From Malachius bipustulatus (Eukaryota; Arthropoda; Insecta; Coleoptera; Melyridae), in contig OU342636.1 of assembly GCA_910589415.1 (NCBI GenBank), positions 40,191,735 to 40,255,734 on the forward strand: a DNA stretch of 64,000 nt. Direction: 5' to 3'. The notes beneath the pieces are model-generated. The model saw nothing but the letters and a program-made list of their open reading frames with translations, ran no database searches and was not told the DNA's origin. The position numbers and the translations under genes are program-made. Shown piece by piece: positions 1 through 64,000 of the stretch; positions within the stretch are counted from its first letter, which is position 1; every line of letters starts with the position of its first letter.

Positions 1-3000
1 CTTACGATGAAATTGGAAAGAAGTTATAGGCGGAGGCGATTTTCGAAAAACAAACGGTATGCACTCCTGGTGTTCTTCTGGAACGCCTTCTAGAACTAAC
101 TAATTCACGACATAAAAAACAATACAGCGGCAGCAAGGAAAACAAAAGGTGGCTATGAAAACTCTGTGATTTAGTCGGCTTTGGAAATTTTTGTAATATC
201 AAATTGATAGCTTTTGATGACTTATGTAAACCTAAAAATTACTTATTAATTTTCAGCAATAAAAAAAATAGGTTAACTAAATAAGAAATCTCGATTTTTC
301 AGTTTTTTCAGGATATTCCAGCAACGACTGAAAATATTTTAAATTTTTTCTTTAGACTCTTATTAAGCATCAAATTGTCCATCTTCTCACCGTTTCCAAG
401 ATCCTTCTGTACTGCCACTTAAACTGGAATCTCGAAATCCTATTATTATTTTTTTGCACCCATGGAGACATTTTATCAGAACGTGTCGCTTGACATTTTT
501 CAGTAGTCTCACACTAAATTGAGTGTAAACCCAATTTGCCTTTTAAAACTGCGGGGTCCTTTGACATAAAGGAATAATTTTGTGCAAGTTTATAAATTTT
601 TGAAAACTCAGAAATGCTCAGTTCTATAAATTAATAGTTAATGAAGTTATCGGGCCGAGCGGAGCGTAGCGGAGCGAGGGTCGATTGAATACGAGCTGAA
701 ATGGACTTCGGGTCCGGCCGAGATATAGACGCTATTTTTTAGCGCATCGCGTTAGAACACTGAATACTTTGGCTTGTTAGCTTGTTGGCGAATATGTGGT
801 GGCGTACAAATTAATTCACTGTCAGTGTCATTTTCCTGTCTAGCGTTCATTTCGTTGCTTTATTGACGAAACCTCAGAAACTACTAACCCCCGTTAATCG
901 TTATAATTAGACAGGTACCTACCTGTTATTATTATATTTCCAGCTCGTTTAGACTTGATTGAAATATGCGCGTAGGTATAGTGGTCTCGGTAGCTATCAG
1001 CTGTGTGCTTGAATTTCGCTGCCGAGCTCTCACCTGCCGCGTAATCACTAACTGATAACAGTAGTTGTTATAGTAACGACTAAATCTGTCCGCCCTAGGG
1101 CCAGAAAAAACATTCGTTGCGGGCTGGAATATTTTGTACGCTTGGAAGCGAGCCGCTATTGCATGTAGAGCTGCAATATGCGTCGTTCCGTCGGCTATTA
1201 AGCTACTGAAAAATCGTCTTTCAGAGGCGATGCGCAAAAAATTTTTTTTTCTAGAGGGTTCAAAATTGATAGGTAGGTACTCCGGTGAAAAATGAAACAC
1301 CCATTCAACAATCTTTTCCTGTTGATAATTTACAAAATTTTCAAAATTAATGCCATATTGTCTAATTTGACAGTTATAAAAAGTCACGTGACAACTAGTG
1401 AGCGTGCATTATGACATCATTTTAAAAACAAAAACTATTAGCGAAATCAAAATTTTCCATGACCGAAATAGAAAAATATTTCTTATGTGGCGGACTTTAG
1501 TGTGATATTGTATACAGGCGTCTCTGTACACGTCTCTGGAGCTAGTTAAGTACATCATGGGATCTCGGGAACTAGAAGAGACACGGACGCGGTTAAATTT
1601 GTACAAAGTGGTTAAATTTAAAGATCAATCATTAACCTAAAAAAAAATAATTTTTAAATACGGATCTGGAAGGTTTTTCTTGATTTTTTGGAAATTCATT
1701 CAGTTTATATTTAGTTTTTTTTTCCTTTCTGACATTTGAAATATCATGTACCTAACAAAAAAAAAGTCATGAAAATATAGATTTATGTATTTGCTATTTT
1801 TGTCAATCAAGAACCGTATTAGTATTATTTTTTTTTGTATTTTTCAAGTAGGTAACTGTTGCGTATCGACTTACTGCCAAGAACTCAATTGTTCTATTTG
1901 TATAGTAAGTCACGCGGTTTGGAATTTTGATTAATTTAATTACTCGAAGGACCAGCGGGAAAATAATTAGGGGAGCAATTAAGGGGTATAATTTCTAGGA
2001 TGATAATTATGCACCTACCTTAAATTTCCCATGTAGACAGCTTAGTGAGCTTTCATTTGGCGACCAGGGCCGAAGATACTATCGCGTCGCATAGCACTAC
2101 TTGTGGATTGCAATGTAAACACTTCTTGTCTGTATAGACAGACATGGACCGAATGCCACGGCGGTTTATCTCATTCTCTTGGGTGAAGTGGTAAGTGGTA
2201 GGCACCCTCAGGCTGTATGCCCATAGGACATGGTCTTGCGCACCATGTCGTCACGTTCCTGTCCCCCCCCCCCCGTGCATAATTCAAAATAAGGAGGGAA
2301 TTATATGGAAAAGGAAAACATGGGAACGGAACAGTAACATTTAAAATGTCATAAAAGCAAATAACTGAATAAAATAAATCCAGTTTTGTAAAAAAATGTT
2401 GATGATGGCAACGGAAATTCGAAACGTGCAACCCTCAATCTCATTACATATTTTGATATCAATTAAAAAGTGGCCGTGAGAATGTGCTTGAATTTTTTTG
2501 ATATTTATTCAAATAAGCTAGCTAGATGGGAATTAAAAATTTCAAAAATTTTATTTTTTTCAGTTTTTTTTTAAACTATCGGAAATAACTTAATTTTCTT
2601 CTCAGATTATCATTGAGATTTAAGTGATATATCTCGAATTTGACACACTCTGTATAATTTATCATGATTTCGCCAGAAATAAGAATACTAAAATAATAGA
2701 AGTAGTGGGTAATAACTGCAAAAATGAAATTACGTTAGTGGCGAGTGCCGACGACAACTAATATACATATTTTATGATTTCTCTGTACTCTGTACCCGCT
2801 TTAAATAATAATCTGAAAATGGGAAGCGATAAAAAGCGAAAGTTGGCAAGTGAAAGAAAATCAACTTTTGCATCAGTTATTTTGTTCCTACCTAAATAGA
2901 GTAGCCCGAGATGAGTTGACATTGGAAAAGATCGATCGAAAAGCTGAGTTCCGAGCTACCCGTATTTCATCATCCGTTTTGCCGGCAGCGAGTGTTTCCT

Positions 3001-3529
3001 TGCTTGTGAAAATGGAAATAAACGTCTAGAGAAAACATCTGACGCAACCTATATCCTTGTATTCTCATTTATACCACCTTGGAAAAAGAAATTAGGTACA
3101 AAATGTAACAGAAAATTTCCATTCTCTCTGATTATTGATACTTATTTTATCATCTTCTCTAATCGATATATTTTTTGTTTGTAAAAGTTTCCACATTTAG
3201 AAACTTATATGTACCTACCTATTTATGTATAGGTAAACAATTTGATCCCGTTCAACCTTGACCGATTTATAATTGGTACTCATTTGTTTTATTAATCATC
3301 ACTATTTGTTGTATAAGAAAAGGAAAGTCATAATAATAATTATTATTACTATTGAAAGCGGTGTTTATTATTTTTGAAGTATTAACCAGCGAATGTGTGA
3401 ATGTTTCAAATGATTTTTTTATGCAACGGGAAAAAAGTGTGACATTTTATCCACTTTGGCAGGTATACAAATTCCACTTTATATGAACTGCTTTTTAGCG
3501 AGAAAATAAAAATAAATTATCAGGGGAAT
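1..3529. other. Unassigned AT-rich DNA
   Basis: No recognisable gene or repeat boundary. The longest open frame (932-1387, minus, 151 codons) matches no family I know and has no domain signature, so I do not call it a gene. A short GC-rich patch at about 650-745 stands out from the AT-rich surroundings. A C-rich run lies at 2263-2273. Confidence 0.5.
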
Positions 3530-5618
3530 AACACAGCAGGACCGGTATTTCGTAAACAGATCGGGGAAATCTTTTTTTTTTCAGTCGATGGAGTCGGACC
3601 TTCCCTGTCTTTTGACATGTGTCTTAGGTTTGGTCGGGGTGACGGGTAGGGGGGGCACGCTTTTAAAATTTACTGAAAATGAATTTTATTTGCCGGATTT
3701 GATCTGACAAAAAAATTATGGTATCGAAAGATACCATAATTGAAGAGCTTGACTAAACACGGAAGTTCGTTCCGACCTGAACCCTTTAGCTCAACTGGTT
3801 CGCGAAATATTGTGATATTAAGGGTGCAAAAATGAATAAAAATTTAACTGACTTTTGCTCGGTAGGTGGTGGAGTTAGGGCGTCAATTTTTTGAGAGAGG
3901 AAGGGTGCCACCGAGTACTTTGACGAGCCGGAGGGAGGGGGTGGTGAGCCAATTAGAAGGGGAGATATGGGGGTGAGAAGAAAAATACGGAAACGCTCGT
4001 AAAAAGTTTATTTATTGACCTACAGAGACCAGGCACCGCTCATTTTCTTCGTTTATCTACTACCCGGTAGTCATGGCAAAAAAAATTATTTTCGCAAATG
4101 CGCGCTTGGCGCGCAATTAAAAAAAAAGTCATTTTTTTCTCGCGTTTTTGGGGGTGAAGGAAGGAGGTGGAGAAATTTTTTTTCCCCACTGAACGGCATT
4201 TTTTTTATCTTTAATTTAAGCCCCACTTGAACCCGATCCGACCATAAATAAGGGCACAACGAACCGGCAAAGTCTAGGCTTTATTGCGGGTGAACGGAGA
4301 GGGGTGGGGGTTCTTGTTAGGCTCATTGGATATTTATTTGTTTTTTTTTCGTGCGTATCTTGCCCGCGCGCGCGAGTTATACATGAAGATCTCTCTTTAA
4401 ACCGGGCGAGAAAGATACCCGAGCAGCCGTGGGCGGAGCTTACGCTCTCCGCTTGTCTATACTCCGGGCACAGTCACGATCGGCCGGGAACGCGCGCTCG
4501 GAATTTATTTTCGAATGCTTGTTTGCTCGTACCTCGCTCAATTATGGATCGATTTTGAAAATTCTTGCTTTCTTTTGATCGCTGAACGATCGGGAATGAA
4601 AAAACACATCGAGTTACTGTTTTTTTCATCTGATGGCGGGTCGATTTTTCTTACATTTGGCCCGTTGTTGGCCTTGGTTTTCATTCTCAGTCGCACTCTC
4701 TTATCTTGCTAGCCTTCTATTGTTTTCCCGGGATGACGCGCCGGGTTCACGAAAACAATAGGCAGGTACACAATAGAAAGAGGCGCTACACAAAAGGCTG
4801 CATCTCGATCTATTCATGGTCAAACGAGTGCAGCACATGGCTGCTTCAGGTAAGAAAATTATTTCGAGAATGGATGAAAGAGTGTTTTCCAACTCTCTCT
4901 AGACTTTGCCGGTTAATTTTTCCCCGCCCCCTTCCTTCACCCCCAAAAACGCGAGAAAAAATTACTTTTTTTTTAATTGCGCGCCAAGCGCGCATTTGCG
5001 AAAATAATTTTTTTAAATTTATTTTTATATTTTTTTGCCATGACTACCGGGTAGTAGATAAAAAACAAAGAAAATGAGCGATGCCTGGTCTCTGTAGGTC
5101 AATAAATAAACTTTTAACGAGCGTTTCCGTATTTTTCTTCTCACCCCATATCTCCCCTCCTAATTGGCCCACCACCCCCTCCCTCCGGCCCGTCAAAGTA
5201 CTCGGTGGTACCCTTCCTCTTGCAAAAAATTGACGCCCTAACTCCACCACCTGCCGAACAAAAGTCAGTTAAATGTTAAATTTTTATTCATTTTTGCACC
5301 CTAATATCGCAATATTTCGCGAACCAGTTGAGCTAAACCGTTCAAGTCGGAACAAACTTCCGTGTTTAGTCAAGCTCTTCAATTTTCGATACCATAATTT
5401 TTTTTTGTCAGATCAAATCCGGCTCATATATACCCGTTTTTCCGATAAAATTCATTTTCAGTAAATTTTAAAAGCGTGCCCCCCCCCTCCCCCACACCCC
5501 GACCCAACCTAAGACACATGTCAAAAGACAGGGAAGGTCCGGCTCCATCGACTGAAAAAAAAATAAAAATAGATTTCCCCGGTCTGTTTACGAGCTGTTT
5601 ATTTTACCGGTCCTGCTG
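3530..5618. mobile_element. Foldback DNA element with ~700-bp terminal inverted repeats
   Basis: The left arm (about 3530-4190) is the imperfect reverse complement of the right arm (about 4918-5618). The outer ends share CAGCAGGACCGGTA (from 3534) and its complement ending at 5618. Deep inside the arms, the segment around ACTACCCGGTAGTCATGGCA (4058-4077) recurs inverted near 5037-5056. The ~730-bp centre holds only short open frames (4304-4558, 4706-5077 and shadows) with no recognised transposase, so the element looks non-autonomous. I could not find a convincing target-site duplication, so the exact ends and superfamily are open. Confidence 0.75.
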
Positions 5619-6375
5619 GGTTAGAAAGAGTGAGTACTTTTTGCCCCGATATGACCGCTCAAATTAATAACGGGGAAACAATGTGTTCCTTTGATAAGAA
5701 TAAGAGTCCATAAAGTTTAGATATGCCTTATTCTTTTGATACAAAAAAGAAAAATAGAAAATAAATCAGTGGCGCACTGACAAAAAGGTCTCTGGAAAAC
5801 GTGATACTTGACACTTAAAACAGGAATTATGAAAATTTTTGTAAGACTATGTTGAAATTTTAAAGTTTCTTATTTAATCCATTTTTGTCTTATTCTAGAT
5901 CATGTGTACTTTGGATAAAGATAATTTCAATTTTAGTTAATTTGGCCCATTTTAAATCAGGAACCCATTGTTGGTGGTACCTTCCGGAGATACCCTGAAA
6001 GTTCATTACAAAATTCTTCTCAAAATTCCGGAAAAATATCAAATATGGTTTTTAAAAAGACTTTTGCATGAACAATTTTTGTTAATCTACTTCGACGTTA
6101 TATTTTTTTTTCAATAACAACATGCCTATTAATTCTTAGCAGACATTTGTTCTTTCTGTTGAAGACTTGGTACCTATGTAGGCATACTTACACTAGGAAT
6201 CTTCTATTTTACATTTTGAAAATAGGGGCTCGTATTCGTAGATGATCTTTTTAAAAATTCCGGGGGCAGGTCAGTTTTAGTTTTCAAAAAAATCTCTCAC
6301 AGGCATGTTTCAAATTTGTTACTACATGCCATGCTTAATAAAAATATTTAACGGTTGATTCAACTTTTTTTTTTT
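5619..6375. other. Unassigned spacer
   Basis: AT-rich DNA between two inverted-repeat elements. No open frame or repeat that I can name. Confidence 0.4.
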
Positions 6376-6499
6376 ATTTGGTTGTAGGTAATGCAGTCGG
6401 TATAATATAAGATACGGCGGAGTTGGGTTTGATGTGGAAGAGTAAAACCCAACTGCGCCGTATCTTTTTAATACCGATTGCATTACCTGCAACCAAATT
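6376..6499. mobile_element. Short MITE-like palindrome
   Basis: Two ~55-bp arms (6376-6430 and 6443-6499) are near-perfect reverse complements around a ~12-bp loop. For example GATACGGCGGAGTTGGGTTT on the left matches AAACCCAACTGCGCCGTATC on the right. Poly-T before and poly-A after extend the symmetry to about 6365-6510. The size and structure fit a miniature inverted-repeat element. There is no coding content. Confidence 0.8.
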
Positions 6500-6654
6500 A
6501 AAAAAAAAAGAGTAACAACCATCATGACTAAATTTCATACCAATAATATTTTTTTATCTTTTGGTTCTATGAAAACCTATTAAAGAACAAATATCACAAA
6601 AAGTTTTTAGTTCTTGGTAAATGGATACTGAACAGTTTTCTACCAGATACCTAT

Positions 6655-8060
6655 GGGTGATTCATGACTTATGTGACGTAATTAAATGCCAGATAGGGGA
6701 CATCGATTTAAGTCTAATAAATCTATTACATATTTTTTTGCAAACAGATACGAAGATACAGGGTGTTTTCTATGTTTGGACTCAAATTTTAAACGGCGAT
6801 ATCTTTTCAACGGTTTGATGAAATCCAACAAAATTTATCAGAAGCACTCTCCTACCAAGGCACTTCAAGATGAACTAATCGGGAAGTTGAAAATCCAGGA
6901 CCGTACTTGAAAAAAAATTGTTTGCACTTTTTTGACAGAAAAGTATCTTTTCCGAACGACAGTCGAATAAAAACGACATCGGATTCGGAAAGTACAGGAA
7001 AAATACCATTCAATTAGCTTCTAAATCGATCGGCACACTTCCACCAGCTTCACAAAAACAGATCAAAGTAAGAATTTCAATTTTCCGTTATGAATTGTTT
7101 TTAATGTTCCTCAAAATTCATTGCAAAAAATTTCAAAAGCTGTCATACTACGAATTTACGGGATAACCTATTGCCAGAATTTTAAATATAGGAACCAGGG
7201 CCGTACTTGAAAAATTGTGCGAATTTTTTTTAAAGAACAATTTTCGACCGACTTTCTTTTTTTTTCGGTATACAAAAAAAACTTGATTTTTTCGACGAAC
7301 TTTCGAAACTTTAAACCTTCGACAACTTTCGACGAAAACGTTACCGGATTCGGAGAATACCGGAAAAATGCTATGAAATGAGTTCATAAAATCGCACGAC
7401 ACACTTCGACCTGCTTTACAAAAACAGATTGTCAAACGTTCTTATTTTGATCTATTTTTCTGAAGCTGTTCGAATAAGTTTGCCGTCCGATTTAAGAAGT
7501 TCCTTTCATAGTATTTTTCCTGTACTCTCCAAATCCGATTAAGGTTTTTCCGAAAGTAAATAAAAGAGCTTTTTTTAAAAAAATCTAACAATTTTTCTTC
7601 AAGTAGGTACGCCCCTGGTTACTGGATTTAAAAGTCAGGCATACGTTATCCCGTAAATTCGTAGTATGACAGTTTTTGAAATTATTTTCTATAAATGTTT
7701 AGGAACATTAGAAACAATTTATGATCTTATTTTGTGAAACTGGTCGAAGTGTGTCGTTCGATTTAAGAAGCTGATTTCATGCCGTTTTTTTTTCCGAAAC
7801 GCGATCGGAAAATGTTATTTTCTGTCAAAAAGTGCAAACCATTTCTTTCAAGTACGGTCCTGATTTTCAATTTGCGGATGAGTTATCTTGAGTGGCTCGG
7901 TAGAAGAGTGTTTCCGATATCGCCGTTTAAAATTTAAGCCCAACATAGAAAACAGCCTGTATCTTCGTACATGTTGGCAAAAAAAATTGTCATATATTTA
8001 GATTTGCCTCGATGTCCCCTACGTAACATTTAACTACGTGGCATTAGTCATGAATCACCC
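6655..8060. mobile_element. Foldback element, arms ~700 bp
   Basis: The whole segment is one long imperfect inverted repeat. GGGTGATTCATGACT at 6655 is mirrored by AGTCATGAATCACCC ending at 8060, and GTCATACTACGAATTTACGG (7142-7161) is mirrored near 7650-7670. Each arm also contains a diverged internal repeat (the motif around TTTACAAAAACAGAT near 7418 and its relative near 7046). There is no transposase. The outer GGGTG/CACCC ends next to TATA-like sequence recur elsewhere in the window. Confidence 0.8.
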
Positions 8061-9905
8061 TGTATATATTTTTATTTTATTATTACTTGATATTTTGTAA
8101 TTTAAAAGCTTTATCGAGAAAAATATTACAAAGAAATCCATTAATAGTTAGGTCAAGTCTGAATAAATATTATAAAATTGTCAAAAAAATCTCATCTAAT
8201 TATTGTGTCTCAACCTCACGGAATGTTTAATCGTAAAATGGAGCACAAACACAATGTAAAATCCCGTTTGAACACCTGATCTCAAAAATATATGTGAACA
8301 CCTGTTTTGCTAATCCTAACTCGACAAATGGAAGAGGTTCCACTATTGGCCACACAAAAGCCTCTCATCCTCATGACTCATCTCTGTTCTGTTGGGTTTA
8401 CAAAGGAGAGCCAAATAAAGGCAGCCCAGAAAGAAGTCGATACGACACACAACATACAATATACAAGTCACCTGAACGCTTGAACCTGCAAATCAACCCC
8501 CTCTGGAGTTTGCTTAAGGTGAATCCATACCTAAACTCAGGTATTCTTGAATTAAATTACAAAAAATCTTTTATAAATTAAAAAATTTGATACAGCAGAA
8601 CTAATTAACCGGAGAGTACTACAGGGATATCCTTTATTCTAAACTATTGAAGATAAGAGAACGAGGTTGAACAATTTTTTACGTAGGTATTAAGAATTTG
8701 GAAAATAATTATTTAGAATTACTTCAGTAGCTGTTGAAATGTACTGAAAAAACTGTAAAATCGAGAAGCCTTATCTTTTTTATTTTTCAAAATTAAATAA
8801 AATATTTTTTGTAGGTTTACATAATAAAGTCGTCAAGAAGTGCCGTTTGATTTTTCAGAAATTTTGAAAGTCGTCTAGATGTCAGGATCTTTAGTCAGTT
8901 TTTGTTTTTGTTGCCATATTGTTTTTCATGTCATTCAGTATTAAAAAAATGGAGGAAATCAAAAATGCAATAAATAAATAAATGAATAAAAATATGTATT
9001 TAAGTATGTAGGTAGGTACCTAGATTCTTGGGTATTCTTTTTTTGAAAACAAGAGAGAAAATGTTATTCCACATATGCTGGAAAAAAAATAAGGAGAGAA
9101 ATTTGACATCATATAAACGTGCCTTTGTGAAAAATATGAGCTTTTGTTCGAAAAAGGAAACAAAATGTTTAAACATTTTTTCTAATTTAATATATTTCTG
9201 AGGTTTGCTTGATTTTTTTAATACCGAATGTCATGAAAAAGACAATTGGAAAAAGAAAAGTCGACCTGGAATCTATATAGACGGTTTCGAAAATTTGTGA
9301 AACGCCAAGTGGATAGTTCAGACCTACAAAAAAATTTACATAATTTTTTTTACAAAAACTGTATAGCTATGGCCAAAATACAAAAATAGGCTCGGAGGCC
9401 TATTGCAAAAGTAACAGTTTTCTCGTATTTTTTCGCGTACTTATCTCTTGACCAGCTTGCTGAATAGGATCAAATAATAATTTCTCTCTGGTATTTAGTT
9501 ACAAACACCAATTCCGAAATATGCTGGTGCCGCATCTATTTGAATCCTAATGCCATTTCGTATGAGCAGGGGAACCTCTACTAATGTTTATTTCGGTGAC
9601 GTTTACTCATGTGTGGCAATTTGAGTGGCTTACAAAGTTGAATCTTGTTATTTACTAGTCATAATTTTCTTAGGCCTGTAACTTCGTAACGAATAAAGAT
9701 AGACCTGTCACTTTTGGGTTTTTTGGGCTCAAAGTTAAGCCTGCTATATGCTCAAGAATTTTGAACATAACGATACGAGACACCCTGTATAATTAATAAT
9801 TCTATACTTCTGATTTTTTATACATTTAGAACAAAGTTGCCCTAGAATTATGATGAGTAATTAATTTAATTAATTAATTAATTAACTTAGTAAATGGTAC
9901 ATATG
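8061..9905. other. Unassigned AT-rich DNA
   Basis: Only short open frames (for example 8294-8581, 95 codons, no known family). Simple TTAA-type repeats occur at about 9860-9895. A CACCCTGTATAATTAATAAT end-like motif at about 9781 suggests the edge of another degraded repeat. Confidence 0.4.
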
Positions 9906-10379
9906 TACAAGGCCTTTAACTGGAACTAGTTCTCTAGAAAATCAGGGAAATTTTTTACTTTCAATGAGCTGAAACCTAGCCCCACTTTGTTTTTTTAAAC
10001 GGAACACCCTATATAATATTATTACATTTTCAAGTTATCCAAAACAATGCAATGAGAATTGTTTTTACTGTTGAAGTTTTAAAACGAGTGGTTTGAGAGT
10101 TCAAAATTAATGAAAATCGAATTTTTTTATTTTGAAAGCAGTGTAGGTACATCGAAAACGGCTACAGATAGGTATCTCAAAACGGCTTACGTGTTTCTAT
10201 CTTAACTTTTCAAGTGTCCCATTTAAAAAAACAAAGTGAGGTTAGGTTTCAGCTCATTATTAAAGTAAAAAATTAAATTCTTGGTGCCAAAATGTATCTC
10301 ACAAAAAAAATTTTTTTTTTCAAATACTTTTCCCTGATTTTCTAGGGAAATAGTTTCAGTTAAAGTCCCCATCCTGTAT
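9906..10379. mobile_element. MITE-like inverted repeat (~470 bp)
   Basis: The left arm (9906 to about 10018) begins near ACAAGGCCTTTAACTGGAAC and continues through CTAGAAAATCAGGGAAA. The right arm (about 10190-10379) is its diverged reverse complement, with TTTCCCTGATTTTCTAG near 10330-10346 and GTTAAAGTCCCCATCCTGTA at the end. An internal block shared by the arms includes AGCTGAAACCTA and TAGGTTTCAGCT. No coding potential. Confidence 0.75.
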
Positions 10380-11576
10380 ATTCGTATTTCGTATGAATGA
10401 CTGCTGATATGGTAATTTGATAATATAATATGAAAAATTTGACATAATTAATATTTATTAAGTAGGGCCAAAAAAGCTTCACTTCTGCCGTTTGGTCTAA
10501 ACGCACATCTATTTTTTTTTTTTAAGATCTAGTGGGCGGAGCTCCACTTATTATAATTACTATACGTCAAAACAGGTCATTCCTTGCAATTGGTCATGTA
10601 TTTAATTCTGGTTTTTTGATATTAGTTTATTAGTAGTAAAATACCAATTTTGTACCAATAACGAAAGTATTGTGCGTTATGAGCAATTTTTTTTAAGTTT
10701 TTGCCCATTTGGTGTCTAATGTCGCTCAAACTATGCGCTTTGCAGAAAAAAAATTGTAATATGGATTTCGAATAAAAAGGAATTTGCTGTAATTTAAGTG
10801 TAAATTATATCATTAGTCGTTTATAAAGTATAGCTGTTCTAAGATTGCTACTGTTTTTCAAATTTTTTTGAAAAACTTTGAAAGAAAAAATCGGAAACAA
10901 AATTTTTCAAGTAAAATGTGTTAATGTTTTTTTTTAATGGATACAGAAAAGCCACTTTCAATACATACTCATAACGAATGGCACTTTTAATGTTGCTAAG
11001 ATTGTTATCATCGGCAATCAATAAAAGATCACTTTTAGTAAATGGCTTGGATTAAGTTGGTATCTTTTAATTGAGAGAAATTCTTGCATAGTATGGATGC
11101 ACCTTTAAACGCTACAACCTGACTATTTTGTTATGAATAGGAAAGAAGACAAATAATAGCAGGGATGTCTAAATCCATAACAACAGTGGTGTGTAGCCGT
11201 GGTTTAGGTAGGGAAAATTTTAAATTTATTTCAATAGAATCGAACCCAAGACATTGTTGTCCGCATAATACATAATAACTTCAGGAAAACAGGTTGTAGC
11301 TTGTTATTTTTTCTTACCTTATTACTGTTATGAAATATTTTGTTCATCACTGTCTATTTTAAAAAGACATGTTATCTATGTAAATGTAAATAAAGTTCGT
11401 CTTGCATCACTGAATTATTATTATTATTTTTTTTTAACTTTTAAACTTTTACACATTTTTGTATAATTTCTTGGAAATCGTAAGTGTTCCGAATACTATA
11501 AGATTAAAATCAAGGATATTTTCATAAAACACGGTCTATAAATATGTAGTTATTAAATAATTAGAGAAAATATGCA
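10380..11576. other. Unassigned AT-rich DNA
   Basis: No gene-like open frame and no clear repeat boundary seen. Confidence 0.4.
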
Positions 11577-12124
11577 CTATTTTGTGGCCATCTCGAATCG
11601 GCGATGACTGTTGAAAACAGTGGCGGCGATAAGGACTTGCCCTCCCCCCGATCCCCCGCGAATTTTTCAATGCGTTTTTCTGTTATATAGCACTAGAGTA
11701 ATATGAAAACGCGATCCTTCAAAAAAAGCAAATATCCTAGAAAAACAACTTTTGGAGGGTCTAAGGAGTATCCCCCAGAGAGAGCGGGGCCCAGGGTTCT
11801 CCCCCGGATTTTTTTTCAGAAAAATTGTGTCAAATAGTATACTGTTTTCGTATTTCCAATGGAGCTTTCATCAGGCCGACACTCGATTTTTTTTTTCAAT
11901 AGTATGAAATACACCACTCAAACATGAAACTGTCGCGCCCCAACATTTTGCCTGGTTTTGATTGACGATAACTTTCGATATTCCTAAGGTATTTGGATTT
12001 TTTTTTCGCATCAGCTGCCTTTTCCTTTATATTTTTCTTTTATTGTAAGAGTAATAAAAGTACTCAAATTAAAATTTCTTCTGGAAACAGCATTTTAGTG
12101 TATTTTTTAATAAAAAAATACACT

Positions 12125-13620
12125 AAAATATTTTTTTATATATTTATATATATTTCTCCAAAATCGCGAAATTTCGATTTTCAAAACGGTCCTGTAGCTT
12201 TATCTTTGAAGATTAGTGAACGAAATTTTGGATCCTTGTAAAACTTTGGAACGACGTTAGATTTGCGTTGAAAAAATTCCAAAAGTAACGTTACTTCTAC
12301 AGGGTGTCCTTTCAAAGTTCCAGAGATCCCGTTTTTGTCATCTCATTTCAGGTCGCAGTTTTCAATCTAGGGGGCTGAAATTTTTGTGGGAGTAAGATAT
12401 CCATAAGAACTGGTCTGGTAATTATTGTACTTGAGCAAAATCGGCCGAGCCGTTTCAAAATGGCGGCCATTTGAATTTTCGGAAAAATTGCTTTTCTTTG
12501 AACCCCTGTATGAGTAAGATGGAAAAATAACTTTGAAACTAAATCAGCATGACTGGAGAAAAATTAATTGAAATTTGATTTAGTGTAATAAAATTTGCAT
12601 TACTTTTATTATTAAGCCAGTGGCGTGGGTAGGAAAAGGGTAAAAATCGCTAAATTTCTCTAACAATTTATGAGCACATTTTTGAAGAAAGTAAATTTTC
12701 ACAGTAGACAACTATACTAATAGCCTCTAACCCTTAAAAATTTCAAGAAGTGAATAAGAAAAATGGCGGAGTTATTTGAATTTTTCTTACATGATGTTTA
12801 TTTCTCTAAAATTTTAAAAACGCTCCTGTAGCTTCATCTTTCAAGACTAATGAACGAATTTTTTACTCTTGTGAAACTTAAAGATGACGTTTGATTTTCG
12901 TAAAAATATTTTCCTAAAGTTTCGTTACTTTTACAGGGTGTCCCTCCAAAATTTAAAAAAAAACCGGTCATGATGAGGCACGGTTTCTGGTCGCAGTTTT
13001 CAATTTAGGGGGCTGATTTTTTTTTTTAGTAATATAACTGCAAGTAGTCGTCTGGTTCTGTGTTTGAGTAAAATCGGAAGAGCCGTTCCAAAATGACTGC
13101 CTTTTAAATTTTAGGAAAAATTTATAGATTTTGAACCTCTAAATAAGCAAGCTAGAAACAAAAACTTTTAAACGAAATTAGCATTATTATAAGAATATTT
13201 ATTGAAATTTGAGTTATTGCAATAAAATTAGCATTTTTATTATTATTAAGCCAGTGGCGTGGGTAGGAAAAGGGTAAAAAAGGCTAAATTTCTATAGCCA
13301 TTTATTCTATTTTTCTATTTTTGTATGAGTTGAACTAAAATTTTTCCAGTAGACAACTATACTAATAACCCTTAACTCTGAAAAGAAGCAAAGCAAATAA
13401 GAAAAATGGCGGAGATATTCGAAAATTTTTAAGTGATGTTTATTCCTCTAAAATTTCAAATTTTCAGTTTTCAAAGCTCCCTTTTCACTTTTTCAGTTCT
13501 ATTGAAGGTAGTGTAAAAAATAGTATTTTTTAGGTAAAGTCAGCCAGTGGCGGGCAAAGGAAAAGGTGCAAAATTGTTCAATTTTACTTTTTTTTTTGTT
13601 TTGTTAAATTTAAAAATCCA
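12125..13620 (+). repeat. Interspersed repeat with ~640-bp tandem units (plus copy)
   Basis: The motif CCAGTGGCGTGGGTAGGAAA occurs at about 12616 and again about 640 bp later (~13252), with a diverged third (CAGTGGCGGGCAAAGGAAAA, ~13545). Between motifs the sequence repeats in the same order: the block around AGACAACTATACTAATAGCC, the ATGGCGGAG block, the CTCCTGTAGCTTCATCTTTC block and the ACAGGGTGTCC block. An inverted copy lies at 55857-57297. No protein is encoded. Confidence 0.8.
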
Positions 13621-14264
13621 TACTAAGGCACGTTTTCAAACGAAGTGAAATGCAATTTTCACAGTAAGCCACTACGCCAATATGACCTGACTATGGAAAA
13701 TTTCAGAAAGCCAATTTAAAAAGCGGTGAAAATATTTATAAATTGGATCGCTTAAAAATACACTATTTCTGCGATTGATGCGCAAGAAGGTTTTTTTTAC
13801 AGGCGATATAAAATTTCGGAGAACGGTGCGGGGTCTTACTGCAGCTGAGGTCTCCCTCCGGGCCGCGGGTCTGCGGGGGCCCGATCGTTGTCACTGGCTG
13901 GAAAGAAAACAATCAAAACCTTACTACTGCAATATTCGAATTGGCCGCTTATACCGATTTGGGTTGGCAGTTTAATCACCAGTTCTTGGTAGTTGTCCGT
14001 TGATAGTTTTTCGGTAGTAATTTTAAAAATAGAATAAAATGAAACTAATATGGCGTTGTTTATTTTCTTATGTAACAAATACAGATAGTGTTGTATTACA
14101 ATAATTGAAGAAATACTTTTGTTTATATTATTGTTACATTCTTATTCTTGAATCACAATTATTGCAGTACTCTAATTCCATACACTGCATACACATACAA
14201 GATATCCGTGACCGTTCCTGAAACATCTTGAAGAACTGAAAAACTCCATTTTTTAATGACTACT

Positions 14265-14715
14265 TTATTAACATTGATATTAGTTCTGAAGATAAATGAT
14301 AATCAACTTTTGTTTTCCTTGTAGACGCCATATTAAATTTTTCTTTGATAAAGTAGAAAATTATTCTACGTACAACGGTCCACCTAATTATATATTTTTT
14401 TCATATAAGTAATTATGTTAGATGGTTTACGTGGCAAAAATTAGTACTCATTTTAAGCAGATGGAACAGAATGGAAGTAGGGAAGACACGGAATTTTGGA
14501 TTTATTTAATTGGGGTGACGTCACATCGGTCACTTATTTTTTGTCACGTTTACCATCTTATATATTATTTGAAAAAAAAAAAAAATTAGGTGTACCGTTG
14601 TACACAGTTTTCATTTATCATTTTTCAAGGAAAATTTAAATATGCATGGCGTCCATAAAGAAAAAGAACGTTGATTATCATATCTGTTTTAAAAGAAAAA
14701 TGTCAGCAATGTCAA
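14265..14715. mobile_element. Foldback repeat (~450 bp)
   Basis: Imperfect inverted arms. CTTGTAGACGCCATATTAAA (about 14321) pairs with the region around AAATATGCATGGCGTCCATA (about 14637), and TACAACGGTCCACCTAAT pairs with ATTAGGTGTACCGTTGTA. The outer parts (GATAATCAAC and GTTGATTATC) extend the symmetry. Non-coding, probably a MITE remnant. Confidence 0.65.
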
Positions 14716-14911
14716 TATAGCAATAATAATCGTCAAATTTAAACTTAATTCAAATATTACAAGCGCTATTGAGAAAATAAAAAAATTATTTTTTCAGACT
14801 TCTTCGGGATATTTCAGGGACAGCTAGAGAAATCTTGTATGTCTTAACGAATTCGAGATGGCCACAAAATAGAGAATCTTTTCTGTAATTTAATCAACGT
14901 TGTATCTCTTA

Positions 14912-15040
14912 ACAGCCAGTATTACAAAGGCTCATTACAAAACTGTTAATAAAAGTAATTTGACGTCAATATTAGCTTTAAAAATGGTATCGGAAATTTG
15001 CCCGTTAGCTTAATTAATGGGCCTTTATAATACTGACTGT
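14912..15040. mobile_element. Small MITE (~130 bp)
   Basis: The left end ACAGCCAGTATTACAAAGGC is mirrored, with few mismatches, by GCCTTTATAATACTGACTGT at the right end. The interior is AT-rich and non-coding. Confidence 0.6.
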
Positions 15041-15705
15041 AAGTATTTACGAGATCTCGTATCCACACTTAAAGGAAAGTAGTTTCAAGGAGGTTATAAA
15101 TAAATGATTATTATTGGATAAATAGCCTATAAGTACAGGGTGATAATTAATAATCCACTATAGTTGCATGGGTAACTTTGCTATTTTAAGAGTTACAGAT
15201 TAGGTTTAATCAGAAAACCTGAACCCAATTTTCTGTTTATTAAGAATCTGAAACAAAATCCAGGACAACTTAGAATTCAAATCAAAATTTTTTTTACGTT
15301 TAGGTACATGCAGAAATTTCAAAACTCACTAGGTAGATCTTACAGTTTTCATGGTCAATTCAAAAGAACATTGTAATCTGGTATGAAAACTTCCTTTATT
15401 TTTCATTTGGTACCTACCTACCATATTCATCCTTCTAGGTCACAATGGAAAGCAGCAGTCTGCAAATTGCTTGTTTCCCATGGCATTATCCTATGATCAG
15501 CCTTGAAAGTGGTTACTGTTGGAAATGGTGTAAGAGCAAGGCAGGGTTGTTTATACATATACTCTTATATTTGGAGACATCTCTTTTCAATAACATAAAA
15601 ATACGAAAGACAACACGAATTTATGCCTGGCGAGTAAATTCACGTCCCTGACCTGAGTTATACCTCTATTTCTCCAGCCTCCAACTATTCATGGAAGTAA
15701 CATGA
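15041..15705. other. Unassigned spacer
   Basis: An ACAGGGTGATAATTAATAAT motif near 15136 resembles the ends of repeats elsewhere in the window. No gene recognised. The 68-codon frame at 15445-15651 has no known relative. Confidence 0.35.
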
Positions 15706-16608
15706 TATACAGTGTGTGTCACAGGCATGGTACACCCCCTTTTTTTTCTTTTTTTTTGGAGATAATTTTTTGAAATTTGGTACGTCGAACATTCTCGATA
15801 GAGCGCACTTTTTAGCAGAAAATTGAATTTTTTTCCACATCCGGTTTTTCCGGAAATGTAACCAACTTTTTATTTTTAAATGGGACACCCTATATATTAT
15901 TATATTTTTGGATTGTATACATTTGTACGAATCCAACAATACCACATAAGTACCATTTTAAATGTCAAATTTGTTTTTATTTAATTTTTTATTTCTCAAT
16001 TATAGTGTGCCATGACTATTTCGTTTTACTCCAATTGGATCATCTAACGCTAGAAAAATCGAATTTTTGTTCAAAGTACTAAATTAAGTGATTTATGAAT
16101 AAATTATGCGCACCGGAATGATTTTTTGAGCTGGATTCATTTTTTTCAAATGGTACCATATTGGTACCGAGATACCATCTACTAGTACTCTTAATAAGGA
16201 ACATTTTGGTGTACCCATTTTGCATCTGTGACGAACACAACTGAAGTCATGGCACACTATAATTGAAAAATAAAAAATTAAATAAAAACAAATTTGACAT
16301 TTAAAATGGTAACTTATGTGTTATTGTTGGATTCGTACAAATGTATAGAATCCAAAAATATAATAATATATAGGGTTTCAATATATATATATTGATATAT
16401 TTTGATTAGCCTATATATTCAATATATAGGCATTTAAAAATAAAAAGTTGGTTACATTTCCGGAAAAACCGGATGTGGGAAAAAATTAAATTTTCTGCTA
16501 AAAAGTGCGCTCTACCGAGAATATGCGACGTACCAAATTTCAAAAAATTATCTCCAAAAAAAAAAGAAAAAAAAGAGGGTGTACCATGCTTGTGACACAC
16601 ACTGTATA
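15706..16608. mobile_element. Foldback element with Tc1/mariner-like ends
   Basis: Long inverted arms. The left starts TATACAGTGTGTGTCACAGG and the right ends TGACACACACTGTATA. Inside, GGTACGTCGAACATTCTCGA (15780-15799) pairs with the segment at about 16518-16537, and the block around ATAGTGTGCCATGACT (about 16002) pairs with AGTCATGGCACACTAT (about 16246). The ends begin CAGTG next to a TA dinucleotide, as in many Tc1/mariner elements. The right arm carries a ~60-bp AT-rich insertion near 16375-16430. No transposase. Confidence 0.75.
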
Positions 16609-17868
16609 CTAAAATGTAAAAGACGTTTTTTTCGCCCTGCTGAACCGTTTTTATGGAAAAAGGGCCCAGCCCTTAGAGTTAGTCTTTTGTCTTGTTCTTG
16701 TGCCATAAAAATTCCAGGTCCTATTAGTAATTACTCATTAAGTAAGCAATTACACAGCAGGGGGCACTGATAGCGGTCACGGGGCGCTTATGATAGAGAC
16801 AGAGATAGCCATTTGAAAGCTACTGATCGAAAAAGGTCATCCAGGCAAGAGCATTCTTGAGGAGTTCAATGTATAGCGCATGGAATGAATACATTATAAT
16901 ATGACCTTAAAAGTACTAAATAGAGGGTCTTTATTTGAATGACATCTACAAAATTTTGGGACCACAGATGCTTGGTGATGCTTTCTTTGTTCGCAGACCA
17001 GTTAGGACAGGCTGCATCAATTTCTTCCTTAAGAGACAAGACAGGCAATAATAGAAGCAGATACAGTTGTCTAAGTGTTTCATCTATGAGAGAAGGTAAC
17101 GGATGGTGTTGATCCGTTGAAAATTGATTTAACCTTCCTAGTTGGGAAATCCCAAGTGAGATAACAAAAAACAAAAAAACGTAGAAAAAACTCGTTCTGA
17201 GCCATATTACCTCTTTATAAGCTTCAATGGCAAGAATTTTTAAGCTGTAATATGCCACATGACTCCACAAGTCTTGTCATTAGAAATTATGGAAATTTGA
17301 ATATTGCGATAGGTCCCTTTTGACTTTATTAATTAGACGTGTCTTAAGAATTATTTGTTCTTCATATTGACAGGCTTATAAGGCATTTTTCGTTGACGAG
17401 ATAACATTTCTGGATTTTTAATAACTGAAGTTTTGGAATAACGTGTCAGCTGCCTGTCTGTCATATTACAGAAAAACTCCATATTGAATTGAGGTTCTCG
17501 GGCGCCTACTATACAGTCTAGTCTAGAACATGTCAACTGGCACTTGACCGTTCGGGAATGTCCGTCTAGAAGGTCACTGTCGTCTCCTTTCGAAATACAG
17601 AATAGATGCGTCGTCGCAGAGAGAGGAGTGCTTCGGAAGCTATTAGAGTAAGACCAGGATAAAAGTATAGAAGAAGAAGGATGTGTTAGTGAAGTGATCA
17701 GTGAAAGTGGCAGAGAAAAGAGACTATAGAAGGCTAATAGAGAAGAGAAGAGCTTTTAAATTGTGTAAATGAATAACTAAAAAAGTTCAAGTTTGTGAGA
17801 AAATAGAAAAAAATAGAGACTCAGTTTTAATATGTTTTTAAATTATCAAAGTACCACATCACATCATG
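16609..17868. other. Unassigned DNA with one 134-codon open frame
   Basis: The minus-strand frame at 16866-17270 (134 codons) and another at 17351-17536 have no motif I recognise. The first has a hydrophobic stretch that could be a membrane segment or chance. I do not call either as a gene. Confidence 0.3.
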
Positions 17869-18057
17869 GCCGAAATAACGTGAAGTAGGTCTAAAAAATA
17901 AGCAATTATGGAGAAACGGTAAAGAGAAACTTACCTACGTTTGGAGGAACATTTCTCTTTGCGGCTTCTCTATCGGTGGAAATGTTTCTCCAAACGTAAG
18001 TTTCTGTTTACCGTTTCTCCATAATTGCTTTTTTAGTTACGGTACGTTATTCCGGCC
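17869..18057. mobile_element. MITE (~190 bp)
   Basis: The ends read GGCCGAAATAACGT and ACGTTATTCCGGCC. The arms share AGCAATTATGGAGAAACGGT (about 17900) and its exact complement (about 18009), with a spacer around CTCTTTGCGGCTTCTCTATC. Non-coding palindromic element. Confidence 0.75.
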
Positions 18058-19279
18058 TCGGGGATTAATGCATTGAAAAAGAAATTCCAAAATTACCTTA
18101 AATACCATGATGTGTACATAAACTAAAATTATAAATGGAAACCATTACCTGTTAAGTCACAAAGAGATAAGCTCTGAAACAAGATCATTTCCCATTTGAA
18201 GATAAACGTGAATAACGTGATGCATCTATAATAATTAAAATGAATAATTTCAAACATTACGCTAAATAATTTGCCAAATTTGTATTATTATACGAAGTAG
18301 GTCGTCTATAATAGTCTATAGGTACAATAATAACCATTCTGTCGAAATTGAAACCGAGAGCACAGGGGGAAGATATATTGTTCTTTGTTCGCATACCCCG
18401 CGTGGTTCTCGTTTTCATGGGGGACTATTTGATGAAAATCGTCTTTATACCTTCGTTGATTTAACGGCAGTAAATTCCGCACCATAAAGATAAAGAAATC
18501 CCGTAAAAGATGTCCATATTTCACGCATGGAACATTCGGGGGTCCCGTTTTATGTCCCGTCAGCGAATCGGGAGCTGGAAGTCGCATGGATGCGTCACTG
18601 TAATAGCATTGTCGAGTATTCCGAGCTCAGCTGGGAACTGTAGGGGAACGGGGATATTCCAACAGTTCATTCATATGCCAGCTGGGGCCGTCGTATAATG
18701 TAACAAAGATATTTGCTTTCAAAAATAGAGATCATCTGGGACTTGAGGATTATCTCATAGATGTTATATGCTCGATGAACTACATCATATAAATTCAAAG
18801 TATAATAATTTCTCTCCACCTCATCACCATACAAATAGGAATCCTTACAGAGTATACCGGTGTTTTTTCTTTTGAGTTATCCAATTGTTGCGATTAAATT
18901 AAATCTTGATCTTTAAAATTTAGATTACTTCTAATTTTTTTCTTGAAAATATTCCGGGAGTACCATATCAGGCTGTAGGACTAACAGCGTATTTATCAGC
19001 GTGTTATCTTGCTTTAAAAAATCGGGCATCAAACTTCACTTGTCTAGTTTCCCTCATTCACTAAACACGACTGGTAGCTTTTCTTTGATTCACATCCACT
19101 TTTACTGTTAAATGTAGTAGATTATCCTACAGGCAACTATTATTTTTATAACGTTCTCGACTGACACTCTCAAACGTGTTAGGTGAGGTGTCAAACAGCC
19201 AAGATCTTCACTTCTAGTTTGTTCTCACAACAATTCCCCCCTCCCCTCACCCTTTAATTTTCTAGCGCCCCGATCGAAA
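18058..19279. other. Unassigned DNA
   Basis: Small open frames only (18306-18587 minus, 18510-18698 plus) overlap on opposite strands and show no known domain. Confidence 0.35.
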
Positions 19280-19850
19280 TCTATTTGTTATGCCATTGTT
19301 GCATTCATTAGAAGATATTCATTCGATCGCTGACATCTTGATTTTCTTCCCGATAAGAAAATGGACTTACGTCATGGTGTCACATGATCTCGGATGGAGG
19401 GTTGCTAAACAAACCGTACACCAAGTCAGGATGGTGCTGGTGCCCGTCCCGGTTTCTCTGATTATTGCTCACCACCTTCGAGAGATGTTTATCTATTTTC
19501 CGGTTAAACCGCTCCACCAGTCAGATTGTAGCTCTTGTATGGTTTGTTCCAAGCAGTTTACATCCTTCTGCGAAAATTCGGGATTAAAATTCTCGTCCTG
19601 GGTCAGAGTGTAACTCCAAAGCTAAATTAATCTGCTGATTGGGATGTAAAATTTATCAAGACTGTTGCAATAATTGTAATAGATTTATGGTTTGGTTTGG
19701 TTTGGCGTGTACTTCAGCCCTTTTGGTAGCAACAAGGTCTTCCGTTTAGATCTTTGTTTGCGGCATGCGTCAATGTACTTATGAGTATGACACAATGTCT
19801 CGACGTGGAAGTCGTCCTTGCAGTTCACCCAGTAGCACAATTCTCCAACT
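19280..19850 (-). pseudogene. Gypsy-type retrotransposon integrase fragment (decayed)
   Basis: Read on the minus strand in shifting frames, the segment resembles the integrase part of a Ty3/Gypsy polyprotein. Near 19710-19845 there is YWVNCKDDFHVETLCHTH followed by a CRKQRSKRK stretch, like the zinc-binding HHCC region (a Cys pair spaced by chain breaks). Next come LTLTQDENFNPEF, where LxLHSDQGxxF with the catalytic Asp is usual, then KLLG-like sequence, then VERFNRKIDKHLSKVVSNNQ, the GxxERFNRxxxxxLs motif near the catalytic Glu. Then NRDGHQHHPDLVYGL matches the WDxxLPxxxxxYR region. The frame changes at least three times and stops interrupt it, so it cannot be functional. Whether it belongs to the same family as the LTRs at 23.7-49 kb is unknown. 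Confidence 0.75.
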
Positions 19851-21440
19851 TAGCTGATGGCGCTCCTGTTGTACCCCCCATGGATCCGCTTGAAAATACT
19901 CGGAACCGGACTCAAGCCAAAGTAATAATTTATGTACTCACTTCACTTGAAAGTTACTGCCGGGTCGTAAATAATGCATTTTATTGCTTCATATCGATTT
20001 CACTTGAAGCAGCCTCCGTTGAGCACTATGGCAATAATCATTTTAAAATGAGGTCATGGTAAGGATAAGAATATTATATCGTTGTAAAAACCTCTAAGTT
20101 GTCTGGGTGGCGAGTAACTTTGTCACACTGGTTAGGAGTTCATAATTTTCCTCCAAGCTTCAAACCAACTCGACTAGATGGACTAGAAAGTGTTTTCGTC
20201 ATTCTATAATTTACACTTTTACACAATCAGGACCTGATTATGAGTTTTTCTGTCCATAGGAAACTATATTACAGCTCTCTCCTCACCCAGTGGCTTGTAT
20301 GGATTTTTTTTTCAATATTCAAAGTCACGAAATTTTCCAAGAGTGGGAATGTTCTACCCTGTCTCTTGTATTTTCGAAAAAATTGCCATTTTTCAACACC
20401 TGTAATATGGGAAAAATTTCAAAACTAAATTAACACGACAGGAAGAACCTTTTTCCAAACTTTACTAATTTTCCAAAATTTTACTACAATTTGACATCAA
20501 GTGTAAATAGATTTGGCTGTCCCACTCAATTTCAAAATTTGTGACATGCTGGGTCATAAGCGAGACCGCATTTAAAGGGCATTTTAATTTAATAACTATC
20601 ATTTTTGATCTACACAAAAATTATGTTAGTGTTCAATTTTGACTGTCCGTGTGCCAGTGAGGACGTTTCTAGTTCACAGTAACGTTTGCAACGTCATCTT
20701 TGACATCTGATAAATCAATAAGTGAAGAAGTAGTTATAGTATGATTAAGTTTAAAAAGTTATATGTATCGATTAAGAATACTCATCAGTCATCCTCTTCT
20801 GATAGTTCGATTTATTTTTTTAATTTAGGTGGTTCTCATAGAAACCGTCAAGTTTGTCTAAACACTCCATCCCGCATAAATAAATATACGTCAACATTGG
20901 TTTTGAATGAGAATTAAATGCACAACACAGAGGATAGAATAGAATAGAAGAACAGTGGCTGTCAAACTGATTTAAACCGTTCAATTCATTGTTTGAATGA
21001 TTCCTTTAATAATTTACGCTCGTTCACGCCTTGAAATTTAACTGTTTGACATTTTCTGGTGAAATGAAAAACCTTAATTCGGACGGTTAGTATGACGTCA
21101 CATATGACTTTTTAAACTAAATCGTACCATAGATTCAAGTCTCACGTGACTCTCTATGCCTTTAAAAATTTTGAAGTAGACAGGGACTGCAATGTAAGTT
21201 TTGACATTTTTTGACTTCGATTTCGGGTCCGAATGGAGATTTTGTAAAATAAAACTTCAACCTCGTTTATCATAATTATTCAGATTGAACCCCGATTGTC
21301 CGTTTTTTTAATTTTTCTCAGCTTCACATCCTGCACCAGTCTGAAAGTATGGAGTATGGAGACCTCGATTAGGAAATATCTCCAAAAAAACTAAGACCAC
21401 AATATAAATAAGTTTTATTCAGTAACTGAACAACAATTTT
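19851..21440. other. Unassigned DNA
   Basis: May include further decayed retrotransposon sequence just right of the integrase remnant. Otherwise no recognisable gene or repeat. Confidence 0.35.
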
Positions 21441-21842
21441 GGAAATATTTCCTAAATGGGGGCTCATCTCGAAAAGAGTTATTTCTTTTTTATGCTTAAA
21501 ATGTGATTTTATACATGACGTCCGATTTTGACTGTCCAGTTACTGAAAAATATTCAATTTTTTAGCAGCCATACGTTTTACATTTTTGGAAATATTTCCT
21601 AAGCGAGGCCTCATCTTGAAACGAGATATTCTTTCTTTTATGCTTGAAATCCGTTTTTATACATAAAGCTCGATTTTGATTATCCAGTTACTAAAAAAAA
21701 TGTATTTTTTAGCAGTCTTACGTTTTAAATTTTTGGAAATATTTCCTAAACGAGGCTTGATTTTGAAAAAAGTTATTCTCTCTTTTATGCTTAAAATATG
21801 ATTTTATACATAACGTTTGATTTTGGCTGTCCAGTTACCAAA
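21441..21842. repeat. 147-bp tandem repeat, ~2.7 copies
   Basis: GGAAATATTTCCTAA starts at 21441, 21588 and 21735, a spacing of exactly 147 bp twice. Each unit continues through a TTTTATGCTT block, a GATTTTATACAT-like block and a TCCAGTTAC block. The copies differ by scattered substitutions. The array ends at the CCAGTTACCAAA near 21841. Confidence 0.9.
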
Positions 21843-23689
21843 CACCTATATAGATAAAATCTTATTAATTTAAAAATTGGCAACCTTGTTGGTGGAATAT
21901 TCATACCAATGAGTTATGCATACGCCATTCGGCAGTTCGCAGTTCCTGTCAAGTGGAGACCTTTTATTAGAGAGAGGCAAGGAAACATGCTGATGCAATC
22001 CCGGCCTAGCAACACACATCGAGTGCCTAAACATGGGGGTGCATCTCCCTCGTTGTCAAATCGTACCCTCTAATGCTCACAGAAACAGTTGTATCAAAGT
22101 AACCGAGGGGAGAAATCGTCATTTCCTGGCAACATCACATCAGGGATGATACACTAATACTAGGGGGAGCTCATTTCCTACATTCTCAAATTGTCCATCG
22201 ACCCGTCAAAGAGACCTTGGGGAGAATTCGTTCGGTTGGCAACACGGCAGCGGGGATAATCTGCCCGTGTTTTAGCCTGGAAACCGTTTCACCCCAAACC
22301 CTTGCTAAATTGAAATATGTGCTTGTCAGTTGAGTTGGTAAATTGGATTCGACCAGAATTCGACACCTTGGTTCTCGTTCAATGCGAGATTGATTTGATC
22401 TTTTGAACTGTTAGCAGTAATTGTTGAGATAGATAAAGAAGTATCCTCTAGTGAAGTTGACAAATGAAACTCTTTCATACAATTCTATTTGTTTATTTTT
22501 TATTATTAGTTTCTTGCTATTCTTCTCCTTTTTCTTTAGCTGAAATTTTTATACAATAAAAATAAAAAAAAGTCATAAAAACTATACAACTATTTCGATT
22601 TACTACTAACGCAATGTAAACTCTTGTGTGAATTTATAAAATTAGATTTACTTTACTAATAAATATTAGTTCCTTCGTGTTAAATAAATAATAGTGTTTT
22701 AGGTTTTATGTGTAATAAATAGTTAGATTAATGTGTAGTGTGTAAAATAAATTATAATTTCTGTGATAAATAATAATTAGAGTCTGAATTCATCTCAACC
22801 TCGTAACTGGAAATTTGTTACAATATTTATTCAATGCTGCAAATGGATCAGGATAGTAAAAAATTGCACCAATAAAAGTAACCTTTCGAATTAAGAAACT
22901 TTCCACATCAATCATGTTTAAACTTGCTTTAGGAAACTTTACCTGATGAAAACTAAAATACAGTAAGTCTGTAAAGTGGAATAAATTCAGGTAATCAAAA
23001 TGCTCTTTATTTTTCGGGAAAAAAGGTGCGGTCTTTTCTGTAAAGAAAAAAATTATACAGGGCGGCCTAAGTTTGAGATATATGACGTCATCCACTATTT
23101 TTCTATAACGCTGAAATAAAAACCCCGTTTTTTATTGCCTATTTTAGAAAGGACAAAATGGGTTACAAATAAATTTCTCAATTTCTCAATTACACCCAAA
23201 AACACCATTATTATTAAAATTGATTATTATTGTTTCAATGTTCAGAATGTTGTCCATTCACTAAAAAAGTAAATTATTAATTGAAAATATAAAAATTAAG
23301 CGAAAGAGAAGTTTCTGTTGTTTTTATTTGTTTCAATTTTTTTGTTTTTTTTTTTGTTTAGGTAGGACCTATTTAATAATTTTTTTTTGGTAAATAACAC
23401 GGAATAAAATTATGAAACTTACAATATTAATTGACATGTCCGAGCATTTTTCCGGAAACTAAATGGGATTTGATCAACTAAATTTATTTCACTTTACAGG
23501 CTCACACTGTATGTATCAATGAAGCGATCCTAAGTTTTTCAGATCCTTTGATCATCTTCATAGTTTGATCACCTTCATAGGTAGACCGAACGCGAGATGA
23601 AAACAACAAGAGCATCACATTTTCGCAGAAATTCAAAATCTAAAGAAGTATACCTATATTAAGCAATATGTCACCTTTATGAACTAAGC
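21843..23689. other. Unassigned DNA
   Basis: Contains a moderately GC-rich segment (about 21950-22340) with loosely similar blocks around GGCAACATCACATCAGGGAT and GGCAACACGGCAGCGGGGAT, possibly an old duplication. The rest is AT-rich. The 101-codon minus frame at 22790-23095 is not recognised. Confidence 0.35.
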
Positions 23690-23693
23690 CGTT

Positions 23694-24515
23694 TGAAACG
23701 AATAATTGGCAGATAGACACGTTGGTCGCCACTCGAAACGAACTATTTAACCCCTAGAGGGGAAAAATAGTCTCTGAGAGCATGAGACAAGAAAACAAGG
23801 GTCGTAGGTTGAGTCGCTAGTCTAGGAGGATCAACGCAATAACCAGCAGGTCAGCAGAACAACAGGTACTCTTTATTGAAAAATATAAAATATATCACAG
23901 CTATTAATATGACACTCTTGAGCACGGTTAACAATTAAAAAGAAAAGAGCGTGCGGTTTAGCAGAATGAATTGGTCGGATGCTAGTAGTTCACAAGGCAC
24001 TTAGCTTCGTATGGCTCTTCAGAAGTCTAGCTGGAAGTGGCCTGGATCTTCATGCTTGCTCCGGACAATCTGCTTGGCACGGAAAAGGCAGGTGCCTCAG
24101 GGAATAAGATGGCCTCCAGGAAAAAGATTGCCTCCAAGAAAAAATTGCCTCCAGGGAAAAATTGCCTCCAGGGAAAAGAATGCCTCCAGGGAAAAAGCAA
24201 GCCAAAACGTGAGGGATGGTTATAATAATGAACAGTAAATTCAAGACGCCATTGTCTATTATTCGCAACAGGTATTTGCGTGGACCTTCCTGAGCGAATT
24301 TCCAGGAGAGAACGAAAGCGAAAACGCAGGTATGATGATGAAACGCACCTGATTTCAACTCGACAGTCGAGGTCAACGAGACTCGACGAACTCGAGGCCT
24401 CCAGTCGGCCGTGTTTGCGTCGCACTAAAACCCACCATTACTCACTTACCGCGCGCGCCCGCCGTTGTCTCCGCGTCGCCGGCATTTAGCCGGTACGTAC
24501 AAAATGTACGTTACA
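23694..24515 (-). mobile_element. LTR retrotransposon copy A: LTR + PBS stub + LTR tail, TSD CGTT
   Basis: On the minus strand the LTR runs from TGTAACGTACA (24515) to a GTTTCG end at 23734 (CA changed to CG). It is followed by a primer-binding site TGGCGACCAACGTG (23731-23718) and, after ~25 bp, by a second copy of the LTR's last bases (ATTCGTTTCA, ending at 23694). CGTT flanks both sides (23690-23693 and 24516-24519), a 4-bp target duplication. The LTR contains an AATAAAGAG polyadenylation signal near 23873, an internal minisatellite (24092-24200) and a GC-rich start. The 4-bp TSD, TG...CA ends and tRNA-Lys-like PBS suggest a Gypsy-type element. Internal genes are absent. Confidence 0.85.
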
Positions 24516-25804
24516 CGTTTACGAAAAAGTCGTTAATAGCTTGTCAGAAGCACTAACACATAGGTATATGAATACATTAAACGAGTTTTCTTATTTAAAT
24601 TCTAACTTTTAATTCTAATTTAAGTCACTCTTAGGTAACATTTTGTATGCAACATATGGATAAAGTGCCTTTTTTTCACTTCTGGGATTGATGCACTCGC
24701 CTGCGGCTCGTGCGGTCAAACTTCCCAGTCGTGAAAAAAAGTACCACTTTATGCACTTGTTGCATAAATAACTATACTTGCACATGTACTCACAAGTACT
24801 CTCCAAATAATTATTAATTTTATTAATTTTCCTTTTTCACGCCCTCGTGAACATCTGCACAATATGAAAAACTATATTAGTAAGGAAAAACTGGCTGAAT
24901 TAACTATCTAGTATGTTCAGGATGGCACCAAGTCTGCTCCCACCAGTTTCTTTGCTTGCTCTTTTCATGCATCGTGTACGTTAAACTGGTGCCGTCACAC
25001 CATCGCACAGTTGACTTGGGGTGGCCACCTGTAATGTACAACTTTTGTAACTGATGAGCTGCCCTTGCGAAGAGCCCTCTTCTTGGTATTATTTCTGCTT
25101 CAATAATGTAGAGAACTCATAAGCTTCTTTAATTTGCGGCCAAGGCACTACTTCTGTCAGTACATTACTGGCAATGCCATCAACTTCTGATGGTATAATA
25201 TTTTTATGGGCTTATTACTTTCTCACTCAGGCTGGAGGAGATTTCCAATCAACATTTTACCATATCGTAACAGCACTTAACAGACCAACTTTGCTGGTTG
25301 TCAGCATTTGGCAGACCATTCTTACTTATGAAGGTTTATGCACATTGCAGACCATTCTTATGACTGTAGGTTTATGCACTCACTAAGTTCACTCACTTTC
25401 ACTTTCACCACTTCGGTGAAACAATAAATGTAATGAAGATTAAAGGGAGGAGGATGTGTCACGAATCCCACCGCTGTAAAAACTAGTAGGTTTATAACCA
25501 AAACCCTGTCTCAAAAACAATAGTTTATTAACGTTGATGAGCAGCAACAGTAAAATAGATTCGTCACTCTCTCCAAGCTAAGTGAGTCCCCCAGTTCGCC
25601 GCTTCCCATTCCTTGAACTGACTCGTGAACTTGGCCAGAGGACGTCTTTCGTTGCCTTCATTCAATCATTTCACGTTTCATTCATTCAATTCCCAAAAAG
25701 TGTCTGTGTGTTGCAACTGATATTCAACATTTTCAGTTGCTAGGTAGCTTCTTGTTACTGTGACCCACTTATTGAAATTATGGTTCTAAGTGCTGAAGAT
25801 AATA
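24516..25804. other. Spacer between opposing LTR copies
   Basis: Holds a MITE (24646-24766) and a two-copy ~34-bp tandem at about 25312-25380 (GCAGACCATTCTTA repeated). It ends with the 5' flank and first codons of the Tc1-like pseudogene (25780-25804). The rest is unassigned. Confidence 0.5.
24646..24766. mobile_element. Short MITE (~120 bp)
   Basis: TATGCAAC...GGATAAAGTGC on the left pairs with GCACTT...GTTGCATA on the right, and TCACTTCTGGGA pairs with TCCCAGTCGTGA. The loop is GC-rich (CGCCTGCGGCTCGTGCGG). Confidence 0.65.
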
Positions 25805-26885
25805 TGTAACGTACATTTCGTACGTACCGGCTAGATGCCGGTAACACAGAGATGACGGCGGGCGCGCGCAGTGAGTGAGTGATGGTGGGTTTTAGTGCAT
25901 CGGCCGACTGGAGGCCTCGAGTTCGTCGGTTTCGCGACCTCGACTGTCGAGTTGCAATCAGGTGCGTTTCATCATCATACCTGCGTTTTCACTCTCTTTC
26001 TCTCCTGGAAATTCGCGGATGAAGAGTCCGCAAACACCTTAAGTTTCCTGAAATGGTGTCGTGAACTTTCACGTTAATTATTATAAGAATCAACTACGTT
26101 TTTGACTTGGTGAGTGTCGTAAAATGATTTTCTTAATTGTGTTAGAATTATACAGATCATATTTTCTTAATACCGTATGCTAATTAATTACAGCTTTTTA
26201 AATCCGATCAAGTTTCGCTCCGCTTGTAAAACTTTGCGATCACATGTTTGATCTCAACATATCTTGAGGACGGGACATCAATTTATGTACCCTCGGCAAG
26301 CAGACTCGATCGGACCGTTCATTAATGCAAGAGTGTTTCTGATACCCATGAAATTGCAGCTTTTTCCCTACGGATTGATTTTTCCCCGGAGTCAATTTTT
26401 CCCTGGAGGCAATCTTTTTCTTGGAGGCAATCTTTATCTCTGGAGGCAATTTTTCTCTCAAACAAGAAGGCTGATGTTACCTGAGACACCTGAGAAGTTT
26501 ACCGGCTGATGTTACCTGAGACACCTGAGAAGTTTACCACCAACTAAACTTCCACCCTCGCTCCGAAGACCCTACGAAGCTAAGTGCCTTTGCCTACCAA
26601 GGTTTAACCGATCAGTTCATTCAGATTCTACACGCTCTTGCTCCTTATTGTTGTTAACCGTGCTCAAGTTAATAATTTGTGATAATAACTGTGATTTATT
26701 TTAATAAAGAGTACCTGTTGTTCTGCTGACCTGCTTGTTATTGTTGACCCTCTTAGACTAGCGACTCAACCTACGACCCTTGTTTTTTCTTGTCTCATGC
26801 TCTCAGCGACTATTTTTCCCCTCTAGGGTTAAATAGTTCGTTTCAAGTGGCACCCAACGTGTCTATCTGCCACTAATTCGTTTCA
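25805..26885 (+). mobile_element. LTR retrotransposon copy B: LTR + PBS stub + LTR tail, TSD AATA
   Basis: The LTR runs from TGTAACGTACA (25805) to GTTCGTTTCA (26845). It is followed by AGTGGCACCCAACGTG, a short spacer, TGCCACT, and a repeated ATTCGTTTCA ending at 26885. AATA is duplicated on both sides (25801-25804 and 26886-26889). Removing the insert and one AATA restores the reading frame of the surrounding Tc1 pseudogene, which proves the ends. AATAAA at 26703 is the likely polyadenylation signal, about 140 bp before the LTR end. The 3' half of the U3 carries the CCTGGAGGCAA minisatellite (about 26370-26460). There is no internal coding region. It has the same architecture as copy A, in the opposite orientation. 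Confidence 0.9.
26848..26861 (+). promoter_or_regulatory. tRNA-Lys-type primer binding site of LTR copy B
   Basis: TGGCACCCAACGTG begins two bases after the LTR's final CA. It matches the tRNA-Lys PBS form TGGCGCCCAACGTGGGGC (which is complete in copy C) except for one change and a truncated end. It would anneal the tRNA 3' end to prime minus-strand DNA synthesis. Confidence 0.8.
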
Positions 26886-27776
26886 AATACTAAAGCAATA
26901 CCTCTCGTAGAAGACGGTCGAAGCCAACGATATATGGAACGACACAGCCTTAGCCATATAATGTTTAATGTTTTGGAGATACTCGTATAGAAGCACACGA
27001 AGGCCAGGTAGTGTGAGAAAATGAGTAACAACCGCTCAAGACGATAGATTGTTTATTCTCAATTCTCTACGAGTACGAAACGGTCGACTTCGGGAGATTT
27101 GTGGTACAAACGTGAGCAGAGAGTTTGCCGAAGATTACAAGAAGTGTGGCTGAAAGCTCGCAGACTCGCAGGCTAGCAACTTGGCCCAAGTCAAGTTACG
27201 GGGTGGCGAGACTATAATAATTTCCTCGTGAACACGTCAATTGGAATCTTCAGCAATGGAGAAATTTATTGTTTATTGATAAGACTAGGTTCTTTCTACA
27301 ATAACCAGATGGACGGCCACGGGTTTGGAGACGAACAAGGAAACGATTTGCAAAGTGTACTTTCAGCCCCAGGCTTAGTCATAACAGAAGTTCGGTAATG
27401 ATGTGGGCAGGAATATCAGTTCCGCCTTTACGGAATTGGTCTTAATTGATTTGATGGGAGATTACCGGTTCCATTCGCTTCATTTATTGGCCCTAACTTT
27501 GTCCTGATGGAGGATAACACCAGACCACATGCAGCAAGATGCATCAGTGCATTCTTGGCAGAAGTTGGTGTTCAAAAACTCAACTGACCAGCATGTTCTC
27601 CGGACACAAATCCTATCGAACATGTTCTTAATGACACTTCAAGAAGAATATGGTAGAATATTCCGCAGAACACCATTCGTTAGCTCATTAGTGGAATGCA
27701 AGCAATAATTAGGTCTACAACACAAAATATTGAATTTTACCAAAAATGTAAACTGGACGCCGAAGTATTTTTTTAA

Positions 27777-28959
27777 ATGCACCCGATTTTCAAAAAAATT
27801 CTAGGTAGCTTGGTTTCTTGCACAAAAACAAAAAAAAATAAACTATGATATCCTCTAGCAGATGGATGGTGTCAACAAGCTTTAGGACGCGGACGGCGTC
27901 GGGCTATGTAGCTCAGCGTCTTGTGGAGAACTCAGTACACTTGCGCTCGGGCCGCTCACTAGAACTTACACTGTACTTAGTTGGCCGGCTTGCAGTGTCG
28001 TGTCAGATTACGACAAGCGGTAAATGAAGAGCGCTGCGACACTTTATTTCACTCGTTTTTTTACTTTATGCACTCTTCATGATATTCTACATTTTATACT
28101 TCTACATTTTATGAACTAAGAAATGTGTAAAAAGTACATTTTATGAATAACTCGTGGATAAACTATAATATAAAATAATAGAAGGAAATATGTTGTTTGA
28201 TATCATCATTTAAAACAAAAAAAATTGATGTAATAAAAAAAAATAAAATTTGATTTCGTCATTGTGCCAAAACTGACGGCAGCTCCAAGAAAGTCTTACG
28301 CGAAAATCATCTTTTCTGATAATTAGAGAATAATTATAAACCGTAATGGATACTCAAGTTATATGACTTGAAGTCATATTTTTACCATTCTAGATATTAT
28401 ACCTACCTATCTAAACGTGAGATCTTAGTTGATATTTTAAAAACTACTATTATCGTTTTTAGAATCTTAATAACGATAATAATTTCAATTTAAAGCAGAC
28501 GTGTTCTAAAGGCGTATAATTAAGATGAATTTTGGGATGTAAAATTGCCGAACTTTCTTTTTTCTCTAGCTCAGAGCAAACATGACAAAATTATCAATCA
28601 TTTCTGTCGTTGCACCGCATAAATTTCACGCTGTATTATTCTCCTAGTGACCTTTGAAAGCTGCGATAAAAATCTGCGAGCATATAATAATATAAAACGG
28701 AAAAAAGGGTCAAGTAAATTCATGCGAATCCGCCGAATTAGAGAGCTCGTAATAGTAAAAATATCTCTATTGGCGTACTTCCATGAACCTAAATTGCACA
28801 TTTATGATTCTACATAATTATTAGTATATTATGTACCTACCTATGTTTATTTATAGACGGGTGCTAGGCTCATTTGGCTATATTATTTGTTGGCAATATT
28901 AATTAATAAATATTAAGAATCACTTTATTAAAACTAATACGTTTTTTAAAAATTGAACA
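27777..28959. other. Unassigned DNA
   Basis: A GC-richer piece at about 27885-28030 contains TAGCTCAGCG, which looks like a tRNA-type A box, but no convincing B box or cloverleaf. It may be a SINE scrap. The remainder is AT-rich with no gene. Confidence 0.35.
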
Positions 28960-29335
28960 TTTGAACTTCCACTAATATTTTGCTGCATTTTTTTTTCTTC
29001 GTGGGGCGTCTGGTATATATAAATTATTACTCTAATTAGGGTCCAGGCTTTAGGTATGTGTCCCAGTGCAAGACTGCCCCTGAGGATCAAACAGTGCCCC
29101 TGGATCAGAAGATGTGGTCCTTTCTGCAACAGTATTGAGTAAAAGCCATCCATACTGGGCGATTTGTAGGATTCAAAGGAGTTCATCCTCTTTGAGGGTC
29201 CCAGCTCTGCATTTAGGCAGTTTGGAGATAGATCGGTGACCCGAGATCCTGGAAAATGGACCCTGATTAGTTCCCTCATTGTGTCCTCTCCTGTTTCTGA
29301 ATATTTGCCACCATCTGTCTTCAGGGTGTGAAGTG

Positions 29336-29353
29336 GCCCCACGTTGGGCGCCA
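29336..29353 (-). promoter_or_regulatory. Complete tRNA-Lys primer binding site
   Basis: The minus strand reads TGGCGCCCAACGTGGGGC directly after the LTR end. This is the full 18-nt PBS complementary to the 3' end of tRNA-Lys as used by many retroelements. It is the best-preserved PBS of the family in the window. Confidence 0.85.
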
Positions 29354-29355
29354 CT

Positions 29356-30217
29356 TAAAACGAATTATTTTACCCTAGAGGGGAAAAATAATCGTTGAGA
29401 GCATGAGACAAATAAAAGACAATAACAAGGGTCGTGGATTGAGCTGTCAGTCTAAGAGGGTCAACAAATAACAAGCGGGCCAGCAGAACAACAGGTACTC
29501 TTTATTAAATAAAAATCACAGTAATTATCACATGGAACTCTTGAGGATGGTTAACAAGTAATAGAGAAACAAGAGCGTGCAGTTTAGCCGAATGAATTGA
29601 TTGGGTAAAAATGTATCCGCAAGGGCACTTAGCTTCTGTTATGTTCTCCCGCTGGAAGATGGAGGGTTTAAGCCTGGGGTACGGATGGCACAGGTTCGGC
29701 GGCCAGCAGGTTAGCTGCTACACTGGTAAATTCGGTCGCTCCTGCAGTACTACAAGTATGTGCCAATGGATCAGGTGCGCTTTGGTACGAAGAAAAAGCT
29801 TAGCTGGTTGGAAAAGTGATCTCAGGTACGACCAATGTGCTTAGGTACGGAAAGAATGCCCCAGTACGAAAAACGTGCTTCCGTAGGAAAAAGCAAGCCA
29901 AAAACGTGGATGATGTTTCTATATTTGAACTATAAATTCAAGACGCCATTAGGTGAATTATTCGCGACAGGTGTTTGGCAGAGACGGTCTTCGCGATTCC
30001 AGGAGAGAAAAAGAATTCGATAATAATTAGAAGTGGAATCTCAGGTATCGGCGTACCGGATCGAAATTCGACAATCGAGGTCGACGAAACGCGAGGCTCC
30101 AGCCGGGCGCGTTTGCACTGCCGTCGACAGACCGAACTAAAAGCCACCATCACTCCCTTATGCGACGCGCGCAACGCGGTTGTCTCCGGAGCCAGTAAGT
30201 ACAAAATGTACATTACA
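29356..30217 (-). mobile_element. LTR copy C, nested in the non-LTR pseudogene
   Basis: A minus-strand LTR from TGTAATGTACA (30217) to ATTCGTTTTA (29356; CA mutated to TA), followed by the PBS. It shares with copies A, B, D and E the GC-rich start, the minisatellite zone (here decayed, about 29640-29900) and the block around ACCTGTTGTTCTGCTG. The non-LTR reading frame lies on both sides, so this LTR inserted later. The flanking base set AGCT on the right has no clear partner, so the internal region, 3' LTR and second TSD were probably lost in a deletion that ends just after the PBS. Confidence 0.8.
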
Positions 30218-31260
30218 AGCTCTGAGGTTGTTTCGAAAGTATTTTATGGAGTGTAGCATATTCTTGAGCGCCTTTTATGTCCTCACAGTGCTTTTGTTGT
30301 ATTCTGTGAGAGCCTTACTATATATCTCCCATCAAGTGTTTGTTTCCTTCACTTCGTTGAAGTGTTTCCCAACTTGTCTCCTTTGTGCAGCTAGGTTTCC
30401 GTTCCACCAGAGCAAATTCCTGTTGGAGTTTCTGCTGACGATGGGACAGTTGCTGTTGTGCTGTTGTAGACCGAAGTGATATAGCATCCTGTACTTGCTC
30501 TACTATTATACTACCACTCGTCTGTTTTAAACTATGCTCCAGGTCTGTCTCATAGGACTCCCAGTTAGTTTTTCGAGGGTTACGATAGGTTTCTTTTTTG
30601 GTTGCGTTTCCATTTATTGTAAAGTCTCTCACCAGTTTTTCTACTTCCTTGGGAGGTGATGATTCCAGGGCGTCATATTTCCGCTGCCTATCCTGATTTT
30701 TGCTACCTTTAGGTACCTAGAAAAAAGATTTATTAACGGAAGTATTTTAAGGCCTCTCTCGGCTAATATGCAAGTTCTGGGGGATTCAAAGGATTTACTC
30801 TAGGTTAGTTCTCCCAACTCCCCCAGTCCCATTATCTTACCTTTATTGTTCCAACGTTCTGGAATGAGGGCCACCTCAAATTTCCTAATTGCTGATGCAG
30901 CTGATGCCGCCTTACTGTGCTGGAGGTTCGCTTGAAGGACCCCAATTCCTGATTTTGCCCGTCATGGTGCCCCTTTAACACCCTTCCGAGGTTGTAGACG
31001 CTTCTTCTCTGTTTTTTTTTTTTTTTTTTATGAATTGTAGCAAGCACGTGGGAACGTTTAGACCTGAATTTTGCCTTTCTAAATGTTTCATCACTGGCCC
31101 CTCTTCTTCCTCTGGCCTTGGAATGAAGACCAGAACCCACGGCCTCTTACGGAGATCCTTGGCCTCAACTGTTGTCAAGGCCGTTCCTTCCCTACGCCGG
31201 TCCAGGGTTCCAACTATCCCCAAGAGCCAGGTTTTGTATCACGTTTGCGCAGTGCATCCA

Positions 31261-33384
31261 TTACATCCCCCCGCTAATCGCTACTTTTTCGAATTGTAAT
31301 GCACTGTTGCTCCCTGAAGGTATGTTGTGTTATTATTTTTTATTATTATTGTGATGATGACTGGCGGTGAAGAAGTGAATCTAGTGGCTCCGCAAAAGCC
31401 TTGTAGAAAATGTAGAAAAGCAGCAATTTCGGGAGTGAAATGTGTACAGTACATTTAACATAATTTCAGTCTTTTTTTACTATTGGACTGGAATATTACA
31501 GGAAGATTTACAAATCCAATTGCGCAAAAGAACACACACAGCCTTTTGCAAAGCACTTTACATCAAAAAGTTTGAGTACCTATATAATAATTATAAAGAA
31601 GGATAATAATACCTATGGTTGCAAAATCTAACGGTTTGCTGTCTTTGACGACTATGCAGAATCTTCCATGAAGATTTTTATATGATAACCAGTACCTACA
31701 TGTCAGGAAACACAGCATTTTCGTGAATAAGTTTCTGTTGAATTTAATATTTTTGTCTGCAAACCATTTCAATCTTCCCTGCTGATTGATAACAATCATC
31801 TTCATAGCAGTTGAACGAATCTTAAAATATTTTAATTTATCCTATCAAATGCACTTTGGTAATAAGATTTATAAATCTCATATCTATCATAGTCCAACAT
31901 GGTAACTCTCGCTTGTTTTCAAGGAAATGTAGGTTATCTGTTATGTAACTTGACCTCGTCAAATGACCTAACAGAACTAAAGTATAAGACAAACTCAGAC
32001 AAAGATGTTTTCTATGCTTATTTTATAAAGGTGAGAAGAACCTTGGCCATAAAAAGCCACCAATCAAGATCAATAATTTTACTGTTAAACAGCCTTGGCT
32101 GAAATGGCATCACTACCACAGACTTAAACCTCACTTTCAGCCAATCCTTCAAGAGTTTATTTTTTCAAAAGCAACGTTTCAGGTAGGTACGGTAATAATA
32201 GCAATCTGTGCGGATTATGTACCAGTACCTATAATAGGTCTTTTGTAGCAGATTTGTAGCACATCTTCCACCAATTGCCAGGTTAATAATAATAAGGAAC
32301 TATTAGGTAGGTACACATTCGAAACAATGTTTGCAAAATGATTGTTGTTGCAAAAAAATGCAGAAATTATCGGTAAGAATTGAAAGATGGAATGGAACCA
32401 CTAAAAAGAAACCATCAAGAAAAAATTGAAGTTTATAACAAAGTATGCTGAGTAAAGCAAAATTTAATTCTGCTGAAAATTGAATAAATCCTTCCCATCC
32501 CAAAACATCTTCACAGATCTCGGATTTTTCATATTTTCACGTGCGAAGTCAGCCAATCGTTAACGTTCGTTCCATATTCATGCCAAACAGTTCCTGCAAT
32601 CAACTCTTATTACGACTCTTATAGCTCAGATATTGATTTTCAATTTGTGAACGACTTCCGACATAGCAACAAGTGTACGGATATTTCAAGACCACGAAAA
32701 TGGAAATCTGTTGCCTGTACGTGTACCTCTGCACAGATCTTGTCCTTTGGTTTGACGTTAGGTAACAGTTTAACACATAACATGTTCCACGTACATTAAA
32801 TAGACAAATATATTACATTTATTTTCTTGAATCGTTCACTGCACCATTACATAATCCATTATTGCGATAATTAACAGGTGAATGACCCTTGACTGCTGCT
32901 TGCTTGCAATGTAATAATCTCCATACCAGGTGTTATCAAAAAGTAACATCAACATTTATTTTGATATGATATTCTACAGGGTGTAATTTTAATGATCCTA
33001 ATGCAGGATTTAATAAAGAGTACGTTACAGTAACTTCAATGTCAAAATTGCCTCAGTGAGTTAAGACATGTTCACTGTCTTCTGTCATGCCTCATCGAGC
33101 ATCAAGAAATAGATCAGCAATAAGGAGACAGTGCTAGTGCTCCCTGATAGACGTCAGAGGATGTTTAAATCTTATACGATGATCAGGTTAGGATGCTAAA
33201 GATTTAGTAAGGCTGTCCATCATGCACTAGTGACAAAGAAAAAGCACCTGGCGAATCGTTGATTTCTCTGTTCGGCACCCATTAGTGGAATGCATAAATC
33301 TGATAAATCAAGACTTATGGTATTGATGTGTGTAGGCGTTCATGGCTGGCTTCATCTGAAATTATAATTGATTCCAGGAGGTTT
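31261..33384. other. Unassigned DNA
   Basis: No recognised gene. An ACAGGGTGTAATTTTAATGA motif near 32978 looks like a repeat end. Open frames are below 80 codons and match nothing I know. Confidence 0.35.
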
Positions 33385-34480
33385 TCCTGTCATTTATCCG
33401 TGGAGATTTTATCCGAACATTTCGTCTAGAACTACGGTAGACATCATCAGCGGTTACGTGTGCGCATGCTTCCACTCCTCGTGTTCACTGATAGCTGACT
33501 GGATGCCTAAAAGAGCGGCCCTATTTTTATAGAATGATAGCCCGGTAACGTCATACCCCCTCCACTAGCTATCTATACCGTACCAACGACTGGCCAGATG
33601 ATGACTCATTCGGGTTTGACATAACGCTGGATACCAAATCCTCTTCAGTTTCATTCCTTCCCATTTTTTGTTGAAATTATTTGGTTGACGTTCTTCAGAT
33701 AAGGAGGATAAGCAGCTCCCAAAACACTCTGGTTGTTCACTGGGTATCGTGGGATGTTGAGTTCTGGGTCGCAACGCTCTCCTCAGTTTTTAAGCGGTGT
33801 AGTCATTCGCCTCCAGAGTATGATATAGGCGGGCGAGCTCTTCTCGGTCTTCTTGGAGGTATTGGTTCTGATAAATTCAGGATGCACATTTACCAGGGTT
33901 TTTATTACTGCTCGTTTTCGGCCTGGATGACGTTTGGAGGTGATTGTGTAAACACCAATCTGTGGGTGTTGGTTTTTTGCAGCACCAAGGTTTCATTATT
34001 ATTCCTGTTAAAGAGAACATAAAGAAATGGTAGTTCTAAGCCCTTTTCTATTTCCACAGTAAATTGAATTAGGGAGTGAATACAGTTGATATGGTGAAGA
34101 AATCCCTTCAGGGCCTCTCTCCCATGCTGCCAAATGAGCAAGATGTCATGTACCTACGTAGCGGTGCCAACAAGACGGTTTATTGGTGGCGGTGTTTAAG
34201 GCCGTGGTTTCAAATAATTCCGAATAGAAGTTGACAACAACAGGACTCGGGGGCTGCCCATAGCAACTCCAACAAGTTGTTGATAGAAGTCACCATTCCA
34301 CTGAAAATAGATTGTGGTGAGTACACGGGGGAAAAGAGAGCGAGAGAGTCATTAGGAACGATTAGGAGTATGCTGAATGGTCTCGTTGATGGGAACCATG
34401 GTGAAGAGGGAGACGAAATCAAACTGACGATAATGCGACTGGAATCAAGGGTTAAAGATTCAAGTTTTCTGAAGTGAGGT
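33385..34480 (-). pseudogene. Penelope-like element (PLE) pseudogene 1, reverse transcriptase core
   Basis: On the minus strand, FDFVSLFTMVPINETI (about 34380-34425) is the PLE RT motif A (SFDVVSLFTxVPI). QLVGVAMGSP (about 34250-34280) is motif B. HRY followed by a disrupted VDD box lies near 34150, where four extra bases (GTAC) break the YVDD codons. IWQHGREALKGFLHHIN and IQFTVEIEKGLELPFL (34000-34135) are the typical downstream PLE segment. Then sequence similar to PLE C-terminal linkers (about 33600-33750) and SAISEHEEW (about 33490) follow, the latter reminiscent of the end of the GIY-YIG nuclease region. A conserved hairpin-like sequence lies at 33400-33450. Frameshifts and stops make it inactive. 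Confidence 0.8.
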
Positions 34481-35673
34481 ATTGTAAACTACTTTTCGAT
34501 ACCGATTTCAAAATCTCAATTTATTCAATCATAATCGAAGCCATGATTATTTAGCAAAAACACCAAGAGCAGTCTCTTTAAACGCAAACTGCTACGTTCC
34601 ACCGATATTACTCGAAGGAATATTGACTATTTTTAAGCTTTTCAACACTCTACGCCCAAAAAATTCTGACTTCATCCACTAGCACTTCCTTCTGCACTCT
34701 TCACCTTAGCCACGATGAAGGAGACTGCTTCAATTTGACAATACCTACTTTCTGTTAGCTAGCCTTCGTAAGATTAGTCTCATGAGTTGCTAACCCCATC
34801 AAATGGTTGCTAACCCCATCAAATGTAACAACACCTTACTTACCTCTTTCGAGTCCTACGAACCTGGTTTTCACTGATCACATTAGCTACTCTTCCACTG
34901 GGGTAGAAGTCACTGGTAAAAATCTACATTATTAAAGCGGTTTCATATTATACGCTTACTTCGGATAGAAACAACCCTCAAGTATGGTGACTTTAATAAT
35001 TCAAGCTGTCTTTGTGAAAAATTGTTTTATTGGTCATGACGCTCATTTGCCAGATTAGCGACGTTATGTCCCTTGCAAAGGCATAGCAAGAATTTTTTTC
35101 TAGGGGGGGGGGTCCAATGGTGACTAGGGACATTATAGCATAAGGCGTAAAAAAGAGGTGGATTTAAAAAAGAGGTGAATGCAAAAAGAAAAGGAGGTTC
35201 CCTCCCAAAACAGCGCCGTAGGTGAAATATTTGTATTATTCAAGGTCACACAATTTCCCAGCACTTGAAACATAAATGTACTTCATTCCTGTAAAAATGG
35301 CCTCCGAATTGTGTGGAAACGCTAATTTATTTTAGAGTTCTGAGTACAACTATTGTACAAGATAAGAGGTAATAAAATTTTGAAAAGGTACAATCCTTCT
35401 CTTTCTCACACACACACCGAAGTAGAGAGTTCAAATTAGGCGCCAAATTCCTGCACTAATGTGAAAGTATCTCTCCTACATAAAAAGTGGTTATTTAAAA
35501 AGAGAAATAGGTAACACAGTGGGATGCCAGATGCTTTATTTAATTTTGAATTTTGATGTTTCGTAAATGATATCCTAAGCTATAAAAAAGTATGCAAAAA
35601 TTGGCCCTTGGTTTTACTTGTTTATTTCTTTCTAGGCTATTGCATAAAAAAATAATGGAATATCTCAAACTAA
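34481..35673. other. Unassigned DNA
   Basis: No recognised gene. A 17-bp direct repeat (GTTGCTAACCCCATCAA) occurs twice at about 34786-34820. A G-run lies at 35104-35112. Confidence 0.4.
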
Positions 35674-36135
35674 ATAAATCCTGGGAAATCGAAGAATTGC
35701 ATCGAGCATGGTCAACAAACCACTCTTGACCCTCCACCATGGCTTAATGCACTTTGGCCACCTCAAGCCAGACTAACGAAAACATCCGCTGAAACTGAGG
35801 GAGTTTACCTGCTTTCAAGATTGCGACAACCTGAGCTACTCCGTAACATTAGGCTATACTTAGCCTATCTTCATGACAGACCTGAGTCAACATGCCTTCA
35901 TGGTGAAACGAAGAACAGCGTCAGATTGCTACTTGCTTCTGAGGGTTTCCCTACTGAGAGAAATGCCCTGATGGCGTATTATAAACGTTTCTACGAGAGC
36001 TATGGATTAACCGGAAGTGACGCCGAGGATGATCTTAAGGCCCTTAGATCACACCTTGCGGCTGAAAACACGAACTACCTCGTGAAAGCAAGGGAAAACT
36101 CAAGAGCATACAATTCCCCTTTTCAGAGGAAGTGA
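35674..36135 (+). CDS. Non-LTR retrotransposon B, ORF1 C-terminal part
   Basis: An open frame runs from just after a stop (35671-35673) to TGA at 36133-36135. It contains ARLTKTSAETEGVYLLSRLR, then LYLAYLHDRPESTCLHGETK and a helical tail ending YNSPFQRK. No zinc knuckle or RRM is visible, so the domain is unknown. Position alone suggests ORF1: it ends in the 4-base overlap GTGA with the start of ORF2, the stop-restart arrangement common in two-ORF non-LTR elements. The first in-frame ATG is not at a clear start, so the element is probably 5'-truncated and the true N-terminus is missing. It could also be a separate gene fragment captured upstream. Confidence 0.5.
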   Translation: MNPGKSKNCIEHGQQTTLDPPPWLNALWPPQARLTKTSAETEGVYLLSRLRQPELLRNIRLYLAYLHDRPESTCLHGETKNSVRLLLASEGFPTERNALMAYYKRFYESYGLTGSDAEDDLKALRSHLAAENTNYLVKARENSRAYNSPFQRK

Positions 36136-39100
36136 CGCGACGGGAGCAAGAACTCTCCTACAAACCACCCTCACCTTCTCCTAGCGTACCTTCCCTTCCA
36201 TACAGCCATCGAATTGTGAGGAGTCAAAACAATTCAACATCTACCTCTCTCACATCAACTGTGCTCTCACCCCATCATTCCAGACATGACTTCCGGGTCC
36301 TACACATAAACATTCAGTCCCTTAACAACTCCGTGGATGGTCTGGGTATCATGATCTCTGATCTGGGATTTCCCGAGTTTGTTTGCTTAAACGAACATTT
36401 CTTAACATCTGACAACATTCAAAAGATCAAAATCGATCATTACAACCTTTCTTCTTCCTTCTGCAGGCAGTCAGATTACGGGGGCTCGGCTATCTATGGC
36501 AGGTCCGACATTCAGTGTAGGGTTGTTCATAACCTCTGCTCTCTTTCGCAGCCACTCGTGTGTGAAATATCGGCAACCGAAACCAAATTTCGGTCTCAGA
36601 AAGCACTAATTATATCTATATATCGATCACCTGCCTGCCCTGTAAGAGATTTCATTCGTCACCTAGACGGATTGCTTGACGTGGCCATCCGGATCACAAA
36701 TAACGTGGTTCTGGCTGCAGACTTCAATATTGACGTACTCTGTGAGAACGCCAACACCTCCAGCCTGACCGAGACTCTCTTCTCTTATGGTTTTCGACTT
36801 TGTTTTAGGGACCCAACAAGAGTTACCAACACCTCGTCAACATGCATCGATAACGTCGCGATTTCTGGTATTTTTCAGTTGCTCGATAGTCAAATCTTGC
36901 CAACTTTTCTATCAGACCACTTTGGACTGCATGTGGCCCTTGGAGTTTCTGAGACGGCCTGCACCCGCGGTCTCGCCGACAAACCCCTGATGACATGGAA
37001 GAGAGATATAAAAGACCCCCTTCTCCTTGCACAGCTGCAAAACGAACTCCGGCGTTTGGGCTGGCACAAAGTTCTGGATGCCCCTGATACGAATTCGAAA
37101 TACTCCTGCTTCTCTGACACTCTTTCATTCTACTTCGACAAATACTTCGCACTCAGGAGATGTAGAGTTCATGGGCCTAGACTCTCCAGTCCCAAGTGGC
37201 TCACCTCTGAAATTCGTCAACTATACGACACGATTAATCTCCTAAATCCTTTAATAAACACGTCCAACCAGCTGTTCAGAACTCAGCTGTGCAGCCTAAA
37301 GCGACGGTTTGGGTACCTGGTGAGGCAGGAGACCAAGCGCTGTAACGACGTCTTTATCAGTGAATCTGAAAATCCCATCAAAGCAGGATGGACCCTCATA
37401 AACAACCAATGCAAGTCAATAAACACTTCGCATAAAATCTTAGAACTTGAGTACCGAAGCAAGGTGACGACTGATCCTGAAGAAATGACAGAGATGCTCA
37501 ATTCCGTCTTTCTTTCAAATGACTCCCCCACATATAGTCACACCCACGGATCCAACATGTCAACACACGCCTCTTCTTCCTTCGTATTTTTTCCGACGTC
37601 ACCTCGGGAAATTATAGAAATAGTTTCTAGGTTTAAAAGTAAGAAGTCTTCGGGCTTGGACGAGATTCCCTCCTTTGTTGCCAGGTATTGCATTGCTGAG
37701 CTTGCTCAGCCATTATCAGAAATTTACAACAGTTCCTTTCAGACTGGTGTATTCCCCGAAGATCTCAAAGCAGCGTTAGTTAAGCCTATTTTTAAAAAGG
37801 GCGACGTCAAAAACCCTGAAAACTACCGACCGATTAGTCTACTATCGGTATTTGATAAAATTCTTGAATCTCTTGTCTCATCTCGTCTTATTGACTTTCT
37901 AGACAAAACAAAGATCCTTTCCCGCTCCCAGCATGGTTTTCTTAAAAACAGATCTACCCAGACGGCTCTTGTAGAGCTTACGGACTTCATATCTCAGGGT
38001 TTGGAGGAGGGGATGCGCACTGTGGGCTGGCTTTTGGATCTCTCCAAGGCCTTCGACAGTGTGTGCCACGAGTGCCTCCTTCGGAAACTGGAGAATGTCG
38101 GAGTTCGTGGATTGCCCCTTTCTTGGTTTACCAGCTACCTACAGGGAAGAACACAGGCGGTTCAGATTACTGGGTCTGATGGCCGACCTGTGCGATCACC
38201 CTTTGCTCCAGTCTCCTCTGGGGTGCCACAGGGTAGTGTTCTCGGTCCACTTCTTTTTCTTATCTTCATTAACGATCTGGGCCCCAAAATTACCTCCCCA
38301 AATTCACTCTGTGTTAACTATGCTGATGATACAACAATTCTTATTAGGATAAAACCAGGCGACCCTCCTAGTCTGATAGATACCATTCAACTCCCGTTGA
38401 AAAGAGCAAGTTTATGGCTCAGGGCCAATGAACTAAAACTTAACTTAGACAAAACTGAACTGATTGATTTTCACTCTAGCCGATCACGTCTTCCACCTTT
38501 ACCCTCCATACCCACCGATGGTGCCTTGATCGAGCCGAAGGGCGTGGTGAAGTTTTTGGGCTTCCACATCGACCAGAACCTAAACTGGGCGGCTCACACA
38601 GATCATTTGTGCCGTCGTCTTGCTAGTGTCTGCTTCCTTCTTAGACGCCTTCAGCACACGGTGTCCCCTGAGGTTCTTCTCTTTGCTTATTATGGGCATT
38701 TCATCAGCCACGTGAACTATGGGCTGGCCGTCTGGGGTGGGTCTGAGAGATCTCTGCGAAGGGTTTTTCTTCTTCAAAAGAGAGCGATTAGGATCCTGAC
38801 AGGCTTGTCAATGCAGCAGTCATGCAGAGGCCATTTCAGGCGGCTTGGGCTTCTTACCGTGCCTGCTTTGTATGTCTTCTCTCTGCTCAAACTGATCCAC
38901 AAAAATCAGGATAGACTTTTACCTTACCGATTCACGCATCACTACAGTACCAGGTTCAATTTGTTTAAACCTCCTAGACACCATCTGTCGTCTTCAGAAA
39001 GGACATTCACGTACGCATCTGTCAAATACCTGAACCACTTCAAAATAGATCCTGCAACTGTTGGGTTCTCAGCGTACAGTGCGTATCTCCGGAAACATCT

Positions 39101-39170
39101 CATGGAGTTGGAACCCTACACTACCTCTGATATACTGTCCTTCCACCCCCCATCCCTACCTGCAGTCTGA
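36132..39170 (+). CDS. Non-LTR retrotransposon B, ORF2: AP endonuclease + reverse transcriptase (intact)
   Basis: 1012 uninterrupted codons. Residues ~55-270 are an apurinic-type endonuclease: RVLHINIQSL (N60), CLNEHF (E88), GGSAIYGR, SIYRSP (165-168), AADFNID (D197), CIDNVAISG (D240) and LSDHFGL (SDH 261-263). Residues ~500-800 are the RT: KKSSGLDEIPSFV, VKPIFKKGDVKNPENYRPIS, SQHGFLKNRSTQTAL, LLDLSKAFDSV (catalytic D642), SGVPQGSVLGPLLFLIFIND, YADD (730-733) and KFLGFHID. There is no RNase H domain. The C-terminal stretch (CRGHFRRLGLLTVPALYVFS) is typical of Jockey/CR1-group proteins. It would nick target DNA and copy its RNA there. The frame begins with GTG in overlap with ORF1. All catalytic residues are present, so the protein may be active or recently so. 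Confidence 0.93.
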   Translation: MTRREQELSYKPPSPSPSVPSLPYSHRIVRSQNNSTSTSLTSTVLSPHHSRHDFRVLHINIQSLNNSVDGLGIMISDLGFPEFVCLNEHFLTSDNIQKIKIDHYNLSSSFCRQSDYGGSAIYGRSDIQCRVVHNLCSLSQPLVCEISATETKFRSQKALIISIYRSPACPVRDFIRHLDGLLDVAIRITNNVVLAADFNIDVLCENANTSSLTETLFSYGFRLCFRDPTRVTNTSSTCIDNVAISGIFQLLDSQILPTFLSDHFGLHVALGVSETACTRGLADKPLMTWKRDIKDPLLLAQLQNELRRLGWHKVLDAPDTNSKYSCFSDTLSFYFDKYFALRRCRVHGPRLSSPKWLTSEIRQLYDTINLLNPLINTSNQLFRTQLCSLKRRFGYLVRQETKRCNDVFISESENPIKAGWTLINNQCKSINTSHKILELEYRSKVTTDPEEMTEMLNSVFLSNDSPTYSHTHGSNMSTHASSSFVFFPTSPREIIEIVSRFKSKKSSGLDEIPSFVARYCIAELAQPLSEIYNSSFQTGVFPEDLKAALVKPIFKKGDVKNPENYRPISLLSVFDKILESLVSSRLIDFLDKTKILSRSQHGFLKNRSTQTALVELTDFISQGLEEGMRTVGWLLDLSKAFDSVCHECLLRKLENVGVRGLPLSWFTSYLQGRTQAVQITGSDGRPVRSPFAPVSSGVPQGSVLGPLLFLIFINDLGPKITSPNSLCVNYADDTTILIRIKPGDPPSLIDTIQLPLKRASLWLRANELKLNLDKTELIDFHSSRSRLPPLPSIPTDGALIEPKGVVKFLGFHIDQNLNWAAHTDHLCRRLASVCFLLRRLQHTVSPEVLLFAYYGHFISHVNYGLAVWGGSERSLRRVFLLQKRAIRILTGLSMQQSCRGHFRRLGLLTVPALYVFSLLKLIHKNQDRLLPYRFTHHYSTRFNLFKPPRHHLSSSERTFTYASVKYLNHFKIDPATVGFSAYSAYLRKHLMELEPYTTSDILSFHPPSLPAV

Positions 39171-39440
39171 TATTAAAACACCTAAAACTCAAAGCCTTGA
39201 TCCATCCTTATCATAGAGATGGAACTATGCCTCGATCGAGAACTGATTTCTTTTGTGTCTCTGCGCGTCTCGACCCTCACTGTTCCCGGCGTTATGCTGA
39301 CATGCTGTGTGTTTTAAAAATTTTTACTGTTTGTCTTTATGTTTGTTTTTATAATTTCTGTAATGACGCTGTTGTACTGAGCAATGACTGTTGTAATTCA
39401 AGTACAATAAAGAAATTTGTAATTGTAATTGTAATTGTAA
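39171..39440 (+). repeat. 3' UTR and (ATTGTA)n tail of non-LTR element B
   Basis: After the ORF2 stop there is a ~230-bp 3' UTR, then AATAAA near 39405, then TTGTAATTGTAATTGTAATT (from 39418). A short hexamer array instead of poly(A) is usual at the 3' end of some CR1/I/Jockey-group elements. The flanking DNA after 39440 gave no clear target duplication. Confidence 0.8.
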
Positions 39441-40152
39441 AATATGTCAATATTTCAAATAACAGTTTAAATTATCAAACTTTAGCTGAGTTAACTCTGC
39501 CGTCGCTTCACAATAATTTGCGATCTTAAAATATAACATGGCAATTTAATTGTTGCAAAACAGTATTTAACTTTCAATACTTCACAAGTCTCACTTCTAG
39601 GAGTCTCACCTATGGCTTTCATGAACTGGGGCCAAAATTTAAATTGAGGAAAATTAGGTAGAGCTTTCGAAATTCGTAGGCTTTCTCTTTCTGGCTCAGC
39701 TTCTGGGAGATAAACAAAGTTTGGCGTACTTACTTTGATAGAAAATCGGCGTCTGCATTGGATTACCTTCAGCGTTGAGCCTATTCATAGATTGGAATCG
39801 TTTCTTTGCATTGGACAGTTTGCTTCTCCCAAAAGGGCAAGGAATAATTTTATCAAGACTGAAGACGGTGGTGTAACAGGCATTACAACATTGAAATAAC
39901 GAAAAACCCAGGTACGTTGGTACTTATTTGGTTCACAACTGGTTATTAATGTTATTATTATTATTTTAAAAACAGCTACTGTCTATGTTTGTGGTAATTA
40001 GAACCGCTTTAATTAAAGAGGCTCACTTGAAGAAAGTTATCTTTGGAAAATCCGAAGAGTTTAAGGGTGTTGATGAGGAGAGTTAAAAATGGTCGACGTC
40101 GCGACTTTTATATCTCGCAATTTATTGAACACGGGTTTTCGCTTTCTTATAG
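39441..40152. other. Unassigned DNA
   Basis: No gene or repeat recognised. Confidence 0.35.
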
Positions 40153-40300
40153 TGAAACGTATTATTTTACCAAGAGCGAAAACAATATAATCTCGAGCAT
40201 GAGATTATCAAAAATTAACGGTACGTGGGTTGAGCTGCTAGACCAGGAGGATTCACAACAAACCAGGAACCTCAACAGAACGATAGGTACTCTTTATTAA
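40153..40300 (-). mobile_element. Divergent LTR fragment related to copies A-E
   Basis: Starts TGAAACGTATTATTTTACC, like the reversed LTR end. It then has GAGCATGAGA, GTGGGTTGAGCTGCTAGACC, AGGAGGATTCACAACAA and ACGATAGGTACTCTTTATTA in the same order as the LTR 3' end, with many differences. Only ~150 bp remains, covering the polyadenylation signal (AATAAAGAGTACCT) to the LTR end. It may come from a related family or an older insertion. Confidence 0.65.
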
Positions 40301-41647
40301 TATCACTATATAATCGTGGGAAATTTGGGTTGGATTCTTTTTTATTGAACAAGAATTGTCTTGGGTCTCAAAAATTTTTAGAGTTCTTTTCAAAAATTAT
40401 GGGATCATTTATCTCAATTACATACATAATTTTAAAAGAAAATATGATAAGTGTTACCTTTCAATGGATATTTCATTAAATGAAAATGTTGATTTTGGAT
40501 AAGCTTTAAGAATTTATAAACTAAATTAATTTACGTATGATATTTTATCTCAAGAGTCAAATGCGATGTATATCGAGTTGAATTTTTTATTCGCATGACC
40601 TCTCTGATTTTGAATTAAGAGCCGCAAAATTTTAATCAGATCCACACTACACATACCATATGAAAGATTGGAAGTGAATTTTGAATTTAATATAATCTAA
40701 ACTGTTTAATAATACATATTATAAAAAAGAAAGTATATGTTATATCTTTTGCGACATGCCTCGTATAAATAAACGATCGAAAATTAGATCTGATGCGATA
40801 CGCGTTCGGAATAGGAATAAATATACGCAATTGCGAATCGTCCAATGAAACTTTCGACACAATTTTCGAATCATAATTGATGAAAAAGTCATTGACTCGA
40901 ATACACGGTTTGAACTAGCTCTTCACCAGGCGAATCAAATGATCTACAATAATAATTATTCCATTGTCCTAAATGCGTGGGCGTGTGCCGTTAATTTCAA
41001 TTTTGATACAATCTCAACAGAACACAATCATAAGCGTATACTAACCTTTTTATCTTTAACCGGAGAAAGAGTAATAGCTATTATTTGTTATCAATGGAGA
41101 AAAGTGTGTGAATTATTATAATGATAGTTTCTCCACTCTAATGTGTCGGTGGAACAAGATGATGTGTTTTCATACGAGACCTTTGTTTTCTCGGTTTTAA
41201 TTTATTTGCTACTTTTGTTCTGATAAAAAATTTAAAAACTTTCTTAAAATTTGAGAATAAGTTCAAGTCATGTGCTTTCAGGCGTTTTTTGTCGTTATTT
41301 TTAGCTTCTGTTTAGTTGTAGTCAATCGAAACATAAATAATGTTGTACAGGATGCCCCTCAAAGGTACCATCAGTTCTATCGCAGATACGTGACCTAAAT
41401 ATTTGCCAATTTAACCGAAGTTATTTATGTCTAAAAGCGTCCCGTTTTCAAGATCACCCCTTTAACGAGGGCCGACTAAATACACATTTTCCAGAATAAG
41501 TCAAAAATGGATTAATGAGAAACTGTAGATAGGTTACGGTGTACAAACTGGCAGCTCTCGACTGGCACGCTCACCAGGCGATGGTTTTTAGTTTCACCGA
41601 CGGCCGCCGCGCAGCGATACTGATCATTCCAGTCTTAAATTCAAATA
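40301..41647. other. Unassigned DNA
   Basis: AT-rich. No gene recognised. An ACAGGATGCCCCTCAAAGGT motif near 41350 resembles repeat ends seen elsewhere. Confidence 0.35.
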
Positions 41648-41884
41648 TAAAGGTATGCTTCCACCAAAGGAACATTGAGGAACTTTTATGTTTCTGTTTC
41701 CTTTTTTCGAAAATGTTCTACAAATTTTCTGAATGTTCCACTCGGTTTCTGTTCCAATTTCAGATTGTTCCTTCTTGTCGCCGGTTTCCATTTCGAGCGG
41801 TAAACTTCAAAGGAAAATCAGCAAGACGAAACTTGTGGCTACATAAAAGTTCCTCAATGTTCCTTTGGTGGAAACATACCTTTA
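41648..41884. mobile_element. MITE with 43-bp terminal inverted repeats
   Basis: TAAAGGTATGCTTCCACCAA at 41648 is mirrored by the right end (GGTGGAAACATACCTTTA, to 41884). The arms continue for ~43 bp through AAGGAACATTGAGGAACTTT with one mismatch. The centre contains several GTTCC/GGAAC-like words. An open frame over it (41539-41907) is a by-product of the repeat. Confidence 0.8.
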
Positions 41885-43344
41885 GATTTCAAACATCGTG
41901 GTTTTGAACGTTCGGAGAAAACGGTGATTCTGCGCTATTAATTAAAGGGACAATCGACACGACTTATCTCTTTCTTCGTAGACACGACGCAATTCAGACC
42001 GGTTCGACTTCGTCTCGGGAATTTCATGTGAATTCTCGTCAGCAAGCACCCGAAATTATCAAAGTTTTGTATTAGTGATGAATTGCAGATAAAATGAAGT
42101 TTTTCGAAAATGTGATGCTGAAACCTGAATATAGTTCTTAGTCACCGGGTCCAGGTTTAACCACAAACATGGTCAGGAGGTGCTGTACCTACTTGTACTC
42201 GTAGTGGGATAGAGGACAAAAAATTATTTGAGAATAAAATAGGAAAAGTCTTCTTAATTCGACATTTACTTGTTTTTACGACTGTTTTTTAATTCAAACA
42301 TTGATTTCTATTATTTTTTCACTCTTTTTTCTCAAAGATTTTTTTATATTGCCAAAGTTCTAGGCATAGCCTAAAACACTGGTCAAATAAGTTTCAGCAT
42401 CTCTTAAACCAAGCGGTATCAAAATTTCACAAGAGTAAAAAAATAATAAAAATGAATGCTTGATCTAAAAAGCAATCAATACCTTCGAACCAGAAGCGTA
42501 GGTACGCAGGAATAAGTTGCGAGTTAACGTGTTCTCCAACCCCCGTTCCCTATGCTCGAGCTTCGATACTCTGTGACCAAAATCTAACAGAAAGTGTGGC
42601 GTGATGAGAAAATTGCTACCTTGAAAGTATCTTGAAAGAGGAATGCTTGTGAAAAATGGCTGACAGTCAGACTAGGCGCCTCGGCGGCGGCCGCCGGTGA
42701 AGCTAAAACCTTGTGCACCGCTTTGGGTAGACAGGTGCGGGTCTGTCTACATCGTGGTGCTATCAAGAATGCGTTACCCTGGTAAGCGTCAGTGTCGGTA
42801 ACACAGATATCCTATTACTAGTCAGTGTCGGTAATACAGGTATCCTCCGAAGTTGAGCGTATTATATGGTTGAACGTTGAACTCCAGTTTCACGTTTCAC
42901 CCTTTTTTCTACATATTATTTTTTTCATTAGAGTTGTCCCTGACCTTGATCAGAGGTGTCCCATTCAAGTTGAATTTTCTGGTTGACGCTCAAGTCTTTG
43001 CTTAAGATTTTATGTAGGTAACTGACGCGGATTTAATTCATGATCGCAAATCCTGTTCAAAGTCCAGTACTTCATCAAGCATATTTTTTTATCAAGCAGT
43101 TTTACCAATATTTATCTGTACTTTTCTCCATAACAGAGTTTTTTTCCACAATTATTATAATAAACGCTTCTAAGATGACAAGTCTCCGGCCTAAGCAGTG
43201 CCTTGTGCCTTCTTGTGTTAATGTAATTAGATTTCTTTAAATGAAGAAGATGGATTTGATCAGCTTGAGAAGGCGGTGAGCGAACGTATACTGATAAGGC
43301 ATTACCTGATTTTTTTCATACGCAATGAAACCACTTCCCTCTCC
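41885..43344. other. Unassigned DNA
   Basis: A short duplicated block, AGTGTCGGTAA, occurs at about 42791 and 42822. There is a GC-rich patch near 42676-42700. No recognised gene. Confidence 0.4.
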
Positions 43345-43860
43345 CTCCGTTTTTGAGGGTGCTGAACGATGGCGTAGCGCATCTTGCGGGTTGCGTTCAC
43401 CCCCTATAGGCCAAAAACCACCCCTTGTTAAAAATCTCAGTTCTAGTGCCCCCGGTCGGAAAAAAACGCGTGCAACTCGCTTCTAGGGATGCCTTTATCT
43501 GCTTTAACTGCCCGTCACCCTACGCCCACCCCCTTGGCCAAGAACAACCCACCAAGGGGGTTGAAAATGTTTTTTTTTTCTTATAATCCTGAATATTTCT
43601 GCATTCTCCCATTTTCGAGGGTGCTGAACATGATGGGCACTACCTTAGACCTCTACCACCCAGTTTTATCCTCCCAAATCGGGGAAAACACCCTCAAAGG
43701 GGGTTGAAAATGTGTTTTTTTATTAATTGGGCAACCTGCCACATTCTCCCGTTTTCAAGGGTGCTGAACACGATAGTCACTACCTTAGACCTCTACCATC
43801 CCTCTAAATTGACAAAATCACTCTCCAATGGGGTTGAAATTTTTTTTTTTACTTTACATA
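43345..43860. repeat. Degenerate ~130-140-bp tandem repeat
   Basis: TTTTCGAGGGTGCTGAACA-like words occur at about 43350, 43612 and 43752. GGGGGTTGAAAATGT-like words occur at about 43557 and 43699, with a weaker one at 43836. ACTACCTTAGACCTCTACCA is repeated at about 43641 and 43780. The unit length drifts, so this is an old array. Confidence 0.75.
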
Positions 43861-45116
43861 GTTTATTAGTCTTGGGGTTAAAATTGAACATTTTCAATAT
43901 AGACTGCATGTCGGTGGTAACTTCAGAAGCTTTAGCTATCGATTTTTTGTATAAAGGTATCTCGATACAGGTCGCTCATCTACAGTGCTTCCGTACGTCA
44001 TTTTATGAATTTTCTCGCAGTTTCAATAAAAAAATTAATCAAAGTTGAATTGACTCTTTTCATGCGATTTTTAGCTAAACTTTGATGACTGGTTCCTGCG
44101 CGAATGAATTCTAAAAGTTAATAAAGTAACGGAAAATAAACATCTTTAATTTTTACATCTTTAGGGAAGCAAAAATAATTTGGGTCACTTACAGGGTAGC
44201 CAGAAAGTCTGGCAACGGTCTTTCAGTTTAAAATTTTGAAAAAAAAATACAAAAACAGGTCAATTTTAACTTAATTCACTTTCTATTAATGCAAATTTTT
44301 CTACAGGGTGTTTCTTAGCTCAGTGACATTGTTTATTTTTTCAAAAGAACATCCTGTACCTATATTATTGTTTTTTCATTTTAATATTTCAAGAAAAAAA
44401 AAATGTGTAGGCGATGCACTTACACAAAACATATAATGAAAACTACCTACCATTGAGAGGTTGACGCCCCAAAATATAACTAAAAATGACAGACCGACCA
44501 GGTAGGGAATATTTTAAATTCAGAAATAAAAGAAACTTTTTTAATAGTTCAGAAAAGGAGATGTAAAATATAACAAGAAGGTTTTACAGTAACATAGCCT
44601 TAATTTGTACGATTTTAGCGACTCCCTGTATTCCATATCTCATATAGTTGGCCTTTATGGCCTGGGCAGGTTTTTGCGCCAGTATGTACTTTCAGAGGTT
44701 TCAGATCGTTTCAGTGATCGTGACTCGAATGATTGAATGAATAGAGCTCAGTGTTGTTGTTGATCGTGACCTAGTTGCGGTTTTTTGAACTCATGCTGTT
44801 CAAATTAAGAATAATGCAGCACTCCCTAACATTGTTGTCAAATCAGTGATATATTTGCAATGCGAAATTACTTCATGCGTTAGAAAAATAAATTATTTAA
44901 TATTCTATTTTTTTTTATCCTGTCATAATCTTATGAAAAGGTAGCAACTGGTAACATAATCAGGTAGGTCAGGCTCCTCGCTCGTATATCTATCGTGAAA
45001 ACATTATCAGTGACATTTTAATAAAATATTCGTCTAATCCATTCGCATATAGGCTCGTGGTAAAGATAAACCGTGGTTTATGACATTCAGGTTCATCTTT
45101 AAAAATCTAGTTACTT
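43861..45116. other. Unassigned DNA
   Basis: No gene recognised. Repeat-end-like ACAGGGTAGCC (about 44192) and ACAGGGTGTTTCTTAGCTCA (about 44305) motifs are present. Confidence 0.35.
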
Positions 45117-46091
45117 TGAAACGAACTATTCAACCCCTAGAGGGGAAAATAGTCGCTGAGAGCATGAGACAAGAAAAAACAAGGGTCGTAGGTTGAGTCG
45201 CTAGTCTGAGAGGGTCAACAATAACAAGCAGGTCAGCAGAACAACAGGTACTCTTTATTGAAAAATATATCACAGTTATTATCACAAAATATTAACTTGA
45301 GCACGGTTAACAACAATAATAAGGAACAAGAGCGTGTAGAATCTGAATGAACTGATCGGTTAAAACTTGGTAGGCAAAGGCACTTAGCTTCGTAGGGTCT
45401 TCGGAGCGAGGGTAAAAGTTTAGCTGGTGGTAAACTTGGTTTCAGGTACAACCCATGTGCTGCCTTCTTGTTAGAAGAAGAACCTTGCTTCCAGGAAAGA
45501 GTTGGTTTCGGGAGTAAAAGTTGCCAACCAGGGAAAAAGCTGTAATTTCATTGGTATCAGAAACACTCTTGCATTAATGAACGGTCCGATCGAGTCTGCT
45601 TGCCGAGGGTACATAAAATGATGTCCCGTCCTCAAGATAGGTTAGAATCAAAAATGTGATTGACGAAGTTTTACAAGCGGAGCGAAACTCGATCGGATTT
45701 AAAAGAATTAAAATTAGCATACGGTATTAAGAAAATATGATCGGTATAATTCTAGCACAATTAACAAAATCATTCTACAACACTCACCAAGCCAAAAACT
45801 TGAGGGATGGTTATAATAATTTAAGTGAAGGTTCACAACGCCATTTCGCTAAAAATTCCCTGTGTTTGCGGAAACGACCTTCCTCTAGCGAATTCCAGGA
45901 GAGAAAAGAAGGTGAAAACGCGTTCACCTGCGTTCCGGGTTGGAACTCGACAATCGAGGTTACGAAACTCGAAGCCGCCCGCCGGCTGTGTTTACGTCGC
46001 ACTAAAAGCACCATCACTCACTCACTGCGCGCGCCCGCCGTTGTCTCTGTGTCGCTGGCATTTAGCCGGTACGTACAGGGTGTACGTTACA
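45117..46091 (-). mobile_element. Solo LTR, copy D, TSD ACTT
   Basis: On the minus strand it runs TGTAACGTACA (46091) to GTTCGTTTCA (45117). ACTT immediately flanks both ends (45113-45116 and 46092-46095). There is no PBS outside, so it is a true solo LTR, usually formed by recombination between the two LTRs of a full element. It keeps AATAAAGAG near 45255 and the GC-rich TG end. The minisatellite is short here, which accounts for its 975-bp length against 1203 bp in copy E. Confidence 0.9.
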
Positions 46092-46199
46092 ACTTTTCAA
46101 AAGATTGAAACAAGTATTTATATTTATTTATATGGATTGGCTGATGGTCTGATGACGTTATTTTCCTTATATTAGCTTTAGTCGCCCTCGCAACGGTCG

Positions 46200-47110
46200 G
46201 TCACTCTGATTTCTGAATCATATGCTGACTCATTCAGGTTTGACGTAGACAGATTCCGAATCCCCTTCTTCGTTCCTGTGAATCACTGGAGCGAACACGC
46301 ACTTCAGGTTTGTGAATCTTTAGCAGTTCATAAAGTGTAGGTGTCCTGGTTTTGGTATTCTATTATGTGTCTATTAGAAGAATCGTTTCATAACCAGCTC
46401 GTTGTCTTGATCAGGGATCGTGGTTTTGACTAGCTGGCTAGTCTTTCGGAAGATGCGATTCGTAGGTTTTTTAGAAAGTACTTTGTATGTTTGAGGGGTC
46501 AAGATCATTTTAATTTTCTCCTCATAGTCTCTGGAATTCAATACAGTCGTGACATTTGCCTTATCTGCAAAAGGAGTAATGATGCTTTTATATATTTATG
46601 TTGAGACTCCTGAATGCAGCTCTTTCATGTCTGGTGGGTGATGTTACTTTTTGGAGGCTTGACTTGTTCTAAGATTTCGACACGTTGGATTTCTTCAGCA
46701 GTGTCGTGTGATATCTGTCGTTTACCATGTTCAATAGTCGTTGCTATGTCCTCAACTAGCAGGGTGGAGGATGATGTAATAGCAGAATTTCCTCCTTTGG
46801 TCAGCGGGGATGTTTCCTCGACATTCAAGTGGAGGTCCGATAGGTTGAGAACTATACGGGAAATATTGAGAGAAAATGGTGCTCCCTCGGCTCAGCGGTC
46901 ATATTTCTTCTTTCATTTAACTGTGGTGGATCTTAGTTTTGCAACCATAGACTCGTATGTAATCTTCTTCATGAAATCCAAGTCAGGAGCATTCAGAACA
47001 AGATCTTGGCGGGTATGGCAGATGGGTTTCTTCAGGATACTTCGGACGATCATAAATAGGGTGTTATGCATCTATCCGAAAATGCCTTTTTTGGCGTATA
47101 AGAAGGAAAG
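46200..47110 (-). pseudogene. PLE pseudogene 2, N-terminal part of reverse transcriptase
   Basis: The minus strand reads NAPDLDFMKKITYESMVAKL, then ETSPLTKGGNSAITSSST and VEDIATTIEHGKRQISHDTA, the variable N-terminal part of PLE proteins. Then FADKANVTTVLNSRDYEEKI, the PLE segment before the RT fingers (DKGNATVVxxxxDYxxKI), and LTPQTYKVLSKKPTNRIFRK, and then KIHKPEVRVRS, the LPKIHKxxxPLRP motif. Downstream the sequence jumps to a piece homologous to 33600-33680, so the RT palm has been deleted. Stops and frameshifts are present. It is the same broad family as PLE pseudogene 1. Confidence 0.75.
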
Positions 47111-47856
47111 AATAATGTCAGTATCTTTGCAGCAAAAGTTCTATCTTCTCTGAATCATCCTTTAAAATTTTGGAAAGAATGTGAAGATAGTCCAAATGGG
47201 ACTGTTATATATAAAGTCATTAGTCTGCTTAACATTTATATTTTGTCCTTAGTTCCATTATTACGATCCTAAGAATTTTATTGCGATATGGAATTCGCAT
47301 GTAAAAGAAGACACAGTAATCATGTGCTTGATTCAGGTCCAGCAAGTACACTCTTCATTGTTGAATCCCAAAATTCTACCCCAAAATTTATTGGAAATCT
47401 CTCCATATAGTCTTAGAAGCAAAAACACTTAACAATCGCTTGCTGGTGAGCAAAGTTTCCATAGTTTCCAAGTCGCAATGGCCGAAACGACCATCACACG
47501 TTTTCAAACGATGATGCTACGTTTAGGTAACAGCACAACATAAAAATGATCTGCTTGATAGGAATTTTATGAATTCCCAAAACCAGCCTATGAAGTGCTG
47601 CGGTTAACTTTTTTACTGGATTACTGAAAGGTAAGCCAAAAAAGAGGAAAAAGCGATGTGAGATTCCATTAAAGCTGCGTTTATGTACTCTAAAGTTACT
47701 AAAGCCGCTGACTAAAACCTTTTCAAAGGTTGATGGGTGGTATGAAGCGTGGTGTTCATTCATGTTATTTTTCATGAAAATCTTCAATTCTTCACTAGAT
47801 TACACAAAAAGAAACAACAATAAAACGTTCAGGAAAAGAAAAAAACTGGTCTCGGT
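47111..47856. other. Unassigned DNA
   Basis: No recognised gene. The 97-codon minus frame at 47494-47787 may be a PLE-related scrap, but I cannot support that. Confidence 0.3.
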
Positions 47857-48417
47857 TGTAACGTACACCTTGTACGTACCGGCTAAATGCCAGCAATACG
47901 GAGACAACGGCGGGCGCGCGCAGTGAGTGAGTGATGGTGGGTTTTAGTGCATCGGCCGACTGGAGGCCTCGAGTTTGTCGAGCCTCGTCGACCTCGACTG
48001 TCAAGTTGCAATCAGGTGCGTTTCATCATCATACCTGCGTTTTCACTCTCTTTCTCTCCTGGAAATTCGCGGGCGGATGAAGGGTCCGCAAACACCTTAA
48101 GTTTCCTGAAATGGCGTCATGAACTTTCACGTTAATTATTATAAGAATCAACTACGTTTTTGGCTTGGTGAGTGTCGTAAAATGATTTTCTTAATTGTGT
48201 TAGAATTATACAGATCATATTTTCTTAATACCGTATGCTAATTAATTACAGCTTTTAAATCCGATCGAGTTTCGCTCCGCTTGTAAAACTTTTGCCGATC
48301 ACATGTTTGATCTTAACATATCTTGAGGACGGGACATCATTTTATGTACCCTCGGCAAGCAGACTCGATCGGACCGTTCATTAATGCAAGAGTGTTTCTG
48401 ATACACATGAAATTACA

Positions 48418-48640
48418 GCTTTTTCCCTGGAGGCATTTTTTCCCTGGAGGCAATCTTTTTCTTGGAGGCAACTTTTTCCTGGAGGTCATCTTTTCCCTGG
48501 AGTTCACTCTTTTCCCTGGAGGCAACTTTTTCCCCGGAGGCAACTTTTTCCCTGGAGGCAATCTTTTTCTTGGAGGCAACTTTTTCCTGGAGGTCATATT
48601 TTCCCTGGAGTTCACTCTTTTCCCTGGAGGCCATCTTATT
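48418..48640 (+). repeat. LTR minisatellite, ~18-19-bp units
   Basis: About a dozen variants of TTTTCCCTGGAGGCAAC (including TTTCTTGGAGGCAAC and TTCCCTGGAGTTCACTC) in tandem. A higher-order block repeats: the run from AATCTTTTTCTTGGAGGC to GTTCACTCTTTTCCC appears twice (about 48451-48517 and 48559-48627). Homologous but shorter arrays lie in copies A (24092-24200, inverted) and B (26370-26460), so copy number changes between LTRs. Confidence 0.9.
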
Positions 48641-48651
48641 CGTACCGAGAA

Positions 48652-48733
48652 GAACTCCACGTACCAAGGCAGATTTTCTTGGATACCAAGTAAGAACTCC
48701 ACGTACCAAGGCAGATTTTCTTGGATACCAAGT
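48652..48733 (+). repeat. Exact 42-bp tandem duplication in LTR copy E
   Basis: The unit beginning GAACTCCACGTACCAAGGCA at 48652 is repeated without change from 48694, ending in ACCAAGT. It is absent from copies A, B and D, so it arose late in this copy's lineage. Confidence 0.9.
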
Positions 48734-49063
48734 CACCCTTTCAAACCAAGCAAGTTCCTGGAGCCAAGCAATACGAAGATAAGTGCCTTGTAAAACTCTT
48801 AGCACCCGATCCATTCATTCGACTAGCACCGCACGCTCTTGTTTTTTTATTATCTGTTAACCGTGCTCAAGAGTGTAATATTAATTAATCACTTTGATAT
48901 ATTTTATATTTTAGTAAAGAGTACCTGTTGTTCTGCTGACCTGCTTGTTATTGTTGACCCTCTTAGACTAGCGACTCAACCTACGACCCTTGTTATCTTT
49001 TGCTGTCTCATGCTTTCAACGACTATTTTTCCCCTCTAAGGGTTAAATAGTTCGTTTCACGGT

Positions 49064-50132
49064 GAGCACCAGTCACTTGGGTTGTACTCGGCCAATCATT
49101 TTAAGAAGGATAGCTTGATAATCCAATTATGAGCCTTCAAACCAATCCTTCAGACTTCACTTTTCTTAAAGCATCCACACTGTGCTTTCCTGTGCAACAT
49201 CCGAGTATCCAAGAGTTTGAGAACTATTACTTTTCCAGCTTTTTGGTTTATTCAGTTGGACAGTTTTTGCTGTTCCAATTTTGATTTATCGATGAAGATG
49301 TTGATCTTTTCCATAGCACATTACGTGCGGTGTATGCTATTTGAACTCGGGAATTTTTATTGTTTTTTTGTTATTGCCAAACACACACCATGTTCGCATT
49401 CCATAATATTTACGGACTCGTTGAACATGCGAATTCAGACAGTCGTCCATTCCTTTACTTGTTGTTATTCGCATAGCAATGATTATGCTTTTAAGACCTA
49501 ATTTTACAAAATGGGGTCCTTGCCATGCCATACCGAGTGACTCCCCTATGATGGTCACCAGGTTTGGTTCCGTTGGTAGAACGTTTTCTGTTGGCCATTC
49601 GGTGGAACCTGTATGAAAAAGAGTGTAGATGGACGGTATCAGTCATATGCCATATCAACAAGAACGATAATTCAATTTCGATAAGAACCTTACAATGAGA
49701 AGATATGATGAGATCTGGCAACATTGTAAAAAGTTGATTTCTCAATAAGTTTAATTTTACACATAGCTCTGAGGCATAACATAATCCGTACAATTGAAAT
49801 TAGCGATGTACAATAATACAATATGTAACTGACATGGTTTCTCGCGCGTGTTATTAAATAACGCATTCAAAACTCATTTAAATCCAGTTCAAAAGAGCAA
49901 ACAATATAAATAATAAAGCGGGCAGAGATAAGTAGATCATTTTATGATCCATATGTCACATTAATTACTATGATTCTTTTGATAAGGGTTTTTAAAATTT
50001 CTCAGAAATCATGTCTCCAAAGATAATAAGGTCTCTGAGTTCTCGATCTAAAATTAATCACTGGAGGATTGTAAACATGTGAAATTAAAAAAAGGAAACT
50101 GTTGAGATATTACGTTATTGTGGCAATACATT
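49064..50132. other. Unassigned DNA
   Basis: Only short open frames without known domains. No repeat boundary seen. Confidence 0.35.
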
Positions 50133-52158
50133 ATAGGGTGCTCAGTTTATTTGAAGACATGGAAATATATCCAAAAATACGTATAGGATCAAAAAAGTCC
50201 GGTAATTAAAATCATTCGTTTGGAAGGGAAACATGCAGTCATACCAAACTCGACCAACCTACCCCCACCCCTCAGGGGTTGGGGTCAGGAACTTTGAAAT
50301 CTTAAATGAGAACTCACTTTTTTAATTGCAGATTCGGATTTCACGGCTGAAAACACGTAAGAAATTGCTTCCTCCTTACCCCTTCAATAAGGTGAGGTGG
50401 GGCGAGAGGGAGGGCTGTAGATTTAATTTGAATTTTGGTAACAAGTTTCACTAGCGGAATTGTGCATTTAAAACTAGAATTACAGCCTGAGGCGAAAGTT
50501 CATATGATATATTATCTAGAAATCGACCGAAAATGTTATAATTTACGCAAGCGCGGCGGAATGATTGATATTGATATTGATAATGAGGGTGTCAGATGCG
50601 CTGCGACCGATTGCGGATCTATTGTGCCCCATCTTCTCTGCTTATTTGTTGTTTTTCTCCAACTCCGCTACCCTTAGGAATTTCAGGATTTGAAGGGGAT
50701 CAAGGCCGTGCAGAGCCCCCCCGTTGAGCTGGTGTTGGCCCAGAACATCCCTTCTTTCGCGTTCTAGTGCTTCGCAGTTCATCAATAGGTGATGAGGTGT
50801 CTCGTTTTCTTCCCTGCAGAATCTGCAAACGCCATCTTTTTCTATGCCAAGTTTCCTCAGGTGTTCATTGAGCTTGCAATGACCTGTTAGGAATCCTGTT
50901 AGCATTCTGAGACTTCCGGATTTCTCTTCAGCTTTTCTTTCGATGGCCTTTTCCCTGGCTTCATCAGGTGATATTCCCTATTGAAGATAGCGCAGGTACC
51001 ATCGTACTTTCGCCCCACTTAGACCCCTTCTCCTGAGGCGGCGGAATGATACAATGATAGTTTCTTTGTCGCCGCGTAGAGGCAGAAAACTGACATTTGT
51101 GATTCTAAATTTCCGTCTAACGGCGGCTTAATGATAGAACGTACTAGCACCTTCCAGCGGGACAAAATGTTCTGCTGGAACGACGTTCATTACAAATGGT
51201 ATAGAGAACTTCAGGAACTGATTACAGGAATATTTTTACACCAATAGATTCTATGTACTTCAAGGAACTAGCGCATTTTTAAATCGTCGTTTTATCTTTA
51301 TTAGTAAAAAAGTTACGACAAGTTAAATTTAGTCATCAAAATGCGTTTGGGTGTCAGCGCAAATTTTTATAGTTCTCGTGTCACCACACTTTGTTCAGTT
51401 TGTTCTTACCACGAGAAGTGAAGTCCCTTTATTAAATGGAAGGCGAATGGAAGTTCTTACTGCGCAGAAAGGTTGGTTACTAATGGTTACCGCCTTCCGA
51501 GTGTATATCATCATTTAACGTCCAATATCAACAATGTTAGTCGGTGTCTACGACGTTAAAAAAACAACTCCGCCGTTCATCGAACATGTATAAGCTCAGT
51601 TGTGGTGAACAAAGCTCGCAAGATGTGCAGTTCACGCCTAGCCTCTCGCCTTCTTATAAAAATTGGACAGTACTTACGTCGTTCTCTCGGAAGGACGGGT
51701 TTATGTGCGGAACAAAGTCCTGCCAGCAGGACAGTATGTCTTGTATAAATTATAAAAGTACTTCTAGAAGAGCTTCTGGCAGGACAACGGTTTGCACCCT
51801 CTAGCATTAAAGGTTGTTTTCTTAAGAATTCTGTCAGGGGCAAGAGGTGAGCAATTTATTTTGTATTTTAAGTCGTAAAATCCGAATCTGCAATAAAAAA
51901 TAACGGTTCTTGTCCAAAATTTTAAATTTAGCCCCCGCCACACCTGCATGGACGGAGATGGCGCAGCAATTTCTCACGTGTTTCACCCCGTAAAATCAGA
52001 TTTTGAAATAAAAAACGTGGGTTCTCATTTAAGATTTCAAAGAGACGGCCCTCCACCCCTAGGGGGTGAGTGTAGGTTGTTCCAGTGTTTGACTGCTTTG
52101 ATCGGATGCGTGGTTTTGGATATATTTCCATGTCTTCAGATAAACTGATCACCCTGTA
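50133..52158. mobile_element. 2-kb foldback element, ~300-bp arms
   Basis: TATAGGGTGCTCAGTTTATT followed by GAAGACATGGAAATATATCC (50133-50177) is mirrored at 52110-52158 (GGATATATTTCCATGTCTTC ... CACCCTGTA). The symmetry continues inward: the GAGAACTCACTTTTTTAATT-like left arm (about 50310) matches the right region around 51860-52010. The centre holds a non-LTR C-terminal fragment, so this may be a composite. Confidence 0.7.
50642..51060 (-). pseudogene. Non-LTR retrotransposon 3' end (C-terminal zinc-knuckle region)
   Basis: On the minus strand GISPDEAREKAIERKAEEKS leads into MLTGFLTGHCKLNEHLRKLG, then CRFCREENETPHHLLMNCEA and LERERRDVLGQ. This is the CxxC...H...C tail after the RNase H domain in R1/Jockey-like proteins (LTGHxxLNxHLxxxGl...CRxCxxxxETxxHxLxxC). 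The frame stays open for the last ~88 codons. RT and endonuclease are missing. Confidence 0.8.
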
Positions 52159-52429
52159 AATCAAACTTCATACCCTTAATCCCTCTGAGCCCAATTTTGG
52201 TTAAAAATACCAATGCAAAGGCGAAGATTTTGGGAACTGTAAAAGGATAATTACAACCCTCATACCACAATGGACCATAACCCTTATACCACAATAAAAG
52301 TGATGCTGGTTAGGTTTCAGGGATAAGTGTCGCTTTCGTTTCCAAGCTACTTAAAAACGAAAGTGTCGCACCCCAATATTTTTCCACATTTTAATCGGGA
52401 TAATTAGTTAGTCAGTTAGTTAGTAGTTT

Positions 52430-52635
52430 GGTGGGAAGGGTTTGTGCATCTCAAGCGACTAGGCCACCAAGCGCCCTTTTCGCCGTTTCGAAACCATGGT
52501 GTGACTCCTACACCAACCTTCCCGACCTATAATTAAAGGCCAAAAGGTCTTTTCATGAGAGGAGTCCCATCTTGCAGGGCCTTTGACCCACAAATTTTGA
52601 ATAGGAGGCGTCTTCGTCTATTCCACATTTTTGAC
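52430..52635 (-). pseudogene. Non-LTR retrotransposon 3' end fragment (family of 54270-54570)
   Basis: On the minus strand CQKCGIDEDASY, KDLLAF and ESHHGFETAKRALGGLVA parallel the better-preserved copy at 54270-54570. Both are preceded on the plus strand by TTAGTTAGTAGT and a GTTGTGCA-like block. It is a short, frameshifted remnant. Confidence 0.7.
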
Positions 52636-54264
52636 AAACAGCAGTTTCATGAAGCAAATTCGTCTCTCTTTGATCTTACAAGAGATTGCACAATCATATT
52701 ATTTTATCCTGCCAAAAACGGGTGCTCCAGCTAAAAGAGGTGTGGAATCCTTAGAACAAAAATGTGCAGTGACAGTGCACTCCAGTAATCGAAGACCCCA
52801 TAGCAGGTTTAATCAGCCACCAGAAGAGGTCTGTCCGTCACTCTCCAATCTCCGTGGAGCTTTGCTAGGCTCACATCAGCCAAGCCTTGACGACCTCTCT
52901 GGAGCCCTTCCAGGCGACCTGTTCCAGTTCACTCTGAGCCTGGGATGGCTAAAGGAGTGAGGACTCCAGGGAATGGAGGAAGCACAATGGGCCATTTGTG
53001 GCCTCAGTGCAGCGGACTTGTTCTGCCCTCCTACAAATCCAGAATCCAGAATCAGCCGCCTTTTACTACTGCTATTCGCCAACCAATACCTTGAAATGCA
53101 AGAAGAAAATTTTTAAGTTACTTGGAACGTATTTGTTCGAGGAGTGTTGTGAAAATGAACACCTTTCTCGTGAAATATAAAAATAAATCAAGATGTTACT
53201 AAGTACTGAGAGTGAACCTGGTGAACTGTCTCACTTCATACTCCAAACTATTCTTCTTCTTCATTATTTTCCTGCTGATCTTACTTTCGTAACATTCAGC
53301 ACAATACTTTATTGTTCATTTCTGTCTCGGTTAGTTCTGTCTCGATCAACTGTAGAATACGATCACATTCTAGATAAACAAGAAGAACAGATTCCAGTTT
53401 CTAATAAAACCAGAATCATTTTCAGTCTAAGTGGACATTATGCTACGATTAAACCATGTTATCAACTGTTTTTCTATTAAAGGATTATAAGACAAGCACA
53501 AGTATCCAGTTCCGTATTGTGTGTTTTTTTTTAATATAAAATCAGTAACAGAAAATTACTGTCCATCCCCTTTAGATTAACGAATCTCTATGTAAATGAG
53601 CTCAGGGTGAATAAGTTCTGTATGAGCAATTTAGAATACTGAAGTGTCACCCTCTCCAGTGATTACTATGCTAATCAAAGTGTTGTTCACTAAATTTCCC
53701 CATTTCCCCCCTTGTTAATTCTCCGCAGGGTGAAAACGCATGACTACTAAATTACAGCCATTGGTAACACGAGGGGAGGTAACTTCTAGGAATGCCCAGT
53801 ATTAGATCACGGTCGTGATAATAAAATCAACAACTGGTACTCAATTAGGTCAAAATACTTGTAACTGAATAAATAAATAAATACTTGACCGCAACGTCTT
53901 TTTATATTTAGATTATCTGGAATATTTTTTGGTGCCGAAAAATACCTCTGACCTGATTTTAATAGCTCATGAATTCTGCATTTTCGTCATGTGTAATGTG
54001 TGATTTATGTTCAAAAGTGTTGAACTTATTTAGTACCTACTTGTCGACCTGACAAATTAGATCTTTATATTCCCGAGATGTTAATTTTTAGCTGTAGAGA
54101 TTTGGATTGTACGAAGAAAAATAATTTAGAAATAAAATATTGTTCGAATAATTTCACTAGGATTTTTAATGTTGCTTTTTAATTTCAAGAATTTGAATAA
54201 TTACAGTCAGCAGAAATATTTTATCTCAATTTGCCTTTACCCGAACGGAATCTAACTGACGTTG
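52636..54264. other. Unassigned DNA
   Basis: Small open frames (52631-52960, 53193-53480) with no known domain. They may be leftover non-LTR or chance frames. Confidence 0.3.
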
Positions 54265-54269
54265 TAGTA

Positions 54270-55330
54270 CCTAGTTAGTTAGTAGTATGGTTGAAAGGGG
54301 TTGTGCACCCCAAGCGACAAGGCCACCAAGGACCCTTTTCGCCGTTCCCAAACCATGGTGGGACTCCTACTCCTACCAAACCTTACCGAACTTTTCATAA
54401 AAGCCAGAAGATCTTTCCATGAGGGGAGTCCCATTCCCCTTGCGTATGCATCTGATCCAAAAAATTTGAGCCTAAGGCCATTGTACACCTCGCCAACGCC
54501 TATGCAGTAATAGGAGTCTTCGCCGTCTATTCCACATTTGGGACAGACCGGGTCTTCCCTCACCCCCATGAGTTATAAGTGCCAGTGACCCCACCTATCG
54601 GGACCAGTGAGGGTCCCGATAGGTGAGTCCGTGCAGGTGAGGAACAGTCTGGCCTGTCTGCAACCCGGTGTTGTCTCTCAATACTTCTCTAGACCTTTTT
54701 AGCTCCATTCCCAAATGATTTGCACCGATTTCCCACTCCCTCCCTTTTCCCGCTTTCCGTTTTCAGGAATTATCAGGAAATATTTCCTCTTTGCCTTGTT
54801 TTGCCCTGCGATTGAGGCAACTAAGATTTGAGATAGATATTTCCATCTCAGTGGCCTTGGATATCTCACTATGTTCCTTGCATCCTTCATATTTCCGTGT
54901 TCCTGAGTCTCATTCTTATGAATGAGATGAAAATGGGATTCCTGCTGGACTCCACCGTCTCCCATCAGCCCGACCGGCAGGGCTGATGTGCCTACTGCGA
55001 TTGTACAGTTTCCGCTGGGGTGCATTTCTGTTCTTCCACCGAGGTCGCGCTACACGGGTCGCCGTCGGATTCGGACATCTTCAGAAGCAACTCTTCTTAT
55101 GCCGTAGGAATTGCTGCCCAAGCTGAGCTAGGGACCTCCACTTCCATTAGTTGCACTTTCTCTGCCATGGTTGTTATTTGTATATCAAGGAAACTTCTCT
55201 CCTCCCTCTCTTGCCATTTCATTAAAGAAGTATTTTCTAAAAGTTTCTTGTCAGTGACGCCACCCGGAATTGCTGTGTCTGGCAATATTTTTCGAAAGAT
55301 GATTAGCAGTCCGCTATTTGGCATGGCCAT
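54270..55330 (-). pseudogene. Non-LTR retrotransposon remnant with C-terminal zinc knuckle
   Basis: On the minus strand the 3' part (54279-54600) reads DRWGHWHL, MGVREDPVCPKCGIDGEDSY, NGLRLKFFGSDAYARGMGLP and SWKDLLAF. This is the C-terminal region of R1/Jockey-type proteins, with CxxCG and a diverged HxxxxC. Upstream (54700-55330) are open pieces with MKWQEREERSF and a charged helix, which might be ORF1-like, but I cannot name a domain. RT is missing, so an internal deletion or two separate fragments are possible. Confidence 0.6.
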
Positions 55331-55340
55331 TCTTGCCTAG

Positions 55341-55856
55341 AAGGTTGGACCCCTGTGTACTGTCCAATGGTATCAAATGTGCAGCCCCTGACTTAATTCA
55401 GACGCTACCATTCTAATGAACCTCCACCTCAGAGCTCTCTGAGTTCATATTGATCTCAGACTTTTGATCCACTTTTTCATTGCCAGTGTACTGTGTCTTG
55501 TTGGTGTAAGCGTACGGAGTTAGAGGTCTCATGACAAAAGTGTCAAACCTCACTGATGGCACTCAAGTCCTGTGCTTGGTCCATCGCGCTTCTGACTCTG
55601 ATCTGTTCATCACGGAGGTAGTGAAAATCTTGAAAAAAACCTTCTTGCGCATCAATCGCAGAAATAGTGTATTTTTATGCGATTCAATTATGAATATTTT
55701 CACCGCTTTTTAAATTATTGGCTTTCTGAAATTTTCCATAGTCATGTCATGTTAGCGTAGTGCTTTAATGTGAAAAATTTTCTGTGATAATTTCATTTCA
55801 TTTCGTTTAAACACGTGCCTTAGAATGGATTTTTAAATTTAAAAATCAAAAAAATT
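55341..55856. other. Unassigned DNA
   Basis: No recognised gene or repeat. Confidence 0.3.
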
Positions 55857-57297
55857 GTCAAAATTTAACAATTTTGTCCCTTTTCCTATGCCCGCCACTG
55901 GCTAACTTTACTTGAAAAATACTATTTTTTACACTACCTTTAATAAATTCGGAAAAAACTGAAAGGAGAGTTTTGAAAACCGAAAGTTTGAAATTTTAGA
56001 GGAATAAACATAATTTAAAAATATTCGAATATCTCCGCCATTTTTATATTTGCTTCTTGAAATTTTTGAAGGTTAAATGCTATTAGTATAGTTGTCTACT
56101 ATCAAAATTTCCGTTCTATTCCTTCAAAAATAAGCTCATGAATGTTTATAGAAATGTAGACATTTTTACCCTTTTCCTACCCACGCCTCTGGCTTATTAA
56201 TAGAAATGATGCAAATTGTATTGCATTAGCTCAAATTTCAAATAAGTTTATTCCAATCTTGTTAATTTTGTTTAAAAGTTTTTGATCTTGCCTATTTAGG
56301 GGTTCAAAATCTAGCCATTTTCCAAAAACTGAAAAGGCCGCCATTTTGGAATTTATTTACCTATTTTACTCAAATACAGTACCAGACGACTACTTGAGGG
56401 TATCTTACTACCAAAAAAATTTCAGCGCTCTAGATTGAAAACTTCGACCAGAAACCGTGCCTCACGGACGGTTTTTTTTCTGAAATTCGGAGGGACATCC
56501 TGTAGAAGTAACACAACTCTAGGAAAATGTTTTTTACGAAAATCAAACGTCAGCCCTAAGGTTTATAAGAGTAAAAAATTTCGTTCATTAATCTTGAAAG
56601 ATGAAGCTACAGGAGCGTTTTTAAAAATTTAGAGAAATTAATTTAAAAAAAACATCATGTAAAAAAAAATCGAATATCTCCGCCATTTTTCTTATTTACT
56701 TTTTGAAATTCTCAAGGGTTGAAGTCTATTAGTATAGTTGTCTACTGTAAAAATTTCAGTTTAATTACTTCAAAAATGTGCTCATAAATTGTTGGAGAAA
56801 TTTAGCCATTTTTACCCTTTTCCTACCCACGCCACTGGCTTATTAATAGAAAAAATGCAAATTTTGTTGCATGAAATTAAATTTCAAGTCATTTACTTCC
56901 AATATTGTGAATTTGATATAAAACTCTTTTTCTATCTAGCTTATACAGTGGTTCAAAAAATAGTCCTTTTTCCAAAAATTAAAATGGCCGCCATTTTGAA
57001 ACGGCTTGATCGATTTTGCTCAAGTGCAATACCAGACCACTCCTTGTGGATATCTTACTTCCACAAAAATTTCAGTCTCCTAGATTGAAAACTGCGACCT
57101 GAAATGAGGTGACAAAAACCGGATGTCTGGAACTTTGAAGGGACACCCTGTAGAAGTGATGGGACTTTTGGAAATTTTTTCAACGAAAATCCAACGTCAT
57201 TCCAAAAATTTGCAAGAATCCAAAATTTCGTTCACTAATCTTGAAAGATAAAGCCACAGGAGCGTTTTTAAAATCGAAATTTCGCGATTTTGGAGAA
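55857..57297 (-). repeat. Interspersed repeat with ~640-bp tandem units (minus copy)
   Basis: An inverted relative of 12125-13620. CCCTTTTCCTACCCACGCC occurs at about 56168 and 56815 (647 bp apart), with the diverged first copy (CCCTTTTCCTATGCCCGCCA) at 55878. The junction ATTTCGCGATTTTGGAGAAA next to an AT tract is shared with the plus copy at about 12152-12171. Non-coding. Confidence 0.8.
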
Positions 57298-57357
57298 ATA
57301 TATATATAAATATATATATAAATATATATATAAATATATATATAAATATATATAATA
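57295..57357. repeat. AT microsatellite, TATATATATAAA-type
   Basis: Repeats of ATATATATATAA in a ~12-bp pattern, ending TATAATAATGATGATG. A matching pure AT tract follows the palindrome at 58014-58033, so the palindrome sits between two AT tracts. Confidence 0.9.
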
Positions 57358-57471
57358 ATGATGATGTTAATGAGCGCAAAGAATTAAAAATTCAAAATAA
57401 AATTTAACGGGCATATCGCTCTAACCTAGGGCTTCCTGAGGCAGACCTGACACACAGAGCCATCCAGTCAT

Positions 57472-57531
57472 CTCGAAGCTGCAGACAACGTTGTTTCGGT
57501 CTCTTAGACCTCATCAGTACAGCACATCGAG
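57472..57531 (-). ncRNA. Type I hammerhead ribozyme (left arm, minus strand)
   Basis: Exact mirror of the plus-strand ribozyme at 57872-57931, with the same core (CTGATGA, GAAA, GTC). Predicted cleavage lies 3' of the C complementary to position 57484. All paired and core bases are identical to the other arm. Confidence 0.88.
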
Positions 57532-57871
57532 AAATAACTAGAGGATGCATGCCAGGCCAGCACAGGAAGCCAACTATATGAATAAAGAGGTGACACGGAA
57601 CTCCGTGACCTCAATAGTTGGTTGCCATCTACCGACGGAGACAAGAACTAAACGGCAGCACGCTACCAGCTTTGTGTCCATCAGGAATAGGCAGCCCCGA
57701 ATTGTGGGCTGCCTATTCCTGATGGACACAAAGCTGGTAGCGTGCTGCCGTTTAGTTCTTGTCTCCGTCGGTAGATGGCAACCAACTATTGAGGTCACGG
57801 AGTTCCGTGTCACCTCTTTATTCATATAGTTGGCTTCCTGTGCTGGCCTGGCATGCATCCTCTAGTTATTT

Positions 57872-57931
57872 CTCGATGTGCTGTACTGATGAGGTCTAAG
57901 AGACCGAAACAACGTTGTCTGCAGCTTCGAG
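57872..57931 (+). ncRNA. Type I hammerhead ribozyme (right arm, plus strand)
   Basis: Stem I: CTCG (57872-57875) with CGAG (57928-57931), an internal loop (ATGT/TT), then GCTGTA (57880-57885) with TGCAGC (57920-57925). Core CTGATGA lies at 57886-57892. Stem II is GGTCT-AAG-AGACC (57893-57905). GAAA is at 57906-57909. Stem III is the very short palindrome ACAACGTTGT (57909-57918), followed by cleavage-site C at 57919. Every invariant core position is present. The minimal stem III resembles retroelement hammerheads that work best as dimers. The stem I internal loop is in the place where loop-loop contacts normally form. Confidence 0.92.
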
Positions 57932-58013
57932 ATGACTGGATGGCTCTGTGTGTCAGGTCTGCCTCAGGAAGCCCTAGGTTAGAGCGATATGCCCGTTAAA
58001 TTTTATTTTGAAT

Positions 58014-59684
58014 AAATATATATATATATATATCGTGGGCAGGTGAATTTTGGAAAACCACTTTTTCGTGATCTGGGGGTCATGATCGGTGGACATTTGA
58101 TGAGTTTGGGTGATTTTCGAAAAGTGATGTCGTCCTCAATAGTGTATTTTTTTATTAAAAAAATACACTAATAATCAGCACTTTCAGTCGCGCATCCCTC
58201 TTATGAGAGGAAGGGAGTCCGCCACCCAGGGACGCGCCTCTGGTGTGAGTGTGCCAGGTTGATTTTTCAGATTTTTTTTCTCGCACTGTAGTAAAGTTAA
58301 AGATGAGGATACGCTATTAATGACTTTAGAAGCCATCTAGTGAAATGGTCACTTAAAGAAAAAAGTCACTTGAACGTTTATTGCGTCTTTCCAGATCTGT
58401 CTAATGTGTATTTGGCTCAATAACTCTCCACTTTGTAACGTGTCAAGTATCAAAATATGGAGCCCTCAGGATCATCCATGGAGTTTTACAGGATGCGACA
58501 TTGTGACGTTTCTCTTTAATAATTAAACGTTGCATTTAATCAATTTAAAACTTCCGTCATACAGCCGCTAAGCTGAGAGCTTAGAACTCAAGACTGTGTA
58601 AGCCCAGTGGGGTCATTTTTTTCACCATGGATTACTCCCTCCCCCCCTTCTAATTCATGACCAAAATGCAGGATCTCCAAAATTAAAGGCCCCAAAAAAA
58701 AGACCTGATTGAGACCCCCGATCAAAAAACAGTAGTTAAGAGTTTATTAAGTGCCACTACCTTGATTTTTAAAGTTTTTTTTTCATCACACGGTAGGTGT
58801 GTGTGAAGTGCGATCATTTTAATGACTTTAGAAGCCGATATTTCCCTAAATAAATATTCACATAAAGAATAGAACCATTTTAAAACTTTTATTGCTATTT
58901 TGAAGCCCCGTTGGACTATAATACACAATGAATTGCGGGAAATTTATTTTGTTTTCATCCCTCAGTTGATGCATAGAAAGCTATGAAAAATTTCCTTACT
59001 CATTAGCAGAACAATGTAGGTATGTAGGTATTTACCATTTTAATATCCTCACAATATGTACCGCTATCTTCAATCAGCTGCAGAGGTGGTTTCCTCTCTA
59101 TCCCTGTATTATATAATTGGCCTATATTCAGTCTAATCTCTTCATCGGAGGTTCCGGCAAAGGCTGGCTTGACTGACAGCTGATTTACATGCTGAAACGT
59201 GTTCCAATGACTAATCGCCATTAATATGATAATTTCAGGCCTGAATTTGGATAATTATTAGTATGGTGCGTGTTAATTTTCAACGGAAATGGCCATTGTG
59301 TGGCAGTAGGCCCTTTGTGATTATTGACAGTGGCGCCTTTGTCGACGAAATGTCTCAGATCTAGTTAAAAACTGTTTTAGTCGGTATAATATTGAAGTTC
59401 ACTCAAATTATTAAACTTATTGGAGAATAATCATTTATAGGTACTTAGTTTTTTCCGGAGTAAATTTTATTTTGTATTTGTCTGTTATTTGCTTAGAAAA
59501 ATCTCTCATCCCATCACTATACCTAGTAACTTTATCGTAGAAAAATATTTTTTTTATCAAACATGAATAGGGCTTTATATGGGTAATTTTTCAAAAAGAA
59601 AATTTTTATAGTTAAAAAAAGCACTACTGTGTTAAATAAATCTATAAAGGTACTACTGCAAAAAATTAGGGGAACACTTTTTTA
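58014..59684. other. Unassigned DNA with a 31-bp palindrome
   Basis: The AT tract after the main palindrome is followed by unassigned sequence. At 58140-58170 there is a 31-bp palindrome (TAGTGTATTTTTTTATT...AATACACTA) nearly identical to one at 12095-12124 beside the plus copy of the ~640-bp repeat. No genes recognised in the rest. Confidence 0.5.
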
Positions 59685-61624
59685 GGTTTCCTCGCCGACA
59701 AACCAGTCACTAGATTTCCTCAAGACTTTACGTGAATCAAGCAACAAAGGTATTTTGCAAAATTCGCAAAATCAAAATTTAAATTTTGAATTTTCATCAT
59801 ATAACTACCAGAAGCTCAATCACCTCTCAACAGCCTTGAAGAGTTGATTCAAACTCACTGCAGACTCTCAGCACCAAATGTTTGCGGATATCGTCATTCA
59901 TTGTGAATAGACAGTTTTTACTGCAAAACTGTCCTGCAAAAGTGACTACAAGATGTTCAAAGATTGCTCGAGTTTGATGCAAATCGATTTTTCTTATTAT
60001 GAAAGAGGTCGTTCAATTGTAAATTGTTCGAAATGTCCAAAGTGTTTGGCAACTTCTTCATTTGGAAGCAGGTTGCTCTTACCACTTCTTTTTTGACCAT
60101 TTTATGTTATTTTAATACATTTTTACTCACACATTCTTGTTCACTGAAGTGTCTGGTACTCCTTGCCTCCATTCTTGGAGCTCGAGTCCCGTGTTAAATC
60201 CCCCGCAACTCTTTTTACCTCCTCCTGCGAGAATGGAAACGAATTTTTTTCATGGAAACAGGTTAGCTTACCCTTGTGATGGTTTGAAAAGATTTCTTTA
60301 TACTCTCAAAGACCTAAGAACCATTATATTGTAACCGAAAGGTAAATTTTTGTCTTTTAAAATTTTGTTAAATTATCGAAAGCTTGAAGGTAGATCAACA
60401 CTTTTACTTACCAATAACATTACCAAAATTCACACAGAAAGTCCTTAACTCAGAATCAAAGCCTTTATTTGAAATGCTGCCAGGCAGTTTTTGAGGTGTC
60501 TAAGTCTTGATTTTGGTTCATTGCACCATTTATGGTGGTCAGCGAACTGTGGATTACAAAGTTAATGACATATTGTGGGATGTGAAATGTCAACGTCGCA
60601 TAGGTTCCTGTACTTATGAACAAAGGATGTGCCTCTGACCGAATTTGCCCCAAACTTGAGTGGTATTTGCAAATCTTGTTGTCACTTTTGCAGGAGTTCG
60701 AACAAAGAACTCTCTCCTCATAATGAATGATGATATCCGCAAAACATTTGGTACAGCGAGTCTACAGGGACTTTGCATCAGTCCTTCAAACCTTTAAAGG
60801 GTGATTGAACTTATGGTGGTTATAGAGGACAAGCTCAAAATTTAAATTTTGAAACCGCGTGAAGTTGATTCTACATGGCTCCATTCCAAGTCATCTTACA
60901 CCTTAATCCAGAGACACCCAAATCAGGGAATTGAAAATTTCGAGAATCCCTTGCTGCTTGCTTCATGCAAAATTTTAAGGCAATCTCTGATTCAGGGATG
61001 GGCGTGTAAACAATTAATTGTAAACAATTCAATTCCATTTCCATGGTTTACACAGTCTATTTTTATGTTATGAAAGTAAAGAATGTAAACAATAATGTAA
61101 ACAATTAATTTTATTTTTATGAAATCTTAGATTTGAAAATTTATCATTGCGTAGGTACTTACTGATCGTTCACGTCCACTCATTTTTTGAATAAAGTAAT
61201 TCATAAATAAATAATAAAACGATTTACTGGTTTAAATGTTTATAGTAATAGTTGTGTTCAGTTGGCTTGACTACCTGTTTCTACTTCCTTCTGCTTTGCC
61301 TATGCCTATGCGTAGGTACCAGAGACGTAAAAGTGTAGTAAGTCTCTGATACCTACTAATAAAACTATCTACTATCTTCTCAATTTTGTGCTCAAACCTC
61401 AATAAATCCAAGTTATGTAAATTTATACTTTTCATAGCAATGACGTCACTGATAGCGATAGCATTGACAGCGACAGATGACACCATTGCTTAAATTTTTT
61501 ACAATAATTGTTTACATTATTTACATTGTTTACATATTATTTACATGAAAAGTGTAAAGCATACCTATTTCTTTACACGTAAACGCCCATCCCTGTCTCT
61601 GATGTGTTTGTCAGCGAGGAAACC
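59685..61624. mobile_element. Foldback element interrupted by a hAT-type insertion
   Basis: GGTTTCCTCGCCGACAAACC (59685) is mirrored by GTTTGTCAGCGAGGAAACC (to 61624). After removing the nested element, the arms keep matching: GATTTCCTCAAGACTTTACG on the left parallels the reverse of GCAAAATTTTAAGGCAATCT on the right. CAAAATTTAAATTTTGAA lies at about 59772 and 60837, and CGGATATCGTCATTCATT (59885) is inverted near 60724-60741. No transposase seen. Confidence 0.7.
60992..61595. mobile_element. Non-autonomous hAT-type element, 8-bp TSD
   Basis: The ends CAGGGATGGGCG (60993) and CGCCCATCCCTG (to 61595) are inverted repeats of the hAT type. TCTCTGAT flanks both sides (60984-60991 and 61596-61603), an 8-bp target duplication as made by hAT transposases. 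The ~600-bp interior has many GTAAACAAT/TTGTTTAC words and no transposase. It lies inside the right arm of the surrounding foldback, so it is the younger insertion. Confidence 0.85.
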
Positions 61625-64000
61625 CCAAAAAGGGTTTCCCTAGAATGTACATAGAAACATACATTAAAACTCTAACGCTCTGGTTATTAGATTAAATAAA
61701 CATTGATTACAGTATTAATATAATAATATGCAATTTTGCTTAATACTGTTCATTGGTTCATGGTATTCAAGAAAAAGTTTTTCCTTCATGACAGTGTATT
61801 GTGGATTATTCAAATGTTCATTTTAGTCGACTTCAAGATATCTAGACGTTTGCCATTATGTAAGCTGCGCTGAAATTTGAAGAGTTAAGTCGATATATTC
61901 TTCATTCTCATCATTTATGTTTTGTTCAACACAATACGTTCCATATAATAATATATTTATTTTTTATTATGTGTATCGTGGGTCTGACTGATATGCCATG
62001 CTGATGAGTTCATAATAAAGACGAAACGGTACCGTCCATGTCTTTAGTTTCACCTCACATACTGATAATATATTCATATAAGGCTTATAAGAAACACTAC
62101 CATGATAAGCTATGTAAGTATGTATTTGAAATTATTTTTGAAATTTGTTTCTACATAACTGCACAGAATAAACTCGGACCGTTCAATCTCATAAAAAAGA
62201 CACAAAAATGCTTGTAAAATGTGCAAAAATGATGTGCCAAATTTCAAGGTTTCTTTTACAATAATTAATTCTATATCATAAAGTCCTAAGAAGACATAAT
62301 CTCACTCATAATCAAGTCATCGTTGTATAAATTTGTAATAAATTAACAACAAATTAACGTAGGTACCCAAAATAAAAGGCGGACAATAGATTTTAACATA
62401 TTTTTAAATCTCTTTAACCGAGTCAGTCAACGTGAAGATTTTCTTGATAAATTCCACACCACAGAAACTTGGAATTCGGGAACAATGAACGGACGTTAGG
62501 ATTGTTATAATTACGAGCATCTGATTAAATGGTAATTCAGTGCATTACTTTTAGATAAAAAATTCCACATTTTGTTTTCGTCATACAAATGACGAAATAA
62601 ATCATTTACTATCACCGCATTGAGCTACCATATTATACATACCAAACATAATAGGTACACCTATTTTCTTGGAAATTGTTGCACTATGTAGATAAATATC
62701 TACATAATATAATTAGGTATCTGATTTTAGTTTTCAGAGCAGATATATAAATTTTTTGGAGATGAATAATGCATACGTTGAATATACCTAAAAAAAGTCC
62801 TGCTTAAACCGGATAATAAAATATAATGGAGAAAACAGAAAATGAAGTAACTGTTTAAAAGAAATTTTTCACTTTCTCTGTGATATGATCATGTCTATAA
62901 TTGACTAACAATAATAGACCGTTATTTTATACCTTATGTTATGCACTTGGTATTCTTCAGGGTGTAACAGCGCATAGAGAAGTTGCTGGAGTCTCAATAA
63001 CACCCAGAGAATTTAAATCGATTGTTAGATCGATTGTATTGATGAAGCAAGAGACATCGTACACAAGATATAGGTACATTAGGCACGCTTTCAGAAACCG
63101 CATTATTCATCCGTTGCATAGAATCTCTGTGTGTGGTCCGAAACAAATTGGCTTATTTCAAAGAGGACTCAAACTAGTTTTCTTTTAAGGGTGTAAATAA
63201 ATCAGGATGGAATCAAGGAATAAGATTATAAAGACCAGCAAGAGCATAAAAAACTGCTTGATCAAGAAAATCATAAACATGCCCGTAAAGTATCCTTGAA
63301 TTTCCATAAACATGAACCATATTGTGACGCGATAATAGCTTGAACTGTTAAAGCGTTTTCATACGATCCGGTTCCGAGGCAATATGGCATCTGAACTGTG
63401 AGTGAAGTTATCCACACTAATCCAGCAACACGCCTATGCTCTCCACTTAGAAGCAAAGTGTAGTGTGAAAAGTCTATGAGAAAAGATGGATAGGAGACGT
63501 TCAATGGAGATAGCTCTGATTGATGTCATGATAAGCGAAAATTCGGAAAAGTAAAGTGAAAAACGGAAAATTCTGAGTACAGCTACTATTGAGAGTCTGG
63601 ATTGGTATCGATCATTTTAATCATACTTCAGCTTCCGTATTGCCTTGAGAGGAATTACTGCATCCGGTAAACCGCATCAAAACAGGATCTTATAGTCCAA
63701 AAGTGTTACCCGAAAGACGTGGGTCCCCGTCCCCTCCTCATCTTCCCAAACAATTTTTTATATTGAAGATATTAAACATCACAATCCAGCTGGACAAAGC
63801 TATAATATCGTTTTCTAGAAAAACTTAACTATTTCTAAAGCAATTCAGAAAATGGGTCCGTTTGGAAATTTTTTAAGGTTTACAAAAAGTTATTAAACAA
63901 CATTTCTTATACAGGGTGGGTCATCAAAAAGGTAACAGGCCTAATAATTTTGAAACCGCAGATGGATGCGAAAAACCCGTCGATTTTTTTATTGAGGGTT
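61625..64000. other. Unassigned AT-rich DNA
   Basis: Short open frames only (62901-63188, 95 codons, not recognised). ACAGGGTGGGTCATCAAAAA at about 63912 looks like the start of another repeat running off the window. Confidence 0.35.

Follow-up and report, generated by a model that had tools for sequence, protein, structure and literature searches.

A hammerhead palindrome of Malachius bipustulatus belongs to a family of head-to-head retrozyme arrays, probably mobilised by Penelope-like elements

The window analysed here is a stretch of 64,000 nucleotides of the Malachius bipustulatus genome (contig OU342636.1). It contains a palindrome of 624 bp in total, in which two arms of 308 nt are 100% complementary and are separated by an 8-nt spacer, CGAATTGT (Table 1). 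A complete type I hammerhead motif is present in each arm. The preliminary description of this DNA had reported a near-perfect palindrome mismatched only at the centre, with an identical type I hammerhead on each of its two inverted arms; both points were confirmed by the motif and inverted-repeat analyses. The retrozyme insertion extends beyond the palindrome, and the extra 38 nt are found on the left arm only. On the 428-nt repeat unit of the family, the left part of the insertion (57352–57709) runs from unit position 132 back to 203, and the right part (57694–58013) runs from 203 to 94. The two parts overlap exactly by 4 nt at the joint, and the centre lies between GCCC and GGGC. One ribozyme is located on each strand. 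As unit positions of about 133–202 are absent from both arms, the window copy should release no full unit.

Table 1. Features of the retrozyme insertion and its flanks in the window
Feature	Position	Strand	Basis
Whole retrozyme insertion, 662 bp	57352..58013	left arm −, right arm +, outward from centre	mapping on the 428-nt unit
'Tail', 38 nt (unit about 95–132), outer end A	57352..57389	−	unit mapping; left arm only
Palindrome left arm	57390..57697	−	inverted-repeat search
Centre / inner joint CGAATTGT, flanks GCCC/GGGC	57698..57705	.	inverted repeat; 4-nt exact overlap
Palindrome right arm, outer end B (unit 94)	57706..58013	+	inverted repeat and unit mapping
Type I hammerhead, predicted cut 57919/57920	57872..57931	+	sequence; Rfam HH9 25.1 bits, below gathering; sparing in variant unit
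Hammerhead of left arm, predicted cut 57484/57483	57472..57531	−	mirror of right copy; Rfam HH9 at 57462–57535
(TA)n-rich target tract, left	57296..57351	.	sequence
(TA)n target tract, right	58014..58033	.	sequence
Dispersed target repeat, one side	57151..57295	.	also beside other insertions and in empty copies
Dispersed target repeat, other side	58034..58180	.	also beside other insertions and in empty copies

No Pfam domain was detected near the palindrome at E 0.01 (two of six frames, 50–64 kb). Elsewhere in the window, a 1034-aa open frame with reverse transcriptase (RT) and endonuclease/exonuclease/phosphatase domains is located at 36066–39170 (+). It corresponds to a LINE unrelated to the palindrome, and the best protein identity of its RT part is 43% among the matches listed. 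Minisatellites with CCCTGGAGGCA-like units in both orientations are present at 24093–24197, 26378–26458 and 48419–48637.

In the hammerhead of the right arm, 57886 is the first position of CTGATGAG and C57919 is the last position of the core. The motif places the predicted cut immediately after this residue, as the preliminary description had proposed. Stem III is the self-complementary ACAACGTTGT, and stems I and II can be paired as read from the sequence. No Rfam model gave a match at its gathering score in the window. At the E-value level, Hammerhead_HH9 was matched at 57868–57941 (+) and 57462–57535 (−). The score of 25.1 bits is below the gathering score of 52 and the E-value for the whole window is 0.069, so the covariance-model check that had been suggested earlier is weak by itself. 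Rfam matches to microRNA and plastid UTR models over the palindrome were also below gathering, and were attributed to a long hairpin that suits models of this shape.

A search for other head-to-head or tandem copies had also been proposed. In the 544-Mb assembly (52 contigs), the hammerhead core with up to two mismatches was found at 667 places, which are almost equally divided between the strands (333 and 334), and head-to-head arrays were obtained. The reversed control pattern gave no match, and a scan of viral contigs for the core likewise gave none. The core is present in all mapped full units. One variant unit of 423 nt is changed at only 1 of 63 hammerhead positions, against 59 of 365 positions elsewhere (Fisher p 6.6e-4), and the single change leaves a G-U pair in the pairing drawn. 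The predicted folding of the isolated 60-mer counts against the motif. Its hammerhead fold (−15.9) is 1.8 kcal/mol above the predicted minimum (−17.7), and 15 of 200 shuffled sequences fold at least equally well (z −1.56). According to the genome-wide matches and the sparing in the variant unit, the predicted hammerhead is lifted above chance. As the ribozyme is spared in the variant unit, these sequence comparisons suggest that self-cleavage matters to the element.

The repeat unit in the longer arrays is 428 nt in length, and units of 427, 423 or about 435 nt are found at three loci. It is non-coding, with a GC content of 47% and a longest stop-free stretch of 68 aa, and no open reading frame for RT and GIY-YIG domains is present inside the element. 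Folded as a circle, the unit beats 100 shuffled sequences (z −5.8). The insertions of this family (family 1) are arranged head-to-head, in arrays that range in size from 83 bp to 24 kb. No LTR arrangement was seen among the mapped loci. Judged from these sequence features, the palindrome represents a small mobile element whose RNA is predicted to cut itself.

The fetched loci were mapped on the unit, with positions counted from the predicted cut. At the mapped loci, the copies on the left side run leftwards and the copies on the right side run rightwards. The outer ends are located in two zones, unit 84–101 (end B) and unit 128–141 (end A). One A end and one B end were found in each of the 27 insertions for which both ends were placed. 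Both ends were read by letters in 21 of the 27, and at least one end was placed by an end-pattern match in the other six (C16:40.36, C3:58.2, C4:8.28, C13:27.85, C3:51.14 and C6:21.63M). The two outer ends are offset by 27–52 nt in 25/25 loci. In the 25-locus set used for arm lengths, from which two of the 27 insertions (63.9M and 5.44M, the latter with a nested insertion) were omitted, the A end is on the left in 16 loci. Several loci were left out of the 27. The left side of 38.3M is a run of N, possibly an assembly gap, the far ends of C4:18.81M and C18:1.43M are outside the fetched sequence, and C17:0.7M has one arm followed by unrelated sequence. The B-end loci C2:34.99M and C16:1.53M are also outside the count. 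C6:36.1M was considered as a single 18-kb insertion, and this was rejected, with 2.4 kb from its middle holding no unit.

The loci on C1 provide the fair test of the end rule, because the other loci had been chosen by their ends (by the B end or by both), a bias that the C1 set alone escapes. This set consists of 11 loci found by the ribozyme, among the first 100 listed of the 667 core places, and 74.36M found by its arm. Both ends were readable in 11 of the 12 loci, the twelfth being 38.3M, and all 11 have one A end and one B end. Separate searches with the end patterns gave 16 neighbouring pairs less than 25 kb apart among the matches listed, with C6:36.1M counted here. All of them are divergent A+B pairs, and neither A+A nor B+B was found among these 16. 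In these searches 100 of 110 A-end matches were taken; a partner was missing from the listing for 8 of 24 B-end loci and for 31 of 47 A-end loci.

The preliminary description regarded direct tandem repeats as the usual order and the inversion as peculiar to this locus. Tandem arrays do exist in this genome, but they run outward in both directions, and every insertion with both ends placed is head-to-head (27/27). For this reason the head-to-head form more likely reflects the mode of integration than a small-RNA device, which makes the proposal of a self-trimming hairpin RNA as a device of this locus the less likely one. The alternative proposal, a dead-end head-to-head insertion, is probably correct for the window copy, which lacks a full unit, but not as something special to the locus. 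The proposed young age is borne out by the arm matches listed, of which 40 of 42 are full-length and 100% identical, and the proposed kinship with the hammerheads of Penelope-like elements (PLEs) and retrozymes was judged right. The window copy is young and probably sterile, and the family that produced it appears to have been active recently.

The lengths of the two arms within an insertion are correlated (Spearman 0.91 for 25 loci, from 18 nt to 12 kb), and none of 20,000 permutations was as close. Pairs of 12,026/12,059, 8,783/9,230 and 484/487 nt were observed, and also one of 1,990/596 nt. The longest array (24 kb, C1:40.5M) has 28.0 turns of a 427-nt unit in each arm of 12 kb. Sequence variants are common to both arms of a locus in 27 cases, against 4.4 in shuffled pairings (maximum 21; 0/5000; 22 loci). 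Only 2 of the 31 locus-private variants that could be covered by both arms are present in both, so the signal of shared variants is mostly subfamily identity. The inner joints are located at many unit positions. They could be computed for 20 of the 25 loci; 13 have an overlap of 0–4 nt and 7 have 1–25 unmatched nucleotides. As read from the sequence, such overlaps and unmatched nucleotides fit what end joining would leave.

The insertions are located at AT-rich sites. A (TA)4 or longer tract lies within 40 nt of the outer end at 45 of 50 ends, compared with 25 of 5000 positions drawn at random from the window, but many of these loci had been selected with an end pattern that itself contains TA. 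For the C1 loci the number is 18 of 23 ends. One dispersed repeat was recognised at 27 of 50 ends overall and at 11 of 23 on C1. The insertion in the window is bordered by one side of this repeat on the left and by its other side on the right. Two empty copies of the repeat run uninterrupted through the (TA)n tract. The region 56041–57273 of the window and flanks elsewhere show that the dispersed repeat consists of two diverged copies of a unit of about 646 bp beside (TA)n, and that it is a target of both retrozymes and PLEs. A target site duplication of the PLE type (8–10 bp) would be masked by (TA)n.

At 61984–62064 (+), the window carries a relic of another, unrelated family of type I hammerheads (Rfam Hammerhead_1, 22.4 bits, below gathering). 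The unit of this family (family 2) is 573 nt long, and its core was matched at 720 genomic sites. The first 100 of these sites as listed form 71 clusters, of which 16 are divergent, 2 are one-stranded and 53 are single; no other order was found. Ten of the 16 divergent clusters were read, and 9 of them have one end at 159–167 and the other at 114–133. The exception, L068, has ends at 116 and 126, both B-like. By eye, AACTCAGAA flanks the family-2 copy L071, and a similar flanking repeat was seen at L025; it is not clear at other family-2 loci. The copy at L025 (1913–2888) is a palindrome with perfect 459-nt arms nested in the family-1 insertion at C1:5.44M.

PLEs are commonly ranked as the third class of retroelements in eukaryotes. 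In this genome, GIY-YIG matches were scored for 150 of 775 candidates, and many of them are located in open frames of 823–855 aa. Among the matches listed for a PLE protein of this genome, the relatives with a named source are from beetles, including Coccinella with 43–48% identity, and other matches reach 55%. Neighbouring GIY-YIG matches within 8 kb are divergent in 23 cases, convergent in 2 and on the same strand in 47. The small contig C11:3382-82839 is approximately one PLE array by its GIY-YIG matches, with 6 on the minus strand and then 18 on the plus strand, 3.3 kb apart. As far as can be read from the loci, two hammerhead-bearing PLE families have the same anatomy as the retrozymes. 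In 5 of 6 insertions with both ends read, a tail of 34 or 35 nt is present at one end only. The sixth lacks a tail at either end, but on one side it runs into a stretch of N, with a further copy beyond. One more PLE locus (C14:42.47M) was not counted, as one end is outside the fetched sequence. Between the retrozyme and the PLE loci L052–L057, only matches of 17–19 nt were found (E 0.028 or more).

We propose, with a probability of about 0.7, that the element is a non-autonomous non-LTR retrozyme mobilised by a resident GIY-YIG PLE, and that two cut DNA ends each prime one cDNA. The hammerhead would trim the RNA to a unit of about 428 nt, which would probably be closed to a circle. The PLE enzyme would then cut both strands of an AT-rich site, mostly (TA)n. 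The two free 3' ends would each prime one cDNA on the retrozyme RNA, one at unit position of about 132 (end A) and the other at about 94 (end B). The interval of about 38 nt between the two start sites would be the counterpart of the PLE 'tail'. Both cDNAs would run in the same direction along the RNA, often for several turns and to similar lengths. Their inner ends would be united by end joining, and both arms of a head-to-head array would arise in a single event. If both cDNAs stop within the first turn, as may be the case for the window copy, a palindrome would be produced. A circular template is pointed to by the repeated identical turns. Two-ended priming is opposed by L068 with its two B-like ends, by the PLE locus without a tail on either side, and by the comparison of the retrozyme with the PLE loci, in which no sequence kinship was found. 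As a more specific version, with an even chance of being right, two RT units, one per cut strand and each with its own start site, would move in step round one RNA circle, and host end joining would close the centre. If true, this version would account at once for the tail and inverted pLTRs of PLEs, for the tandem arrays, and for the circle-making ribozyme that retrozymes carry.

A palindrome might also be formed by fold-back, in which a target-primed cDNA folds over at its free end and serves as its own template for the second arm. The window copy itself resembles such a product, with symmetric inner ends (unit 203 on both sides) and a centre of only 8 nt. The inner ends lie within 40 nt of each other in 9 of 25 loci, against 4.7 expected (p 0.04; KS p 0.03), and in 11 of 25 loci the arm lengths are within 60 nt of each other. 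The closeness of the inner ends would be given either by in-step synthesis or by occasional fold-back. However, the inner ends are more than 40 nt apart in the other 16 loci, 14 arm pairs differ by more than 60 nt, and most of the computed joints have the short overlap or filler described above. Moreover, fold-back should give the second arm the same outer end as the first, but the outer ends differ in every locus of the set, with a second fixed site. We consider fold-back unlikely as the general route, although it may have formed some copies, the one in the window among them. Two-ended priming on a long linear tandem transcript instead of a circle appears quite improbable. In its favour, the genome contains tandem source arrays and, according to the available text of PMC11167929, the PLE of Anolis accepts unprocessed RNA in vitro. 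The arms at C1:40.5M, on the other hand, would need a template of 28 turns and 12 kb bearing 28 predicted active ribozymes, and the sampled arms at 74.36M contain only 3 and 2 distinct sequences among 14 and 20 units; these two observations are not decisive.

The remaining explanations are very improbable. A fold-back or MITE-like DNA transposon with a captured hammerhead would account for the perfect palindrome shape, but the family includes multimers of as much as 24 kb, its outer ends are asymmetric and its inner ends vary, unlike fixed symmetric terminal inverted repeats. False hairpin joins in the assembly could be suspected from the runs of N that border some loci (38.3M and L084). Against such an artefact, head-to-head arrays are present at many loci with different flanks and different joints, and where the target repeat was recognised on both sides, the sides are its two different halves.

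Several elements of the two-ended priming model are already published, namely the inverted arrangement of pLTRs, the 'tail', the use of two start sites by RT, and assistance to retrozymes from PLEs. The available text of PMC11167929 (2024) describes a PLE protein that cleaves both strands and extends them, with reverse transcription starting at two sites bounding the tail. The start site did not differ between the strands in vitro, so that study does not predict the rule of one A end and one B end per insertion. According to the same text, the Anolis PLE did not need its ribozyme and the later integration steps were left unvalidated; inverted copies, circular RNA and retrozymes are not mentioned in it. 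PLE copies with head-to-head pLTRs, one of which carries the tail, are described in the accessible part of PMC3846280, where self-priming on an antisense template, an idea akin to fold-back, is proposed for head-to-head PLEs of Adineta. For animal retrozymes, circular and possibly target-primed templates and possible help from PLEs are proposed in PMC7229834, in the available text of which the words 'inverted' and 'head-to-head' are absent. In our literature search, which covered subscription papers only to a small extent, no description of head-to-head retrozyme arrays or of the A+B end rule was found. The short, young and near-identical retrozyme copies would offer a clean record of PLE integration, including the priming ends, the sites, the extent of synthesis and the joining. 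In addition, their structure would strengthen the proposal, already in print, that animal retrozymes are mobilised by PLEs.

In LINE-1 twin priming, two DNA ends prime on one RNA, and an inversion is produced through end joining. It is an occasional by-product on linear poly(A) RNA, whereas the retrozyme arrangement is observed in every placed insertion, with two fixed internal sites and many turns. The metazoan non-LTR retrozymes, as given in the accessible text of PMC7229834, share with the present element the type I hammerhead, short non-coding tandem units, a GC content below 50% and co-existence with PLEs. Their units are 150–450 bp; family 1 (428 nt) is inside this range, and family 2 (573 nt) is longer. 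They differ in that each insertion here consists of two head-to-head arrays with one A end and one B end. The GIY-YIG PLEs, according to the available portions of PMC3846280 and PMC11167929, share the head-to-head arms, a tail of 30–40 bp on one inverted end, the AT-rich targets, the hammerhead and possibly the short target site duplications, and the start sites in vitro bound the tail. In contrast to these PLEs, for which the published inverted copies were explained by self-priming, the retrozyme has no open reading frame and its template would be turned many times.
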